Below, one piece after another: positions 1-64,000 of a DNA stretch of 64,000 bases (the stretch's first letter is position 1; each line of letters begins with the position of its first letter). The DNA comes from Pleurocapsa sp. FMAR1 (lineage in GTDB: Bacteria; Cyanobacteriota; Cyanobacteriia; Cyanobacteriales; Xenococcaceae). The notes beneath the pieces are model-generated. The model ran no database searches. It worked only from the letters and a program-made list of their open reading frames with translations, and was not told the origin of the DNA. The DNA is taken from NCBI RefSeq assembly GCF_963665995.1, contig NZ_OY762512.1, forward strand, positions 1,674,001 to 1,738,000. Direction: 5' to 3'. Both the position numbers and the translations under genes were made by a program.

Positions 1-309
1 AGAATTATTTTCTATTTGCTTATCTTTTTGATTCTTTTTTTCCTTTTCATCTATTGCCTGTAAAGCAAGTCTAAGGCAAGGAATAGTGTCAGAAAGTATT
101 GAGCTTGCCATCATTCCCGAATGTATTTCTAAAATAGCCTTGATATTTGCTTCAAACACTAACCTTTGACCAGGAAATACGACTCGTTCAAAATACCAAT
201 TCGATATATTAGTAATTCTAGCGATCTGAATTTGGCTAGTTGCATTTACATAACAACATAGAATGCTGTCATTTTCATCATTTGGCAGGGGGTCTAAAGT
301 TTGAGACAT
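1..309 (-). CDS. DUF1830 domain protein, C-terminus beyond the window
   Basis: Reverse-strand reading from the ATG at 309 stays open for 103 codons to the left edge. Residues about 17-80 match the small cyanobacterial DUF1830 family as I recall it: an ILCCYVNATSQIQIARI stretch, then NWYFERVVFPGQRLVFEA, then LEIHSGMMASSILSD. The last visible 20 residues are Lys/Glu/Asn-rich and look like a poorly conserved tail. The family has no known function. The gene is transcribed away from the radical SAM gene, with 430 bp between them. The family call is fairly sure; length and stop cannot be seen. Confidence 0.8.
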   Translation of the reverse strand, partial: MSQTLDPLPNDENDSILCCYVNATSQIQIARITNISNWYFERVVFPGQRLVFEANIKAILEIHSGMMASSILSDTIPCLRLALQAIDEKEKKNQKDKQIENNS

Positions 310-739
310 AGCTGTTGAAGAGAGTTGTTTAAAAACGTTTTTTATTGGCTTATATAAGCTAACATTCTCCGATCCCAATTAGTTGTAAAACTAGCTACCG
401 ATGGATATTTGTCTATTCTTTGGTCTGTATCTATAAAGAGTGAAGGTTTCTCTCCAGAAATTTTTTATAATTTTCAAAAAACAGATAAACTTAAGCATAT
501 TTCTGCAAAATTGGGCAACGAAAAACATTATTTTGTAGTTATATCTACAAAAAGCCTACGCCGACTTCAAGAAAAAAATAAGGCTACTTTATAAACATTT
601 TGCAGATTTGGTTGATTGTAGTAGATAATATCGCTAAAGTTAAGTTATATGAATAAATTATTCTCACCGAAAGGTAAAAACAGATATTTGCCTCCCATAA
701 GCTCATAAAGTTTGTAAAAATTAATATTATAATTAAGCT
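310..739. other. intergenic region between divergent genes
   Basis: This AT-rich stretch must carry the promoters of the flanking divergent genes. A short open frame (409-594, TTG start) has no recognisable family and no convincing ribosome binding site, so it is not called. I see no RNA gene or long repeat here. Confidence 0.5.
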
Positions 740-2311
740 ATGACTCAGCGGATTCTCTATGTTCGTCTTCCCTGTAACCCAATTTTTCCAATTGGTGTAG
801 TATATTTAGCCGATCACGTTCATAAGCTGTTTCCTCAAGTTCAGCAGAAAATATTTGATTTGGGTACAGTTCCTCCCTTAGATTTTGATAATGCCTTGGA
901 CAAATGTATTGATGAATTTAAACCATCATTGTTGGTCTTTTCTTGGCGAGATATCCAGATTTATGCACCAGTAGGGGGAAGAGGCGGAAATCCCTTACAA
1001 AACGCCTTTGAATTTTACTATGCCAAAAATCCTCTAATTAAACTTAGAGGGGCGTTAGGTGGTTTAAAAGTAGCTACTGCTTATTATGGAGAACTATGGC
1101 GAAACGTAGGTTTAGTTAAACGGGGACTAAAAAGGGCAAGAAAACATACCCCACAAGCCCGTACTATTGTTGGAGGCGGTGCAGTAAGCGTATTTTACGA
1201 GCAGCTAAAACAAGATTTGCCCAAGGGAACAATTGTTTCTGTTGGAGAAGGAGAACAGTTACTAGAGAAAATTCTAGGCGATCGCGAATTTCGTGACGAA
1301 CGCTGTTATGTGGTAGGAGAAAATAAGATTAGGGAAAGGCTAATTCATGAATGGCCCACCCCCATTGAAAAAAGTGCCTGTAACTACGACTACATTGCCA
1401 CTATTTGGTCTGAATTTGCTTATTATCTCCAAGAAAATGATTTTTACATTGGAGTGCAAACTAAAAGAGGTTGCCCTCATAATTGCTGCTACTGTGTCTA
1501 CACAGTGGTAGAAGGTAAACAGGTAAGAATCAATCCTGCTGATGAAGTAGTCAAAGAAATGCGCCAGCTTTATGAGCGAGGGATTCGCAATTTTTGGTTT
1601 ACAGACGCTCAGTTTATTCCTGCCAAAAAATATATTCCTGATGCCATTGAACTACTCCAAAAAATAGTTGATTCTGGTATGGAAGACATTCATTGGGCAG
1701 CATATATCAGGGCAGACAATGTAACTCCTGAACTAGCCGATTTGATGGTTAAAACAGGAATGAATTACTTTGAGATTGGTATTACCAGCGGTTCGCAAGA
1801 ACTAGTACGTAAGATGCGAATGGGCTATAATCTACGGACTGTTTTACAAAACTGTCGAGATCTCAAAGCAGCAGGCTTTAATGATTTAGTTTCGGTTAAC
1901 TATTCTTTTAACGTTATCGATGAAACCCTGGAAACAATTAAGCAAACTGTTGCCTATCATCGAGAGTTAGAAGCAATTTTTGGTGCAGATAAAGTAGAGC
2001 CTGCAATTTTCTTTATTGGTTTACAACCCCATACTCATTTAGAGGAATATGCCTTTGAGAAAAATATTCTTAAGCCTGGATATAATCCTATGAGCTTGAT
2101 GCCTTGGACAGCCAAAAAATTGCTTTGGAATCCTGAACCATTGGGTTCTTTCTTTGGTGAAGTATGTCTTCAAGCCTGGAAGCAAAACCCTAACGACTTT
2201 GGTAGAGAAGTGATGCAAATCTTAGAAAATAAGTTAGGTAAAGCTCCTCTAGAAGAAGCGTTGACTGCTCCTGTAAAATCAGATCGGCCAAAGATCACTG
2301 TTGCTGTTTAA
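740..2311 (+). CDS. B12-binding-type radical SAM protein (PSII high-light acclimation type)
   Basis: 523 residues. The radical SAM 4Fe-4S motif CxxxCxxC is visible as GCPHNCCYC at about residues 246-254. It is preceded by an N-terminal domain resembling a cobalamin-binding fold, including GGGAVSVF and SVGEGE near residues 145-170. The N-terminal stretch (YVRLPCNPIFPIGVVYLADH) is typical of a cyanobacterial subgroup that databases name photosystem II high light acclimation radical SAM protein; I rely on memory for that name. Older annotations of such proteins as BchE-like cyclases reflect only distant similarity. The reaction is unknown. It stands alone upstream of the DICT gene, 78 bp away. 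Confidence 0.8.
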   Translation: MTQRILYVRLPCNPIFPIGVVYLADHVHKLFPQVQQKIFDLGTVPPLDFDNALDKCIDEFKPSLLVFSWRDIQIYAPVGGRGGNPLQNAFEFYYAKNPLIKLRGALGGLKVATAYYGELWRNVGLVKRGLKRARKHTPQARTIVGGGAVSVFYEQLKQDLPKGTIVSVGEGEQLLEKILGDREFRDERCYVVGENKIRERLIHEWPTPIEKSACNYDYIATIWSEFAYYLQENDFYIGVQTKRGCPHNCCYCVYTVVEGKQVRINPADEVVKEMRQLYERGIRNFWFTDAQFIPAKKYIPDAIELLQKIVDSGMEDIHWAAYIRADNVTPELADLMVKTGMNYFEIGITSGSQELVRKMRMGYNLRTVLQNCRDLKAAGFNDLVSVNYSFNVIDETLETIKQTVAYHRELEAIFGADKVEPAIFFIGLQPHTHLEEYAFEKNILKPGYNPMSLMPWTAKKLLWNPEPLGSFFGEVCLQAWKQNPNDFGREVMQILENKLGKAPLEEALTAPVKSDRPKITVAV

Positions 2312-2389
2312 AAAACATAATATATTCACCTAAAGGTGCATTGTAATTGTATTCAATCGCGCTTTAATTTAATTAACTAATTATTTACT

Positions 2390-3760
2390 ATGCTGGAAGG
2401 TTCAATATTACAAAGATTAGACGAAGCTCATCGTCACGGTAAACGACCTTTGAACTTGGGAGTTTATTACAAAAACACTTTAGTTGCTCTATGTCATGCG
2501 CTAGAGGACTTCATTTTGGATTCAAATAACCCACCTCTGATGGTAACAGCTTTTCAGCGTGGTAAATGGTATTTAGAAGAAGCCGATCGCTACAATGATC
2601 TGGCAGACAAATCAAATCATGTAGTCATAATGGCAACTCCCGACGCTGGGTTTGATAGCCATCCTACTAGCAAGAAAGAAAATGTATCCCTAGTCGATCT
2701 CAAGCCAGAAGACCCTGTTGCCGAAGAGTGGCATTTGATGATTCTTTCCCCTACTTACACAGCTATGGTGTTGTGTCAAGAACTGTCGGATGCTGATTAT
2801 GGTAATAACAAACCCCAAAAAGATTTAGAGCGAAAATTCTATGGCTTTTGGACGTTTGAACCGAAGTTAGTGCGCGAAACAGTCGAATTAGCTATCGATC
2901 ATATAAGAGGCTACGATCCAAAATTGGCTGAAATAATGACAACCAAAGTAGCTAAAATGACTGCTGAGTCGGGTACAAGACAAAGAGATGACTTAGATGC
3001 AGTGGTGTCTCAAGTAGTCAAGTATCTGCAGGACTCCAAAAAAACTCTCCATCAACCACAAGGTTCTAGTTTCCAAGGTTTTAAAGATTTGGATGAAAAT
3101 ATTGTGTCTAACGAGATGCAGGCTTTTCTCCGCATGGCACAGTTGTTAGATACTACTGACGTTAGTAATCCCATGGCTGCATCTGAAGTGGCAACAATGG
3201 CTGAAGCAATGTCACAATTATTAGATCTTCCTGCGTGGCAGGCAAAACGGCTTTATCTATCGGCATTATTGCACCGCGTTGGGCTACCTGAGGTCACAAA
3301 AAGCCGTAACAGACAGTCTCAAGCACAAGCAGAAACTTTAGATCATAGTGAGTTTTTGCCTAAAGCTTCTGTTTTACGAGTTATGCCCCAATTAGAGGCA
3401 ATATCAAAAATACTTATCCACCAAAGAGAAGCCTGGGATGGTTCGGGAATTCCTACAGGGATAGCTTATGATGCTATTCCTGTAGAATCGAGAATCTTGT
3501 GTTTGCTGGCAGACTTTCAGCAAAAAATGAAGGCATACAAGCAATATTCTTTGGATAAAAATCCGGCTGCTAAAGCTTTGGAAGATTGTCATACCTTAGC
3601 AGGTAAAAGATACGATCCTAAACTATTAGATGCTTTATCACTTTTAGTTATGGGTATGCAGCAGGGTATGACTCTTGAGACTTATCGACCTAAAATTGCT
3701 ACTGGAATGTGGTTAGTAGATTCTGAAAATGCTCGTAAAAATAAGACAAGATCTTCTTGA
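2390..3760 (+). CDS. DICT sensory domain protein with degenerate HD-GYP-like domain
   Basis: 456 residues. The first 190 residues look like a DICT domain, a sensor module often joined to diguanylate cyclases and two-component proteins; LGVYYKNTLVALCHALEDF and a long WHLMILSPTYTAMVLCQEL segment support this. The C-terminal half resembles an HD-GYP phosphohydrolase: LLHRVGLPE near residue 298 is where LLHDIGK is expected, and HQREAWDGSGIPTG near residue 343 matches the second metal-binding motif. The HD pair is replaced by His-Arg, so catalysis is doubtful and the domain may only bind a ligand or partner. It probably acts in cytoplasmic signalling. Confidence 0.75.
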   Translation: MLEGSILQRLDEAHRHGKRPLNLGVYYKNTLVALCHALEDFILDSNNPPLMVTAFQRGKWYLEEADRYNDLADKSNHVVIMATPDAGFDSHPTSKKENVSLVDLKPEDPVAEEWHLMILSPTYTAMVLCQELSDADYGNNKPQKDLERKFYGFWTFEPKLVRETVELAIDHIRGYDPKLAEIMTTKVAKMTAESGTRQRDDLDAVVSQVVKYLQDSKKTLHQPQGSSFQGFKDLDENIVSNEMQAFLRMAQLLDTTDVSNPMAASEVATMAEAMSQLLDLPAWQAKRLYLSALLHRVGLPEVTKSRNRQSQAQAETLDHSEFLPKASVLRVMPQLEAISKILIHQREAWDGSGIPTGIAYDAIPVESRILCLLADFQQKMKAYKQYSLDKNPAAKALEDCHTLAGKRYDPKLLDALSLLVMGMQQGMTLETYRPKIATGMWLVDSENARKNKTRSS

Positions 3761-3846
3761 ACAATTTAAGGCTTATGTCTTAAAGCTTAAAGCCTAGAGC
3801 TTTTAAATAAAATCTATCTTTAATAAATACCGAAGCAACATTTACA

Positions 3847-4488
3847 ATGACCGTAGAACAAATTCGCACAGGACAACAAAAGCACTTTCCTGGTATAGAT
3901 TTAGAAGATGAAGAGTTAGATAATTGTCAACTAGAAAAAATTAACTTGGCTGGGGCAAATTTAGTCGGAGTCGATTTCTCTCACTCTAATCTCAAAGGAG
4001 CAAGATTGGATGGAGCAAATCTTCTAGGAGCTAATTTTAAGCTAGCAGATCTTCGAGCAAATCTTTTGGGTGCTAATTTAATGCAGGCCGATCTTAGTAA
4101 TGCGGATTTACGCGGTAGTAATCTACGGGGAGCAAACTTAATGGGGGCAAAATTGTCTCAAGCTTCTCTTTCTGGAGCATTTTTGAGTGGAGCCAATTTA
4201 ACTGGAGTTAATTTAAAAGGGGTGGATTTACGCGGTGCAGATTTGCGAGGAGTAAACCTCAATAGTGCTAATCTCAAAGGCGCAAACTTGTCTCAAGCTG
4301 ATTTGCAGGGGGCAAACCTCAGCGATACAAACTTAGAAGAAGCTGATTTAAGAGGCGCAAACTTGGCTGGTGCAGATTTATCGGGGGCTAATCTACTTTG
4401 TGCTGAATTAGAAGGTAGTAATTTAAATGGTGCTAACCTAGAGCGAGCCTGTATGTTGGGTACTGATTTCTCAAAAAATAAAACTTGA
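3847..4488 (+). CDS. pentapeptide repeat protein
   Basis: 213 residues, almost entirely A(D/N)LxG-type pentapeptides from about residue 35 to 205, which would form a right-handed quadrilateral beta helix of about 34 coils. A short acidic N-terminal leader precedes the repeats. There is no signal peptide or membrane segment, so a cytoplasmic location is likely. Such proteins are very common in cyanobacteria and most have no known role. The ATG lies 86 bp after the DICT gene on the same strand. Confidence 0.9.
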   Translation: MTVEQIRTGQQKHFPGIDLEDEELDNCQLEKINLAGANLVGVDFSHSNLKGARLDGANLLGANFKLADLRANLLGANLMQADLSNADLRGSNLRGANLMGAKLSQASLSGAFLSGANLTGVNLKGVDLRGADLRGVNLNSANLKGANLSQADLQGANLSDTNLEEADLRGANLAGADLSGANLLCAELEGSNLNGANLERACMLGTDFSKNKT

Positions 4489-4609
4489 GAGAGGATACTA
4501 GATCACTTTTAAGTACCTAATTGTTTAATTATTAGTATATTTTCTTAAAACCAACTAAGAAAGTAGAATATTTGTTCTATAGTTATGCTGTAAGAATCCA
4601 AAGTGATTA

Positions 4610-6547
4610 ATGGCAGAAATAAACAACTTACCTCCAGCTAGTATCGAGGCGGAAGAGGCAATCCTGGGTGGCATCCTGTTCGATCCAGAAGCAATTACTA
4701 GAGTAGCAGAACTAGTAGTTAAAAATGCTTTTTATGTCAAAGCTCATCAAGAGATTTATCAGGCTGCACTAACTCTTAATAGCAAAGGAAAACCGACAGA
4801 TTTTATTGCTCTCAGTACTTACTTGAGCGATCGCGATTTACTAGAACAGGTTGGCGGTACTACCAAGCTGGCACAGTTGCTTAACCGTACTGTGTCGGCG
4901 GTAAATATCGATCGCTATGCCAACCTGATCATGGAAAAGTATATCCGTCGTCAGTTAATTACTTCAGGACATGAAATTGTCGATCTTGGCTACGATAACG
5001 CCACCGAATTAGAAGTAGTCTTAGATTCTGCCGAACAAAAAATATTTCGCCTAACTCAAGAACGTCCTCAAGAGGGTTTAGTTCCTATTGCCGAAACTCT
5101 CGTCAATACCTTTAATACCATTGAGGAACTACATCAGAATACAGCTTTACCTGGTGTTCCTTCTGGTTACTATGATTTGGATGCCATGACTAGCGGTTTT
5201 AGTCGTTCTGATTTAATTATTATCGCTGGCAGACCATCAATGGGAAAGACGGCGTTTGCTTTATGTGTGGCTTCTAACATTGCTAGAAATTCCAAATTAC
5301 CCATCGCTGTGTTTAGTTTAGAAATGTCGCGGGAACAGTTAACCCAAAGACTGTTATCTAGTGAGGCAAGGATTCCTAGTAACCGCTTACGTTCGGGTAG
5401 AATTGCTCAAAATGAGTTTGGACAGTTGATTGATGGGGTAGAGAAGCTGTCAGAATTGCCAATATATATCGACGATACGGCTAACTTAACTGTAATGCAA
5501 ATGCGATCGCAAGTCCGTCGTCTCCAAGCACAGCAAAAAGATCCTTTAGGCTTAGTGATGATCGACTATCTTCAGCTAATGGAAGGAGGCGATAATGACA
5601 ACCGCGTACAGCAGCTATCGAAGATGACGCGGAGTTTAAAAGGTTTAGCTAGGGAATTAAACGTGCCAATTGTAGCTTTATCTCAGCTAAGTCGTGGAGT
5701 AGAACAAAGAACCAATAAACGCCCGATGTTATCTGACTTGAGAGAGTCTGGTTGCTTGTCTGGAGATAGCTTGATTACGATGGTTGACACTGGGCGAAGA
5801 GTTCCAATTAAAGATTTAGTTGGGAAGTCGGGTTTTAGCGTGTGGGCATTAAATCAAGCTAGCCAAAAAATTGAACCAGCATTAGTTAGTCGGGCTTTTG
5901 CTACAGGAATTAAATCTGTTTTTAGTTTACAAACTGCTTTAGGGCGTAAAATTTGCGCTACAGCAAATCATCGGTTTTTGACGGGAGGAAATGGCTCTGT
6001 TCAAGAGCCATATTCCACTCCCGTCGTGACTATTCACGGCTGGAAAAGATTAGATGAATTAGTTGTAGGAGACTATTTAGCTGTCCCTCGAATATTGTTT
6101 AGTTCTTCTTTATTAACTATCAGTCAATTAGGAAATAATTATTGTGGTACTAGTCTTTACAAACAAAACGTCAGTAGAGAAAGGGCAAGTAAATTAGCTA
6201 CCGTAGTTAAATCTCAAGAAATTGAAAACTTAGCAGACAGTGACTTATATTGGGACAAAGTCATCTCAATTGAGGCTGAAGGAAAAACTGAAGTTTTTGA
6301 TTTGACTATTCCTATCCATCACAATTTTATTGCTAACGATATAGTAGTTCACAATTCCATTGAGCAAGACGCGGATTTAGTGATGATGATTTATCGTGAT
6401 GAGTATTATAATCCTGATACTCCAGATCGAGGCATCACCGAAGTTAGTATAGTTAAACACCGTAATGGCCCAGTGGGAACAGTCAAATTATTATTTAACG
6501 CTGAACTTACTAAATTTGAAAGTTTAGCTAAACCAGGAGGATATTAA
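4610..6547 (+). CDS. dnaB: replicative DNA helicase DnaB with in-frame intein
   Basis: 645 residues, of which 444 are helicase and 201 are intein. DnaB is the hexameric helicase at the replication fork. Visible parts: the N-terminal helical domain (SIEAEEAILGGILFD), Walker A GRPSMGKT near residues 207-214, Walker B-type LVMIDYLQLM near 316, and the LSQLSRGVEQR arm motif. The intein sits between RESG and SIEQDADLVMM, the same site as the well-known Synechocystis DnaB intein. Splicing is needed for an active helicase because the insertion splits the conserved RecA core. Start at ATG 4610, with AATC-rich leader and no strong Shine-Dalgarno. Confidence 0.97.
   Translation: MAEINNLPPASIEAEEAILGGILFDPEAITRVAELVVKNAFYVKAHQEIYQAALTLNSKGKPTDFIALSTYLSDRDLLEQVGGTTKLAQLLNRTVSAVNIDRYANLIMEKYIRRQLITSGHEIVDLGYDNATELEVVLDSAEQKIFRLTQERPQEGLVPIAETLVNTFNTIEELHQNTALPGVPSGYYDLDAMTSGFSRSDLIIIAGRPSMGKTAFALCVASNIARNSKLPIAVFSLEMSREQLTQRLLSSEARIPSNRLRSGRIAQNEFGQLIDGVEKLSELPIYIDDTANLTVMQMRSQVRRLQAQQKDPLGLVMIDYLQLMEGGDNDNRVQQLSKMTRSLKGLARELNVPIVALSQLSRGVEQRTNKRPMLSDLRESGCLSGDSLITMVDTGRRVPIKDLVGKSGFSVWALNQASQKIEPALVSRAFATGIKSVFSLQTALGRKICATANHRFLTGGNGSVQEPYSTPVVTIHGWKRLDELVVGDYLAVPRILFSSSLLTISQLGNNYCGTSLYKQNVSRERASKLATVVKSQEIENLADSDLYWDKVISIEAEGKTEVFDLTIPIHHNFIANDIVVHNSIEQDADLVMMIYRDEYYNPDTPDRGITEVSIVKHRNGPVGTVKLLFNAELTKFESLAKPGGY
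5753..6355 (+). other. DnaB mini-intein with eroded endonuclease region
   Basis: Residues 382-582 of the dnaB product. Splicing signals are intact: Cys1 in CLSGDSLI, block B TANHRF, block F VFDLTIPIHHNFIAND, terminal VVHN, and Ser as the first extein residue. The full Synechocystis relative is about 429 residues with a LAGLIDADG endonuclease; here only about 60 residues lie between the splicing halves, and no LAGLIDADG motif is visible. A segment with SRERASKLATVVKSQEIENL looks like a leftover of the endonuclease flank. I infer it can splice but no longer home. Confidence 0.93.
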
Positions 6548-6559
6548 AGTTGTGTCCCT

Positions 6560-8002
6560 TTAATGATTTTCTTGAACAGCATTATATTGCTTCTCTGTGA
6601 TGCGTCCAGCCTCGTATAAAGTATCGGTAATTTCCGAAATACTCAGAACTGAGTGAGCGCGATAACCATTATCTGCTAGGCGATCTTTTACTCCACCTTC
6701 GTGATCGATAAACACCACAATATCTTCAATCTTTAAACCAGCAGATTTGAGCTTTTCTGCCCCTTCCATCACGCTTTTGCCACTAATTAAGATGTCGTCA
6801 ATCACGACTACCTTTTCTCCTGGATTAAAACCACCTTCAATCAAACGTCGAGTACCATGAGCTTTTACTTCTTTGCGGGGAAAAATCATCGGACGCTGAA
6901 GATTTAACGCTAGTCCTGTTGCTGTGGGCAATGCACCATAGGGAATACCTGCAATCCGATCGAATTCTAGGTTCTGCACTATATCGCCGTAGGCACTTAA
7001 AACCTGATTAAAAATTTGCGGATTAGAAATTATTTTACGCAGATCTATATAGTAAGAAAAAGTTGCTCCCGAAGCCTGGACATATTCTCCAAATAGCAAG
7101 CAGCCAATGTCAAATAGCTGAAGAATCAGAGACTGATAAGGATGCTGATTAAGCAGACATACATTTGGTGTCCAAAGCTGACAGCTTGACCCCTGCTTGA
7201 TTCTTAACTCTCGATACTTGTTAACATTTTGATTAAGTTGTGCAACCTCGGCAGCAAGATTATTTGTAGCCAAAAAGTCTTGGGGAATGGGAATTAGTAA
7301 TCCTTCACCATTGTCATCTAACCCTGTATTGAGCAGGGATTCAAAATTATTCTTACTCCAAAGACTACGAAGTAGAATTGTCCTTTCTGGTGCGATCGCT
7401 CTAATTCTACTTAATATTTCAGGATTAGTTGTCCCTACTTCTAGATATAGCTGTTTTGGAGTTGCCCAAGTTTGAGCTTCTTTGACTACCTGTAAGTAAA
7501 ATGGATTTTCTAAACTAGGATATCTTTGCAGTTTTTCCGCTTGAGGATTAGAAGTATGACTGAGGATAAATACGGCTTTATCTGAATAAACTAAAAAAGG
7601 TGCAGCATGATCTTGTCCTGCAAAGGGAGTCAGAGTTACCGCATCTACCTGCCAGCGAGCAAAAATAGTTTCAGCAAAGACAGTACTAGTATTGAGATCG
7701 CTGTGTTTGGCATCCAAGATGATGGGAATTGCTGAGGGAATAGCCAACAAAATACGCTCTAATAACTGTAACCCTTCAATTCCTAACGCTTGATAAAAAC
7801 CCAGAGTTGGTTTGTAGGCGCAAACGCGATCGTTAGTTGATTCAATTACCCACAATAACCAAGCTTCTATAGAGCTAATTAGATTATCGTCATCTTTTTT
7901 TAGATAGTCAGGAGGCATCATTTCAGGATTAGGATCGAGTCCCACAACCAAGAGACTATTATTCGTGGCGATCGCCTGATTGAGTTTGTCAGCAAAATTC
8001 AT
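6560..8002 (-). CDS. pyrF-pyrE: bifunctional OMP decarboxylase / orotate phosphoribosyltransferase
   Basis: 480 residues joining the last two steps of UMP synthesis. The N-terminal half is a class-2 PyrF-type decarboxylase: LVVGLDPNPEMMP at the start and the catalytic Asp/Lys cluster DAKHSDLNTSTV near residue 98. The C-terminal part is PyrE, with the PRPP loop VVVIDDILISGKS near residue 408 and IPYGALPTATGLA before it. The order F-E is opposite to the animal UMP synthase and is known in cyanobacteria. It ends 12 bp from the dnaB stop, tail to tail. pyrD lies at the far right of the window. Confidence 0.95.
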   Translation of the reverse strand: MNFADKLNQAIATNNSLLVVGLDPNPEMMPPDYLKKDDDNLISSIEAWLLWVIESTNDRVCAYKPTLGFYQALGIEGLQLLERILLAIPSAIPIILDAKHSDLNTSTVFAETIFARWQVDAVTLTPFAGQDHAAPFLVYSDKAVFILSHTSNPQAEKLQRYPSLENPFYLQVVKEAQTWATPKQLYLEVGTTNPEILSRIRAIAPERTILLRSLWSKNNFESLLNTGLDDNGEGLLIPIPQDFLATNNLAAEVAQLNQNVNKYRELRIKQGSSCQLWTPNVCLLNQHPYQSLILQLFDIGCLLFGEYVQASGATFSYYIDLRKIISNPQIFNQVLSAYGDIVQNLEFDRIAGIPYGALPTATGLALNLQRPMIFPRKEVKAHGTRRLIEGGFNPGEKVVVIDDILISGKSVMEGAEKLKSAGLKIEDIVVFIDHEGGVKDRLADNGYRAHSVLSISEITDTLYEAGRITEKQYNAVQENH

Positions 8003-8102
8003 TTTCGTTTAAATTGGATAATCCCCTCATGAAATTATTCAGCAGTATCAGCGTGGGATTAAAAGAGTTAGTGGATTAAGTTTATCATTTGCCACCTTTG
8101 CT

Positions 8103-8504
8103 TCAGTCAAAAAATGTTGCAGCAGAAACTTGAAATCGTTCTGCTAACATTTGAATCTGTCTTACGTTTAACTTCCGTTTGTCATTGAAAATTTCTGAAA
8201 CAACTCCCTGAGAACCTATTTCTGGCAAATCAGATTGTGATAAAGAATGTTCTTCCATTAGGTAAATTAAAGCGTCTATTCCCTTGCAGTCTGGCAGTGG
8301 AGAATGTTCATTATCATAAGCTTCAATTAATATCGCCAAAGTATCCAGTAAGCTATAAAGAGGATGAGATTCATCATCCCCTACTTCCTCAAGCAGAACG
8401 TTAAGTCTCTCTACCGCTTCGTCGTATTCTTGCTCATTGCTAATTGTTAAATAAGGCGCGATTGTCTTCCATTGTCGTTTTAATTCTGGTGCAATAACTG
8501 TCAT
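8103..8504 (-). CDS. higA: HigA-type antitoxin / HTH regulator
   Basis: 133 residues from ATG 8504. The C-terminal third is a helix-turn-helix of HigA type (LSQSDLPEIGSQGVVSEIF, then LNVRQIQMLAERFQVS). I choose ATG 8504 rather than an in-frame TTG at 8513 because its ATG overlaps the TGA of the upstream higB remnant as ATGA, a classic TA junction. The antitoxin normally neutralises HigB and represses the operon; here the toxin is only a fragment, so this is an orphan antitoxin. Confidence 0.85.
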   Translation of the reverse strand: MTVIAPELKRQWKTIAPYLTISNEQEYDEAVERLNVLLEEVGDDESHPLYSLLDTLAILIEAYDNEHSPLPDCKGIDALIYLMEEHSLSQSDLPEIGSQGVVSEIFNDKRKLNVRQIQMLAERFQVSAATFFD

Positions 8505-8584
8505 AATTTCCAATTATCCTTATCGTATTCAGCGTGAGTTAATATATGGCGAATGTAGACTTTTTCGGTTAAAAAAAGATCGTG
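8501..8584 (-). pseudogene. 3' remnant of a higB toxin gene
   Basis: Reading upstream from the higA start gives a 27-codon open end with VYIRHILTHAEYDK, the conserved C-terminal strand of HigB mRNA interferases, followed by TGA overlapping the higA ATG. The 5' two thirds of the gene is missing: from about 8570 upward the DNA is the 3' end of the cupin gene. The toxin is therefore truncated and presumably dead. Its 5' end in the listed coordinates is approximate, because the frame simply runs into the cupin gene. Confidence 0.8.
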
Positions 8585-8898
8585 AGCCAAATACAGGGAG
8601 GTTCAGTACTGGTATACTCAACTCGATGTTTTTGATGAGCAGGAATAAATAGATAATCCCCTGTGGTTAGCTTAATATGAGAACCGTCTTCATAACCAAG
8701 TTTTCCTTCTCCTTGAAAGACAATTAACCATTCATCTCGCTCTTGGTCATACCATTCTCCTTCTGGGGTAATCTGTCCTGTAGAAACTACTTTTTCAACC
8801 AGAACGTTATCATTATCTACCAACGCCTCGAATAGTTCTTCTTGAGGTAATTTAGTTGGCAAATCAAATATATTTCTTATTCTTTCCTTATTCTTCAT
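8569..8898 (-). CDS. small cupin-domain protein
   Basis: 109 residues with a single cupin fold: GEGKLGYEDGSHIKLTTGDYLFIPAHQKHRV carries the second cupin motif (GDxxxxPxxxxH), and EWLIVFQGEG lies before it. Metal binding by the histidines is likely; the substrate is unknown. Its start overlaps the 3' end of hpnA by 11 bp, so both are probably translated from one transcript. Its stop lies within the higB remnant. Length is normal for the family. Confidence 0.85.
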   Translation of the reverse strand: MKNKERIRNIFDLPTKLPQEELFEALVDNDNVLVEKVVSTGQITPEGEWYDQERDEWLIVFQGEGKLGYEDGSHIKLTTGDYLFIPAHQKHRVEYTSTEPPCIWLTIFF

Positions 8899-9871
8899 CC
8901 TTCACCCTTTGGGAAAACCAGCCCACCGCATCTTCTAAAGCCTGATCGATACTAGACTGGGGTAAACTCAATTTGCTCACGGCTTTTGTGGCATCGTAAA
9001 ACATTTTTTGTTTTGACATTCGTACCCCATCAATAGCAATCGTCGGCTGCTTACCCAGCCTGGCAAAAATGCTTTCTTCTAGCCAAGCAACACTATAAGG
9101 TATCCAATAGGGGATAGTCGATTTTGGTGCAGGTAAACCTGTAATTTTGGCTAACTTATCTAATAATTGAGCAAAAGTTAAATTTTGATTGCCTAAAATA
9201 TAGCGATCGCCTGTTATCCCTTTTTCTAGTGCCAAAATATGACCCCAAGCTACATCCTTGACATCAATTAAGTTTAATCCTGTATCCACATAAAAAGGCA
9301 TTTTTCGTTGCAGAAAACGAACAATAATTTCTCCCGTGGGAGTTGGCTTAAGATCTAACGCACCTATGGGTGTACTGGGGTTAACAATCACTATATCTTG
9401 TCCCTGCTGGACTGCTTTTACTGCTTCTTGTTCGGCGTAATACTTAGACTTTTTATAATATCCTACTAGTTTATCTACGGGGCTTTGATAGGTTTCGTTG
9501 ACTGCCACGCCATCATTGACTCCAATCGCTGCTACCGAGCTAGTATATACAGTTCTTTCAATACCTGCTTGACGGGCGCAGCTTAAAATATTGCGTGTAC
9601 CTAAAACATTGCTACGATAGAGTAATTCGCGATCGCTTTGCCATAGAGAATATTGGGCAGCAACATGAAATAATACCTGACAGTCAGACATTTCTTGAGC
9701 TAAATGGCGATCGTTTAAATCTCCTCTAACAATTTCTACATCCAAAGATGTCAGATTATCTAAACAGCTATTTTCCCTTACTAGAGCTTTAACTACATAG
9801 CCTTGCTGTAACAATAGCCTAACTAAATTTGCGCCGATAAAACCCGTCCCACCCGTAATAAATGCCCGCAT
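8888..9871 (-). CDS. hpnA: NAD-dependent epimerase, hopanoid-associated (HpnA-like)
   Basis: 327 residues, extended short-chain dehydrogenase. The nucleotide-binding GGTGFIG is at residues 7-13, and a YxxxK active site is visible as YYKKSKYYAEQEAV near residue 138. The sequence VRGDLNDRHLAQEM and FHVAAQYSLW resemble hopanoid-associated sugar epimerases. A role in side-chain sugars of hopanoids or in related dehydratase/reductase steps is family knowledge, not shown here; no other hpn gene is in the window. It overlaps the cupin gene. Confidence 0.85.
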   Translation of the reverse strand: MRAFITGGTGFIGANLVRLLLQQGYVVKALVRENSCLDNLTSLDVEIVRGDLNDRHLAQEMSDCQVLFHVAAQYSLWQSDRELLYRSNVLGTRNILSCARQAGIERTVYTSSVAAIGVNDGVAVNETYQSPVDKLVGYYKKSKYYAEQEAVKAVQQGQDIVIVNPSTPIGALDLKPTPTGEIIVRFLQRKMPFYVDTGLNLIDVKDVAWGHILALEKGITGDRYILGNQNLTFAQLLDKLAKITGLPAPKSTIPYWIPYSVAWLEESIFARLGKQPTIAIDGVRMSKQKMFYDATKAVSKLSLPQSSIDQALEDAVGWFSQRVKDEE

Positions 9872-9983
9872 TTATTTAATCTACGATCCTAAAATATAAT
9901 AAAATTCCTTGATTCTTTGTCTAAATCATTTAGGCTATCTTTAAAGAATATAAGCAAACTTTAATAAATAGCTTGATTGACAA

Positions 9984-10196
9984 ATGAATAGTCGAGAATT
10001 AGCCCAGTATATTGAAGCTACTGACGGTATATCTAAACCCTGGCTGTTGGTACAGTTAAGATTAAAAAAATTACAAGAACGCAAAGACGAAATTCCACCC
10101 CAAGAATACATGAAAGAATTAGAAGATATTCAAGCCGATTTACTTAAGCTAGGAGAATGGTGGAAAGGCAGAGAAAAGGAAGTCTTTGGTTCGTAA
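9984..10196 (+). CDS. conserved small cyanobacterial protein, unknown function
   Basis: 70 residues, highly charged, predicted helical, with no membrane segment. It begins MNSRELAQYIEATDGISKPW and ends in a WWKGREKEVFG segment. The compact charged composition and codon use fit a real gene, and I recall similar short proteins in cyanobacteria. It lies upstream of ilvC on the same strand with 226 bp between them, so it is probably a separate unit. No function can be offered. Confidence 0.7.
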   Translation: MNSRELAQYIEATDGISKPWLLVQLRLKKLQERKDEIPPQEYMKELEDIQADLLKLGEWWKGREKEVFGS

Positions 10197-10422
10197 TCAG
10201 CAAGTAGAATGGACCAACTAAAAGTGAAGTTTAACATTTTACTTGAACAACAATCTTGCCCACCTTAGAAGATTGTTGTTCGATGCTTCAGGTTTGTCAG
10301 TAATTAATAATACTCCATAGAAGATATCTATAGTACTTATCGTCTTTACTATATTTTTTGAATTAACACAGAAGCCTATAATAATCACACAAGCAAGATT
10401 TAATGATTTTGGAGAAATTCTT

Positions 10423-11421
10423 ATGGCGCGGATGTATTACGATGAAGATGCTAACTTAGACCTATTGAAAGACAAGACGGTAGCGATTCTTGGCTATGGT
10501 TCTCAAGGACACGCCCACGCTCTAAACCTCAAAGATAGCGGTGTAAACGTAATTGTTGGCTTATATCCTTCAAGTAAATCAAAAGCCAAGGCAGAAGCAG
10601 ATGGTTTAAAAGTTCATTCTGTAGAAGATGCAGCCAAAGCAGCGGATCTAATTATGATTTTGCTACCAGATGAGGTTCAAAGGCAAGTTTATACCGAGCA
10701 AGTTGCACCACACTTAACAGACGGTAAAATGTTAGCCTTTGCTCACGGGTTCAATATCCACTTTGGTCAAATTGTTCCTCCTAGCACGGTAGACGTAATG
10801 ATGGTTGCACCTAAAGGGCCTGGACATTTAGTCAGACGTACCTATACTCAAGGACAGGGTGTACCTTGTCTGTTTGCAGTTTATCAAGATGCAACTGGTC
10901 AAGCACGCGATCGCGCTATGGCTTATGCTAAAGGTGTAGGTGGTACAAGAGCAGGTATTTTAGAAACCTCCTTTAGAGAAGAAACCGAAACAGATTTATT
11001 TGGCGAACAGGCTGTTCTTTGTGGCGGATTGAGTGCCTTAATCAAAACGGGTTTTGAAACCTTAGTTGAAGCGGGTTATCAGCCTGAATTAGCTTATTTT
11101 GAATGTTTGCACGAAGTTAAGCTAATTGTCGATTTAATTGTCGAGGGTGGTTTAGCAAAGATGCGCGACAGTATTTCTAATACCGCCGAATATGGTGACT
11201 ATACCCGTGGTCCTAGAATAATTAACGAAAGTACTCGCGCTGAGATGCGTAAAATTCTCCGAGAAATTCAGCAGGGAGACTTTGCCAGAGACTTTATTCT
11301 CGAAAACCAAGCTGGTAAACCTGGATTTACTGCTACTCGCCGTTTAGAATCAGAACATCCTATCGAAGAAGTAGGTAAAGATGTTCGCGCTCACTTTAGC
11401 TGGCTTAAAAATGACCAGTAA
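10423..11421 (+). CDS. ilvC: ketol-acid reductoisomerase
   Basis: 332 residues, the class I length. It converts acetolactate or acetohydroxybutyrate with NADPH and Mg2+ in branched-chain amino acid synthesis. The Rossmann motif [17 protein letters not shown] is at about residues 24-40, followed by LLPDEVQ, then [15 protein letters not shown], and the metal-binding [10 protein letters not shown] and [12 protein letters not shown] in the helical domain. GGAG lies 8 bases before the ATG, a good ribosome binding site. A clear terminator follows. Confidence 0.97.
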
Positions 11422-11449
11422 TGCTCTAAATTTATAATTTTCAGTTAAT

Positions 11450-11476
11450 AAAAGGGAATTTACTTCCCTTTTTTTT
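11450..11476 (+). terminator. intrinsic terminator of ilvC
   Basis: A nine-base stem (AAAAGGGAA with TTCCCTTTT) around a five-base loop is followed by a T run, 29 bp after the ilvC stop. Confidence 0.85.
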
Positions 11477-11540
11477 GGCGTTGCTAAATTAGAGTATGAC
11501 AGCAAATGATTACTTTGATAATCTCAGCCAATAAGTCTAT

Positions 11541-11735
11541 TCAAAGCACAGGATCTTTGTTCAAATGAACATCAATAATTTCCTTGCGGGGTAATAAACC
11601 AATCAAAAAATAATTAATATTAGTTTTTAATTGTTGACTACCACTACTATATGGTTGAGGTAAAAACAAGTCTCCAGCTAGAATAAAAGTAACTGAAACA
11701 GTCAAACAAAATTCAACAAATAATTTCCAACGCAT
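11541..11735 (-). CDS. small membrane-anchored protein, unknown function
   Basis: 64 residues with one N-terminal hydrophobic segment (about residues 5-22: LFVEFCLTVSVTFILAGDLF) and a short hydrophilic tail. The pattern LPxPxSxxSxxxxTNIxxFLxGLxPRK seems familiar from small cyanobacterial proteins, but I cannot name the family. It is likely anchored in a membrane. It converges on ilvC across the terminator. Moderately sure it is a gene. Confidence 0.55.
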   Translation of the reverse strand: MRWKLFVEFCLTVSVTFILAGDLFLPQPYSSGSQQLKTNINYFLIGLLPRKEIIDVHLNKDPVL

Positions 11736-11924
11736 TTTTGTTAAACCAAATTTTGAATTTAATCGTCCTTAAATAGCAGATTAAGCGATTATTTAGAAAT
11801 ATATAAAAGCTAGATGAATTAAGGCTTGTATTACTCTAAGTTTAATCACTTTGATATTAAATAACTTCAGTATTCATACTAAATAAATTAGCTTGTACAT
11901 AAATCAAATTTAAGAGTTTTCCCC

Positions 11925-11962
11925 CAATAAAAAACCGCTCCTAGTTATATTTCTAGAAGCGG
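11925..11962 (-). terminator. intrinsic terminator of the Bax-inhibitor-1 gene
   Basis: On the reverse strand an imperfect 10-bp stem (CCGCTTCTAG against CTAGGAGCGG, one mismatch) encloses an AT-rich loop, followed by a T run. It lies 52 bp past the stop of the gene ending at 12014. Confidence 0.8.
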
Positions 11963-12013
11963 AGAAGTAATTTATTCAACAAATATGCGATTGGCTTAAT
12001 CTATTGCTGTAAA

Positions 12014-12742
12014 TTAATCACGGCTATTCATCGCCAGCAATAGACGCAGAATAAATACAAATAGGTTGATGTAAGTAAGATACATCGACAAAGCAGCAGG
12101 TAAATACTGTTCGTCTTTATAGGTGCGAGGTAAGATATAAAAATCTACCACAGCCACACCTGCAAACAAAGCTACACCTAAACCAGAAATAGCTACTTCT
12201 AGCCAGCTAGGAGTGTAAACACCGAATAGGGAAAGAAGTAATTGTCCTACTAAGACAACTAATAAAGCAGTAACACCGAGACGTACTGTTTGCGCGAGAG
12301 CTAAACCATCTTTATCGCTAAGGTTTGAGCCGATTTTGCGCCCGACTATAAAGGTGACACCACAGCCAAGGGCAGCAATTCCTACACCCTGAATGCCAAC
12401 TCCTGAATTACTAAGAGCGAGATGAACAATACCACTAAGGGTATATCCCGATAGAAGACTATAAAGAACTAATAAAGGTAAAGCGGTACTGTTGTTTCCT
12501 TGGTTTGCCACTCCACGAGCCACAAAGAAAAGAACTAATTCTGCAATCATTGCCCCAATAAAGGTGGGCATGAATAAATCTGGACGAGAAGCAATTACGC
12601 CTAAACCGCCATAAGTTCCTAAAGCAGTTAACACCAAACCGCCACCTAAATAAGGTAAAGCGTTGGGAATTACATTAGGTCCGAGGATCGCCTGTCCCTG
12701 AACCTCCTGCATTGCTTTTTTAAAATTACTACTACTACTCAT
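12014..12742 (-). CDS. Bax inhibitor-1 / YccA family membrane protein
   Basis: 242 residues with about seven hydrophobic segments spread from residue 28 to the end. The C-terminal block DFYILPRTYKDEQYLPAALS followed by MYLTYINLFVFILRLLLA matches the conserved end of the BI-1 family. Relatives are multi-pass membrane proteins that act as pH-sensitive calcium leaks or interact with membrane proteases; which of these applies here is unknown. The gene is single, with its own terminator. The N-terminal 20 residues are cytosolic and polar. Confidence 0.9.
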   Translation of the reverse strand: MSSSSNFKKAMQEVQGQAILGPNVIPNALPYLGGGLVLTALGTYGGLGVIASRPDLFMPTFIGAMIAELVLFFVARGVANQGNNSTALPLLVLYSLLSGYTLSGIVHLALSNSGVGIQGVGIAALGCGVTFIVGRKIGSNLSDKDGLALAQTVRLGVTALLVVLVGQLLLSLFGVYTPSWLEVAISGLGVALFAGVAVVDFYILPRTYKDEQYLPAALSMYLTYINLFVFILRLLLAMNSRD

Positions 12743-12902
12743 GATCTAAAATTTATATTTACACTTTTACGTTGCTGATTAATATTGATTTTAATTCAAC
12801 TAGCAATTTTAAGGTGTGGGAAGATTACCGAATCTTTGAGTTTCTTCTGTTAAATTATCTAAGATTATTCTTTATATGTTGCCGAGTGTAGCTTAGTAAG
12901 CC

Positions 12903-13814
12903 TTACCAATCATCTTCGTCATTTTGTCTTTCTAGTAAAGATATAGCCAAAGCGATCGCTTTTTTGACCCCTTCATCTTTTTCTCGATCTAAAGCAGTCT
13001 GTAACGACTCAATAGAATCGCGATCGCCAATTTTCATCAAGGATAAAGCTGCTGATTTGCGGGTTTCTGCCTCTGCATGATTTAGCAATAATCTCAAATC
13101 AGGAATAGCTGGCTGATATTTTAGGTTACCCAGTACGGCTGCTGCTTCACTACGAACGTTGGTTGCAGGATCTTGTAAAGATGTAACTAATAAATTCAAT
13201 GCCTTAGCATCATGGCGGTCTTCTTCTACTACTTTGGCGATCGCACCTACCACCGCAGCCCGAACTTCAGGAGAGTCTGAGTCATAAACTTCGTATAGCT
13301 TATCTTTTGCCTTAGCACCAATAAACGCTAAAGCCCAAGCTGCATGACCTTTATTGCTTTCAGTAGATTCCTTGGCAGCCAGCACTTCTAATAAAGGCGT
13401 TACCGATGCTTCCCCTATCCGCGCCAGTGCGCCAATGGCAGATGCTTGCACTACCGTATCTTCGTCATTTAATAGTGCCTGAATCAAATAGGGGACAGCC
13501 TTGGGATCTTCAATTAAAGTTAAAGTTTTTCCTGCTGCTCTTCTAACCACTGCATTGGAATGATCTAATAAGGCATCGATCAATAGATCTAGGGCGGGTT
13601 TGCCTACTTTTCCTAAAGCCTCTGCATAGCCTAGCCTGACCATGCCCCGCGTATCCCCTAAGCATTCCACCATTTGCCACAAAAGCTGTTGGTCACTATG
13701 GTCAAAAGTTCCTTGAACAAGCTGCTGATTTATTTTGGCTAACAGTTCATCTGTTTCTTCGAGATCGAGCAGCAGCGTATCACCATTCTTAGAAGTGTTA
13801 GGCGTATTAGTCAT
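12903..13814 (-). CDS. HEAT-repeat protein, NblB/CpcE-like
   Basis: 303 residues built of about seven HEAT/PBS-lyase repeats from residue 50 to 295, each with an (A/V)RxxAAxALGxI-type helix pair, for example NAVVRRAAGKTLTLIEDPKAV and NVRSEAAAVLGNLKYQPAI. In cyanobacteria this repeat is found in phycobilin lyases (CpcE) and in NblB, involved in phycobilisome turnover, but also in many scaffolds. Without a partner CpcF-like gene nearby, a lyase role is not supported. It starts 2 bp after the stop of the small gene upstream, so the two form an operon. Confidence 0.85.
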   Translation of the reverse strand: MTNTPNTSKNGDTLLLDLEETDELLAKINQQLVQGTFDHSDQQLLWQMVECLGDTRGMVRLGYAEALGKVGKPALDLLIDALLDHSNAVVRRAAGKTLTLIEDPKAVPYLIQALLNDEDTVVQASAIGALARIGEASVTPLLEVLAAKESTESNKGHAAWALAFIGAKAKDKLYEVYDSDSPEVRAAVVGAIAKVVEEDRHDAKALNLLVTSLQDPATNVRSEAAAVLGNLKYQPAIPDLRLLLNHAEAETRKSAALSLMKIGDRDSIESLQTALDREKDEGVKKAIALAISLLERQNDEDDW

Positions 13815-13816
13815 TT

Positions 13817-14035
13817 CTAATTATTCTCAGTCAAATTAGCTTGTTGTTCGCGGATTCTTGCTAGTTTGCTATCAATTTCTGCTAGCTGTGGCTCTAACTT
13901 TGCCATGGTTGCTTTTTTGGGCAGCTTGGCTTTTTTGGCTGCTTCTAAAGTTTCGTTGACCAGGCGATCGCGATATTGCTCAAATTCTACAATCAGTTCT
14001 GCTAAATCCCCTGCGGTTACTGGAGTGTTAGTCAT
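13817..14035 (-). CDS. small coiled-coil protein co-transcribed with the HEAT-repeat gene
   Basis: 72 residues, charged and helical, with heptad-like spacing over most of its length (DLAELIVEFEQYRDRLVNET, then LAEIDSKLARIREQQANL). Both this protein and the next gene product begin MTNTP, perhaps from a small duplication at their 5' ends. The near-zero spacing to the HEAT gene argues for translational coupling and perhaps a physical partnership. I do not recognise a family. Confidence 0.7.
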   Translation of the reverse strand: MTNTPVTAGDLAELIVEFEQYRDRLVNETLEAAKKAKLPKKATMAKLEPQLAEIDSKLARIREQQANLTENN

Positions 14036-14170
14036 ATCTTGCTATTTCCTAAAAAAATTTACTTATATTTTCCAACCTTACTAATTTTCTCAGATTGTTA
14101 GCTAACAGTAAACGGCGTTGTTAATTTTATGTGTCAGAGCGATCGCACCGACCTAGATGTTGGTTGGTTC

Positions 14171-14227
14171 GGTGGGCATCTGAAAATACTCTTGTCTAAG
14201 ATAAAATTTTGCTTCATGCCCACCCTA
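14171..14227. repeat. dispersed inverted-repeat unit (GGTGGGCAT...ATGCCCACC)
   Basis: A 57-bp AT-rich core is bounded by GGTGGGCAT and ATGCCCACC. The outer sequence ends in CCTAC, as do the copies at 49767-49825 and 49872-49927. It lies directly past the 3' end of the CNB-methyltransferase gene and could form a hairpin that acts as a terminator. Confidence 0.7.
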
Positions 14228-14230
14228 CGT

Positions 14231-15709
14231 CTATTTCTCTGGTTTTTCATCTTGCCAAGTTTTGGTGCAGACGACAAATAACTCAACCCCAAATTCGTCG
14301 GATTGAATATCTACGGGTAAAGAACGAAATTTAGAACGAAAAAACAGTTTTTCTAGTTCTTCGGCAGAGCGATAAATAGAGTGCCATTCAAGAATATGTT
14401 CTAACAAAACGCGATCGGGATTAGCTGAGTGGAAGTTACCTAAAATCACCGTACCGTTAGGTAAAAGACGATCGTAAATCCAGTCTAAAATGCGAATCAA
14501 CTCGCGATCGCGTAGGTAATTTGCCATACTGATGCTATAGATCATCTGCTGAGGTGGAATGTCTATATGGCTATAGCCTTCAGCTAATAAAAAGAGATTA
14601 TCTTGAATAAAAGTTAAATTGTCCCGAAAGCCCCATTTGTGAGCCACAGCAGCAGCAGCAGCTAAATCTTGGTGATTAAAGTCTATACAGGTAACATGAG
14701 CATTCGGTGGTGAACTTTGGAAATAAAGATCTAATATTTCTGGTGCAGAACCACTGGCTAAACTAGTGATAGGCATAGGATCGTCAGCAGACCAATCTTC
14801 TGCTAACTGTTTAACGGTGTCGGTAATTATGCCCCCACGATTTCTCAGAGCTAAAAAAGTGGGTAATGAACGAATCCAACGGTCTAAATAAATTCCTAAA
14901 TATCCATCTCCTTCTGGTTCATTTTGAGATAAAAGTCTAGTGATATAGCAATCGCTGACACAATCTCCAGGCTTACGAAAGGCGCGATCGAAGAAGCTAC
15001 TGAGCATATAGAAAGGAAAAGTCTCGCGAAACAAGTAAGTTCCAATCGCTTTCTGCATAGCTGGCTCTTGAATAATCTGCTCTCTCAAAGAATTGAGCAG
15101 CATATTGCAAATTTTATTAATTTGTTCTTGAGCTTCCGTTTCGCTTAGTTTTTTTTCGCGAATAGACTGTTCAATATGATAAAGAGCTTCTTTAAATAAT
15201 TCTGTTTCGCCAATTAATTCAGGAGGTATGCTGTCTTGACCAACCTGTCCCGTTCGCTGCATCTCATATTTAGGAGCGATGCGTACTCGTCGCATCAAAT
15301 GAGCTACCAAAGAAGAGGTTTGACGCAAACGACTAGCAAGATTGTGCGCCAAAGACTGATAAAAACGTTCTGATAAACCTGGCACAGAAGTCAGCAGAGA
15401 ATAGAGATTTTGCTTATCTAAAATACAAACTTCCACTTTGCTTTGAGCAATCACCGCAGCACTAGCGGGAACTTCTTCTAAAAAAGACATTTCGCCAAAA
15501 ATCTCTCCTGGCTCTAAAAATGAAATTGCCACTCCCCTACCAGAAGCCGATCTTTCAACTCTAACTATGCCTTTTCTGACTAAAAAAATCTGCTGAGACA
15601 AACGACCTTCTTTGAGAATCACCTCATTTTGCTCGTAAGTGGCAACTTGAGCTTTTTCCAGTAGAACATTGTAATCTTCGGTGGTTAGATATTTTAGTTT
15701 GCTGTCCAT
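14231..15709 (-). CDS. cyclic-nucleotide-binding domain fused to SAM methyltransferase
   Basis: 492 residues. Residues about 10-125 form a CRP-type cyclic nucleotide-binding domain (GEIFGEMSFLEEVPASAAVIA, with the usual phosphate-binding cassette position). After a helical linker, residues about 300-480 form a class I methyltransferase: ITSLASGSAPEILDLYF as motif I and THVTCIDFNHQDLAAA as motif II. The arrangement resembles proteins annotated as extracellular-factor (3-hydroxypalmitate methyl ester) biosynthesis methyltransferases. I infer cAMP or a related ligand gates methylation; the substrate is unknown. Confidence 0.8.
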   Translation of the reverse strand: MDSKLKYLTTEDYNVLLEKAQVATYEQNEVILKEGRLSQQIFLVRKGIVRVERSASGRGVAISFLEPGEIFGEMSFLEEVPASAAVIAQSKVEVCILDKQNLYSLLTSVPGLSERFYQSLAHNLASRLRQTSSLVAHLMRRVRIAPKYEMQRTGQVGQDSIPPELIGETELFKEALYHIEQSIREKKLSETEAQEQINKICNMLLNSLREQIIQEPAMQKAIGTYLFRETFPFYMLSSFFDRAFRKPGDCVSDCYITRLLSQNEPEGDGYLGIYLDRWIRSLPTFLALRNRGGIITDTVKQLAEDWSADDPMPITSLASGSAPEILDLYFQSSPPNAHVTCIDFNHQDLAAAAAVAHKWGFRDNLTFIQDNLFLLAEGYSHIDIPPQQMIYSISMANYLRDRELIRILDWIYDRLLPNGTVILGNFHSANPDRVLLEHILEWHSIYRSAEELEKLFFRSKFRSLPVDIQSDEFGVELFVVCTKTWQDEKPEK

Positions 15710-15752
15710 TTACTGTGATTTCTCCATGCTCCACCCAGTCATAGTTCCCAAA

Positions 15753-17087
15753 TTAATCATTCTGCACATCATTTTGGGTCAAAGAATTGGCAAATTGGCA
15801 ATTAGATAAATTAGGTCGCTGGGCTCGATCGCGAAATAAATTTTTTAAAGCAGCTTGTCTTCTTTGAGGTGATTCTGCTGCAAGATTCCAGAGACTTTCG
15901 TAAAAGAAAAAGGATATGCCCGCAAACTTCTGGCGACGGGCGATATTAACCTGCTGGTAAATTTTGTGCCAGAATATAGGACGACCTTTTAAGCCTGATA
16001 AAATGCCAATTCCAACGGGAATATGCTCCTTGGCTAATAGTATTTCTGGCTGTTCTAATTCTCGGAGAAAACTAGCAGTGCGATCGCGATATACTTGGAC
16101 AATTAGTTCTTCAATTAAGCCTTTTCTTTCCCATTTGTGCCAGTCCAGCAAGAAGGAATTGAGAGAAAATTCTTGGGGGTTGGGAGATACAGATACAATT
16201 GCCTGGGGGTTGTGGCTTTTGATCTCCTGAAATAGCTTGGCTACATAAGTCGTGATTTTGTCTGCACGCCACTGAACCCAATCTGGATCTAAAGGATCTT
16301 TTGGAGGCAATTTGCCATCATGCTCCTGTTGATAAAGCTTGACGGTGTATTCGTCATAGCCTAACTCAGACGGATAGCCAAAGTGATCGTCTAGCTGTAT
16401 GCCGTCAATGTCATAGTTACTGACTATCTCAACGATTAAATCAGTCATAAATTTCTGTACGTCAGGACGTAAAGGATTTAGCCATACTCGTTGATGTACG
16501 TTCCCTTCCCACCAAATAGTGCTGCCGTCTTGTCTTTTGGTTAGCCATTGAGGGTGACGCTTGGCTAACTCCGAGTCAGCAGGAGCCATAAAGCCGAACT
16601 CAAACCAGGGAATTACGCTCATTCGGTGCTGATGTCCCTCTTTAACGATTTCTGCTAAGATATCTCGATCCTGTAGTCCTTTATTGGGGTCGAGTGCCAA
16701 ACCTGTAGCTGCTTCTGAAATCTTTGAAGGATAAAGAGTATAGCCCCAATTCCAGACTGTAGGATAGATAGTATTAAAATTTGATGCTGCTAAAAGGGCG
16801 ATCGCATCTTTAGTTTTTTTATCTTCAAACAAAACATCACTATCTATATTTGTCAGCCATACCCCTCTTAGTTCCCTCGATTTGTCTATTTGACATACTT
16901 GATTGCCAGTCGAATTTATTTTTCCACTGGATAAATCCTGAGAATGACCAGGAAAAGGAGTGATAGATACCAGAGTTAAAGCCAAAATAAACAGAAAAAT
17001 CAACCAGTACTGGCGACCTCGATCTTGACTAAATTGAACTAGTTTATTAGCGCAGATATCAAATGATTTAGCAATGCGTTCTTTCAT
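15753..17087 (-). CDS. family-10-like glycosyl hydrolase (GHL10/DUF187)
   Basis: 444 residues. A hydrophobic segment at about residues 28-47 (WLIFLFILALTLVSITPFPG) is a signal or membrane anchor, so the enzyme probably works outside the cytoplasmic membrane. The catalytic TIM-barrel shows ELRGVWLTNIDSDVL, FNTIYPTVWNWGYTLYPS, RMSVIPWFEFGFM, and DIDGIQLDDHFGYP, all typical of GHL10 proteins. The natural substrate is not established; a cell-wall or sheath polysaccharide is a reasonable guess. It precedes the CNB-methyltransferase gene by 43 bp on the same strand. Confidence 0.88.
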   Translation of the reverse strand: MKERIAKSFDICANKLVQFSQDRGRQYWLIFLFILALTLVSITPFPGHSQDLSSGKINSTGNQVCQIDKSRELRGVWLTNIDSDVLFEDKKTKDAIALLAASNFNTIYPTVWNWGYTLYPSKISEAATGLALDPNKGLQDRDILAEIVKEGHQHRMSVIPWFEFGFMAPADSELAKRHPQWLTKRQDGSTIWWEGNVHQRVWLNPLRPDVQKFMTDLIVEIVSNYDIDGIQLDDHFGYPSELGYDEYTVKLYQQEHDGKLPPKDPLDPDWVQWRADKITTYVAKLFQEIKSHNPQAIVSVSPNPQEFSLNSFLLDWHKWERKGLIEELIVQVYRDRTASFLRELEQPEILLAKEHIPVGIGILSGLKGRPIFWHKIYQQVNIARRQKFAGISFFFYESLWNLAAESPQRRQAALKNLFRDRAQRPNLSNCQFANSLTQNDVQND

Positions 17088-17194
17088 TGAATGCCTTAAT
17101 AATCCAAGAATTATGGCGATTATAACTCCTTAGTTAATCTCAGACTATATTTTGTTTAACACAAAAATTTGATATTCAATATTCAAGCTTAAAT

Positions 17195-18043
17195 TTAAGG
17201 ATGAGCAGCTTCAGAATTAGCTTGAATAAACCTTTGTAAAGTCTGAAAATACTCTTGACCTCCTGCTTGATGCACATTATTATGTGTTGCTTGAGGAATA
17301 ATCACTAGCTGTTTCGGTTCTGGTGCAGCATTAAAGAGCTTCTGCGCCATATAAGCAGGAATAGTTTGATCAGCACTACCATGAAATATTAATAAAGGAG
17401 TTTGTAGAGACTTTATTTTAGTAATCGAATCAAAGCGTTGAGTAATAATCCAATCTAAAGGAAAAAGTCGGAAAGCTCGATTAAATCCAGCAATCTCTTT
17501 CATAGAAGTAAAAGTTCCTTCGGTAATTAATCCAGCCATCTGCGGGTGTTTTATTGCTAAATTTATGGCGATCGCGCCACCTAATGAATGACCGTAGATA
17601 AAGATATTCTGAGGCTTTATTTGGCGTTTTTTAGTTAAGTATTCCCAGGCTGCATCAGCATCTTCGTATACCCTTGTTTCATTCGGAAATCTAGGACTAC
17701 TTTTGCCATAGCCTCGATAGTCTATCAATAAAACCGATAATTTTAACTGATTAAACATAGCAGCAATCCCAGGTAAATCCCCATTATTACTGCCATTACC
17801 GTGAAAATACAGCAAAACTGGAGCAGTTTTTTGACGATAGGGAATCCACCATCCATGAATTTTTTCTTGGTCTATAGCAATCCAAACATCTTCATAATAT
17901 AAATTATATTTTTCGGGAGTTGATTTAATTAAGTCATCTGGCTGAAATATTAATTTGGTTTGTCCGAAACGTAATATTAAACAGATAAAAATGTATAGGA
18001 TTACACAAACTCCAGTAACAATAAAACCAAGTTTTTTTAACAT
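17195..18043 (-). CDS. membrane-anchored alpha/beta hydrolase
   Basis: 282 residues from ATG 18043. A longer frame to 18133 exists, but its extra 30 residues look uncoded, and starting at 18043 puts a membrane segment (LGFIVTGVCVILYIFICLIL) at the N-terminus. The core has YFHGNGSNNGD (oxyanion hole), the nucleophile elbow GHSLGG, an acid in HGSADQTIP and the final His in ATHNNVH. It resembles the ABHD13/BEM46 group of serine hydrolases. The substrate is unknown. Confidence 0.85.
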   Translation of the reverse strand: MLKKLGFIVTGVCVILYIFICLILRFGQTKLIFQPDDLIKSTPEKYNLYYEDVWIAIDQEKIHGWWIPYRQKTAPVLLYFHGNGSNNGDLPGIAAMFNQLKLSVLLIDYRGYGKSSPRFPNETRVYEDADAAWEYLTKKRQIKPQNIFIYGHSLGGAIAINLAIKHPQMAGLITEGTFTSMKEIAGFNRAFRLFPLDWIITQRFDSITKIKSLQTPLLIFHGSADQTIPAYMAQKLFNAAPEPKQLVIIPQATHNNVHQAGGQEYFQTLQRFIQANSEAAHP

Positions 18044-18514
18044 TAATAAATCTTCAAAATCTAGCAATATATCTTTTGACTGACTGCGATCCCCAGTATC
18101 TATGATATTTATAAAAATTAAGTTGTCTATCACCGATAAAGTAAAGCAAATTTAACATTATTTTATAAACTAATGATTTTCCTGACCTATAATAAAAGAA
18201 AGCGCAACTTTACAATATCTTTAAGTTATTTATCTAGCTTGATATTAACAATGGCTTTAATTTAAAACTCTTTAAGAAAATCCAGGATTCAAGATCCCAT
18301 CTGAATCTGCTTTTCACAACAACTTTTTAAATATAGAATTCTTGCTTACTGCTTTAAATCAGTCCACGAGAGTTGCCTTGATTTGAAGTTATTGAATTCA
18401 AATCATTTTTCTAACTGCTACAGCTAGATTAAACCATAATATCTTCTCAAATTTTGCCGAAAACAAGATTCAGTTTACCGTGACTATTGCTATATATTAG
18501 AGGTATCTAAAACC
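18044..18514. other. AT-rich divergent intergenic region
   Basis: It lies between the hydrolase on the reverse strand and the zinc-ribbon gene on the forward strand, so it should contain both promoters. I see no repeat, RNA gene or convincing open frame in it. Confidence 0.5.
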
Positions 18515-18739
18515 ATGAAAACCTATGCTTTGTGTCCTTGCTGTTCTAATAAATTAATGCACCACATAAGTCGTCATCGAGACTACTGGTTTTGTCGTGG
18601 GTGCTGGCAAGAAATGCCTCTAATTAATATTGAGATAATAGAAGAAGAAACTCATAACTTTAACAATGAACGAAAAGTAAACGTTAAAGCCATAGCCAAT
18701 TTAGTCAAACCTACAAAAGTGAGTTTGACCATCGGTTAA
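18515..18739 (+). CDS. small zinc-ribbon-like protein
   Basis: 74 residues with two Cys pairs, CPCC at residues 8-11 and CRGC at residues 28-31, spaced like a zinc ribbon, plus nearby His residues (HHISRHRDYW). The remaining half is hydrophilic. I recall many short cyanobacterial proteins with this CPxC..YWFCRxCxQEM pattern, but their function is not known. The ATG follows AGAGGTATC, a fair ribosome binding site. Confidence 0.7.
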   Translation: MKTYALCPCCSNKLMHHISRHRDYWFCRGCWQEMPLINIEIIEEETHNFNNERKVNVKAIANLVKPTKVSLTIG

Positions 18740-18909
18740 TCAAGCAAACTCAACTAAAGACTTAGTACATTTAGACGTATTTTATGTCAGTGAATCTACT
18801 TAATAACGCTGTTCAATTGGATAAAGTAGAGCTTAGGTAAAATTTTTATTTCTGCACAAAGTATAATGTGTAAAAGTATAATTTATCTGTAGGACAATGC
18901 TTCTAGCTG

Positions 18910-19749
18910 ATGAATAATTTATCTCAACTTCGAGACAAGATAAAAAATAAAAGCAAAAAAGCTGCCCTAAAAGCCACAAACTTAATTCAAAATAGCTTTG
19001 GTCTTTCAGGAGGAAACATGACTCAGCACGATCGCGTAGTATTCGATCTTAAGGGTTATATTGTTATACCCGCCGTATTAAACAAGGATGAAGTCAAGGT
19101 AATCAAAGATTTGGTACTGCGCCAAAAGAATGATCCAGAGTCGTTACCACCCCACGAGCGTTATTTACCAGGAGGAGCTTTTGCTAAACTAATTGACCAT
19201 CCTGCGGTGATGAATGTGTTGCTAGATGTAATCGATCCAGATGTCAATAAGATCCGTTTGGAAAACGCTTTTTTGAGCTACCGAGAAAAAGGAGAAGGAG
19301 AGTGGAATCCTCATGCAGGTGGCCCAACTACCAACCCTAACTATGCCTATAATTTTCAGGATGGCAGAATTTATGCGGGTATGACGCGGGTAGTCTGGGA
19401 ATTAAATGAGGTTTTAGAAGATAAAGGCGGGACTTGTTTTATCCCAGGAAGCCACAAAGCAAACTATAATATTCGCACTAATCCTGTTACCACTATAGAT
19501 GCTAGAGATTCAGGACTGTGGGAAAGCTATAGCTGTCCTCCTGGCTCATTGATAATTTTCTCAGAAGCAGTCAGACACTCAGGTGATATTTGGCAAAATC
19601 CTCACAACCCTCGTGCAGCAATTTTCTGTGCTTATAACCACATCAATGTTCGCCATCATAAGCCAACTATTCCCCCAGAAGTTATTGCCAATTTAGATCC
19701 TAAACATCAGCGTTTTTTCAGGGAAGTCTATCATCCTTTGTTTGATTAA
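18910..19749 (+). CDS. phytanoyl-CoA dioxygenase (PhyH)-like protein
   Basis: 279 residues. The double-stranded beta-helix region matches PhyH-type 2-oxoglutarate/Fe(II) oxygenases: LKGYIVIPAVLNKDEV near residue 48, GGTCFIPGSHKANY near 180, and SEAVRHSGDIW near 218 with the distal His and a following Arg (NPRAAIF). The expected first metal motif HxD/E is HAG in NPHAGGPTT, so the acidic ligand is not at the usual place. The first 38 residues are basic and helical. The function could be a modified hydroxylase or halogenase-like enzyme; unknown. Confidence 0.78.
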   Translation: MNNLSQLRDKIKNKSKKAALKATNLIQNSFGLSGGNMTQHDRVVFDLKGYIVIPAVLNKDEVKVIKDLVLRQKNDPESLPPHERYLPGGAFAKLIDHPAVMNVLLDVIDPDVNKIRLENAFLSYREKGEGEWNPHAGGPTTNPNYAYNFQDGRIYAGMTRVVWELNEVLEDKGGTCFIPGSHKANYNIRTNPVTTIDARDSGLWESYSCPPGSLIIFSEAVRHSGDIWQNPHNPRAAIFCAYNHINVRHHKPTIPPEVIANLDPKHQRFFREVYHPLFD

Positions 19750-19836
19750 TTGTTTTGATTTAGTTTTTTTTAGAGTCAAGAATATCTACAATTAAACTAG
19801 CCTTGGCTGTTAATCACACAATTACTTTCTCACGTT

Positions 19837-20655
19837 ATGCGCGATCGCTACATAGTAAATAGCAAACCGACTATAATCAGGCAAATAATAACCCTGGTGT
19901 CTATCTTGGCAGCTTTCGGCACGAATATTGTAGCCAACATCAATCCACCCAAGGGTTTAACTATTGGTCAAATTTCCAACAAGTTTTTTGACGATATTTT
20001 GATTACTCCTGCCAATTATGCTTTTGCTATCTGGGGCATAATTTATTTTGGTTTAATTAGTTTTGCTGTGTACCAAGCTCTCCCTAGACAAAGAAGCAAT
20101 TTGTTGTTACAGCAAATTGGCTACAAGCTAGCAATTTCTTCCTTGGCTCAAATTGCCTGGGTATTTTGCTTTCTATATCGGCAATATAGCGCTTCTTTCT
20201 TGGCAATGTTAGGCATATTGCTGCCTCTGATGGCTGCTTATTGGTGTTTACCTTTTAAATCTACTACTAATCGTCATCACCGCATAAACAAACAGGATAA
20301 ATGGTTAATTCGTATTCCTATTAGTATCTATTTATCTTGGATTAGCGTGGCAACAATAGTTAATGGAGCAACTGTTTTAAAATCTTGGCAGTGGGGTGGC
20401 TGGGGCATAAGCGCAGAGATCTGGACAATTATTATGCTGCTGCTGGCTGCTTTTATTACTCATTTAATTAGTATCCCCCGACTCGATTTCCCTTATGCTG
20501 GGGTGTTTGTTTGGGCATTAATTGCGATCGCCGTTAAAAATGCCGATAAACTTATTATCTCAGGTACAGCGATCGGCTTAAGTCTGGCTTTGACTACTTT
20601 GATTTTATCTTTTAGTTTTTATGCTCCAAGCTATCGAAATATAGAGAATAGTTGA
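19837..20655 (+). CDS. TspO-like tryptophan-rich membrane protein
   Basis: 272 residues with about seven hydrophobic segments. The region TPANYAFAIWGIIYFGL and SWISVATIVNGATVL fits the tryptophan-rich sensory protein (TspO/MBR) group in its longer form, also found in plants and fungi. TspO proteins bind tetrapyrroles; whether this long form does is unknown. The lipase gene follows 14 bp later, so the two are probably in one transcript. Confidence 0.8.
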   Translation: MRDRYIVNSKPTIIRQIITLVSILAAFGTNIVANINPPKGLTIGQISNKFFDDILITPANYAFAIWGIIYFGLISFAVYQALPRQRSNLLLQQIGYKLAISSLAQIAWVFCFLYRQYSASFLAMLGILLPLMAAYWCLPFKSTTNRHHRINKQDKWLIRIPISIYLSWISVATIVNGATVLKSWQWGGWGISAEIWTIIMLLLAAFITHLISIPRLDFPYAGVFVWALIAIAVKNADKLIISGTAIGLSLALTTLILSFSFYAPSYRNIENS

Positions 20656-20669
20656 TCATTAATATGTAA

Positions 20670-21458
20670 ATGAATAATTTAAGCAAACCGATGCTCAAAA
20701 GTAAGATTATTGGTTTAGTGATTATCGTTTTAACTTTAGGAATACTATTCAAATTTTTGTTGCTAAAAGGTACGACCAAAAAGTTATTAGCAAAATGTAA
20801 TTCCCAGCAAGTATGTAAAAATCAGTCTGTCGTAGTTTTGCATGGTTTGGTTCGTTCTTCTGCATCAATGAATAAGGTTAGTCAGGCTTTGAATGAGTCA
20901 GGTTACACTGTCTGCAATATTCAGTATCCTTCTAGAAAACACAGTATATCTGAATTAGCTACTGATTTTGTCTATCCAGAAATTCAACAGTGTTTAGATA
21001 ATTTGGAGCAACCGATTGATTTTGTGACCCATTCTTTAGGAGGAATAATTGTTAGGCAATTAGCTCAATCAACTGACATTAAAATAAATCGTGTAGTAAT
21101 GCTTAGTCCGCCTAATCACGGTAGCGAATTAGTAGATAAGCTAAAAATACTGCCGTTGTTTGGGTTAATTAATGGTCAGGCTGGTTTGTCTTTAGGTACT
21201 GAAGCTAATTCTATTCCTAATACCTTGGCAGAGGTGACTTTTGAAACAGGCATCATTGTAGGCAATAAAAGCTACAATCCAGTTTATTCCTATTTAATAC
21301 CTGGGGCTGATGATGGCAAAGTGGCGGTATCTAGTGCAAAAGTTGCCAGGATGAAAGACTTTCTGGTTGTCCCCCATAGTCATAGTTTTATGATGAATAG
21401 TGATGCTGTTATTAAGCAGACGCTCGGCTTTCTAGAAAATGGTAATTTTGCTCGATGA
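20670..21458 (+). CDS. lipase-like alpha/beta hydrolase
   Basis: 262 residues with an N-terminal membrane anchor (IIGLVIIVLTLGILFKFLLL) and an alpha/beta hydrolase domain: VVVLHGLVRSSASM, nucleophile elbow THSLGG near residue 122, and the final VVPHSHSFMM with the likely catalytic His. This matches the esterase/lipase group related to DUF676 and PGAP1. Two Cys pairs near residues 48-55 may form a disulfide outside the membrane. The 3' end overlaps the DUF421 gene on the other strand by 79 bp. Confidence 0.82.
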   Translation: MNNLSKPMLKSKIIGLVIIVLTLGILFKFLLLKGTTKKLLAKCNSQQVCKNQSVVVLHGLVRSSASMNKVSQALNESGYTVCNIQYPSRKHSISELATDFVYPEIQQCLDNLEQPIDFVTHSLGGIIVRQLAQSTDIKINRVVMLSPPNHGSELVDKLKILPLFGLINGQAGLSLGTEANSIPNTLAEVTFETGIIVGNKSYNPVYSYLIPGADDGKVAVSSAKVARMKDFLVVPHSHSFMMNSDAVIKQTLGFLENGNFAR

Positions 21459-22030
21459 GTAAGTGTAGATTTAGTTTCAAAATTGGCTAGTAATAAATAA
21501 TTACTAGCCAATTTTGCCCTCAAACTAAAGCTTATTTCGCCATTTCTTTCCAGACAAGCTTTTTCAACACGTTCAAGTTTATCTATTTGACATTGAACAC
21601 GTAAAGTAGATTCCAAATCTTTTTTAGTTATGTGACTAGTTTGCATAGCTTTGGGGCATAGTTGACCATCTTTAATCAATATTCGCGATCGCCCTTTTAT
21701 TTTACTTTCCAGTCTACTAAAATGAAAGGCTACCGCCGCGAAAAACCAGTGCATTACCACTAAAATAAAGGCAGCAAAAATCGACTCAAAAAAAGCAGAA
21801 GTTCCGTTAATTGCGCGACTAAGAGTAGAACCAAAAATAATACTAAGAATTACATCAAGAGCAGCATATTTGCCAATAAAACGGCGATCGCCAACCATTC
21901 TAACCATGACCAATGCAGCTACATAAATAACTGCTGCTCTTAGTCCCATTTGCCATATATTTAGATATTCTAGCTGTTTGATATCTAATCCCAAAGCTAA
22001 GTTGATTGTCTCTCTTATTGAAGCAATCAT
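21380..22030 (-). CDS. DUF421 (YetF-like) membrane protein with extended C-terminus
   Basis: 216 residues. Three hydrophobic segments in the first 90 residues and the soluble part (RSRILIKDGQLCPKAM, then ITKKDLESTLR and VEKACLERNGEIS) match DUF421. Family members normally end a few residues after the RNGEIS strand; this frame continues about 45 residues into the 3' end of the lipase gene. The original stop was probably lost or shifted. Function is unknown in cyanobacteria; the Bacillus relative YetF affects spore or envelope properties. Confidence 0.82.
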   Translation of the reverse strand: MIASIRETINLALGLDIKQLEYLNIWQMGLRAAVIYVAALVMVRMVGDRRFIGKYAALDVILSIIFGSTLSRAINGTSAFFESIFAAFILVVMHWFFAAVAFHFSRLESKIKGRSRILIKDGQLCPKAMQTSHITKKDLESTLRVQCQIDKLERVEKACLERNGEISFSLRAKLASNYLLLANFETKSTLTHRAKLPFSRKPSVCLITASLFIIKL

Positions 22031-22194
22031 GAAGCAACCTATTATTTGGATTTATCTAAATTGTTTATTTCTAGCTTTGGTTTGAGTATATAGCTGATGA
22101 TTGTTTTATTTTTATATCGCCAGATAGACAAATATTTCCCTAAGCTTATTTTCATCTCAAGATTTTTGGTTCATCGAGATTAATCTCACTGACC

Positions 22195-22500
22195 TCTTTC
22201 GAGACCCCCTAAAGGGTTCAACAGTTCCTTTAAGCGGGGTTCCCCCGCCAACGGACTCAGATGCGGACGAAGCCGTCCTTTCTCACCGCGTCGCCGACAG
22301 AGCGGGTGGAAACGCTTCCGTCCAGGAAGCTTGTCTTGAGACAGTTGTTCATGGGACAAAGGCGCACTTCCGCATGTGACCCCCGCCCTCGACAGTTCCT
22401 TCAACGCGGGGAACCCGCGCAACGGACTCACCTGCGGACGAAGCGTCCTTGGTCGCAAGACCACACTGTCTCGCTGTTCCACACCCGAAGTTCAAGGGAA
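22195..22500. repeat. GC-rich palindromic repeat cluster, non-coding
   Basis: A GC-rich block in an otherwise AT-rich 700-bp gap. It holds two similar units of about 60 bp (about 22219-22280 and 22389-22450): each goes CGACAGTTCCTT or CAACAGTTCCTT, then a GC hairpin, then CAACGGACTCA, then TGCGGACGAAG and CGTCC. Hairpins include GGGGTTCCCC, GCGGGGAACCCGC and CTTCCGTCCAGGAAG. It is edged by GACCTC heptamers. A related unit occurs at 50090-50240. Overlapping open frames on both strands are by-products of the GC content. Confidence 0.8.
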
Positions 22501-22736
22501 TGCTCGAATTGACCTCTGACCTCTACTAAATCTATTATTACCTTCGAGAATTGGTATTAAATATCCGTAGCAAACATTTAAGCATTTCAAATAACTTTCT
22601 CCTCTTACTCAAAGTCTTTAAGCAATGTTTGTCAGAAATACGGACGATTTTTGTTAAATTAGACTTTAATATTAATTGTAAGAAGTCTCACTGACCTTAC
22701 CTTTAATATTTTTATTTCTAACCCAATCGTCTTCTA

Positions 22737-23225
22737 ATGACTTTTGATCGTTTTACGCCCAATCCACACTTCGATTTAAGTAGTTTCTTGTCAACTAAGA
22801 AAAAAGCTCTAGGAACAATTCTTCAAGAAGCGGATCTCGTATCTGCTTATCAAATTCAATCTGCATTGCAAGAGCAAGTCGCTCATCCCAATTTAAGAAT
22901 TGGCGAAATACTGGTACAACGAGATTTGATTAAACCTGAAACTGCGGATTTCTTTGTCCAGGATTGGTCAAACGTGGTGATGCAACCAAATAAAAACGCT
23001 TTGGGTTATTATTTGCGACAGGCAGCAATTCTTAATAGTGGGCAAATTGAGGTAATCCTGGCAGTGCAAAGAGATTCAGGAATTCGTTTTGGTACAATTG
23101 CTGTGTTTCAAGGATTTTTAAAATCAACTACCTTAGACTTTTTCTTAACTAATTTATTTCCTGAAGAACTGCACGTATCTCCCTTTATTAATATGAATTC
23201 TCGCAGAAAGCCATTGTCAGATTAA
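22737..23225 (+). CDS. conserved protein with two MshEN-like repeats, unknown function
   Basis: 162 residues. Two related modules are visible, each with LGxxLxxAxxxxxxQIxxxLxxQ followed by RxGxIxVxxxxxxxxTxDFF: residues about 27-80 (LGTILQEADLVSAYQIQSAL) and 94-145 (LGYYLRQAAILNSGQIEVIL). This resembles the N-terminal domain of type IV pilus/GspE ATPases, which can bind c-di-GMP, but no ATPase domain is present. The stop overlaps the rnc 3' end by 9 bp. Confidence 0.65.
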   Translation: MTFDRFTPNPHFDLSSFLSTKKKALGTILQEADLVSAYQIQSALQEQVAHPNLRIGEILVQRDLIKPETADFFVQDWSNVVMQPNKNALGYYLRQAAILNSGQIEVILAVQRDSGIRFGTIAVFQGFLKSTTLDFFLTNLFPEELHVSPFINMNSRRKPLSD

Positions 23226-23936
23226 ATCTGAATTTACTTTGGCAAACGCCACTTCTGCTGCTTTTTTTTCAGCTTCTTGTTTGCGATGACCAACTCCTAC
23301 ACCAAAAACCCGATCTAAAACTAATACCTGCGCTGTAAATTGTTTAGCATGATCTGGGCCTGATTCTGCAATAATTTGATAGATTGGTTTTGCCTGATAA
23401 TGAGCTAATGTCCACTGTTGAAAACGATTTTTGCTGTCGATAAACGTCTCTTGAGGTTGGATCACATTGCCTGATGTATTTAAGTCTGAGGTTGATGAAT
23501 CATTGACTAGCTTTTCTACCAGCGGTTTAAAAATCTTGATAATATATAGACGGACTGGTTCAATTCCTGCATCCAGAAAATAGGCACCCAAAGTAGCCTC
23601 GAAGGTATCGTTGAGCAAAGAAGGATTGTTTCTGCCACCGCCTTTGGCTGCACCTTTGCCTAAAAGCATTAGTTCCCCAAGACCAAATTCTGCACCTAGC
23701 TGACCTAGCTGTTTTTCGTCTACCAGGCGCGATCGCAAGTGAGTTAATTGAGCTTCATTGATGCCAGGATACATCGTATAGAGCATTTGGGCAATAACAA
23801 AACCTAGAACAGCATCTCCCAAAAATTCTAGGCGTTCGTTATCTTCTTGTAATGAATGTTCATTTGTATAAGAGCGATGGGTTAATGCTAAATTAAACAG
23901 TGCAGGATTTTTAAATTGCGGTAGTTTTTCCTTCAT
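23217..23936 (-). CDS. rnc: ribonuclease III
   Basis: 239 residues, the usual size. The catalytic RNase III signature NERLEFLGDAVL is at about residues 33-44 with the second acidic cluster NDTFEATLGAYFLD near residue 109. The C-terminal dsRNA-binding domain is present (KPIYQIIAESGPDHAKQFTAQV, GVGHRKQEAEKKAAEVAF). It cleaves double-stranded RNA in rRNA maturation and mRNA decay. It converges on the preceding gene with a 9-bp overlap. Confidence 0.95.
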   Translation of the reverse strand: MKEKLPQFKNPALFNLALTHRSYTNEHSLQEDNERLEFLGDAVLGFVIAQMLYTMYPGINEAQLTHLRSRLVDEKQLGQLGAEFGLGELMLLGKGAAKGGGRNNPSLLNDTFEATLGAYFLDAGIEPVRLYIIKIFKPLVEKLVNDSSTSDLNTSGNVIQPQETFIDSKNRFQQWTLAHYQAKPIYQIIAESGPDHAKQFTAQVLVLDRVFGVGVGHRKQEAEKKAAEVAFAKVNSDLI

Positions 23937-24020
23937 TTTTTAGCCAGTTTTACTTTTATAGCAGTTTCAGGTAAGTTTAAAATAAAGGTTAAGACCATAA
24001 GCAATTATCTCGTACAGAGA

Positions 24021-24086
24021 GGTCAGACCCCGCGTCGGCGTAAGACGCAAAGAAAGGCGCATAGTTCGCCGCATCTAATGCTGACC
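24021..24086. repeat. 66-bp palindromic repeat element
   Basis: Bounded by GGTCAG and CTGACC, with inner hairpins GCGTCggcgtaaGACGC and GGCGcatagttCGCC. GC-rich against an AT-rich surround. The core GACCCCGCGTCG is shared with the insertion inside the Uma2 gene near 30540. No open frame. Confidence 0.65.
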
Positions 24087-24237
24087 TAGCAAAGAGATTA
24101 AGAAATGCCTAATCTAGGAATTCGATTACTACAACTATGATTAAATTACGATTCTAACAATTTAAAGCGATCGCATCTGCTTTGGCTTTAGTTTTAGCAG
24201 CAACAATTAAATCAGTCAGCCATTATTAGTTAATCTT

Positions 24238-24405
24238 ATGTTACTCGTAGTTATTCTCGGCGTACTTTTGATCGCCAACTGGTTTATAACTGAGATTTTA
24301 GTGCTTTTTCCTATTAATCTGATATTCCGCTTTGCTTCTTTTGGCTGGTGGGGACTAGCTTTATTAACTGTATTATTCTTTGTTTGGTGTATCGGTGAAG
24401 ATTAG
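24238..24405 (+). CDS. small two-helix membrane protein, unknown function
   Basis: 55 residues from ATG 24238 to TAG 24403. Almost entirely hydrophobic with two probable membrane helices (LLVVILGVLLIANWFITEIL and LALLTVLFFVWCI), separated by an Arg-containing turn FRFASFGWWG. The composition and clean start-stop framing suggest a real short gene, though I do not recognise the family. It stands alone between rnc and the DUF2470 gene. Confidence 0.5.
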   Translation: MLLVVILGVLLIANWFITEILVLFPINLIFRFASFGWWGLALLTVLFFVWCIGED

Positions 24406-24576
24406 CTTAGGCTTGTCTAATTAACGGGGTAATTAATTGAATTTATAATAGACCAAACCATAGCGATCGCCGATATCGGTAATCACAAAGCAAGAATCAT
24501 AATTTATAATCAACTTCTTCAATAAGATGTAGATAATAATAAAAGCAAACTTCAATTTTATTACTAAAAAATCATC

Positions 24577-24864
24577 ATGTCTGAATCTATTACTCCCTCT
24601 ATTAGCGATCGCATTTGCAAACACATGAATAAAGATCACTCTGACGCAATCGCTTTATATGCAAAAGCCTTTGGCAATAAGCCCCAGACAGAAATTGCCA
24701 CTCTAGAGTCCATCGATCCTCAAGGGATGAATATCTCGGCTCAAATTGCAGGGGAAACCGTTCCCGTAAGAGTTGAATTTGACCATACTCTCAAGAATGC
24801 TGAGGATGCTCATCATACATTGGTAGCCATGATTAAACAGGCGCGGACGACAGCTTCAAATTAG
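24577..24864 (+). CDS. DUF2470 domain protein
   Basis: 95 residues covering one DUF2470 domain: ISDRICKHMNKDHSDAIALYAKAFG, then IDPQGMNI and VRVEFDHTLKNAEDAHHTLV. The domain also forms the C-terminus of heme-binding HugZ-type and related pyridoxamine-oxidase-like proteins; the HMNKDHSDA stretch carries the conserved histidines. Stand-alone versions are common in cyanobacteria and plants, with a possible role in tetrapyrrole handling. It is 47 bp upstream of the dgcA-like gene. Confidence 0.9.
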   Translation: MSESITPSISDRICKHMNKDHSDAIALYAKAFGNKPQTEIATLESIDPQGMNISAQIAGETVPVRVEFDHTLKNAEDAHHTLVAMIKQARTTASN

Positions 24865-24911
24865 GCGTTGTTATTAGGAAACAGCCCTATTTTAGCCCAT
24901 GCCATAAAGTA

Positions 24912-25961
24912 ATGAAATTAATAGTTCAAACTTTTACCGTTCACAAAAAATTTGCCTTGCAGATTAGTCGGGGGACAACGGCGCAGAGTACAAATATTTG
25001 GTTGCGTATTCAACAAGACAATATTGAAGGATGGGGAGAAGCGTCACCGTTTTCTATTGATAATCGACCTCAAAATACTTCTGCCCTTATGTCGCAATTA
25101 GAGCAGCTTATTCCATTATTAGAAACTTTTCATCCTCTACAAAGACAAGAAATCAGAGAAAAACTAGATAAATTAAAGGTTCTTTCTGGGATTCAAGCAG
25201 CCGTAGATATGGCTCTTTATGACTGGTTGGGCAAAAAAGCTGGTTTACCTCTGTGGCAAATTTGGGGTTTAAATTGCGATCGCATTGTACCTATATCTGT
25301 AACTATTGGCATCAGCACCCCAGAAGCAGCAGTTACCAGGCTCAAAGACTGGCAAAGTACTTTGGAAGTTAAAATGATCAAGCTTAAGCTAGGAAATCCC
25401 CAAGGAATAGAGGCAGATAAAGCTATGTTAACCGCAATTCGCCAAGTAGCACCCAAAACTAGACTGATGGTTGATGCTAATGGTGGCTGGAGTTTTGATG
25501 ATGCGGTTAAAATGTCTCACTGGTTGGCACAGCAGAGAGTGGAATATATTGAACAGCCTTTGCCTGTAGCAGATGATCATCAGCTAGCAGCGTTGTCAGA
25601 TAGCTCTCCCTTACCGATATTTGTCGATGAAAGTTGTTTTACCAGTGCAGACATTCTACGACTGGCAAACTCGGTGGCAGGAATTAATCTTAAAATTATG
25701 AAGACTGGAGGATTAACCGAAGCGATGCAGGCAATTCAAATTGCCAAAGCCTGTAATTTAAAAGTTATGTTTGGCTGCTATTCAGATAGTAGCTTGGCTA
25801 ATACAGCTATGGCGCATCTTGCTCCTTGGGCAGATTATTTAGACTTAGATAGTCATCTAAACTTAATAGATGACCCCTTCGAGGGAGCAACTATAAAATC
25901 AGGATGTTTGTTACCCAACGCTCAACCAGGATTAGGAGTAAGGTACAGTGCTGACAGCTAA
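24912..25961 (+). CDS. dgcA: enolase-superfamily amino-acid racemase/epimerase (DgcA-like or dipeptide epimerase)
   Basis: 349 residues of the muconate-lactonizing subgroup. Catalytic KxK is seen as MIKLKLG near residue 154, metal ligands as LMVDANGGW (Asp near 191), YIEQPL (Glu near 218) and FVDESC (Asp near 243), and the second base as LKIMKTGG near 264. This signature fits L-Ala-D/L-Glu epimerases and the N-acetyl-D-glutamate racemase DgcA. The overlap by 14 bp with a DUF1611 gene, the known partner of DgcA, favours the D-glutamate route. The assignment between the two is inferred from context. Confidence 0.8.
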   Translation: MKLIVQTFTVHKKFALQISRGTTAQSTNIWLRIQQDNIEGWGEASPFSIDNRPQNTSALMSQLEQLIPLLETFHPLQRQEIREKLDKLKVLSGIQAAVDMALYDWLGKKAGLPLWQIWGLNCDRIVPISVTIGISTPEAAVTRLKDWQSTLEVKMIKLKLGNPQGIEADKAMLTAIRQVAPKTRLMVDANGGWSFDDAVKMSHWLAQQRVEYIEQPLPVADDHQLAALSDSSPLPIFVDESCFTSADILRLANSVAGINLKIMKTGGLTEAMQAIQIAKACNLKVMFGCYSDSSLANTAMAHLAPWADYLDLDSHLNLIDDPFEGATIKSGCLLPNAQPGLGVRYSADS

Positions 25962-26976
25962 AAACCGCGTAGCAATTTTGTTAGAAGGGGGAATTAAAGG
26001 CGATCATGGTAAAACTGGATTAGCTTTTCTGCGCTATAGCAATACACAAATGGTTGCAGCAATCGATCGCGCCTGTGCGGGACAATCCTTAGCTGAGTTA
26101 ACAAAAATTGAACATGATATTCCTATCGTCGCTGATGTCCAAGCAGCGTTGGCTTATAAACCCGATGCTCTACTAATTGGCATTGCTCCTTCAGGTGGTC
26201 AACTACCTGGGGAGCTTCAGCAAGAGGTAGAAATTGCTATCAAAGAGGGTTTATCAATTATCAATGGTTTGCATACTCTACTTGCGCCTCAGTTTCCTGA
26301 TTTGATTCCAGGACAATGGATTTGGGATATTCGCCAAGAGCCTTTAGGGTTAACTATTGGTCAAGGTAAAGCAAAATCCCTTGCTGCTCAAAGAATCCTA
26401 ACCGTTGGTACAGATATGGCAATCGGTAAGATGTCGACGAGTTTGGAAATATATCGCGCAGCCTTGAGGCAGGGAATTAAAGCCCAGTTTGTTGCCACAG
26501 GACAAGCAGGAATTGCGATCGCCGGTCAGGGAATTGCTCTAGATGCGGTGCGGGTAGACTTTGCTGCGGGGGCGGTTGAAAAAACCGTGATCGAATTAGG
26601 CAAAGACCAAGACCTAGTAATTATTGAAGGTCAGGGTTCGCTTTTACATCCAGGCTCGACAGCAACCTTACCCCTAATTCGTGGTAGCCAGCCTACGGGC
26701 TTAATTTTAGTCCATCGTGCGGGAGCAAAACATATCCGCGATTTACCTGATATTATGATTCCTCCTTTGCCAGAGGTAATTAAACTCTACGAAACCGTAG
26801 CCAGTGCAGGAGGAACGTTTGGTGATGTGAAAGTAAAAGCGATCGCGCTTAACACTTTTGACATGGATACTATCACAGCCCAAGAAGCAATCAAATTTAC
26901 TTCAAAATTAACAGGATTACCCTGTAGTGATGCTGTTCGTTTTGGAGGAGAAACTTTGTTATCAGTAATCAGTTAG
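25948..26976 (+). CDS. dgcN: DUF1611 P-loop protein, DgcN-like N-acetyltransferase
   Basis: 342 residues, GTG start inside the 3' end of dgcA. A Walker-like loop is visible in ILTVGTDMAIGKMSTSLEI near residue 150, and VIIEGQGSLLHPGS near 228 is characteristic of DUF1611. Members called DgcN acetylate D-glutamate so that DgcA can racemise N-acetyl-D-Glu to the L form. I infer the same pathway here, which could recycle D-Glu from peptidoglycan. No deacetylase gene is next to it. Confidence 0.8.
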   Translation: MLTAKNRVAILLEGGIKGDHGKTGLAFLRYSNTQMVAAIDRACAGQSLAELTKIEHDIPIVADVQAALAYKPDALLIGIAPSGGQLPGELQQEVEIAIKEGLSIINGLHTLLAPQFPDLIPGQWIWDIRQEPLGLTIGQGKAKSLAAQRILTVGTDMAIGKMSTSLEIYRAALRQGIKAQFVATGQAGIAIAGQGIALDAVRVDFAAGAVEKTVIELGKDQDLVIIEGQGSLLHPGSTATLPLIRGSQPTGLILVHRAGAKHIRDLPDIMIPPLPEVIKLYETVASAGGTFGDVKVKAIALNTFDMDTITAQEAIKFTSKLTGLPCSDAVRFGGETLLSVIS

Positions 26977-27049
26977 GGAATTAATCTGCCCGTACATTAG
27001 CAATCAAATTGTTTTTTCTGAACTGTTTGTGTTATTGTTACTAAAGCGA

Positions 27050-27123
<74 letters not shown>

Positions 27124-27126
27124 TTC

Positions 27127-27140
27127 CACGCTAAAGCGTG
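27127..27140 (+). terminator. hairpin after tRNA-fMet
   Basis: CACGC-TAAA-GCGTG begins 4 bases past the tRNA and is followed by a T-rich stretch; it probably ends the tRNA transcript, although the T run is interrupted. Confidence 0.5.
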
Positions 27141-27460
27141 TTGTCTATACTTTTCACTTTAGACCTTTGGGTTTTGATCCTCGTTATTGGCTCAAAGGAA
27201 ACAATTAAAAAGCACCGATTTTTTTCAAATCAGTAATTAATTGAATACTGGCATTATTAAGCAGCACATTCTTTTCTAGATGGTTCGATTCTGGCTACAA
27301 AAGCTACAGGATCGGGTAAGCTGTCTCAACTCAAACTCAAGCTATTTTATCTGCATCAGTAAATTATTGACTAAATGGATAAATAAAACAAAGCTAATTC
27401 ACATCAAGTATGAGGTATCCTAGCATAGAGAATAAGCCAACCAAACTATGAACAAAAGCG
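27141..27460. other. intergenic region before serS
   Basis: About 320 bp of AT-rich DNA with no open frame or repeat that I can support. It should hold the serS promoter. A T-box leader is not expected in cyanobacteria, and I see none of its core motifs. Confidence 0.4.
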
Positions 27461-28741
27461 GTGCTAGATCTCAAACTAATTAGAGCCAACCCTCAACACA
27501 TTCAAGAATTAATTAATCGTCGTAATGGTAATTATGACATCCAGCCAATTATAGAATTAGATAGTGCTTCTAGAGAGCTAGAAACTAACCGCAGCCAACT
27601 TAGCGCGAGAGGTAACGAAATTGGCAAACTGATTGGCAAGAAGATTGGTAGCGGTAGCGATCCTCAAGGAGATGAGATAAATCAGCTTAAGGCTGAGGGT
27701 AACGACATAAAAACCCAGTTAAGTGAATTAGAACCCCAAGAAAGAGAATTAAAAGCCAAGATTGAAGCTCTTTTATTAGAATTACCTAATTTACCTGATG
27801 AATCTGTCCCCGTTGGTAAAAGCGAGGACGATAACGTAGAGATAAAACGCTGGGGCAATGAATATATAACTGATAGCGAGAATGTATTGCCTCATTGGGA
27901 AATAGGCGAAAAATTAGGTATCTTAGATTTTAAACGGGCAGTGAAAGTAGCCCAGAGTCGCTTTGTTAATTTAGTTGGCGCAGGGGCAGCATTAGAAAGG
28001 GCTTTGATTAACTTTATGCTAGATAAGCAAATTGAGGCTGGTTATATTGAAGTGATGCCTCCTATATTAGTAAATAGCGATTCTTTACAGGGTACAGGTC
28101 AGTTACCAAAGTTTGCTGAAGATAGCTTTAAATGCAGCAACGATGATTTATGGTTGACTCCTACTGCTGAAGTACCTGTTACCAACTTCTATCGAGATGA
28201 GGTTTTAGAAGATACAGAGTTACCGATTCGTCATTGTGCTTATACTCCCTGTTTTAGAAGAGAAGCAGGCAGCGCGGGTAGAGATAGCAGAGGTTTGATT
28301 AGGCTACACCAGTTTAATAAAGTAGAGCTGGTTAAAGTAGTTGCCCCTGAAACTTCTGATGCCGAACATCAAACTTTGGTAGCTAATGCTGAAGCAATTT
28401 TACAAGCTTTAAAACTACCTTACCGTATCTTAGAACTCTGCACAGGAGATATTGGTTTTGGGGCTGCAAAATGCTTTGACCTAGAGGTGTGGTTGCCCTC
28501 GGCAAAAATGTATCGTGAAATCTCTAGCTGTTCTAACTGTAAAGATTTTCAAGCCCGTCGCGCTAATATTCGTTTTAAACAAGCAGGTAAAAAAGGAACA
28601 CAGTATGTTCATACCCTCAATGGTTCGGGTTTAGCAATTGGACGCACTATGGCAGCAGTATTAGAAAACTATCAGCAGCCTGATGGCACAGTTAAAATAC
28701 CTGATGTGCTGCAAGCATATTTAAAGCGAGAAATTTTATAG
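27461..28741 (+). CDS. serS: seryl-tRNA synthetase
   Basis: 426 residues from a GTG start that gives the standard N-terminus [11 protein letters not shown]. The N-terminal coiled-coil arm spans about residues 35-105. Class II motifs: [20 protein letters not shown], motif 2 [19 protein letters not shown] near residue 262, and motif 3 [18 protein letters not shown] near 386. It charges tRNA-Ser. The ATG at 27447 nearby is out of frame, which supports GTG as the start. Confidence 0.96.
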
Positions 28742-28753
28742 CTATAGACATGA

Positions 28754-28787
28754 TTTCGCCTTCCAACCCCCAAGCCTGGGGGCGAAA
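28754..28787. repeat. GC hairpin past serS
   Basis: TTTCGCC and GGCGAAA enclose a C-rich/G-rich core (CCCCCA with TGGGGG). It sits between the converging serS and thyX genes and may end transcription in either direction, though there is no clear T run. Confidence 0.45.
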
Positions 28788-28800
28788 GATAACTCTAATA

Positions 28801-29502
28801 TTATTCCTGAACACGATCGGACCAAGCTGCCATTGATACTGGCACAATTGGTTCAATTAACTCAGCGATCGCACTGGCATAAGCTCCAATTTCGCTTTGC
28901 GCCCCTTTTCCCAAACGTAAGCCAATAAAGTTCAAAAGAGCCTGTAAACTGACTGTCCAGACCCAGGAAGTGTAGACAGAAGGAACTAGAACCCCTCTAG
29001 CCTGCTCTCTACCAACGCCTAACTCTAAAAGCTGGGAATATGCCTGATAGCTATTTTCGCATTGTTTTTGGTATACGGCGATCGCCTTTTGGTTGGCTTC
29101 GGGTTCTAAACTACCAAGAGTAGCCTGCTTATTGTTTTTCGATTGCTGTCTAAAAGTGGGAGGAATATAAAATTCGTTGCTGTCATCAATTGATACATAG
29201 CGAAAACTTTTTTCATTCCAGCCAAGTTGCTCCTCATTATGATTGCTGGCAATCACGTGTTTCCACCACTGGCGACATATATAGAGAGGTGCTTTTACTT
29301 TAAACTTAAAGATGACTCCCCTAAAGGGTGATGTGTGCTGATGCTTAATCAAATAATTAATTAGTTTAATATCTTTTTCACTCAGTACATCAGAACTTTT
29401 TTCAAAAGATGCTCTGGCATCATTAACTATACTTAAATCGCTGCCCATGGAATTGATAAGCTCAATTCTACTTTTGCTATCATTTAATGGATCTCTGTGC
29501 AT
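28801..29502 (-). CDS. thyX: flavin-dependent thymidylate synthase (divergent ThyX)
   Basis: 233 residues. ThyX makes dTMP from dUMP with FAD and methylene-tetrahydrofolate. Family features: LINYLIKHQHTSPFRGVIFKFKV, APLYICRQWWKH, NEKSFRY, and the C-terminal GVGREQARGVLVPSVYTSWVW. The canonical RHRxxSxNExSxRY motif is altered here: KHV replaces RHR, and about eight residues (around HNEEQLGW) are inserted before NEKSFRY. It lies 51 bp downstream of dcd, so dUMP supply and use are linked. Confidence 0.88.
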   Translation of the reverse strand: MHRDPLNDSKSRIELINSMGSDLSIVNDARASFEKSSDVLSEKDIKLINYLIKHQHTSPFRGVIFKFKVKAPLYICRQWWKHVIASNHNEEQLGWNEKSFRYVSIDDSNEFYIPPTFRQQSKNNKQATLGSLEPEANQKAIAVYQKQCENSYQAYSQLLELGVGREQARGVLVPSVYTSWVWTVSLQALLNFIGLRLGKGAQSEIGAYASAIAELIEPIVPVSMAAWSDRVQE

Positions 29503-29553
29503 TAGATAATTAATTTAATTTTTGCCTTCAAGTGTTTTATCTTTTATGTCTTG

Positions 29554-30156
29554 TTAGACTTTGGGTAGGGTAACACCAGAACCTTGATTTTGATATTTAC
29601 CGCCACGATCTGCGTAGGTTGTTTCACAAGCTTCTCCCTCGAAAAATAATAGCTGCACCACGCCCTCATTAGCGTAAATTTTTACGTCAGCACTAGAAGC
29701 ATTGCTAAATTCTAAAGTAATACTTTTTCCCTGCCAGGAAGCTTCTAGAGGCGTAGTATTGGCGATAACTCCTACTCTGGCATAAGTTGATTTACCCAAG
29801 CAAATAGCGGTGACATTGGCAGGCATTTTAATACTTTCTAAGGACGCTCCTAAGCCATAACTATTAGCAGGGATAATAAAGTAGGATGAGCCATCGTCAT
29901 CACTGTGTAACTCTGCCTGTTCCAAGTTTTTGGGATTAAACTTTTTGGGATCTATAATAGTTCCTGGAATATGGCGAAATATCCTAAAATCGTGAGGAGA
30001 CAGACGAATATCGTAGCCATAAGAACTTAAACCCCAACTGATAGTAGATACTGCTTGTTCTGCACCCAAAACTGCTTTTCTAATTGATTTTTCCTCAAAA
30101 GGAGAAATCATACCTTGACAGGCTTGCTTGATAATCCACTTATCATTTTTAATCAT
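29554..30156 (-). CDS. dcd: dCTP deaminase
   Basis: 200 residues. It deaminates dCTP to dUTP, the source of dUMP for ThyX. Signature parts: SSYGYDIRLSP, GKSTYARVGVIANTTPLEA, the catalytic Glu region GKSITLEFSN, and GGKYQNQGSG at the C-terminus. Length is slightly above the usual 190. It is the upstream gene of a likely dcd-thyX operon. Confidence 0.95.
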   Translation of the reverse strand: MIKNDKWIIKQACQGMISPFEEKSIRKAVLGAEQAVSTISWGLSSYGYDIRLSPHDFRIFRHIPGTIIDPKKFNPKNLEQAELHSDDDGSSYFIIPANSYGLGASLESIKMPANVTAICLGKSTYARVGVIANTTPLEASWQGKSITLEFSNASSADVKIYANEGVVQLLFFEGEACETTYADRGGKYQNQGSGVTLPKV

Positions 30157-30276
30157 CTTTGAGATACTGTTGCCAACCCTGACTATTTGTAAGCAGAGAG
30201 TATCTTAACAAGCAAAACGTTAATATTAATTTTTATTTTTTCTGAGAAATAAGGCGATCGCATCTAAATTTAGCAG

Positions 30277-30954
30277 TTAGCTTGTAAATACTTCGTCCAA
30301 CTCAACAATCAACTCAGGCATTAAATCCTCACCAGACAGGCTGGGAGGTGAAATAATTACCTCTACATCTTTGCCTAAACGGTAAATTTCTACTCTTTTC
30401 TCATCAGGGTAAATCAGCCAACCTAGTTTGACACCAGATTCTTGATATTCTTTCATCTTCGCGCGTTCCCTTGCGCCAGGCTCTGGAGAGCCTCGACGTT
30501 CTGACCGAACGGCGGCGAACTCCAGTTCGCGCGACGCGGGGTCGCTCATCATCTTGCTTTGCACATCTAGCAGGCGATCATTGGGAGAAAGCAATTCTAA
30601 TACAAAGTCTGGTGCTATGGGGGCAAATTTTCTTTTTTGTTCCATAGTTAATTTATCCCAACGACATTTTTTAATCCAGCTAACATCAGGAGAACGTTTG
30701 GCACTATTAGGTAAAGTAAAACCAGTAGACGAATCAAATACTACACCCAGCTTTGTTTGGCGATTCCAAATACTAATTTGAGTCAATAAATCGGCATTTT
30801 GTCTTCCACTTTCACTACCTGTTGGCGACATTACAATTAATTTTCCTTGGCTAGTCATCTCAAATTTTGTATCCCGATTCTGAGCGCATAGTTGCTCAAA
30901 TTGTGATTCGGTAATGGGATTAGCTAAGGCCCTGATGTCAATGGTTTCAATCAT
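30277..30954 (-). CDS. Uma2 family endonuclease with in-frame palindromic insertion
   Basis: 225 residues. The restriction-endonuclease-like Uma2/DUF820 fold is seen in EMTSQGKLIVMSPTGSESG, SPDVSWIKKCRWDKL, IAPDFVLELLSPNDRL (Asp and ExL motif) and VKLGWLIYPDEKRVEIY. Between VQSK and MKEYQESG, where relatives have no gap, 32 extra residues rich in Arg, Pro, Glu and Ala are present (about residues 133-165). They are encoded by a GC-rich insertion. The protein may still fold because the insertion lies in a surface helix or loop. Uma2 proteins are abundant in cyanobacteria; their role is unclear. Confidence 0.9.
   Translation of the reverse strand: MIETIDIRALANPITESQFEQLCAQNRDTKFEMTSQGKLIVMSPTGSESGRQNADLLTQISIWNRQTKLGVVFDSSTGFTLPNSAKRSPDVSWIKKCRWDKLTMEQKRKFAPIAPDFVLELLSPNDRLLDVQSKMMSDPASRELEFAAVRSERRGSPEPGARERAKMKEYQESGVKLGWLIYPDEKRVEIYRLGKDVEVIISPPSLSGEDLMPELIVELDEVFTS
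30453..30555. repeat. 96-bp GC-rich palindromic element inserted in Uma2 gene
   Basis: Two TCATCTT copies at 30453-30459 and 30549-30555 look like a 7-bp target duplication around a 96-bp unit. The unit contains inverted pairs such as CGCGCG near both ends, GGCTCTGGAGAGCC, and GGCGAACTCCAGTTCGC. Because 96 is a multiple of three and the frame has no stop, the coding frame survives. Confidence 0.8.
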
Positions 30955-31069
30955 TTGCCATTTTCCTCAATAAAGAATTTAATATCAGAGGATTTAATAA
31001 TATTCTACGTAATCGCTCTTCAAAAATACTGTCGTCAGCATCAATTATTCTCATGTCTGTTTTCCAAAG

Positions 31070-31486
31070 CTAATCATAGTCAACTTTTTTTCTTGATGCC
31101 TTTAATTGACTTCGTTTGGTTTTGCGATCTAATCGTCTTCTTTTAGCTCCTTTAGTTGGTTTAGTGGCTATTCTCTTATTCTTACGAATTAATGCGGTTT
31201 TGATGACTTGTTTGAGTCGTTTAAGAGCATCTTCTTTGTTTTGCTGCTGGGTACGAAATTGTTGTGCTTTAATTACAATTACCCCGTCTTTCGAGATTCT
31301 CGACTCGCTGAGTTTTAAAAGCTTTTCCTTAAAAAGATAAGGAAGTGAAGATGCCTTAATGTCGAAACGCAGATGTATAGCAGTTGAAACTTTGTTAACA
31401 TTTTGACCACCCGCACCTTGAGAGCGAACCGCCTTGATCTCTATTTCGTTGTCGGGAATAGCAATTTGCTCTGAAATTTTTAACAC
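31070..31486 (-). CDS. arfB: alternative ribosome-rescue factor ArfB (YaeJ)
   Basis: 138 residues. The catalytic GGQ is at residues 26-28 in RSQGAGGQNVNKV, and the C-terminal tail is strongly basic (KNKRIATKPTKGAKRRRLDRK), as needed to enter the empty mRNA channel. It hydrolyses peptidyl-tRNA on stalled ribosomes. It is the stand-alone factor, not RF1 or RF2, since the codon recognition domain is lacking. Confidence 0.93.
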   Translation of the reverse strand: MLKISEQIAIPDNEIEIKAVRSQGAGGQNVNKVSTAIHLRFDIKASSLPYLFKEKLLKLSESRISKDGVIVIKAQQFRTQQQNKEDALKRLKQVIKTALIRKNKRIATKPTKGAKRRRLDRKTKRSQLKASRKKVDYD

Positions 31487-31568
31487 GGATGTTTACTCAG
31501 GGTTTGAATGCTAATTAGTACTGGCGATCGCAAAAAATTAAATAAAAAATTAAATATTTCAATCACAA

Positions 31569-32633
31569 TCAATTTTCATTCAAATATAAATGGAAAAAAT
31601 TTATTAATTCAGACAAACTAGTTTCTTCATCAGTCGGCACTATCATTTCAATTTTCTCAATATTTTCTGCATTAAGATGAGTGAAAACTGTCTGGGTTAA
31701 AATTTGGCGAGCTTGAGGCGTAAATCCAGCAATTTCTAACTCTAGTCTAGCAAATCTTTCCTTGGCTAGATTCACCATAAATCTAGTCATGGTGATTAAT
31801 CTTTTCTTAATCAAATCGCCGTCTAGATCGAGGCAATTAAGTTCAAGATGAATTGTCGGATTATTTAGACCAGGGGCTTTTAGCTCAGTTTTATCATTGC
31901 CTTTAGGACGATCGCTTGGCAAAGAAGCTGTAACCTCACCATTTAAAATCAGATCTTTGAGATCGAGGTTATCTTCTATAAAAATTAAAATTCCGTCCTG
32001 GATATATGGCTTAATTCCATCCATAGCCAAGGCTCCAAGATCTGCTATGGCAATTATGCTACTAATAATAGAGATTTTTGGCTGAGGATCGTAAAGATAG
32101 GGCTGATATATTGAATGAGGAGAAAAACTATAGTCAGCTTGACCAGCTAGAGGATCGCGATCGCAAATTGTGGCGAGAATTGCATCTCGAACAATATCTA
32201 TATCTGTATCCTTAAAAAGAAATGAGGCATCAAGTTCATAGCTGCTTAATTGGCGATTTAAATTTTGGATATATTCAATCAGCTTGTCAGCAGCAGCAGT
32301 TTCACTAACGCCTACTGGATGTCTGCGAGGCTGATGCTTTTCTTGGTTAGTCACAAAAACTTGTACCAGATCATGAGCGATCGCGCTTAGACCCACTAAG
32401 CTTTTTAATCTTGCCAATTCATCAGCAGTTTTACTCTGCTTTAGAGTCGGCTCAATTGCCTCAAAAATACGGCTAGCTCGACGTTTAACAGCTAAGGCAT
32501 GGCGGAGAGTATGATAAAAAAGCTGCTTGTTTTCGGTCTCTTTTACAATTTCTTCTTTGACATAATTTTCCACTAACTGAACTGTTTCAGCAAATGAACC
32601 CGGTCTTTTATAGCAGTTGCTTTTCATGAGCAA
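31569..32633 (-). CDS. HD-domain protein, unknown substrate
   Basis: 354 residues. An HD phosphohydrolase-like core is visible: FYHTLRHALAVKRRA (first His), LSAIAHDLVQ (HD pair near residue 87), DAILATICDRDP, and ISSIIAIADLGALAMDG (late Asp). The C-terminal 100 residues are helical without a recognised motif. Metal-dependent nucleotide hydrolysis is plausible, but the substrate is unknown. The start could be the first ATG at 32633 or the next one two codons later. It lies 82 bp from arfB on the same strand. Confidence 0.7.
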   Translation of the reverse strand: MLMKSNCYKRPGSFAETVQLVENYVKEEIVKETENKQLFYHTLRHALAVKRRASRIFEAIEPTLKQSKTADELARLKSLVGLSAIAHDLVQVFVTNQEKHQPRRHPVGVSETAAADKLIEYIQNLNRQLSSYELDASFLFKDTDIDIVRDAILATICDRDPLAGQADYSFSPHSIYQPYLYDPQPKISIISSIIAIADLGALAMDGIKPYIQDGILIFIEDNLDLKDLILNGEVTASLPSDRPKGNDKTELKAPGLNNPTIHLELNCLDLDGDLIKKRLITMTRFMVNLAKERFARLELEIAGFTPQARQILTQTVFTHLNAENIEKIEMIVPTDEETSLSELINFFHLYLNEN

Positions 32634-32822
32634 TAGTTTAGAAAGCTAGAAGAATAGATGCTGATACATATACTAAATTGATATGTTATTTTTTTCAAAT
32701 ATACTTTAGTTTTAAAGGATGAGGAATGAAAGATGAGGATTAATGAATTAGAGCGAGTTTGGAAGTATTTTAGTTCAACTTTATTACATTAGAGTTGATT
32801 AACTGCTGCAAAAGCTAAGTTT

Positions 32823-35504
32823 TTAATCTTCAAAGATATCTAGCTGTTCCATTGTCTTGCCATCATCATTTTTTTTAGGTTGTATCTGCTCAATGCCTTT
32901 ACGTAAACCTAAAGCAATTTTGCTATGCTTCTCGATTTGACCCATAACTTGTCTAGCTCTGCTAATTACCGAAGCGGGTAAACCTGCTAATCTACCTGCT
33001 TCAATACCGTAAGATTTACTAGCACCACCTGCACACACCTGATGGAGAAAGATAATCTTATCAGCCATTTCTTTGACCGTTACTTGATAGTTAGCCACGT
33101 TAGTCAAAATAGAAGCCAATTCGTTTAACTCATGATAGTGAGTTGCAAATATCGTTCTTCCCTGGATATCTGTTGCCAAGTATTCCGCTACCGCCCAAGC
33201 AATAGAAAGTCCGTCAAAGGTAGCTGTACCTCTGCCGATTTCATCGAGCAAAATTAAAGATTTAGGGGTTGCGTGATTAAGAATATTAGCAGTTTCGTTC
33301 ATCTCTACCATAAAGGTAGATTGTCCTGTGGCGAGATCGTCTACTGCACCAACACGAGTAAAAATGCGATCGCATATTGCTAATTTAGCCTCCGTAGCGG
33401 GAACATAACTACCGATTTGGGCAATTAGCTGAATTAGACCGATTTGTCTTATATAGCAGCTTTTACCACTGGCATTTGGTCCCGTCAAAATAATTAAATC
33501 TGGATATGTACCCCCCTTAATAAGGGGGGGTTGGGGGGGATTTAGATCCTTTTCTGAGGTGGGCTGAAGAGGATTTCCCATTTGAACCGAATTAGGGACA
33601 AAAAAGCCTTCTCCAAGAGATTGCTCGACAACGGGATGTCTACCTTCTAAAATATTAATCTCTCGTCCTGTCACCATTTGGGGACAGCAATAGTTTTGAT
33701 AGACAGCAACTTCAGCCAAACCTGCCAAAACATCAACCGCAGCTACCGCTTTGGAGATACTGCGGATTTCTTGAGCTTTTTCCGCTACAGTGGCTCTTAA
33801 CTCAGTAAAGATGTCGTATTCGAGATTATTTAAGTCGTCTTTTGCCGTTAATATTCTGGTTTCCCGCTCTTTTAACTCCGAAGTAATATATCTTTCTTCG
33901 TTGGTTAAAGTTTGTTTGCGCTGATAGTTATCTGGGGCTTGGCTAGCTTTAGAACGGGGCATACTAATATAGTAGCCAAAGGTTTTGTTGTAGCCGACCT
34001 TAATATTAGCTACACCAACCCGTTCTCTTTCTGTTACCTCCAGGTTCGTTAGCCATTGTTTATCGTCTTCTAGTCTTTGACGAATTTCATCTAGTCGAGA
34101 ATCAATACCGTCTTTGATAATTCCTCCCTCCTTAAGATGTTGAGGTGGAGATTCAACTAAACGCTCGACTACATATACTCCTAGCTGTTCCAACTCTGGA
34201 GGAATTTTATGTAGAGCTTTGAGGTAAGGAGAAGAACCAAAAGAGGCGATCGCCGATAAATCGCTTAATTTAATCAGTGATTCAGATAAAGCCAGCAAAT
34301 CCCGTGCATTAGCCGTACCAGAAGCAACTCTACCCGATAATCTTTCAATATCGTATATTTTACGCAACATTGAGCGTAAATCCTGGCGCATGGAAGTATT
34401 TTCTACCAGTTCTTTAATTGTGTCTTGTCTTGCACCAATGCCTTTAATATCAATCAAGGGTTGCAGTATCCAACGGCGTAAAGCTCTACCGCCCATTGCC
34501 GTACTGGTGCGATCTAATGCCCAAAGTAAAGAACCGTGAAACGTTCCGTCTCTAATTGTTTGGGTAATCTCTAAATTACGGCGGGTTTGATGATCTAAAA
34601 TTAAATAGTCTGCCAAGCTATAGGTGCGAAGAGGTTGCAAGGTCACTTGATAAGCTTTTTGCGTATCTTCGACATACTCTAATAAGCCACCCGCAGCCCG
34701 AACCCCCAACGGTATATTGGCACAACCCATTCCTTCTAAAGAGCTTACCCCAAATGTATCTTTAAGTCTTTGGCTAGCTTCAATTAAAGTAAATGGCTGT
34801 TGCGATCGCAAGGAATAACAAAAGCTATCGGGCAAATAATCAGCTAAATACTCAGATTTCTCACCTGGGCGTAGTAAACCACTAACATCTGGGGCATTAG
34901 CGGGTAATAATACTTCTGATGGCTGTAAACGCAGCAACTCTAAAGTTAAGGAACTCAATTCGCTGGACTGACTAGTAAAAAACTCTCCCGTAGATATGTC
35001 TGCATAAGCCAAACCCCAATGTTCTCCTGCAATGACGATGGCAGCCAGGAAATTATTTTGACGGGCTTGCAACATTCCATCATCAGTAAGAGTACCAGGG
35101 GTAAGTAACTTTTGAATCTCCCTTTTGACTAAGTTCCGTTTTTCCGCAGCAGCAGTAGCAGCATCTTCTACCTGATCGCAAATTGCCACCGCATAACCCT
35201 TTTCCACCAGCATCGTACTATAACGTTCTAAAGCATGATGGGGTACTCCTGTCATTGCCACTCTGCCTAATTCTTTTCCCCCTTCCTTGCTGGTTTGAAC
35301 TAGCTCTAATTCTCTGGCGATCGTTACAGCATCCTGAAAAAAGCATTCAAAAAAATCTCCAACCCGATACAACAATAAAGCATTAGGATACTTTTCTTTC
35401 ACTTCAACATAATGTTGGTACATCGGTGAAAGCTTTGATTTATCAATATTACGGCAGTCGGTAATGATGTTTTTATCTGTTGTATTATGCTTGTCAGAGG
35501 GCAT
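32823..35504 (-). CDS. mutS: DNA mismatch repair protein MutS with in-frame repeat insertion
   Basis: 893 residues. The mismatch-binding FxE motif appears as RVGDFFECF near residue 46. The ATPase domain has Walker [10 protein letters not shown] near residue 675, [12 protein letters not shown], and THYHEL. An extra block around residues 645-667 ([15 protein letters not shown]) just before the ATPase core is the translation of a C/G-run palindrome common in cyanobacterial genomes. The C-terminus after the ATPase domain is normal. Confidence 0.96.
33509..33549. repeat. C/G-run palindrome inserted in mutS
   Basis: CCCCCC-TTAATAA-GGGGGG is followed by TTGGGGGGGATTTAG. On the coding strand it reads through as AsnProProGlnProPro. 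This sequence family is widely dispersed in cyanobacteria from memory; here it is inside a gene without breaking the frame. Confidence 0.8.
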
Positions 35505-35762
35505 GAATCAGTGCTAATACTATCTTTATTACTATGACTTTATCCTACTCGAACAAATACCTCGGTTGTAATCTCAATCTGTTTTAAAACCACTTTGCGG
35601 TCAGCTATTAGCTCTTAGCCGTTAGCTTTTAGCTAAACTGGCATAGTGGGAGAATTAAACCCGAATTGAACTATGACAGAATTGGAAGGTTAGTTATAAA
35701 GATCTCAAATAGATTATATAAATACTGATAAAATTGGCTTCGTCTTTGTTTAATAATTAAGC

Positions 35763-36491
35763 ATGAGCCTAATATATCAATATTCCCCTCTTCTTCCAGG
35801 CAAACTAATCAAACGCTACAAAAGATTCCTTGCCGATATTAAATTAGCCACAGGGGAAATAATTACGGCTCATTGTCCCAATACCGGTCCGATGACGGGT
35901 AACTGTACCCCAGGAAGTTTAGTCCAGGTCTCTAAAAATAATAACCCTAAACGCAAGCTAGCATACACCTGGGAAATGATTGCGGTAAACTCTGCCTGGG
36001 TAGGAGTCAACACAGCAATGCCCAATCGAGTGATTAAGCTTGCTTTAGAGCAAAAACTGTTTCCCGAATTAGCATCTAGATATAGTAACGTGCGTTCAGA
36101 AGTTCCCTATGGCAAGGATAAAAAAAGTCGAGTTGATTTTTTGCTGACGGGAGAAGATACCCAACTACCAATATATCTTGAAGTCAAAAGCGTTACCCTG
36201 AGTACCGATAATGTAGCTTTATTTCCCGATACAGTTACTCTTCGCGGACAAAAGCACCTAAAAGAATTGACTGCTTTAGTAAACGAAGCAAAACCAGTAA
36301 TGCTATATTTTATAAATCGTAGTGACTGTAATGTTTTCGCTCCCAGCGATCGCTGCGACCCTCTATATGGTGAATTACTTCGTGAAGCTGTAATCCAAGG
36401 AGTTGAGGTTTTGCCCTGTCGCTTTGAAATTACCCCGCCAGGAATTAGATATTTAGGACTGGCAGATTTTTTACTTCATGAACCTGATTAA
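35763..36491 (+). CDS. sfsA: SfsA family DNA/RNA-binding nuclease-like protein
   Basis: 242 residues, matching the full family length. Conserved parts: GKLIKRYKRFLADIKL, HCPNTGPMTG near residue 38, SRVDFLLTGED, YLEVKSVTL (PD-(D/E)xK-type core, EVK near 141) and FPDTVTLRGQKHLKEL. Named sugar fermentation stimulation protein in E. coli; its fold suggests nucleic-acid cleavage or binding. A stand-alone gene with TAGCTNT heptamers upstream (35590-35640). Confidence 0.93.
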   Translation: MSLIYQYSPLLPGKLIKRYKRFLADIKLATGEIITAHCPNTGPMTGNCTPGSLVQVSKNNNPKRKLAYTWEMIAVNSAWVGVNTAMPNRVIKLALEQKLFPELASRYSNVRSEVPYGKDKKSRVDFLLTGEDTQLPIYLEVKSVTLSTDNVALFPDTVTLRGQKHLKELTALVNEAKPVMLYFINRSDCNVFAPSDRCDPLYGELLREAVIQGVEVLPCRFEITPPGIRYLGLADFLLHEPD

Positions 36492-36552
36492 CACTATTTT
36501 TATCAATAAAAACAGCAATAAACTAGTTGATTATTAGGCTAAAAGCTAAGAG

Positions 36553-36607
36553 CGCACACAGCAAAGCTGTGAAGTCGTCTTACGACGATCTGCGCGTTCG
36601 CGCTGCA
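36553..36607. repeat. triple-hairpin palindromic repeat
   Basis: Three adjacent hairpins, CACAGC-AAA-GCTGTG, GTCGTC-TTAC-GACGA and GCGCG-TT-CGCGC, lie in the sfsA-Nudix gap, flanked on both sides by AGCTAAAAGCT-type sequence. This suggests insertion into a TAGCT-type heptamer repeat. Confidence 0.7.
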
Positions 36608-36662
36608 GCTAAAAGCTTGATACAGTTAATATGAACAAAGATAATTGGCACAAGATGTAATC

Positions 36663-37214
36663 ATGTCTGTAGGTAACGAACCACCAGAAATTCTAGAGCA
36701 AAAACTTTTTTATAAAGGTCGTAAATTTGACTACGAAGTAATCAAACTGCGTTTACCTAACGGCGTTGAGGGAGAATGGGAATGTATCCGCCATCCTGGG
36801 GGAGCTTTAGCCGTGCCTGTAACTTCGGATGGTAAGTTTGTTTTAGTCAAACAATATCGCTTTACCGTTAATGGCAGACTATTAGAATTTCCTGCGGGGA
36901 CAGTAGAAGCTAATGAGTCTCCATTTGAGACAATCAAACGAGAAATAGAAGAAGAAACGGGATATCGAGCAAATGCCTGGCAAGATATGGGTAAATTTAT
37001 TCTTGCTCCTGGATATTCTGATGAATACATTTATGCTTTTCTCGCACAGGATTTAGAAAAGCTAGAAACACCACCCCAGCAAGACGAAGATGAAGATATA
37101 GAGGTAGTGTTAATGACGGAAGAAGAATTAGAACAAGCTATCTTAGCAGGAGAACCTATAGATGGAAAAAGCATTGCCTGTTTTTACATGGCGCGAGCTT
37201 ATTTAAAACGATAA
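36663..37214 (+). CDS. Nudix hydrolase, ADP-ribose pyrophosphatase type
   Basis: 183 residues from ATG 36663; an upstream TTG at 36645 is less likely. The Nudix box GX5EX7REUXEEXGU is complete in the stretch that begins GTVEANESP and ends REIEEETGY (about residues 81-103). The preceding FPAGT and following APGYSDEYIYAFLA are typical of ADP-ribose/NDP-sugar hydrolases. It probably recycles or detoxifies ADP-ribose. Confidence 0.9.
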   Translation: MSVGNEPPEILEQKLFYKGRKFDYEVIKLRLPNGVEGEWECIRHPGGALAVPVTSDGKFVLVKQYRFTVNGRLLEFPAGTVEANESPFETIKREIEEETGYRANAWQDMGKFILAPGYSDEYIYAFLAQDLEKLETPPQQDEDEDIEVVLMTEEELEQAILAGEPIDGKSIACFYMARAYLKR

Positions 37215-37290
37215 GGGATATTTTTCTAATTCTGAGTGATCTATTCCTTTTTACAAATAGGCGTTGCTGATATGTAATGTTGTACTTTAA

Positions 37291-38181
37291 CTATTTATCC
37301 TCAAAATGTTGCTTAAAAAACTCAGTGAATAGTCGGATCTTAGTATTCAAATGTCGATTCAAAGGATATATAAGGCACAGAGAAACTGCCGGTGGTTGAT
37401 AGTCAGGTAAGACGATCGCCAGAGTTTCTGCTTCTAGTTCTTGTTTAATAATAAAGGTAGGCAACAGAGCAATACCCAAACCTTTAACGGCTGCATCTTT
37501 TAATACCTCACCATTATTAGAACAAAATACGCCCTTAACTGTCACCTGATACTCTTGGTTATTGTTGATTAACTGCCATTGGTTTCCTGTCACTATCTGC
37601 CCATAATGCAGACAGGAATGCTCCCTTAACTCTAAAGGATGGTTAGGCAGTCCATGGCGTTTAAGATAGCCATCAGAAGCACACAGAACTCTGGATATAG
37701 GAGCGATCGCCTGACATACCAGGCTGGGAGATGTCTCAGGTTGGGCAATTCTAATGGTTAGATCGTATCCTTCGGCAATTGGATCGATAAAGCGATCGTC
37801 TAGGGTTAGCTGTACCTGCAAATCTGGGTATTGAGCCATAAATTCGGCGATCGCCTTACCTAAATGTAAAGTACCAAAGGACATAGGCGCATTAATTTTT
37901 AGCGTTCCTTTTGGTTCTGTTTGTAGCTGAGACACGGCAATTTCTGCTGCTTCCACCTCCGCTAATATATCGACACATCGTTCATAAAAAGCTAGTCCTG
38001 TGGGTGTGGGATTAACCTGACGGGTGCTGCGCTGTAGTAGCTGTACTTTTAATTCATTTTCTAAGTTGATTACTAACTTATTTACAGTTGAACGGGATAC
38101 ACCCATCTTTCTGGCAGCAGCAGCAAAGCCACCTGAGCGTACTACTTGAGCAAAGGCTTCCATACTGGCAAACTTATCCAT
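37291..38181 (-). CDS. LysR family transcriptional regulator
   Basis: 296 residues from ATG 38181; the longer frame from 38205 would cover a likely operator. The N-terminal winged helix-turn-helix is [25 protein letters not shown], and the effector domain continues to the end with [10 protein letters not shown] as linker. It resembles the large CrgA/AaeR-like group. It is divergent to a pirin gene, which LysR regulators of this group often control. The ligand is unknown. Confidence 0.9.
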
Positions 38182-38201
38182 AGATTGTAGAAAAAATAGA
38201 T

Positions 38202-38229
38202 ACAATATGTCTATTAAATATAATATTGT
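38202..38229. promoter_or_regulatory. candidate LysR operator
   Basis: The inverted repeat ACAATAT-N14-ATATTGT lies between the divergent LysR and pirin genes, upstream of the preferred LysR start. Size and position fit a LysR-type binding site, but this is inference from sequence alone. Confidence 0.4.
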
Positions 38230-38284
38230 CTTTTATTTTAATCTAATTCATAATATTTATATAAGCTCAAAGAGGTAAAACCAG

Positions 38285-38989
38285 ATGATTACAATTCGTC
38301 CTCAAGCAGAAAGGGGTACAGCCAACTTTAGCTGGCTAGATAGCAAACATAGCTTTTCTTTTGGCAACTATTACGATCCACAACAGATGGGTTTTGCCAG
38401 CTTACGAGTAATCAATGAAGATAAAATAATACCAGGTAAAGGTTTTGGTACTCACGGACATCAAGATATGGAAATCATTTCTTATGTCCTCTCAGGAGAA
38501 TTGGCACATAAAGATAGTATGGGCAATGGTTCAACAATTCGCCCAGGAAACGTGCAGCGAATGTCGGCGGGGACAGGGGTTAGACACAGCGAATTCAATG
38601 CTTCAGATACCGAGCCTGTTCATTTACTACAAATCTGGATTATGCCAGAGCAAAGAGGCTTAAAACCTAGCTATGAAGAAAAAAAATTTGCCCCTGAAGC
38701 CAAACAAGGCAAATTAAGATTGGTAGGCTCAAAAGATGGGCGAGATAACTCTGTAACTATCCATCAAAATGTAGATCTTTATCTAGCTAGCTTAACTTCT
38801 GGCGATCGCTTAACTCACGAAGTCAAAAATGACCGTGTAGCTTGGCTACAGGTAGCAAAAGGAGCAGTGTTGCTAAACGAAAAACTACTCCAGGCTGGGG
38901 ATGGTGCGGCAGTTACTGATGAAGCTCAAATTGCGATCGCTGGAAATAGCAAAGACAGTGAAATATTATTGTTTGACATGGCAAAGTAA
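38285..38989 (+). CDS. pirin family bicupin protein
   Basis: 234 residues. The N-terminal cupin carries the metal ligands in GTHGHQDMEIISYVLSGEL and GTGVRHSEFNAS; the C-terminal YhhW-type domain follows from about residue 150. Bacterial relatives include quercetinases and redox-linked regulators. Its substrate is unknown. Expression is probably controlled by the divergent LysR gene, 103 bp away. Confidence 0.92.
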   Translation: MITIRPQAERGTANFSWLDSKHSFSFGNYYDPQQMGFASLRVINEDKIIPGKGFGTHGHQDMEIISYVLSGELAHKDSMGNGSTIRPGNVQRMSAGTGVRHSEFNASDTEPVHLLQIWIMPEQRGLKPSYEEKKFAPEAKQGKLRLVGSKDGRDNSVTIHQNVDLYLASLTSGDRLTHEVKNDRVAWLQVAKGAVLLNEKLLQAGDGAAVTDEAQIAIAGNSKDSEILLFDMAK

Positions 38990-39002
38990 AGGGCTGCGCC
39001 CT

Positions 39003-39034
39003 AGCTATTAGCTGTTAGCTGTTAGCTGTTAGCT
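39003..39034. repeat. tandem heptamer repeat (TAGCTGT)
   Basis: About four copies of TAGCTGT or TAGCTAT in tandem. It is a short tandemly repeated repetitive sequence typical of cyanobacteria. The following AAAGCTAAAGGCTTT with a T run at about 39062-39081 may terminate the pirin transcript. Confidence 0.75.
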
Positions 39035-39108
39035 ATTTACTTAAGTAATCTTTAGAAGCTAAAAGCTAAAGGCTTTTTTTTGTAAACGCGGTTTATTTCA
39101 TCTCAGAT

Positions 39109-40005
39109 CTAAGGTATAGGGGGAAGTTCTGATTTCCCTTCTGCTGGTGAATCCTTAAAATTAGAGACCATCTCCTGTATTTGCGGATTATTCAAAAACT
39201 TACGGGTATCTTCAATTAACTTTTCTCCCCAAAGGTTGTCTTGTAAAAATTGAATATCTGCATAGCGATTATCAATTGCTAAAGCTGCTTTACCCAATTC
39301 AATCCCCTTTTGAACATCTCCCTCGGTAAACAGAGCTACAGCCAAAGCTAGTTGAGGCTCTGCCTGTTTGCCGTCTACTTTAAGCACAGACTGCCATTTC
39401 TCAATTGCTTTATCGCGATCGCCTTGCTCATATTCTACCAAGCCCACATTATTCAGTGCGGGCCAAAAACTTGCTTCTTGAGCAAAAGCTGTTTCATAGG
39501 ATTCAATTGCTTGGTCAAACTCAGATAATTTGAGATAGGTATTACCCAAATCAAATAATGCTTCTGGGGAATTTTGCTTTATATCTAAGCCTGCTTCTAG
39601 CTTATCTCTGGCTGCTTCATAATCACCTTTGCGAAAATAAGCATTACCTAAACTAAATAAGATACTTTCTTCTTCTTTTGGGGCAAGAGCCTCCGCTTTT
39701 TCTAAAGCTTTTATACCTTTGTTAATCTTTTTTTCTTGAATATACAGACCTCCAAGAACAAACCAGGTTTCGTAGTTACCAGAAGCTAACTGAGTTGCTA
39801 ATTCGGCTCTAGGTAATGCTAAATCATACTGTTGAAAGCGAATTAGCTGTACTGCGTCTTGAAGCAGTTGCAGCCCCTGTGCCTCTAGTTTTCCTGAATC
39901 TAGCTTAGGTATGTATGGTAGTACGGCTTGTCCCCTAACTGGCAAAGATATACTAGTAATGCCAGCGCAAGCTATCAGAGAAATCAACCAGTTAAGTTTA
40001 GACAC
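39109..40005 (-). CDS. exported tetratricopeptide repeat protein
   Basis: 298 residues with a signal peptide (LNWLISLIACAGITSISLPV, cleavage likely after VRGQA near residue 26). Six or seven TPR units follow from residue 45 to 250, for example SILFSLGNAYFRKGDYEAAR and PEALFDLGNTYLKLSEFDQA. The tail is Pro/Ser-rich. Such proteins usually scaffold complexes on the lumenal or periplasmic side; no specific partner is suggested by the neighbours. Confidence 0.9.
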   Translation of the reverse strand: MSKLNWLISLIACAGITSISLPVRGQAVLPYIPKLDSGKLEAQGLQLLQDAVQLIRFQQYDLALPRAELATQLASGNYETWFVLGGLYIQEKKINKGIKALEKAEALAPKEEESILFSLGNAYFRKGDYEAARDKLEAGLDIKQNSPEALFDLGNTYLKLSEFDQAIESYETAFAQEASFWPALNNVGLVEYEQGDRDKAIEKWQSVLKVDGKQAEPQLALAVALFTEGDVQKGIELGKAALAIDNRYADIQFLQDNLWGEKLIEDTRKFLNNPQIQEMVSNFKDSPAEGKSELPPIP

Positions 40006-40214
40006 AGTAATATTTCAATTTATAAGTTCTTAATATTCACAAGTTACTTCATTGTCTAGTAGAACGGCAAATTTTCTCCAGACTTTTATAGTTAATTAAA
40101 TAATCAAAGCTCGTGCCAATCATAATTTATAAATATTCTAATAGACCTCTGACTTATAATATACGCCTTTTAAATCTAAGTTATGGAAATATCTTACGTC
40201 TAATATTACTCACA

Positions 40215-40545
40215 AAAATAATGGAGAAGACGGAACAAATACTCTGAAAAATATAGAGTGGGGCATATTTAACGGAGAACAAGTAGACATAGGAAACCTA
40301 GCATCTCTAATACAACGAAGTGAAGACGCATCAGGAAGCTGAACAATTGCCGCAGTCGCAGCAGATTCAGACTCAGCTACACCTCCACCCCTCATCATTC
40401 CCATACCTTTAGAAGACACAGAATCAAAACCAGCAATAGACAACACAGCCAATCCCAACCCCAATGATCTACCTACCCACACCACCCCATGTATCACTAA
40501 CTGCGCCAGTAGCCATGCTAGATCAAGACGTAGACAGCCTAATAA
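40215..40545 (+). pseudogene. decayed fragment of a secreted-type protein gene
   Basis: Forward reading gives EDGTNTLKNIEWGIFNGE, a strand repeat seen in calcium-binding secreted proteins, then a TGA stop, then PPPLIIPIPLEDTESKPAID, then a frame change to VSLTAPVAMLDQDVD. Frame and spacing suggest the relic of one large gene with a nonsense codon and a frameshift. No start or end is left. The reverse-strand frame of 95 codons over the same DNA looks like a shadow. Confidence 0.55.
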
Positions 40546-40773
40546 TCCATTGTTGTTCCAACTATGAATTGAGCAAGTCTTCCTTGTTTGTCTGAGCGCT
40601 GATTGTGCCTATCCCAAATACTCAGCAATTTGTTTAACTTTTAATCCCTTCGCCTTCTGGCGTAATGCTATTGCCCTTTGTTTGGTGCGTCGAAGTATTG
40701 TTTGTGCTACTTTTAACTCTTGTAATGTTTGATTTTCCTCTTTCGTTAAAATTACTTTGAATGCTGTTGGCAT
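40540..40773 (-). pseudogene. N-terminal remnant of an IS630-type transposase
   Basis: From ATG 40773, FKVILTKEENQTLQEL, RRTKQRAIALRQKAKGL and VKQIAEYLG resemble the helix-turn-helix start of IS630-family transposases. A TAG at 40609-40611 breaks the frame; beyond it, ALRQT and GLLGCL continue the family pattern in the same frame. The DDE part is absent. It is an old, truncated insertion. Confidence 0.7.
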
Positions 40774-40829
40774 TCTTTAATATGATGCGGTTTTTGCGAC
40801 CTTTTTATTTTATGCTTTTCTAGGTGGAG

Positions 40830-41681
40830 CTACTTATTTAAATACACAGCATGATGCTGCATATGATCCTTTATAAACGTACTAATCGTAAAATAGCTGT
40901 GATCGTATCCCGTTTGCCAGCGTAAATTTAAATCTTGTCCTACTTGCTGACAGGCTTGTTGAAAATTTTCTGGTAATAACTGTTTTTGCTCATAAAATTG
41001 ATCGGCAGTACCCTGATCGATTAGGATTGTAGAATTTAATTGGGTTTGCTTAATCAATTCAGTGGCATCGTATTCTGCCCACTTTTGGCGAGCGCTACCT
41101 AAATATGCCGTAAAACTTTTGTTCCCCCAGGGACAATTCATCGGTGCTGCTATGGGTGCAAAGGCGGATACTGATTGGTATTGTTGGGGATTTTTTAAAG
41201 CACAAATTAAGGCACCATGTCCTCCCATAGAATGTCCCAAAATACTTTGTTTTTCTGGTTTAACTGAAAAGTTATCTTTAATCAACTGTGGCAACTCTTG
41301 GGTAATATAGCTATACATCTGGTAATGTTCACTCCAGGGCTTCTCCGTCGCATTTATGTAGAATCCTGCACCACTACCCAAATCCCACGTCTCGTCTTCT
41401 CCAGGTATGCCTGTATTGCGGGGGCTAGTATCAGGCGCAACCAACATAATTCCTAACTCAGCAGCGTAACGTTGTGCGCCAGCTTTGGTAATAAAATTTT
41501 CTTCGTTGCAGGTTAAGCCTGAAAGGTAATAAAGAACTGGGACTGGTTGAGATTGTGCCAGAGGAGGAAGATAAACTGCAAAATTCAGATCGCAGTTACA
41601 GGAGTCTGAATGATGAGTATAGTAAGCAACAGTACCATCAAAACAGCGATATTCGGATTTTAGACTTAAAGAATTAAACAT
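40830..41681 (-). CDS. S-formylglutathione hydrolase
   Basis: 283 residues from ATG 41681 (MFNSLSLKSEYRCFDG), preferred over an upstream start because it matches the family N-terminus. Serine hydrolase features: LYYLSGLTCNEENF, ILGHSMGGHGAL with the nucleophile, DQGTADQF with the Asp, and YDHSYFTISTFI with the His. It releases formate from S-formylglutathione in formaldehyde detoxification. The glutathione-dependent dehydrogenase is not in this window. Confidence 0.93.
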   Translation of the reverse strand: MFNSLSLKSEYRCFDGTVAYYTHHSDSCNCDLNFAVYLPPLAQSQPVPVLYYLSGLTCNEENFITKAGAQRYAAELGIMLVAPDTSPRNTGIPGEDETWDLGSGAGFYINATEKPWSEHYQMYSYITQELPQLIKDNFSVKPEKQSILGHSMGGHGALICALKNPQQYQSVSAFAPIAAPMNCPWGNKSFTAYLGSARQKWAEYDATELIKQTQLNSTILIDQGTADQFYEQKQLLPENFQQACQQVGQDLNLRWQTGYDHSYFTISTFIKDHMQHHAVYLNK

Positions 41682-41877
41682 GGTGCAGCAATCTAATAAC
41701 AACCTAACATTGAATATACCTATACAATAGTTTGCCTATTACTGTCTATTGCCAATCAAAATACATATAGCAATACGTACTTATATTAGGACATCTGCTA
41801 CTTGTTACTTGTTACTTACGAGCAGTTCATTTTTCTGTCCTAACTAATCAACGTACTGCGATATTCGTTGCCTGAAT

Positions 41878-42663
41878 CTATTTGTGGCGGGTAAAGACTA
41901 GATTCTGGCGATCGGATAATTCATCATTATAACCATAGCCAGCTTCGCTGAAATTTTTTAGGTCTTGGGTATTTTGCAATTTATTTTTAATAATGTATGC
42001 AGCCATCATACCGCGAGCCTTCTTGGCATAAAAACTAATTATTTTGTATTTTCCCTGCTTCCAATCTTTAAATACAGGGGTAATAATATCTCCTTTCAGT
42101 AATTTTGGCTTAACTGCTTTGAAATACTCGTCTGAAGCTAAATTAATTACGGTTTTGAGATTTAATTGCTCCAATTGCTGATTAATGGCTAAAGTTAGCT
42201 TATCCTGCCAAAATTCATAAAGAGTATTGACTGATAAATCTTTTAGCTTAGAGTGAGTTAATTTTGTACCCATTTCTAAGCGATAAGGTTGAATCAAATC
42301 TAATGGTTTAAGTAGACCATACAACCCAGACAAAATTCTTAAATGTTCTTGAGCAAAGTCAAAATCTTGCTGGTTAAAATTATCAACAGCCATTCCCTGA
42401 TAAACATCTCCTTGAAAAGCCAGTAAAGCCTGTTTAGCAGTCGTATGATCGAATGAAGGTTGCCAAGTCTGATAGCGGGATGCGTTTAACTCTCCTAACT
42501 TATCGCTAATTTTCATCAGCGATGAAATCTCTGGTGCTGATAGCTGACGTAGTTGCTCAACTAAAACCTCTGTATCAGCTAAAAAATATGGTTGAGAAAA
42601 ATACTCGACACTTGCAGGAGTTTCAAAATCTAGGGTTTTGGCAGGGGAAATTAAGATCAGCAC
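41878..42663 (-). CDS. yaaA: peroxide stress protein YaaA
   Basis: 261 residues, full length for DUF328. Conserved parts: MLILISPAKTLDFETPA, FQGDVYQGMAVDNFNQQDF, LSGLYGLLKPLDLIQPYRLE, and SFYAKKARGMMAAYII. In E. coli it limits free iron and DNA damage under peroxide stress. Single gene, no obvious operon partner. Confidence 0.93.
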   Translation of the reverse strand: MLILISPAKTLDFETPASVEYFSQPYFLADTEVLVEQLRQLSAPEISSLMKISDKLGELNASRYQTWQPSFDHTTAKQALLAFQGDVYQGMAVDNFNQQDFDFAQEHLRILSGLYGLLKPLDLIQPYRLEMGTKLTHSKLKDLSVNTLYEFWQDKLTLAINQQLEQLNLKTVINLASDEYFKAVKPKLLKGDIITPVFKDWKQGKYKIISFYAKKARGMMAAYIIKNKLQNTQDLKNFSEAGYGYNDELSDRQNLVFTRHK

Positions 42664-42874
42664 AGGTTGTTAGCGAAGCTTAGAATATGCTCAGGTAATC
42701 AGATATTATTTTAATCTTATTAAACATATATATATACAAATTTAGGTAATCAAGCAAGTCAGCAGTTTACTATTTTTTCAGTGCCAAAACCTTTTGATGG
42801 TCATATTGGAGTTATTCAACGTAATGCGATCGCTAGCTAGACTTTATTAACTCCAAAACCCGAAATTATTCTTT

Positions 42875-43858
42875 CTACTGAGCAAGTTGGGCTAAAATAC
42901 TCGATTCTGGAAAAGTCATTTTTGGACTTTCTTCAAGCAAATAGTCTAAAAATGTTTCGGCAATCACCGAAAGTTTTTTGCCTGTTAAGTGAGATACAAA
43001 CCAACGCCTTTTGATAGGAAAATTTTGGAAATCTAAAACAGTCAACTCGCCTAATATCCTCTCAGAAATGAGACAGTGTTCTGAAAGGATTGATATGCCT
43101 AATCCTCCTGCGATCGCTTGTTTGATTGCTTCATTACTGCCTAACTCTAGCTTGACCTTTACAGCAATATCATGCTGACTAAATAGCTCAAAAATTGCTT
43201 CTCTAGTTCCTGAACCCTTCTCCCTCATAACAAAAAAGAGATCGTTTAATTCAGTCAAACTAATATTTTTTTGCCCTGCTAAGGGGTGATCTTTCCTGGC
43301 GACAACAACTAAAGGATTGTTCAAAAATGGCTTACTGATTAGGTCAATATCTCGGTGAGGATTACTAACTACATACAAATCATCTTTATTTTCTAGCATT
43401 CGCTGCTGAATTTCCTGGTGGTTAGTTACTTTGAGTGCCACATCAACACCAGGATAATGCTGACAAAAAGAGCCAAGCAGCCTGGGAACAAAATACTTGG
43501 CGGTTGTAATTACCCCCAGATTCAACTGTCCCTCTTTCGTGCCTTTGAGATCTGCCACCTTCATCTGAAAATTACTCAGCTTCTCAAAAATATCTTGGCA
43601 GGTAATTAGCAACTCTTTACCAGCATCAGTCAAGTAGAGGCTTTTACCTATTTGCTCAAATAAAGGCAAGCCAATAGCCTTGGTCAACTGCTTTACTTGG
43701 CTAGAAACAGTGGGTTGAGTAATCAATAATTCCTCGGCTGCACGGGTAAAACTGCCATTGCGCGCCACCGTCTCAAATACCTTTAACTGATGCAGAGTTG
43801 CTGGAATCAAGAACCGATCCTCCTCAATGGTAATTAACTGATTATCTGCTTTAATCAT
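42875..43858 (-). CDS. LysR regulator of the CmpR/RbcR/NdhR group
   Basis: 327 residues. The N-terminal helix-turn-helix is LHQLKVFETVARNGSFTRAAEELLITQPTVSSQVKQL-like at residues about 21-57 (quoted in part: TRAAEELLITQPTVSSQVK). The effector domain VITTAKYFVPRLLGSFCQHY matches cyanobacterial carbon-metabolism regulators that sense 2-phosphoglycolate, 2-oxoglutarate or RuBP. Which of CmpR, RbcR or NdhR it equals cannot be told from sequence reading alone; no rbc, cmp or ndh gene lies nearby. AT-rich DNA upstream (43859-43942) may hold an autoregulatory site. Confidence 0.85.
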   Translation of the reverse strand: MIKADNQLITIEEDRFLIPATLHQLKVFETVARNGSFTRAAEELLITQPTVSSQVKQLTKAIGLPLFEQIGKSLYLTDAGKELLITCQDIFEKLSNFQMKVADLKGTKEGQLNLGVITTAKYFVPRLLGSFCQHYPGVDVALKVTNHQEIQQRMLENKDDLYVVSNPHRDIDLISKPFLNNPLVVVARKDHPLAGQKNISLTELNDLFFVMREKGSGTREAIFELFSQHDIAVKVKLELGSNEAIKQAIAGGLGISILSEHCLISERILGELTVLDFQNFPIKRRWFVSHLTGKKLSVIAETFLDYLLEESPKMTFPESSILAQLAQ

Positions 43859-43942
43859 ATATAAAAATCAATGTTTTGTAAAAAAATCATAATCAATTCT
43901 ATATAAACATTTTAAATTAGTAAGTTTCTGTTTACTTATTTC

Positions 43943-44887
43943 TTAGTCCACAAGACTCAGCAAAGCGCATTCCCAAACAAGTCGAGGCTGCACATAACTC
44001 AAGAGATATCGACGAGTTTTTTCCCACTGGTGCATCAGATTACTTCGTTGGTTTTGCTGCCAATAGTAGTATTGCAGATAGTCTATTAACCAAAGTTGAG
44101 TTGACGGATCTAGCTCGTCAGTAATTGTTTGGGCTAATTGCATAGCCTGTAGAGGTGTTTTAATTGACTGTTTGAGTTGATACAGTAGTTGATTTGGAAT
44201 TGTCTGTAGCTGATTCCAGGCAGCGATCGCTTTTCCTGGACTTCCTTGGGCGATCGCCATTAGCTCAGAGTATTCTAAAATTGCCTGATATCCTTGATTT
44301 ACGAGTATTGTTTTTAAATTAGCTTCAGATAGAGAATAAAACTGAATACGCTGACAGCGCGATACTAATGTACTTAATAATAAATCCGCATCAGGAGCAA
44401 TTAAAATTAGGGTGGCTTTGCCTGGCTCTTCTAAGGTTTTTAATAAGGCATTAGCTGGTGCTTCTGCCATAGTTTGAGAATCTTCAATAACTACAACCTT
44501 TCTCTTGGCTTCAAGTATAGGGCGATGAAGAAATTGAGTCAGATTACGAATTTGTTCAATCCGAATTTTGGGAGGTGTTTTGTATTGCAAACCTTGCTCA
44601 GTAGCTTGTTTAGCGGTATACAATTCACCTTTACTCAGATATGTAGGCTCTACCCAAAGTAAGTCTGGATGATTCCCTGTGGCTAGTTTTCTAGCAACTT
44701 TAGGTAGCTTTTCTGGAGTTAAACCCATACTAAGCAATAGCCGAGCAAAACTTTTTGCAGCCATACTACGACCAATACCCGAAGAGCCACAAAACAAATA
44801 TGCTGGAGCAATGCGGTCTAGCTTTACCGCCTGTTGTAATAATTCAACCGCTTTATCTTGACCTAGTATATCTTGGAAAGCATCCAT
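43943..44887 (-). CDS. holB: DNA polymerase III subunit delta'
   Basis: 314 residues. AAA+ clamp-loader features: FQDILGQDKAVELLQQAV, Walker A-like LFCGSSGIGRSMAA near residue 32 (GIGRS instead of GKT, as expected in the non-ATPase delta' subunit), EAPANALLKTLEEP near 147, and the sensor 1 region LLSTLVSRCQRIQF near 186. It serves in loading the sliding clamp. It starts 55 bp after the FHA gene on the same strand. Confidence 0.93.
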   Translation of the reverse strand: MDAFQDILGQDKAVELLQQAVKLDRIAPAYLFCGSSGIGRSMAAKSFARLLLSMGLTPEKLPKVARKLATGNHPDLLWVEPTYLSKGELYTAKQATEQGLQYKTPPKIRIEQIRNLTQFLHRPILEAKRKVVVIEDSQTMAEAPANALLKTLEEPGKATLILIAPDADLLLSTLVSRCQRIQFYSLSEANLKTILVNQGYQAILEYSELMAIAQGSPGKAIAAWNQLQTIPNQLLYQLKQSIKTPLQAMQLAQTITDELDPSTQLWLIDYLQYYYWQQNQRSNLMHQWEKTRRYLLSYVQPRLVWECALLSLVD

Positions 44888-44942
44888 TTTTCTAATGTAG
44901 GGGCGATCGGCCCTTCGCCCCTAACTAATTGCTAAATTTGTG

Positions 44943-45380
44943 TTACTCTCCTTCCTCATCTACATCCATCATGGCAGGATCAATTAAGGTAATGTCATAG
45001 GGATCGTCAGGAGGAATAGTCGGAAAAATATCATATTCACGATACTGATATACTGCTTCTACTTGAGGACCAAAAATAACTTTATCGCCATGTTTTAGAT
45101 CGTGAAACCTAACTTTTTTACCTTTAATCAATAATCCATTGACGCTGGTATTGCCTTCGGAGTCACCATCAATAAGCCGATAACAATTACGCTCTTCTTC
45201 TTGTCGTCTGACTAAAGTAGCGTGATGACGAGATACAAATTGAGATTGCAGTACAATACTACATTGCATACCTCGACCCAAAGAATAAACTTCATCTTTA
45301 AGCTTTATTTCTCGGTGTCCTTTGCCATCGGTAACAATTAAAATATGCTCTTCTCGATGTATTACAGGTTTTGCAGTCAT
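44943..45380 (-). CDS. FHA-domain protein
   Basis: 145 residues: one forkhead-associated domain at about 25-110 with the phosphothreonine-binding pattern YSLGRGMQCSIVLQSQFVSR, then HHATLV and GNTSVNGLLIKGKKV. The C-terminal tail is acidic (PPDDPYDITLIDPAMMDVD). It probably binds phosphorylated partners. Location between a copper pump and holB gives no clear functional clue, although it likely shares a transcript with holB. Confidence 0.9.
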   Translation of the reverse strand: MTAKPVIHREEHILIVTDGKGHREIKLKDEVYSLGRGMQCSIVLQSQFVSRHHATLVRRQEEERNCYRLIDGDSEGNTSVNGLLIKGKKVRFHDLKHGDKVIFGPQVEAVYQYREYDIFPTIPPDDPYDITLIDPAMMDVDEEGE

Positions 45381-45441
45381 GAGCCAAGTCTATATTCACC
45401 AACTTATTGTACCCAGGTTTGTTGCTTAAAATAGATAGTTA

Positions 45442-47814
45442 TTAGTTTTTGGTAGCAAAATTGAAATTCAATAAAAGAGAGTTGGTCACTACAATTAAAG
45501 AACTAGATGCCATAGCTAATGCTGCTAAACCAGGAGACAACAGTAAATCATATTGAGGTAATAAAATTCCTGCGGCAATAGGAATAGCGAACACATTATA
45601 TGCCAATGCCCAGACCAGATTTTGCTTGATTTTGTTGACTGTAGCACGACTAAGCTCAATTGATTCAATCACATCTGCCAGCTTGTTTTGCATTAAAACA
45701 ATATCAGCCGTAGCGATCGCCACATCTGTACTGCCTTGGAGAGATATACCTACATCTGCCTGAGCTAATGCGGGAGCATCATTGATGCCATCGCCAATCA
45801 TAGCAACTATTTGACCCTGTTGTTGTAATGATCCGATTACTTTTGCTTTGTCCTCTGGCTTTACTTCGGCAAAAAACTGGGTAATATTTAACTGTTGAGC
45901 AATCCCTTGAGCCACTTCCGAGCGATCGCCACTCAGCAGCACCGTATTTAATCCCCAGGCTTGTAATTGCTTAATAGTTTCTGACGCATCAGGGCGTAAA
46001 CTATCTTCAATCGCGATTAAACCTTTTAAAACACCATTTATAGCCAGATAAATAACTGTTTTACCCGATTGGGCAATAAACTGAGCTTTTAAATCATGAT
46101 CCTCACTAATTGTAATCTCATGGGTGGCTAGCCACTGCTGATTTCCTAGCAACACCTTTTTATCGGTAACAATGGCTGATATTCCCTGTCCAATAGCAGT
46201 ATTAAAATCTTTTGTAGCTAAAAACAATAAATCCTTTTCTCTTGCTGCGGTCATAATCGCCTGTGCTAGAGGATGATTACTACCATTTTCTACTGATGCT
46301 GCTAGCTGCAACAATTCTTCAGGAGTTAAATCTGCTAAAGGAATACAGTCGGTAACTTGAGGTTGACCCTGAGTCAAAGTGCCTGTTTTATCAAAAACTA
46401 CCGTATCTAGCTTATGAACACGTTCGAGAATATCTCCACCTTTAATTAAAATTCCTTTTTCTGCACCAATACTAGTACCTACTAAAATAGCTGTGGGAGT
46501 AGCTAAACCCAAAGCACAGGGACAGGCAATTACCAGTACAGCGATCGCCAGTTTTAAACTGAGTAATAAAGGCGAGGTTGCTACTGTCATTCCCATTGCC
46601 ATAGACATGGAGTGAGATGCGCCTAGTAAGACAGAATCCCAAATTTGCGTACCAACAAAATACCAGAAGCAAAATGTCAGAGTTGCGATCGCCATAACGC
46701 CATAGGCAAAATAACCAGCAATAGTATCAGCTAGCTGCTGTACTGGTGCTTTTCGGGTTTGGGCATCTTCTACCAAATTGATGATTTTTGCCAGGGTGGT
46801 ATCTTGTCCAATACCTGTGACTTCGATGGTGATAACTCCTGACTGATTAATCGTGCCTGCACGGACTAAATCCGATTTAGCTTTAGCTACTGCCACTGAC
46901 TCCCCTGTTAGCATCGATTCATCTACGGTGCTTTCTCCTACCACGATCGCTCCATCCACAGGAATTTTTTCTCCTGGTAAGACTCGCAGCCATTCAGATG
47001 GCTTAACTTGTTCTACGGGGATTTCAATCGTCTCAGAGTTATCTTGTTTGCCAATTAAACGGGCAATAGGCGGTTGCAAAGAAACTAGCTTCTCTAAAGC
47101 AGCAGAAGCGCGGTTACGAGCTTTCCCTTCTAAAGTACGCCCTAATAAAATAAAGCCTAAGAGCATTACAGGCTCATCAAAAAAACATTCCCAACCCAGT
47201 TGAGGCAGAAATAAGGCAAAACAGCTAGCTAAATAAGCACTGGTTGTACCTAAGCCAACCAAGGTATTCATGTTAGGCATTCCGTGACTTAGGCTACGCC
47301 AACCATCAATTAAAAGCGATCGCCCTGGAATTAGTAAAGCCAGAGTTGCCAAAGCAAAATGAACCCAGATGTTACTTAGTACAGGTATGTAGGGCAAACC
47401 CAGGTGATGTAAATGTCCTATACCCGAAAAAAGCAGCAATACAGCAGCAGTAATCAATTGCTGAACTTGTTTTTTTGACTGCTGTTGTCGTTTTGCCTGA
47501 TTTGACTGGGCGATTTGATAAATACTGCGATCGCTCGCTCGCAATTGACTAGGAAAACCAGTTTTAGTTAACTTCTCGGCTAAAGCTTCTGGGGCGACGC
47601 TTTGGGTCTCATATTCTACTACCGCAACTTCTGTAATCAGGTTGACACAGGCAGATACTACCCCAGAATTCTGCTCTAGCTGTCTTTCTACCGCCTTGAC
47701 ACAGCCAGCACATTTCATCCCCCCAACATCCAAGGCGATTGTCTTTAGTTCTGATTTGGCTAAGTTAAAATTTACTCGTTCTTGATCTGATGGTGGTAAG
47801 GGAGACTTGACCAT
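45442..47814 (-). CDS. copper-type heavy-metal P-type ATPase
   Basis: 790 residues. One N-terminal metal-binding domain (GMKCAGCVKAVE near residue 32), eight membrane helices, the phosphorylation motif DKTGT near 472, CPCALGLATP near 430, a HP locus in SNHPLAQ, and GDGINDAPALAQADVG near 690. CPC and the GMxCxxC domain identify a Cu+ transporter of the CtaA/PacS type. Which membrane it serves is not clear from sequence. It has no metallochaperone next to it. Confidence 0.93.
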   Translation of the reverse strand: MVKSPLPPSDQERVNFNLAKSELKTIALDVGGMKCAGCVKAVERQLEQNSGVVSACVNLITEVAVVEYETQSVAPEALAEKLTKTGFPSQLRASDRSIYQIAQSNQAKRQQQSKKQVQQLITAAVLLLFSGIGHLHHLGLPYIPVLSNIWVHFALATLALLIPGRSLLIDGWRSLSHGMPNMNTLVGLGTTSAYLASCFALFLPQLGWECFFDEPVMLLGFILLGRTLEGKARNRASAALEKLVSLQPPIARLIGKQDNSETIEIPVEQVKPSEWLRVLPGEKIPVDGAIVVGESTVDESMLTGESVAVAKAKSDLVRAGTINQSGVITIEVTGIGQDTTLAKIINLVEDAQTRKAPVQQLADTIAGYFAYGVMAIATLTFCFWYFVGTQIWDSVLLGASHSMSMAMGMTVATSPLLLSLKLAIAVLVIACPCALGLATPTAILVGTSIGAEKGILIKGGDILERVHKLDTVVFDKTGTLTQGQPQVTDCIPLADLTPEELLQLAASVENGSNHPLAQAIMTAAREKDLLFLATKDFNTAIGQGISAIVTDKKVLLGNQQWLATHEITISEDHDLKAQFIAQSGKTVIYLAINGVLKGLIAIEDSLRPDASETIKQLQAWGLNTVLLSGDRSEVAQGIAQQLNITQFFAEVKPEDKAKVIGSLQQQGQIVAMIGDGINDAPALAQADVGISLQGSTDVAIATADIVLMQNKLADVIESIELSRATVNKIKQNLVWALAYNVFAIPIAAGILLPQYDLLLSPGLAALAMASSSLIVVTNSLLLNFNFATKN

Positions 47815-48174
47815 GAATTAAGTAGCTTAAAAAGTTTTGTATCTATAGAAATTTTAATTCAAATGATAGGCAAAATGACTTATTCGTAAGTTCTAGTAGA
47901 CGGCAGTGCAAATAAACTACTAGTAGATCTGATGTAAATTAACTTTCTTTATCTATATTATTAGAGAAAACCTATATTTTTCAGTAAATAAAAAGATTCA
48001 TAAAAAAATTCAACTTAGGCAGATTTAACTGCATTATGTGGATTAAAAGTATAGTCAATTCAATTATTTCAATTATTGGAAAAACCGATGTTGATGTTTA
48101 CGGAAGGGGTCTGACCTCTGACGGCGACGCAGGGTCTGACCCCTAATTCACATTAGACGTACTAGTAGATCTGT
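47815..48174. other. intergenic region with a small repeat
   Basis: Mostly AT-rich DNA without an open frame. At 48106-48143 lies a GC-rich unit with two GGGTCTGACC copies and a GGGGTC/GACCCC inverted pair. The same TGACCTC/TGACCCC heptamers border the GC-rich elements at 22.2 and 50.1 kb. Confidence 0.6.
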
Positions 48175-49599
48175 TTATGAAGTTAATATTTTTAGTTTTT
48201 CCTGCTCATCTTGGGTCAAGTCAGTTGATTGACCAAGGATTTCTTTATACATCTTGGTGTATTCTATAGCCGATTTTACCCAGCTAAAGTTTTGACTCAT
48301 GGCTCGTTGCTGTAATTCTTGCCATCTATCTTTATAAACAAATCCTTCGGAAGCTCGAACCATACAGGTAAATAAATCTAGGGGTTCGTAACGATCGAAA
48401 CAATAGCCAGTACCTGCTTTGTTCATCGGCTCGTGATAACTTACCGTATCTACCAAGCCACCAGTGCGCCTCACAATCGGAATGCAACCATAGCGCATTG
48501 CTAACATCTGACTAATACCGCAGGGTTCAAACTTAGAAGGCATCAGGAATACATCACAACCACCATAGATCCTACGTCCTAATGAGTCATTATAAAGTAG
48601 CTGTACTGACACTCTGCCAGGAAAACGAGTGGCTACCTCCCATAGTTGAGTTTCAATTTGGCGATCGCCCGTCCCTAAAACTACTAGCTGAGAATTGCTA
48701 TATGCCATAAAGCGATCAATTATCTGCAACAGCAAGCCGATTCCTTTCTGGTCAACAAGTCTTGAGACAATTCCCATGAAGAAAGCGTTCGGATCGACGC
48801 TCAAACCTAATTCTTTTTGTAAAGCGGATTTATTGATCGATCTCTTGGCTACAGTGTCTTGAGTGAAATTTTGCTCTAGAGCTTTATCTTTGGCAGGATC
48901 GTAACTATCCGTATCAATGCCATTTAAAATTCCTTTAGTCTTACCACTAATAAAGGAAAGTAAGCCCTCAAGCTTTTCGCCATATTCAACGGTTTTAATT
49001 TGTTGATTGTAAGTAGGAGAGACAGTATTAACGCGATCGGCAAACTGCACCGCAGCAGCCATTACATTATGTCCCTGCATATACCAAGGACACCAAGTAA
49101 TCTGCTCTAAATACCATCGCCAAGGACCTTGGTAAGCTAAATTATGAATTGTAAAAACGCTAGAAATATCAGGTGACTGATTCAACCACACAGGAAGCAT
49201 TCCTGTATGCCAATCATGACAATGAACTATTTCTGGCTTCCAGTAATTCCAGCAAAACTCGGCTGCGCCATTACTAAAGAAAGTAAACCGCCATGCCTCA
49301 TCTTCTCCTGCATAAATTCTGGAAGGATCGAAAGCAGGATGACCAAATAAATAAACTGGGACATCACTATCTGGTAAAACAGTTTCATAAACAGCAAAGC
49401 TATTAAACATGGCATTTCCCCGCCAGACAGGATTAGGGGGAATATCTATTTTGCCGTTTAAAAAGCCATAGTAAGGCATAAAAATACGGACATCATGACC
49501 TAGCTTTTTTAGTACTTTAGGTAATGCACCTACCACATCCCCCAGTCCCCCTACTTTGGCAATAGGAGCGACTTCTGCTGCTACAAATAAAATCCGCAT
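48175..49599 (-). CDS. glgA: glycogen synthase (ADP-glucose)
   Basis: 474 residues, GT5 family. The ADP-glucose-binding [13 protein letters not shown] is at residues 15-27, [14 protein letters not shown] near 127, [16 protein letters not shown] near 282, and the C-terminal [29 protein letters not shown] catalytic loop near 360 (quoted in parts: [11 protein letters not shown]). It extends alpha-1,4-glucan chains. It stands alone, with repeats on both sides. Confidence 0.96.
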
Positions 49600-49766
49600 T
49601 TAAGTTACTATGGTGCTTATTCCTGCTAACGTTTTCTGTGTGATTATAGTCGGGTGATGGGTACGGGCGATAGGGGATCGAGAAAAAGATTTAGTATTAC
49701 TAGATTTTGTGAGTTCGTTTGCAACATTTTGCCAGCACAATAATTATGATTAAAAACAAAGATTTT

Positions 49767-49825
49767 GTAGGGTGGGCAAAAGCTGAAAAATATAAAACTG
49801 TTTCGGGAGAAACCCTTTGCCCACC
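49767..49825. repeat. GTAGGGTGGGC inverted-repeat unit, copy 1
   Basis: GGTGGGCAAA and TTTGCCCACC form perfect 10-bp arms. The outer GTAG matches the CTAC end of the neighbouring copy and of the unit at 14171-14227. Confidence 0.75.
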
Positions 49826-49871
49826 AAATTAAAAATTATAAAATTAATAATTTGCGCTTGATTGTGATTTT

Positions 49872-49927
49872 GGTGGGCATCAAATAAATATTTTTATTCT
49901 AAGAGAGGTTTTTCTCTGCCCACCTAC
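49872..49927. repeat. GTAGGGTGGGC inverted-repeat unit, copy 2
   Basis: GGTGGGCA and TGCCCACC arms, ending CCTAC, around an AT-rich core with a GAGAGGTTTTTCTC hairpin. Confidence 0.75.
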
Positions 49928-50078
49928 GATTTATATCTTTGGTAAATACAAAAAAGGAGTAAGGCGATCGCCTGAATAATATAGAATCAGTACAGTTTGT
50001 TTTTCTGCATGAACTCGCGAATCATAGCGACATATCTGACCCCTGACCTCTGACTTCATTTTTAGCCAGTGTTTTCTA

Positions 50079-50300
50079 AGGGCGTACCCTCGACAGTTCC
50101 TATAACGCGGGAAACCCCCGCACCCTCAGCAATAGCGCAGGGCGGGGTACCGCCCAAGTCGCGTCTAGCGACGCTTGGAAGCTTTGCTTCCTGCATGGGG
50201 GTTTCCCCCATTGTAGCTATTGCCTCGCAACGGACTGTCTCGCAATCCGTGGGTCAGTTGCGGAAGTGCGCCTTACTCGCTGATGTTGACCGCCCGCATT
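50079..50300. repeat. GC-rich repeat with nested palindromic element
   Basis: CGACAGTTCCTATAACGCGGG and later CAACGGACTGTCTCG match the unit of the 22.2-kb cluster. They are separated here by an extra block of about 95 bp bounded by GCAATAGC (50129-50136) and GCTATTGC (50216-50223). The block contains four hairpins: GGCGGGGTACCGCC, GTCGCGTCTAGCGAC, GGAAGCTTTGCTTCC and TGGGGGTTTCCCCCA. Upstream lie CTGACCCCTGACCTCTGAC heptamers. Confidence 0.75.
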
Positions 50301-50457
50301 GATTCATGCAAGAAGTCTAGTTATCGACGAGCTACGTTATTTGTTTTGAGGGCAGACAAATAAAAAGTTAACTGTCAAAATCAATTGGTGATGGTATTAC
50401 TTACAATTGAATTAATTTAGATCAAAATTTTTGGCGTTTTTTTCGTGAGATTACTTA

Positions 50458-52719
50458 ATGACTACCAAACCTCCTGCTAAGGGCAATAATTCTCAATCAC
50501 CCATTAGTAAAGCTGTCACCCAAGCGGTACAAAAGATTAAAGTTAACTTTAGCCGTGGCAATTTTCAATCGGGCAAAGCGACTCCAGAGTTGAGAATCAA
50601 AGAAGCTAATGGTAAAGAAGAAACTTATCCCTTAGTTGGCGATCGCTATACTTTAGGACGTAGTTCAAGCTGTGATATCAGTATTCGCAATGCGGTAGTC
50701 AGTCAAACTCATTTAATCTTAAAAAGAAATCGCAAAAAACCTCGTTCGTTTATCGTTCAAGACGAGCAATCTACTAATGGTACTTACCGAGGTAAGCGTC
50801 GCTTTAAAAATTTCTCTTTATTTCATGGAGAAAGCTTTACCTTGGGCCCTCCAGAATTGGCTGCTGCCGTAACGGTTAGATATATTAATCCGCCTCCACT
50901 GTGGCTCTATATTATCCGTTATTCTCTCTATGGCATGGGAGGGCTGGTAGGTTTGATGTTATTGATTTTGGGCATTGAATGGCTCAAAGTCCCTGTATAT
51001 CCCATACCAAGAGAATCAACTCTACCTGTAGTGGTTTATGCACAGGATGGAGTAACGCCAATCAATCCTACGGCACAAAATAACACCCACCGCGAATTAA
51101 AAAACCTAAGAGATTTTTCGACCTATCTACCCAAGGCAGCGATCGCTTCTGAAGACAGTCGTTACTACTGGCATTTTGGCGTTGACCCCATCGGCATTAG
51201 CAGGGCGATAATGATTAATCTTACTTCTGCTGAATTACGCCAGGGTGCAAGTACCTTGACTCAGCAGTTGGCACGGAGTCTTTTTCCTGAAGTCGGCAGA
51301 CAAAATACCGCAGGGCGTAAAATTCGGGAAATGATCGTGGCTTTGAAACTAGAAACTTTTTATAGCAAAGATTTTATTCTGAAAACCTATCTCAACCGCG
51401 TCTATCTTGGCATTGGTAGCTACGGTTTTGAAGATGCTGCCCAATTTTACTTTGAGAAGTCGGCAGCCGATCTCGACCTTTCTGAAGCTGCGACTTTAGT
51501 GGCTATTTTGCCCGCACCAAATTTATATAATCCTGTCAAAGATTATAATACCGCCGTTGGCTTGCGTAACCGTATTATCGACCGTATGCTGGCATTGGGC
51601 ATGGTAAATGCAGAAGAGGCAGATCGGGCAAGGCGATCGCGCATTGAAGTTAGCCCTAAAGCCGAAGAAACTCTTAATAGTGCGGTTGCTCCTTATTTTT
51701 ATAGCTATGTTTTAGATGAGCTTAAAACCCTATTGGGTGCAGACGTGGCGCAGGAAGGCAACTTTATTGTCGAAACTGGGTTAGATCCCCAACTACAACA
51801 AGAAGCGGAAGAATCTCTGGAGTATTCTGTTGCTAACAACGGCGATCGCTTTGGCTATTCTCAAGGGGCAGTAGTTACTCTCGATAGTAGAAACGGCAAT
51901 GTACTGGCTATGGTTGGTGGTGTTGACCACGATCAAAGTCAATTTAATCGGGTAGTTCAGGCAAAAAGACAGCCAGGTTCAACCTTTAAAGTTTTCACTT
52001 ATGCAGCAGCTATTGAAGAGGGAATCGACACCGATACAAAATATTCCTGTGCGCCTTTCACTTGGAAAGGACAACAATATCGTGGCTGTGAGCGTAGCAG
52101 TGGCGATATTGATATGTATCAAGGATTAGCGCAGTCTGAAAACGTGATTGCTTTTAGAGTTGCTGAAGAGGTGGGCTTGAAAAAAGTTATGGAGGTAGCT
52201 CAACGTCTTGGTGTTTCCTCTCCCCTTACCGAAGCCCCTGGTTTAGTTATCGGACAAAGTGAAACTAACGTACTGGAAATGACTGGTGCTTATGCCACCA
52301 TTGCCAATGACGGCATTTGGAATAAACCCCACGCTATCAATCGTATTTTAGACGGTAATGACTGCAAAAAATCGGACAAACCTGATACCTGTCGCGAAAT
52401 TTATGTTTTTGACGACGATAAAGCAACCTATCGCGATGTCATCTCTCAAGATGTTACCGACAAACTTACCGATATGCTCAAAGAAGCTGTGGAAAACGGT
52501 ACGGGCAAAGCTGCATATATAGATAAAGGAGAAGCTGGAAAAACTGGTACTACTGATAATAATGTCGATCTCTGGTTTATTGGCTATGTACCCAAGGATG
52601 ACTACGACTACGTGACGGGGGTTTGGTTGGGCAATGATAACAATTCACCCACCAGCGGTAGTAGCTCGCAAGCAGCTAGCCTTTGGGGTAGATATATGAA
52701 ACAGGCAGTTAGTAATTAA
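50458..52719 (+). CDS. class A penicillin-binding protein with N-terminal FHA domain
   Basis: 753 residues. An FHA domain at about 45-130 (YTLGRSSSCDISI, SQTHLILKRN, STNGTYRG) precedes a membrane segment near 148-172. Outside follow GT51 transglycosylase motifs (EDSRYYWHFGVDPIGI and RQGASTLTQQLARSLFP) and a transpeptidase with SxxK in PGSTFKVF near 508, SEN near 560, and KTGTTDN near 694. It polymerises and cross-links peptidoglycan. The cytosolic FHA domain suggests control by Ser/Thr phosphorylation. Confidence 0.95.
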   Translation: MTTKPPAKGNNSQSPISKAVTQAVQKIKVNFSRGNFQSGKATPELRIKEANGKEETYPLVGDRYTLGRSSSCDISIRNAVVSQTHLILKRNRKKPRSFIVQDEQSTNGTYRGKRRFKNFSLFHGESFTLGPPELAAAVTVRYINPPPLWLYIIRYSLYGMGGLVGLMLLILGIEWLKVPVYPIPRESTLPVVVYAQDGVTPINPTAQNNTHRELKNLRDFSTYLPKAAIASEDSRYYWHFGVDPIGISRAIMINLTSAELRQGASTLTQQLARSLFPEVGRQNTAGRKIREMIVALKLETFYSKDFILKTYLNRVYLGIGSYGFEDAAQFYFEKSAADLDLSEAATLVAILPAPNLYNPVKDYNTAVGLRNRIIDRMLALGMVNAEEADRARRSRIEVSPKAEETLNSAVAPYFYSYVLDELKTLLGADVAQEGNFIVETGLDPQLQQEAEESLEYSVANNGDRFGYSQGAVVTLDSRNGNVLAMVGGVDHDQSQFNRVVQAKRQPGSTFKVFTYAAAIEEGIDTDTKYSCAPFTWKGQQYRGCERSSGDIDMYQGLAQSENVIAFRVAEEVGLKKVMEVAQRLGVSSPLTEAPGLVIGQSETNVLEMTGAYATIANDGIWNKPHAINRILDGNDCKKSDKPDTCREIYVFDDDKATYRDVISQDVTDKLTDMLKEAVENGTGKAAYIDKGEAGKTGTTDNNVDLWFIGYVPKDDYDYVTGVWLGNDNNSPTSGSSSQAASLWGRYMKQAVSN

Positions 52720-52739
52720 GTGGAAATAATTTTTGGATC

Positions 52740-52841
52740 ATGACTACCAAAATACCAAGTCTTAACCAATTGTATGACCGCGATTATCATTTGTGGCTAG
52801 AAGAAACCGCACAACTATTAAAAACTAAAAACTTTAGCTAA
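52740..52841 (+). pseudogene. 5' fragment of a DUF29 gene
   Basis: 33 codons starting ATG 52740 give SLNQLYDRDYHLWLEETAQL, the typical DUF29 N-terminus, then a TAA. After the stop, LDIKNLI continues the family pattern for a few residues before it runs into the 38-bp direct repeat at 52856. The rest of the roughly 150-residue gene is missing. Confidence 0.75.
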
Positions 52842-52855
52842 CTAGATATTAAAAA

Positions 52856-52893
52856 TTTAATTATACTGTTTGGATTAGGTAAAAGCGATCGCT
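52856..52893 (+). repeat. 38-bp direct repeat, copy 1
   Basis: Matches 53534-53571 with one mismatch; it includes TACTGTTTGGATTAGG and ends in a HIP1 octamer. The two copies bracket the MazF module. Confidence 0.85.
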
Positions 52894-52962
52894 CTTTCTT
52901 TCGGTATTACGATCAACAGAAACGATTAAACTTAAATATATTAGCTACGGTTTAATAATAAA

Positions 52963-53169
52963 ATGAATACTCGACTTGTTGAATTTGTATATCAAGTTAT
53001 TCAATCTCTTTCTGATGAAGAAAAATTGCTTTTAGAGGAAAAGTTATATACAGACTTGCCCTATCCATCTCAAAAAGAAATTGTAGGTTTAGCCGAAACA
53101 AGCAACGTATTCAATTTTCTGAATGATGAACCAGATATTTATAGTTTGGATGATGGAGAAGCTGTCTAG
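52963..53169 (+). CDS. probable antitoxin partner of MazF
   Basis: 68 residues, acidic, ending in FNFLNDEPDIYSLDDGEAV, a flexible acidic tail typical of antitoxins that bind MazF/PemK toxins. The N-terminal half (FVYQVIQSLSDEEKLLLEEK) is helical; I do not recognise a named DNA-binding fold. Its stop touches the toxin ATG directly (TAGATG), so translation is coupled. The antitoxin call rests on this position and composition. Confidence 0.7.
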   Translation: MNTRLVEFVYQVIQSLSDEEKLLLEEKLYTDLPYPSQKEIVGLAETSNVFNFLNDEPDIYSLDDGEAV

Positions 53170-53517
53170 ATGGCTTTAAACAAAGGTGACATTGTTTTAG
53201 TTCAGTTTCCTTTTAGCGATCTTAGTCAAACTAAATTGCGCCCAGCTTTGGTTTTGGTAGTCAGCGCAAGTATTGATGAAATTACGCTGTGTTTTATTTC
53301 TTCTCAAAAAGTTAAAAGTTTAAGTGCTAGTGAATTTGCGATCGCCAAATCTGATCGAGAGTTTGCAGAAACAGGATTAAAAGCTGATTCTAAAGTTAGA
53401 GTAACTAGAATTATTACTTTAGAACGTAAGTTGATACTCAGAAAAATTGGTGAATTAAGCAAAAATCAAATACTTAAACTTAATCAAATTTTGACAACTG
53501 CATTTAAGTTGAAATAA
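53170..53517 (+). CDS. MazF/PemK-type mRNA interferase toxin
   Basis: 115 residues. The family pattern is clear: KGDIVLVQFPFSDLSQTKLRPALVL at the start (quoted in part: GDIVLVQFPFSDLS), then CFISSQ, and KVRVTRIITLERKLILRKIG in the C-terminal half. These enzymes cut RNA at short sites. Length is normal and no damage is seen. It is coupled to the upstream antitoxin and flanked by direct repeats. Confidence 0.9.
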   Translation: MALNKGDIVLVQFPFSDLSQTKLRPALVLVVSASIDEITLCFISSQKVKSLSASEFAIAKSDREFAETGLKADSKVRVTRIITLERKLILRKIGELSKNQILKLNQILTTAFKLK

Positions 53518-53533
53518 GCTGCTGTTTTTCTAT

Positions 53534-53571
53534 TTTAATTGTACTGTTTGGATTAGGTAAAAGCGATCGCT
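53534..53571 (+). repeat. 38-bp direct repeat, copy 2
   Basis: Second copy of the repeat at 52856-52893, 16 bp past the toxin stop codon. Confidence 0.85.
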
Positions 53572-53667
53572 TTTACTTAAAGTGAGGCGATCGCATTAAG
53601 AGAAAACAATTAAAATTAGAGAAAATTCACGCTACTATTACTTTTTATCTTTATGAGCTATCGCATT

Positions 53668-53757
53668 TTATTCTTTAGTTCGATAAGCTTGTTCTGGATG
53701 ATTTAATCTGTCAGGATATCGTAATTCTATAAGTTCTTCCTCTACCATCTTTTTTTA
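53668..53757 (-). pseudogene. in-frame 3' remainder of the AlbA-domain gene after a premature stop
   Basis: After the TAA at 53755-53757 the same frame continues for 28 sense codons to TAA at 53668, giving KKMVEEELIELRYPDRLNHP and then EQAYRTKE. This completes the C-terminal winged-helix expected after LNRTNSTLRTRF. The stop lies in a T7/A4 run (TTTTAAAAAAAG on the coding strand), so a point change or slippage could have created it. Confidence 0.7.
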
Positions 53758-55548
53758 AAATCTAGTTCTAAGTGTTGAATTAGTGCGATTAAGAATTACT
53801 TCCAATTGTTGCAAGGTTAAAAATCCTTCTCTGCACACTTCTAAAATCACTTCCCGCATTACATCTGCTGGAACTTTACCTTTATCTCTGACAGGTTTTG
53901 CGATCGCCTTAAGATTTTCTAAATGATCGGAGCTTTCTATCAAACGATCGGAGTTGACAACTAAATGATCGGAGCTTTCTATCAAATGATCGGAGTTGAC
54001 AACTAAATGATCGGAGCTTGACTGAGAAGTTGAAGTATTTTGCAGTAAAGAAAGAAAGTTTTTGCTTTCTGAAGTTGCTAAACTATATTGTGTTCCACGA
54101 CCGTGACCATATTTTTGCAACCAACAATTACTTACTAAATTTTTGAGACAGTCTCCAATGTCTCTGGAATGTTTTTGAGTAAAGCCTTGAATATCATTGT
54201 TACTAATTTCTCCAAAGTGATGTGCTAATACCAAAATAAGTCGATCTAATTCCTTGAGATAGCAATATTTATCTCCAACAAGTTCTCGCAATTCCTGTTC
54301 TATGTCTTCAGGAATAAAGCTAAGCATTGGCAGCGCAACATTTGTTATATTTAGGTCGAGTTTTTCAGATATTAACGGTGTAAACCATTGTTGTTCTCGC
54401 CAAGCTCGAAGAATTTTGGGAAATCCAGAACCTGCTTTATCGCTTAAACCAAGCATTTGGAACATTTTTTGCAGACTGGGATTGCGCGGATCACTTTCCC
54501 CTCCATCGTAAAGCGTTTCAATGGGAATCCTGAGACGACCTGGATTTGAAAATGAAAATCTGTCTTTGAATTTTAAAACTGTTATAGATCGGGTTGATAA
54601 GTGATCAGCATGAATCAATGTATTAACTAAAGCTTCTCTAAGTGCTTGATGAACGTGAGTTTCTTCTTTGCGAATAGCATCTCGGTCTAGTTTAAAAGGA
54701 ACATCTAGATCCTTAACTAATCTTCCGTAAATACGATAGTAAAAATTAAATATATTTCCTTCCCATTTACCATCAAGAGTAACTCTATGTGTCCAACGCT
54801 CTTCTGGGTCATTAGATAGTCTTTCCTGGTAGTCTAAATGATGGTGAGAGAAAGCGTCTAAAATACTTCGTTCATAACCAAACATTAGTAACCCAGCTAC
54901 AGTTAGCCCTGCTTTTCCTGTATTGCGATCGCGTTTCCATCCTCCTAGCTTAAGTAGCAAATCTTGGTCGTCTAGTGCTAACCAAGGATGATCTGGTTCT
55001 CTAGAGCTAAATCTCTGGCGATATGCTCTCATTGTTTCAGGATCGATATCGCTAAGATCGAATTTTTCTAAAATTTGAGAATCTTGTGGTTCACTACTAG
55101 CATCTCGCAACATTTGACGAACTTCGTCTTCTGTACAAGAATAATCTCCCTCATAATTGCGCTTATAAGTCCCTGTCATGGGATTGTTATTAATGTACAC
55201 GGGGCGCTGGGTACGAGTTGCTTTGGGAACTTTAATAATGATGAGAGATTTATCGTCAATTTTTTCGACGGTTACATCAGATTCATTGCAAATAGGAAAG
55301 CTGAGTTTTTGAGCATTATTATGGTTGTCCCAAAAATCTTTAAGTTGTTTTTTGGAATTGTTGACACCAGTAATTTGAAACTGACCTTTTTTCTCTGCCA
55401 CCCCAAGAACAATATACCCTCCTTCCGTATTGGCAAAAGAAGAAATAGTTTTCCAAGCGTCTTTTGGTACATTATTTTCAGCAGTTTTGCACTCAAAATC
55501 TTGGCTTTCACCTATATCGAGTTTTTCTAGGAGGATTTCTAAATCCAT
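53755..55548 (-). CDS. AlbA_2-type DNA-binding / ATP-binding regulator, C-terminally truncated
   Basis: 597 residues from ATG 55548 (MDLEILLEKLDIGESQDFE), chosen over an upstream start since the domain begins here. Residues about 10-130 form the Schlafen AlbA_2 domain (SFANTEGGYIVLGVAEKKG). The middle holds a RecG-like/HATPase_c_4 region (HQALREALVNTLIHADH and NPGRLRIP). Helix-turn-helix modules follow. A linker near residues 512-545 contains SSDHLVVNSDHLIE repeated twice, from a 42-bp tandem repeat. The frame ends early by about 28 residues. Confidence 0.85.
   Translation of the reverse strand: MDLEILLEKLDIGESQDFECKTAENNVPKDAWKTISSFANTEGGYIVLGVAEKKGQFQITGVNNSKKQLKDFWDNHNNAQKLSFPICNESDVTVEKIDDKSLIIIKVPKATRTQRPVYINNNPMTGTYKRNYEGDYSCTEDEVRQMLRDASSEPQDSQILEKFDLSDIDPETMRAYRQRFSSREPDHPWLALDDQDLLLKLGGWKRDRNTGKAGLTVAGLLMFGYERSILDAFSHHHLDYQERLSNDPEERWTHRVTLDGKWEGNIFNFYYRIYGRLVKDLDVPFKLDRDAIRKEETHVHQALREALVNTLIHADHLSTRSITVLKFKDRFSFSNPGRLRIPIETLYDGGESDPRNPSLQKMFQMLGLSDKAGSGFPKILRAWREQQWFTPLISEKLDLNITNVALPMLSFIPEDIEQELRELVGDKYCYLKELDRLILVLAHHFGEISNNDIQGFTQKHSRDIGDCLKNLVSNCWLQKYGHGRGTQYSLATSESKNFLSLLQNTSTSQSSSDHLVVNSDHLIESSDHLVVNSDRLIESSDHLENLKAIAKPVRDKGKVPADVMREVILEVCREGFLTLQQLEVILNRTNSTLRTRF
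53921..54019. repeat. 42-bp tandem repeat inside the AlbA-domain gene
   Basis: Two full 42-bp copies (53921-53962, 53963-54004) and a partial third. Each carries two GATCGGAG units. Fourteen codons per copy keep the frame and lengthen a linker, so copy number may vary between strains. Confidence 0.85.
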
Positions 55549-55664
55549 GTCGTGTATAACGGCGATCGTAATTAAACAATTATCAACAAGCAATTACTAT
55601 TTATAGCTCTTTATAGCATTTTAAATATTGTTTAGGCGATCGCTCTATCCACCAGTCAATAACC

Positions 55665-55771
55665 AATTAGCAAGAGTGACGGCAATGAGTATACAATAAA
55701 TAATTGCTGAAAGTACCAACTCCTCTGCTATTTACATGACAGTACTGAAACCAATTTCTCTATTCAGTTAT
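55665..55771 (+). repeat. direct repeat of the valS upstream region, outer copy
   Basis: About 107 bp similar (roughly 85 percent by eye) to 59186-59293. It includes AATTAGCAAGAGTGACGGCA, TACAATAAA, AATTGCTGAAAGTA and ACATGAC, and continues into a decayed version of the first dozen valS codons. It overlaps the yhaV 3' end. Confidence 0.85.
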
Positions 55772-56227
55772 ACTTTGTGCTTGTTCTAATAGCATTTCCC
55801 AACTATCAGGAGGATAACCATTTTCCAGCATCCTTTTAAACACTCTATAAGCATCAGTTTTACTTTCATACGCGCGCTTAGACTTTTCATCATTAACCCA
55901 AGCATAGACAATAATTTTTTGTTGCAGATGATAACGAAAAAACAACTTATACTGCTGAAAAAACTTAGCTCGAAACCAGTGTTTGTATTCGCTACCCAGA
56001 GTATTACCCTGACGATATTCTTTGCGAGTTGGATCTTGAGGAATGATTTCAAAAGCCAGTTTGTTAATTGCTGCTAATCGTTTGGTAGCATTTTTCTTTT
56101 GATAGCCTTGCGGGTATTTTTGGCGCAAGCCTTCTACTTTGTTTAATAATGCTTCTAGCTGACTCAGAAACAATGGATGAGCAAAGATACGCCATCCATT
56201 AATGATTAAAGGTTTACTTTCTGACAA
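55760..56227 (-). CDS. yhaV: YhaV-type toxin
   Basis: 155 residues from a TTG at 56227, two bases after the prlF stop. Family features: INGWRIFAHPLFLSQLEALL, LAAINKLAFEIIPQDPTRKE, YRQGNTLGSEYKHWFRAKFF, and VYAWVNDEKSKRAYESKTDA. YhaV is a ribosome-dependent RNase of the RelE type neutralised by PrlF. The frame is undamaged although the antitoxin gene upstream is split by an insertion sequence. Its last codons lie in the duplicated valS-leader segment. Confidence 0.92.
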   Translation of the reverse strand: MSESKPLIINGWRIFAHPLFLSQLEALLNKVEGLRQKYPQGYQKKNATKRLAAINKLAFEIIPQDPTRKEYRQGNTLGSEYKHWFRAKFFQQYKLFFRYHLQQKIIVYAWVNDEKSKRAYESKTDAYRVFKRMLENGYPPDSWEMLLEQAQSITE

Positions 56228-57094
56228 GCTTATTCATCCTTATCAGATAACGGTGCATTCAAATCTATGTTCATGTCACCGACTAAAGATTGAACTCGGA
56301 CTAAAGTTTCTGAAGTAATGGGTTGTATCTGTTGCGGATTTTGTTCTATGTCTTGCGCCAAAAAATCCAGAAACTTGTCTAATATTGGATCGTCTTCAGA
56401 GGTTTCATAGCGAGTAATAGTAACTGTTCCATCAGAGTTAATAATGTAGGCTATTTTATCTCGCTTATTCAAACCTAATGTTTTACGCACTATATCGGGA
56501 ACCTGATTGACTGACAAAACTTTCAAGAAATATTGTAGGAATAAGTTAAAACTTTGAACTCCAACTGATCTGCTCGTTTTTGATATTGCGATCGTGATGC
56601 CATTGCAGGTGAGGGATCTTGATTACTAGAGAAAGTCACGCAATGAAGTAAATTCCAACCATTAATGAGTGCAGCTTTGACCCAATCCCAACCAATCCTA
56701 AAATAGCTATTACCACGAAACCAATGAGTATCAACCCATCTTCGTTTGCCAATACGAACTACCTCAACACCTTGGGCACTAACGTAGAGAGTAGCCACAG
56801 ATAAGATAAACCACAAACGGGACAAAGCGCATACATCTCGAATCATCGAGCGTTGAACATTCCAACCACCAGATTGGTCATCTAAAAAATTCGCTTCGAT
56901 ATCAAAACGTAATCCATATTCAGCAAAGGTTTGTAGAGTAGTTTTTTCATTACTGACAATTGCCCATAGTTCGCCGTTAACGTTGTTGCGACCAAGAATC
57001 ACATGAACTTTGCCAGAAAATTCACCTTTGTGAATCTGTACGTTGTGTAAGCAAATTGCCTCTGCTAAATGAAAGTGAAAGTTTTTAGGTTGAC

Positions 57095-57165
57095 CAGGGC
57101 TTCGCCCTACACGATGCGAAGCATCGAAGTCGTCCGAAGGACGGACGATCTGGGCGATAGCCCTG
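57095..57165. repeat. 71-bp palindromic unit, copy 1
   Basis: CAGGGCT-TCGCCC at one end and GGGCGATAGCCCTG at the other, with inner hairpins CGATGCGAAGCATCG and CGTCCGAAGGACG. Confidence 0.9.
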
Positions 57166-57470
57166 TGGCGCGAAGTGTGAGGTGAACGCTCTCTGCGTTC
57201 CGACGTCTCCTTGGGAACGGCGACGGACAGAGAGTCCGTGTATGAAGTAAAACAGCTGCATGAAGTATGAAGTATGAGGTATGAAGTATGAAGTAAAACA
57301 GCTACTTCTTCCTTCGTATGAGGTACAAAAAATCTTTCTTCCTTCTTCCTTCAAACTTCTTCCTTCAAACTTCGTAAACAGCTACTTCCTCCTACATGCG
57401 GACAAGTCCTTTGTTCCACTATAGTTGCAAGCCCCGTCGTTCACGATCGCTCTTAGTTTGGTAGAGGTAC

Positions 57471-57541
57471 CAGGGCTTCGCCCTACACGATGCGAAGCAT
57501 CGAAGTCGTCCGAAGGACGGACGATCTGGGCGATAGCCCTG
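57471..57541. repeat. 71-bp palindromic unit, copy 2
   Basis: Same sequence as copy 1 by eye, preceded by GGTAC. Confidence 0.9.
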
Positions 57542-58247
57542 TGTATGAGGTATGAAGGACAAAAAATCCTTCCCGAATTCCGAATTCCTTCTTCCTTCAA
57601 ACTTCAAACTTCTTCCTTCGTATGAGGTACAAGCCCTCGAACAAACTTGAAACTTCGCGCCTTCATACTTCTGTCTTCAAACTTCTGTTGACACCAACTT
57701 CCACGCCAAATCCAGGTATTACTCTTAATTCGGAGACGATAATGCCATCCTAGTTGAGTTGTCAGCATGGTCATCAATTCGGTATGTATAAATCCTCGCT
57801 CCGCGAGTAAAATTACCTTAACTGATTCTCGTAGCCTAACTTGTGCCTGCTTAATCATCTCTCGATAATCGGTAACTGAAATACTAGCACTTTCATGGTT
57901 CATCACTCTCCACACCAACGGTAAAGCTCTCCCTCGATGAATAACCCAAAGCCGCACAAGGCAATACTCATCCCAGAACAGTGAAGTGTCTAATGCCAAA
58001 AATATTTTTGATTCTGACCAATCATCAAGTGCTGCTTTGACCAAGGACTTTCTGATTCGATGGACATTGATTCGAGGATTGTTTAGCCAACGCTGAATAC
58101 GTCTCTGTCTACCCCCAGCCAACTTCCCTCGACCAGGGATGTACATCGACCATTTTGTCAGGTTGACATTGCCCGTGTGTATTAAAGCAATTATCATCCA
58201 AATACAAGTTTGAAGATGACATAAATGTAACCAGTCAGTAGCTTGAC

Positions 58248-58318
58248 CAGGGCTTCGCCCTACACGATGCGAAGCATCGAAGTCGTCCGAAGGACGGACG
58301 ATCTGGGCGATAGCCCTG
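58248..58318. repeat. 71-bp palindromic unit, copy 3
   Basis: Same as copy 1, at the left end of nested element B. Confidence 0.9.
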
Positions 58319-58622
58319 TGGCGCGAAGTGTGAGGTGAACGCTCTCTGCGTTCCGACGTCTCCTTGGGAACGGCGACGGACAGAGAGTCCGTGTATGAAG
58401 TAAAACAGCTGCATGAAGTATGAAGTATGAGGTATGAAGTATGAAGTAAAACAGCTACTTCTTCCTTCGTATGAGGTACAAAAAATCTTTCTTCCTTCTT
58501 CCTTCAAACTTCTTCCTTCAAACTTCGTAAACAGCTACTTCCTCCTACATGCGGACAAGTCCTTTGTTCCACTATAGTTGCAAGCCCCGTCGTTCACGAT
58601 GAAAGAGGTTTGGTAGAGGTAC

Positions 58623-58693
58623 CAGGGCTTCGCCCTACACGATGCGAAGCATCGAAGTCGTCCGAAGGACGGACGATCTGGGCGATAGCCCTG
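58623..58693. repeat. 71-bp palindromic unit, copy 4
   Basis: Same as copy 2, also preceded by GGTAC, inside nested element B. Confidence 0.9.
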
Positions 58694-59185
58694 TGTATGA
58701 GGTATGAAGGCGCGAAGTATGAGGTGTGAGGTATGAGCTACAAAAAATCCTTCCCGAATTCCGAATTCCTTCAAACTTCGCGCCTTCAAACTTCTTCCTT
58801 CGTATGAGGTACAAGCCCTCGAACAAACTTGAAACTTCGCGCCTTCATACTTCTGTCTTCAAACTTCTATTGACTCATCCATTGATTCAAGGCATTGTAG
58901 AGACGGGAGTTTTGATTCACAGTATTCTGAAATTATGAGTGGTATCTAATCTCAGAGTGCTGACTCCCCTTGCTTTGTGTCAATCCCTCAACTCTTTACT
59001 GAATCTCTATTCTCAGGTTTTTCTCTTCATCTTTTGTCAGTCAACCAGATCGGGAACAGTAGTTTGATATCTATCTGTAAGAGTAGATTCTGCTTGCAAT
59101 ATTTCTGTCATAGTAGTTTTTTTCAGAACTAATTTAATTCTAGCTTATTGAGTAATGCAGTTGCATTGTCTGCAAGAAAACAGCT

Positions 59186-59293
59186 AATTAGCAAGAGTGA
59201 CGGCAATGAATATACAATAAAGAATTGCTGAAAGTATCAACTCCTCTGCTAGTCACATGACCGCAACCGAAACGAATCTCTCTACTCAATACG
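59186..59293 (+). repeat. direct repeat with the valS leader and first codons, inner copy
   Basis: The functional copy: it leads into the intact valS frame at 59257. The partner at 55665-55771 has an extra-base difference after ATGAC and decayed codons. Confidence 0.85.
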
Positions 59294-61986
59294 ATCCCAA
59301 GCAAACCGAAGCCAAATGGCAGCAATACTGGGCGCAAAAAGAAGTATTCAAAGCCGATCCTAATGCTAAAGGTGAACCCTACTGTATTGTTATTCCCCCG
59401 CCTAACGTTACGGGGAGTTTGCACATGGGACACGCTTTTGAGAGTGCGCTGATCGATACATTGATTCGCTACCATCGCATGATTGGGCGCAATACCTTGT
59501 GGTTGCCAGGGACAGATCATGCGAGTATTGCCGTGAGTACGATTGTGGATAGGCAAATTAAAGCCGAAGGTAAAAGCCGCGAGGATTTGGGACGGGAAGA
59601 GTATTTAAAGCGGGCTTGGGCTTGGAAAGAAGAATCTGGTACGACGATTATTAATCAGTTGAAGAGTCTGGGGGTTTCGGCTGACTGGACAAGAGAAAGG
59701 TTTACGATGGATGAAGGTTTGTCCCAGGCGGTGAAGACGGCTTTTGTCAAACTTTATGAAGAAGGATTGATTTATCGGGGTAACTATTTGGTTAACTGGT
59801 GTCCTGCGTCCCTTTCGGCGGTATCGGATTTAGAAGCGGAAAAGCAGGAGGTTGATGGGCATCTGTGGCACTTCCGCTATCCTCTAACTGATGGAAGTGG
59901 TTATTTAGAGGTGGCAACTACTCGCCCTGAGACGATGTTAGGAGATACGGGGGTTGCGGTTAATCCTAAGGATACTCGGTATAAGGATTATATTGGTAAA
60001 ACAATTATTCTGCCTATAGTAGGGCGGGAAATTCCCATTATTGGTGATGAATTTGTCGAGATGGATTTCGGGACAGGGTGTGTTAAGGTGACTCCTGCCC
60101 ACGATCCTAATGACTTTGAGATGGGTAAACGCCATAATCTACCCATGATTAACATCATGAATAAGGATGGTAGTCTTAATGAAAATGCAGGGGAGTTTCA
60201 GGGAGAAGATCGCTTTGTTGCCCGTAAGAATGTAGTTAAGAAACTGGATGAATTGGGTAATTTAGTTAAGATTGAAGACTATCGCCATAGCGTTCCTTAT
60301 AGCGATCGCGGTAAAGTACCAATTGAATCTTTATTATCAACTCAGTGGTTTGTCAAAATCGAACCGTTGTCGAGTAAGGCTTTAGCTTCTCTAGACAATG
60401 ATAATTCTCCTAACTATGTACCTGAAAGATGGAAGAAGGTATATCGGGACTGGTTGGTTAAATTAAAAGACTGGTGTATCTCTCGTCAGCTATGGTGGGG
60501 TCATCAAATTCCTGCTTGGTATGTGGTTTCGGAAACAGGCGGAAAAATTGCCGATAATACTCCGTATATTGTAGCTTACGATGAAACAGAAGCGGAAAAT
60601 AAAGCGAAAGAGAAATACGGCAATAATATTCAACTACAACAAGATCCTGATGTCTTAGATACTTGGTTTTCTTCTGGATTATGGCCCTTTTCGACTATGG
60701 GATGGCCCGAAAATACTGCGGACTTAGCCAAGTATTATCCCACCTATACCTTAGTTACGGGTTTTGATATCATCTTTTTCTGGGTGGCACGCATGACCAT
60801 GATGGCGGGACACTTTACCGACAAGATGCCTTTTAAGGACGTTTATATTCACGGCTTGGTTTTGGATGAAAACGGGCAAAAGATGTCCAAGTCAAAAAAT
60901 AACGGTATCGATCCTCTATTAATGATCGATAAATATGGTGCGGATGCGCTGCGTTACACCCTAATTACTAAGGTTGTAGGTGCGGGACAGAATATCAGCT
61001 TTGATTATGACCGCAAAAAACAAGAATCAGCTTCAGTTGAAGCTTCTCGTAACTTTGCTAACAAGCTGTGGAATGCGTCACGGTTTGTAATGATTAATCT
61101 TAAAGGAAAAACGCCTCAAGAGTTAGGACAGCCAGAAACCGCATCTTTAGAGTTAGTAGATAAATGGTTACTGTCTCGTTTCTATCAAACCGTCAAACAA
61201 ACTAAAGCTAATATTGAAGCCTATAGTTTAGGAGAAGCAGCTAAAGGTTTATATGAGTTTATCTGGAATGATTTTTGCGACTGGTATATTGAATTAGTTA
61301 AAACCCGCCTTTGGCAAGACGATACTTCTACCTCTCGCCTGATGGCACAACAAACCTTGGGCTATGTACTAGAAGGAATACTTAAACTTCTTCATCCCTT
61401 TATGCCGCACATTACCGAAGAAATCTGGCAAACTCTTACTCAAGCTGATGGTCAAACTTTAGCACTACAAACTTATCCTCAAGTTGTCGGAGATTTGATT
61501 GATGCTGAATTAGAACAAAACTTTAATTTACTTTTTGATACCATTGGCATTATTCGCAATTTACGTGCGGAGTCGGTAATCAAGCCTGGAGATAAAATTA
61601 AGGTTATTCTACAAACCCAAAACCAGAAAGAATCTGATATTCTAAGATCGACCCAAAGCTATATCCAAGATATTGCTAAAGTAGGTGAGCTTATAATTAC
61701 TTCAACTCTGACTGAAGATCCAGGACAGGTAATTGCGGGAGTAACAGGTACAGTGCAGGTTTTGATTCCTCTAACTGGCTTGGTAGATGTAGCTGCACTA
61801 GAGGCTAAATTGCAGAAGAAATTAGATAAGGTGGAAAAAGATATTAAAGCTCTTACTGGACGCTTAAATAATCCTGGTTTTGTTAATAAAGCACCCGAAG
61901 AGGTTATCAAAGGTGCAAAAGCAGATTTAGCAGAGGCACAAAAACAAGCAGAAATATTACGGGAGCGTTTAGATCGTTTAAAGTAA
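59257..61986 (+). CDS. valS: valyl-tRNA synthetase
   Basis: 909 residues, full length. Class I motifs: HIGH as [12 protein letters not shown] near residue 50 and KMSKS as [11 protein letters not shown] near 542. The editing domain is present ([19 protein letters not shown] and [15 protein letters not shown]). The C-terminal 70 residues form the tRNA-binding coiled coil ([19 protein letters not shown]). It charges tRNA-Val. Its upstream 70 bp is duplicated 3.5 kb away. Confidence 0.97.
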
Positions 61987-62041
61987 AAGTATCATTGAAT
62001 GAGCTATCTAACTACATCCATGTTCAAGACTCTTAAAAGCC

Positions 62042-62488
62042 ATGTTATACCTAGCTCAAGTTGAAATTAACTCTGATTTGGGAGAAATACAGCTACAGGT
62101 ACTTGCTCGCCAAGAATCGGAATATGTCTGGGAAGTTGATAATTCTGAAACTTTACTTTTAACTAAAGAAAGTTCCTTGTGTGCAGGGGTCTTGGTATTG
62201 GTAGAAATAGGTCAAGATCAACAGATAATTAGCATCCAAGAGGCTAAAGACTGGATTTTGAGCATTTTACAGCAGCATTTGACTAAAAATGCGATTAATC
62301 CTCAGTTTATCAAAACAGAACAAAGTAAAGTTGAATCATGGCGACAGGAAATCACCGCCCAAAATCTTGAGCTAAATCGCCGTGCGCTGGAAATAGAAAC
62401 CCGTCGCGAACAATTACAAGAATTGGAACAAGAGTTGAAGCGCGATCGCGAAGAGTTGGATAGGTTAAAAGAGCAATTAAGTAAGTAG
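62042..62488 (+). CDS. conserved protein with C-terminal coiled coil, unknown function
   Basis: 148 residues. Residues 1-75 look like a small beta-rich domain (LAQVEINSDLGEIQLQVLAR, VLVLVEIGQDQQIISI). Residues about 100-148 are a strong coiled coil (QLQELEQELKRDREELDRLK). It lies 55 bp after valS on the same strand and could be co-transcribed. I recall similar cyanobacterial proteins but no function. Confidence 0.75.
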   Translation: MLYLAQVEINSDLGEIQLQVLARQESEYVWEVDNSETLLLTKESSLCAGVLVLVEIGQDQQIISIQEAKDWILSILQQHLTKNAINPQFIKTEQSKVESWRQEITAQNLELNRRALEIETRREQLQELEQELKRDREELDRLKEQLSK

Positions 62489-62554
62489 CCAAGGGGTACC
62501 CCCCGCAGGGAGTAATTAAATTATCCAAGCAATCGCTAAAGCATAGATATAACT

Positions 62555-62857
62555 ATGAATAACGAAGAAATAAAAAAAATTATCTCAACTATATTTCAAG
62601 GTCAAAAAAAACTACAAATTGCTCAAGTTAATCTGGCACAGAGAATCAATGAAACTAATGAAACAGTAAATAATTTAGCAACTACTATTAATTCGTTGGC
62701 TCAAGTAACCCAAAATCATCAAGTAAGTATTCAAAGAATTACTGGTGAAGGATTAATTAGAAATGCTGATTTAAGCCTTAATAATCAACGTTTTATTCGC
62801 ATTGAACAACGATTAGAAAGGATAGAAAATTTATTGAGAGGTAGAGACAATAATTGA
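62555..62857 (+). CDS. small helical protein, unknown function
   Basis: 100 residues, Asn/Gln-rich, predicted to be one long helix with heptads (RINETNETVNNLATTINSLA, RIEQRLERIENLLRG). It has no membrane segment. The ATG follows a weak ribosome binding site. It may be a coiled-coil partner protein; no family is recognised. Confidence 0.6.
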   Translation: MNNEEIKKIISTIFQGQKKLQIAQVNLAQRINETNETVNNLATTINSLAQVTQNHQVSIQRITGEGLIRNADLSLNNQRFIRIEQRLERIENLLRGRDNN

Positions 62858-62945
62858 TCTCGATCGCTATAGTAAAGAAAATTAAGCAAGGAAAAACTCA
62901 CAAAGCAAGGTAATTATTTACCTAATTTATTACTTAAACAAACTA

Positions 62946-64000
62946 ATGCTCAACTTTACTAAACCCTTTTATCCCTTACTACTTTCTACTGTTAAAAGCG
63001 ATCCTGAAACGGCTCATCGCCAGATGCTAAAGACGTTAAATAACCTGGAGATTAATCGTCATTCTATCTGGGGTAGTTTGGCAATCAAACAGTTAGAAAA
63101 GTCTTTTTGTGTCCAAGATACTCGTTTGCAACAAACACTTTGGGGACTAGATTTTAACAATCCTTTTGGTTTAGCAGCAGGGTTTGATAAAGATGGCACA
63201 GCAGCAGGAATGTGGAGTAGTTTGGGTTTTGGTTTTACAGAATTAGGTGCAGTTACCTTACATTCTCAGTCAGGAAATCCTCGTCCGCGGATGTTTCGTC
63301 TCCCTGAAGATAAAGCAGCACTTAATCGCATGGGTGCAAATAATTTGGGTGCAGCAGTAATGGCAGATACCCTAGCTCAAACTTGGAAACGACAAGCTTG
63401 TAAGATTCCAATTGGTATCAATTTGTGTAAATCGAAAATTGCTTCTTTAGAAAATGCAGCAAAAGACTACATAGGCAGCTTTAAATATCTAGAGGATGTG
63501 GCAGATTACTTTGTAATTAATGTAAGTTCACCTAATACCCCAGGATTGCGATCGCTCCAAGCAGGGGAACAACTAGAACCAATATTAGATGGCTTACAGA
63601 CAGCAAACACCCAACATAAACCTCTTCTAATTAAAATAGCTCCCGATCTTGAATGGCAAGATATCAAAGATATTCTTTATTTAGCGACTAGCTACAATCT
63701 TTCTGGTGTGATCGCCACTAACACTACTATTCGCCGTGATGGTTTGAATACAGATGTTTTAAAAGAGACAGGCAAGAATATTAAAGACGAAGCAGGAGGA
63801 ATTAGCGGTTTACCTGTGAAAAAACGCTCTACAGAAGTAATTAGATTTATTTATCAGGAAACAGACGGTAATTTACCGATTGTTGGCGTTGGGGGGATTT
63901 TTGATGCCGATGATGCTTGGGAGAAAATTATTGCTGGGGCGAGTATACTGCAAGTGTATACTGGCTGGGTTTATGAAGGACCTTGGATGGTCAAGAATGT
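62946..64000 (+). CDS. pyrD: dihydroorotate dehydrogenase (quinone), 3' end beyond the window
   Basis: 351 codons are visible from ATG 62946 with no stop. Class 2 features: [19 protein letters not shown] near residue 76, [32 protein letters not shown] with the catalytic Ser, [17 protein letters not shown] and GGISGLP, and the phosphate-binding [14 protein letters not shown]. It oxidises dihydroorotate and passes electrons to membrane quinone in UMP synthesis, feeding pyrE of the fusion gene at 6.5-8 kb. Confidence 0.95.

Follow-up and report, generated by a model that had tools for sequence, protein, structure and literature searches.

The transposase gene of an IS4-type insertion sequence (IS) in Pleurocapsa sp. 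FMAR1 is interrupted by two copies of a gene-less element (inserts A and B), which are very probably non-autonomous, guide-targeted members of the IS200/IS605 type, moved by TnpA acting in trans without making a target duplication and carried along as passengers when the interrupted IS multiplied. The window, that is the whole stretch analysed, comprises 64,000 nt (positions 1,674,001-1,738,000 of the forward strand of NZ_OY762512.1, assembly GCF_963665995.1), and its features are given in Table 1.

Table 1. Features of the interrupted IS and its two inserts, in window positions.
Feature	Position	Strand	Remark
IS4-type insertion sequence with inserts A and B	56503..59048	-	1321 bp once inserts are removed; transposase on minus strand
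9-bp target duplication of host IS, left copy ATCGGGAAC	56494..56502	.	
9-bp target duplication of host IS, right copy ATCGGGAAC	59049..59057	.	
Transposase gene, 3' part (C-terminal)	56523..57094	-	
Transposase gene, middle part	57693..58247	-	100% identical across 10 full-length copies in own genome
Transposase gene, 5' part	58875..58920	-	coordinates mapped from L097 frame
Insert A, left cleavage site C_L / target, TTGAC (recurring part TGAC)	57090..57094	+	
Insert A, 598 bp, putative non-autonomous IS200/IS605-type element, long mosaic form	57095..57692	+	
Insert A, left guide G_L, CAAG, 5' of hairpin IPL (3' arm altered here)	57428..57431	+	guide test; model match 57424-57486
Insert A, extra segment splitting right hairpin IPR and guide	57471..57629	+	edges approximate; from alignment to L029 and L030 (short forms)
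Insert A, right end / cleavage site C_R, TTGAC	57688..57692	+	
Insert B, left cleavage site C_L / target, TTGAC	58243..58247	+	
Insert B, 627 bp, second copy of element	58248..58874	+	
Insert B, left guide G_L, CAAG	58581..58584	+	model match 58577-58638
Insert B, right end / cleavage site C_R, TTGAC	58870..58874	+	

As the first-pass annotation had observed, TTGAC stands at all four borders, and the two inserts have a 300-nt stretch in common at 100% identity plus further blocks in the same order. Joining the three pieces of the IS, whose copies were compared by blastn and whose terminal inverted repeats lie at 56503-56519 and 59032-59048, with one TTGAC per site yields 1321 bp with a single open frame. 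The same IS without inserts is present in two relatives (L097 in genome G006 and L098 in genome G004), each exactly 1321 bp long, 88% and 81% identical to the host IS respectively and uninserted at both sites. Each holds a 390-aa open transposase (DDE_Tnp_1 match in the L097 product, Pfam, E 3.5e-6), so the 390 codons first read after removal of the inserts are correct. The uninterrupted site A reads CTGAC in L097 and TTGAC in L098, and site B reads TTGAC in both, from which TGAC is the constant part of the site. The element borders drawn earlier stand; the extents (57095-57687 and 58248-58869) were too short, as the right TTGAC is the element's own end. The window has four matches to the left-end motif where 0.00 would be expected, and chance occurrence is therefore unlikely. 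A covariance model of the core, described below, still matches both inserts (41.2 and 22.5 bits); with the left hairpin changed and the right hairpin split, both may be immobile now.

The genome of Pleurocapsa sp. FMAR1 contains 15 full right ends of the host IS and one fragment. Both sites are filled in 11 of the 15, and the other four carry one hybrid insert and are missing the transposase middle. The 555-bp middle segment is invariant in the 10 full-length copies, and the inserts vary, chiefly in repeat units. An intact copy of the host IS transposase was not found in this genome: 26 matches at 84-87% identity span just residues 15-204, 38-204 or 201-390, two further fragments show 67-69% identity, and identity falls to 38-40% in the next relatives. 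Seven of the 15 copies, including the single-hybrid-insert copies L012 and L013, have perfect 9-10 bp duplications of their own. Inserts in all 15 copies, the failure to find an intact transposase and these seven duplications together indicate that the IS moved when it was already interrupted by the inserts, taking its passengers along, its transposase presumably having come from elsewhere, be it a lost intact copy or transient excision. Frames of 669-675 aa had been listed across insert A, and a fused open frame was considered and rejected: in each of the seven loci that were translated directly the inserts contain stops, a fused protein is therefore not expected, and a frame of 300 aa was not found in L007, L011 or L004. 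Some IS copies share flanks in direct or inverted orientation (G000:C1 3748095-3750669, 3757827-3760402, 509914-512488, 3821294-3823899, 104155-106729 and 5426876-5429451), those at 104155 and 5426876 having the same 14 bases on both sides, which suggests recombination or duplication between copies.

Outside the IS, the genome holds stand-alone short forms of the element, all between TTGAC (L029, 258 bp; L030, 204 bp; L313, 195 bp). These copies at other TTGAC sites bear out the earlier proposal of a mobile, target-specific element, which, having no coding capacity, would depend on a helper. Measured against L029 and L030 the IS inserts are mosaics, with the 3' arm of the left hairpin altered in most and the right hairpin split by an extra segment, and in this genome the long mosaic form was seen only inside the host IS (40 of 95 first-look candidates scored; left motif searched at up to three mismatches). 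Recombination or gene conversion among repeats, with a single insertion only, would explain why the same long form occupies both sites and occurs nowhere else in the genome, and four IS copies are indeed A/B recombinants without the middle segment. Both points are nevertheless exact TGAC sites with natural empty counterparts, and conversion does not carry sequence into unrelated sites, which makes this explanation unlikely; conversion can have homogenised the copies later. Of the two independent hits proposed at first, insertion at two exact sites thus stands, but the two arrivals may not have been fully independent, given that both are the same long mosaic form, seen in this genome only in the IS.

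The core of L030 matches short elements in related genomes, whose usual layout runs from the site through a small hairpin (often GGGCTTCGCCC), an arm, the guide and hairpin IPL, on to hairpin IPR, whose loop holds a further guide, and through a complementary arm to the second site. The arms between cleavage sites and guides are long, complementary and often built of tandem heptamers. The covariance model (6 cores, 17 pairs, 5 of them with changes in both partners, a number reached in 0 of 500 shuffles) found the core at least 96 times, in 18 of 60 genomes; the own genome is among the 18 and has eight of the matches. This is a lower bound, as at most 90 candidates per genome were scored under strict filters. 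Sixty stretches around model matches were fetched for reading. In the six aligned cores the hairpins are conserved and covary, but in most elements the distance from the left cleavage site to the hairpins and guides is 44 to about 400 nt, compared with about 15 nt for the guide in IS608, the exception being L295 with a guide at about 20 nt. With this non-canonical spacing the element would work like the IS200/IS605 family and yet be a variant of it. A pattern scan of genome contigs returned 19 stretches, four of which were read: among the three from Pleurocapsa, L155 and L169 proved to be elements in which both ends are present, L160 is cut, and in the one from Tildeniella no element was seen. 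A plasmid collection searched with 87 bases of the core gave no match.

The arms themselves are predicted to pair. In the single-stranded DNA fold the left arm pairs with the right arm in 34 of 40 elements (none in 6), and in 23 of the 40 at most 2 of 60 shuffles were as high; the folded set consists of elements other than L029, L030 and the window inserts. This prediction supports, without proving, a role of the arms in bringing both cleavage sites together. Heptamer arrays in general were considered as element arms and rejected: a census of the window and 20 stretches of 20 kb (464 kb) found 27 regions with arrays whose period is 7, 14 or 21, of which six lie inside IS copies and 21 elsewhere without such anatomy (judged by eye), and the core model run over 400 kb of sampled stretches matched once, inside an IS copy. 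At window 38990-39090 a GGGCTGCGCCC hairpin is followed by a TAGCTGT heptamer array after an apparent stop codon, with a partly complementary arm, and the core model has no match there. L182 (G000:C1 about 1029.06 kb) is heptamer-armed and has no guide core, with TTGAC on the right and TTGGAC on the left, and is perhaps a core-less derivative.

An IPL-type hairpin with CAAG also occurs at the left ends of IS605-type elements, and the left core is related to such ends. In L214 (genome G276) TTGAC is followed by 16 nt and then AAGCCCCGTCGTTCTACGACGGCTT, with Y1_Tnp (E 6.7e-38) and tnpB genes alongside. L214 shares TTGAC, the guide CAAG and a CCCCGTCG-type left hairpin with the present elements; it differs in having tnpA and tnpB, a GGCTT 3' arm in the hairpin and a right end that by eye does not match and looks like the TCAA/GAAT type. 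Another tnpA locus, L330 in G018, has TTTATC and GTTTAAAACCCCG at its left end, like element L281 of G019, and was the only match below 0.05 (E 0.013; another at 0.097) when the core model was run over 29 of the 30 Y1 loci retrieved from seven relatives; a scan of Y1 loci for the guide-plus-hairpin pattern found nothing. L330 and L281 are the closest to a helper pair among the loci compared. A look for an autonomous relative with the same ends had been suggested: the left core is there, in L214 and L330, but among autonomous elements the right end was not found. The genomes with these elements hold many tnpA genes. The own genome has seven Y1_Tnp matches, and the flanks inspected beside them show no left end that matches.

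REP and REPIN elements are short and are not known to have a fixed left flank. They are folded, non-autonomous and tied to Y1 enzymes (in part PMC6006769), and a REP/REPIN-like element moved by TnpA_REP (RAYT) would agree with hairpins that carry 5' guides and with own-genome Y1-type genes that include longer frames of 177 and 186 aa. This alternative is very unlikely, as REP guides are GT[AG]G in the classes described in that part of the source (PMC6006769) and the guides here are CAAG, AAAG, GAAG and others, and as exact borders with a fixed 5' flank are the IS200/IS605 pattern. An element acting at the RNA level, either an intron or the omegaRNA source of a TnpB nuclease homing to TTGAC, is highly improbable, even though exact removal restores the reading frame and TTGAC resembles the TAM of ISDra2, TTGAT (PMC8612924, in the portion available). 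Rfam over 56900-58950 at E up to 1 gave five matches, all to microRNA families far below their gathering scores; stand-alone copies exist outside the host IS; and the conserved hairpin matches IS605 left ends rather than tnpB 3' ends, none being seen in the own-genome tnpB 3' ends inspected. The omegaRNA reading had been prompted by the CAAGCCCCGTCG stretch and was rejected when that stretch proved to sit at IS605 left ends.

IS608 pairs TTAC with AAAG and TCAA with GAAT (PMC5934647, available portion), from which we derived a three-position rule, where guide base 1 pairs with site base 2, base 2 with base 1 and base 4 with base 4, and which reproduces both IS608 pairs. Guides and borders were entered in a pairing table by eye. 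The rule holds in full, at each of its three positions, for 49 of 58 pairs on the left and for 46 of 60 on the right (shuffle means 16.5 and 13.3), and none of 20000 guide/site shuffles reached the observed left or right value, although shuffling at the level of elements overstates independence, since copies within a family are related. For distinct guide/site pairs the signal is weaker: 5 of 13 fit on the left (565 of 20000 shuffles as high) and 5 of 14 on the right (320 of 20000). The fitting combinations are CAAG-TGAC, AAAG-TTAC, AATG-TTAC, GAAG-TCAC and TAAG-TATC on the left, and CAAG-TGAC, AAAG-TTAC, AAAT-TTAA and CAAT or CAGT with TGAA on the right. All nine left ends of the IS605 type fit (39 of 20000 shuffles as high), these being assigned by Pfam (L214, tnpA and tnpB), a tnpB match (L170), adjoining frames only (L197, as L220; L216, L217, L218) or eye (L196, L198), and including L195 (as L215), which has no such gene nearby.

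The window family, with 25 elements tabulated, uses CAAG with TGAC on both sides and has a TGAC left flank in 23 of the 25, against 27 of 58 across the whole table. The G010 family (17 copies) combines AATG-TTAC on the left with AAAG-TTAC on the right; its left ends read TTAC in all 16 readable cases (fifth base A in 8, T in 7 and C in 1) and its right ends TTTAC in 17 of 17. Four of these left ends had been entered as unreadable, and three were later read as TTTAC and fit the rule; at the remaining one, L300, CTTAAAAAGC follows ACAT, which we take as a chance match. The G049 family has GAAG-TCAC on the left and AAAT-TTAA on the right, the TATC family (G018, G005, G019) TAAG-TATC on the left and AAAA with TATT on the right, and a second G049 family (three elements) TAAG-TATC on the left and CAAT, CAGT or AAGT with TGAA on the right. 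Nine left and 14 right pairs break the rule, among them three G049 elements in which GAAG stands next to TGAC or AGAC, and the right side of the TATC family, which fails in seven of seven with AAAA next to TATT or GATT; taking the site one base earlier, as TTAT, would make that side fit. Eight of the 43 census loci with an unreadable border or hairpin are outside the table (L258, L261, L276, L283, L284, L285, L287, L291), L285 and L287 having TTGAC at the right end; loci L224-L253 were read for borders only when met under other numbers, and likewise outside it are the inserts carried by the 15 IS copies in the own genome. In G010 (contigs C7 and C3, L296-L312) the 17 TTAC-targeted sister copies have left arms of very variable length, and that genome has 27 Y1_Tnp matches.

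These families dispose of the idea that TTGAC is a 5-bp target duplication, as first proposed. The left side keeps only TGAC (ATGAC and GTGAC occur too) while the right end stays TTGAC, and the left and right tetranucleotides are unequal in three sister families (TCAC/TTAA, TATC/TATT and TATC/TGAA), which excludes a target duplication there. The absence of a 5-bp duplication elsewhere, which the first-pass annotation would have counted against insertion, thus applies in substance, yet insertion is still backed by the empty sites and the guide/site agreement. A conventional MITE, mobilized by a DDE transposase with a 5-bp duplication and a preference for TTGAC, would give the identical repeats at both window sites, but is hardly credible given these two observations and the lack of terminal inverted repeats at the insert borders.

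With an IS200/IS605-type element, the two insertions could have come about as follows. The single-stranded element would fold so that its complementary arms join the ends and expose the two hairpins, and a Y1 (HUH) transposase TnpA from another locus would bind both. At the left junction TGAC would pair with the CAAG that stands beside the left hairpin, and at the right end TGAC would pair with the CAAG that the right hairpin has in its loop. TnpA would then cut 3' of both TGACs and close a single-stranded circle, from which the left guide would pick a new TGAC. No duplication would be made, the apparent repeat consisting of the target TGAC and the TGAC in which the element itself ends. Such an event, occurring twice, or once and followed by local copying, would have broken the transposase of one IS4-type element, and the broken IS would then have multiplied with its passengers, using transposase in trans.

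Palindrome-associated transposable elements (PATEs) of Haloquadratum walsbyi are non-autonomous, have IS605-like palindromes and make no duplication (PMC3119063, in its accessible parts), so that the earlier statement that no element of such composition had been described was too strong. From the agreement of guides and sites, the IS605-like left core and the TTGAC of L214 with the same guide, the present elements are very probably PATE-like, non-autonomous IS200/IS605 relatives, presumably moved by Y1 TnpA in trans. As in the PATEs covered by those parts of the source, they are short, have no transposase, terminal inverted repeats or target duplication, possess IS605-related palindromes and a fixed 5' targeting oligonucleotide, and occur in many copies often struck by other repeats (PMC3119063). 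Unlike in that account, the palindromes are central rather than near-terminal, long complementary and often heptameric arms separate the cleavage sites from the guides, the right guide is in a loop, several guide/site combinations coexist in one superfamily and the hosts are cyanobacteria. With IS608 and ISDra2 the elements share a fixed 4-5 nt target as left flank, a guide 5' of the left hairpin (PMC5934647, PMC8612924, available portions) and the pairing rule, which was tested against IS608 sequences only (PMC5934647); they differ in having neither tnpA nor tnpB, and the window family uses the same site at both ends. Among the titles and abstract openings that literature searches listed, no cyanobacterial element of such architecture was seen, and the splint-and-loop architecture is a variant on known PATE-like, guide-targeted, helper-dependent elements.

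The elements form a natural set without genes, comprising four main families and a smaller one, in which guides and targets mostly agree, and they offer natural guide/target pairs for testing as well as an unusual architecture of arms and a loop-borne guide. They also provide a case of a passenger riding a carrier whose transposase is broken in every copy found in the own genome. TnpB has brought the IS200/IS605 family to prominence. Altering the guide of IS608 can give it a new target (PMC5934647, in the part available). Tentatively, and with somewhat less than an even chance, the present elements may represent a branch of the IS200/IS605 type in which the short fixed spacing was replaced by a long arm splint with the right guide displayed from a loop, and in which guide and target changed together repeatedly (TGAC, TTAC, TCAC, TATC), that is, a natural retargeting of a DNA-guided transposon.

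Several other repeats were seen along the way. L176 and L177 (G000:C1 5318515 and 5202454) carry TACATGCGGACAAGTCCTTTGTTGT, largely common to the present elements, inside an IS630-like transposase and apparently in-frame (by eye), near what we take to be its conserved PP...PE(I)NPIE motif. Palindrome blocks of the long inserts stand alone, apparently partly within genes, in L178 (740.9 kb), L179 (557.6 kb) and L181 (2857.9 kb), and resemble CGATGC..GCATCG, GTCGTC..GACGAC and CTGGGC..GCCCTG; such modular palindromes may spread on their own. An element of roughly 200 bp with inverted ends GGCGTTGGTAA / TTACCAACGCC is present in L183 around 1519-1579 (G000:C1 about 96.5 kb), with an 8-bp repeat ATGAGATT, and in L180 (455.6 kb), and by eye interrupts an apparent group II intron reverse transcriptase gene. 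Within the window, a 42-bp tandem repeat of 2.4 copies (53919-54019) lies in a 612-aa frame (53755-55593).
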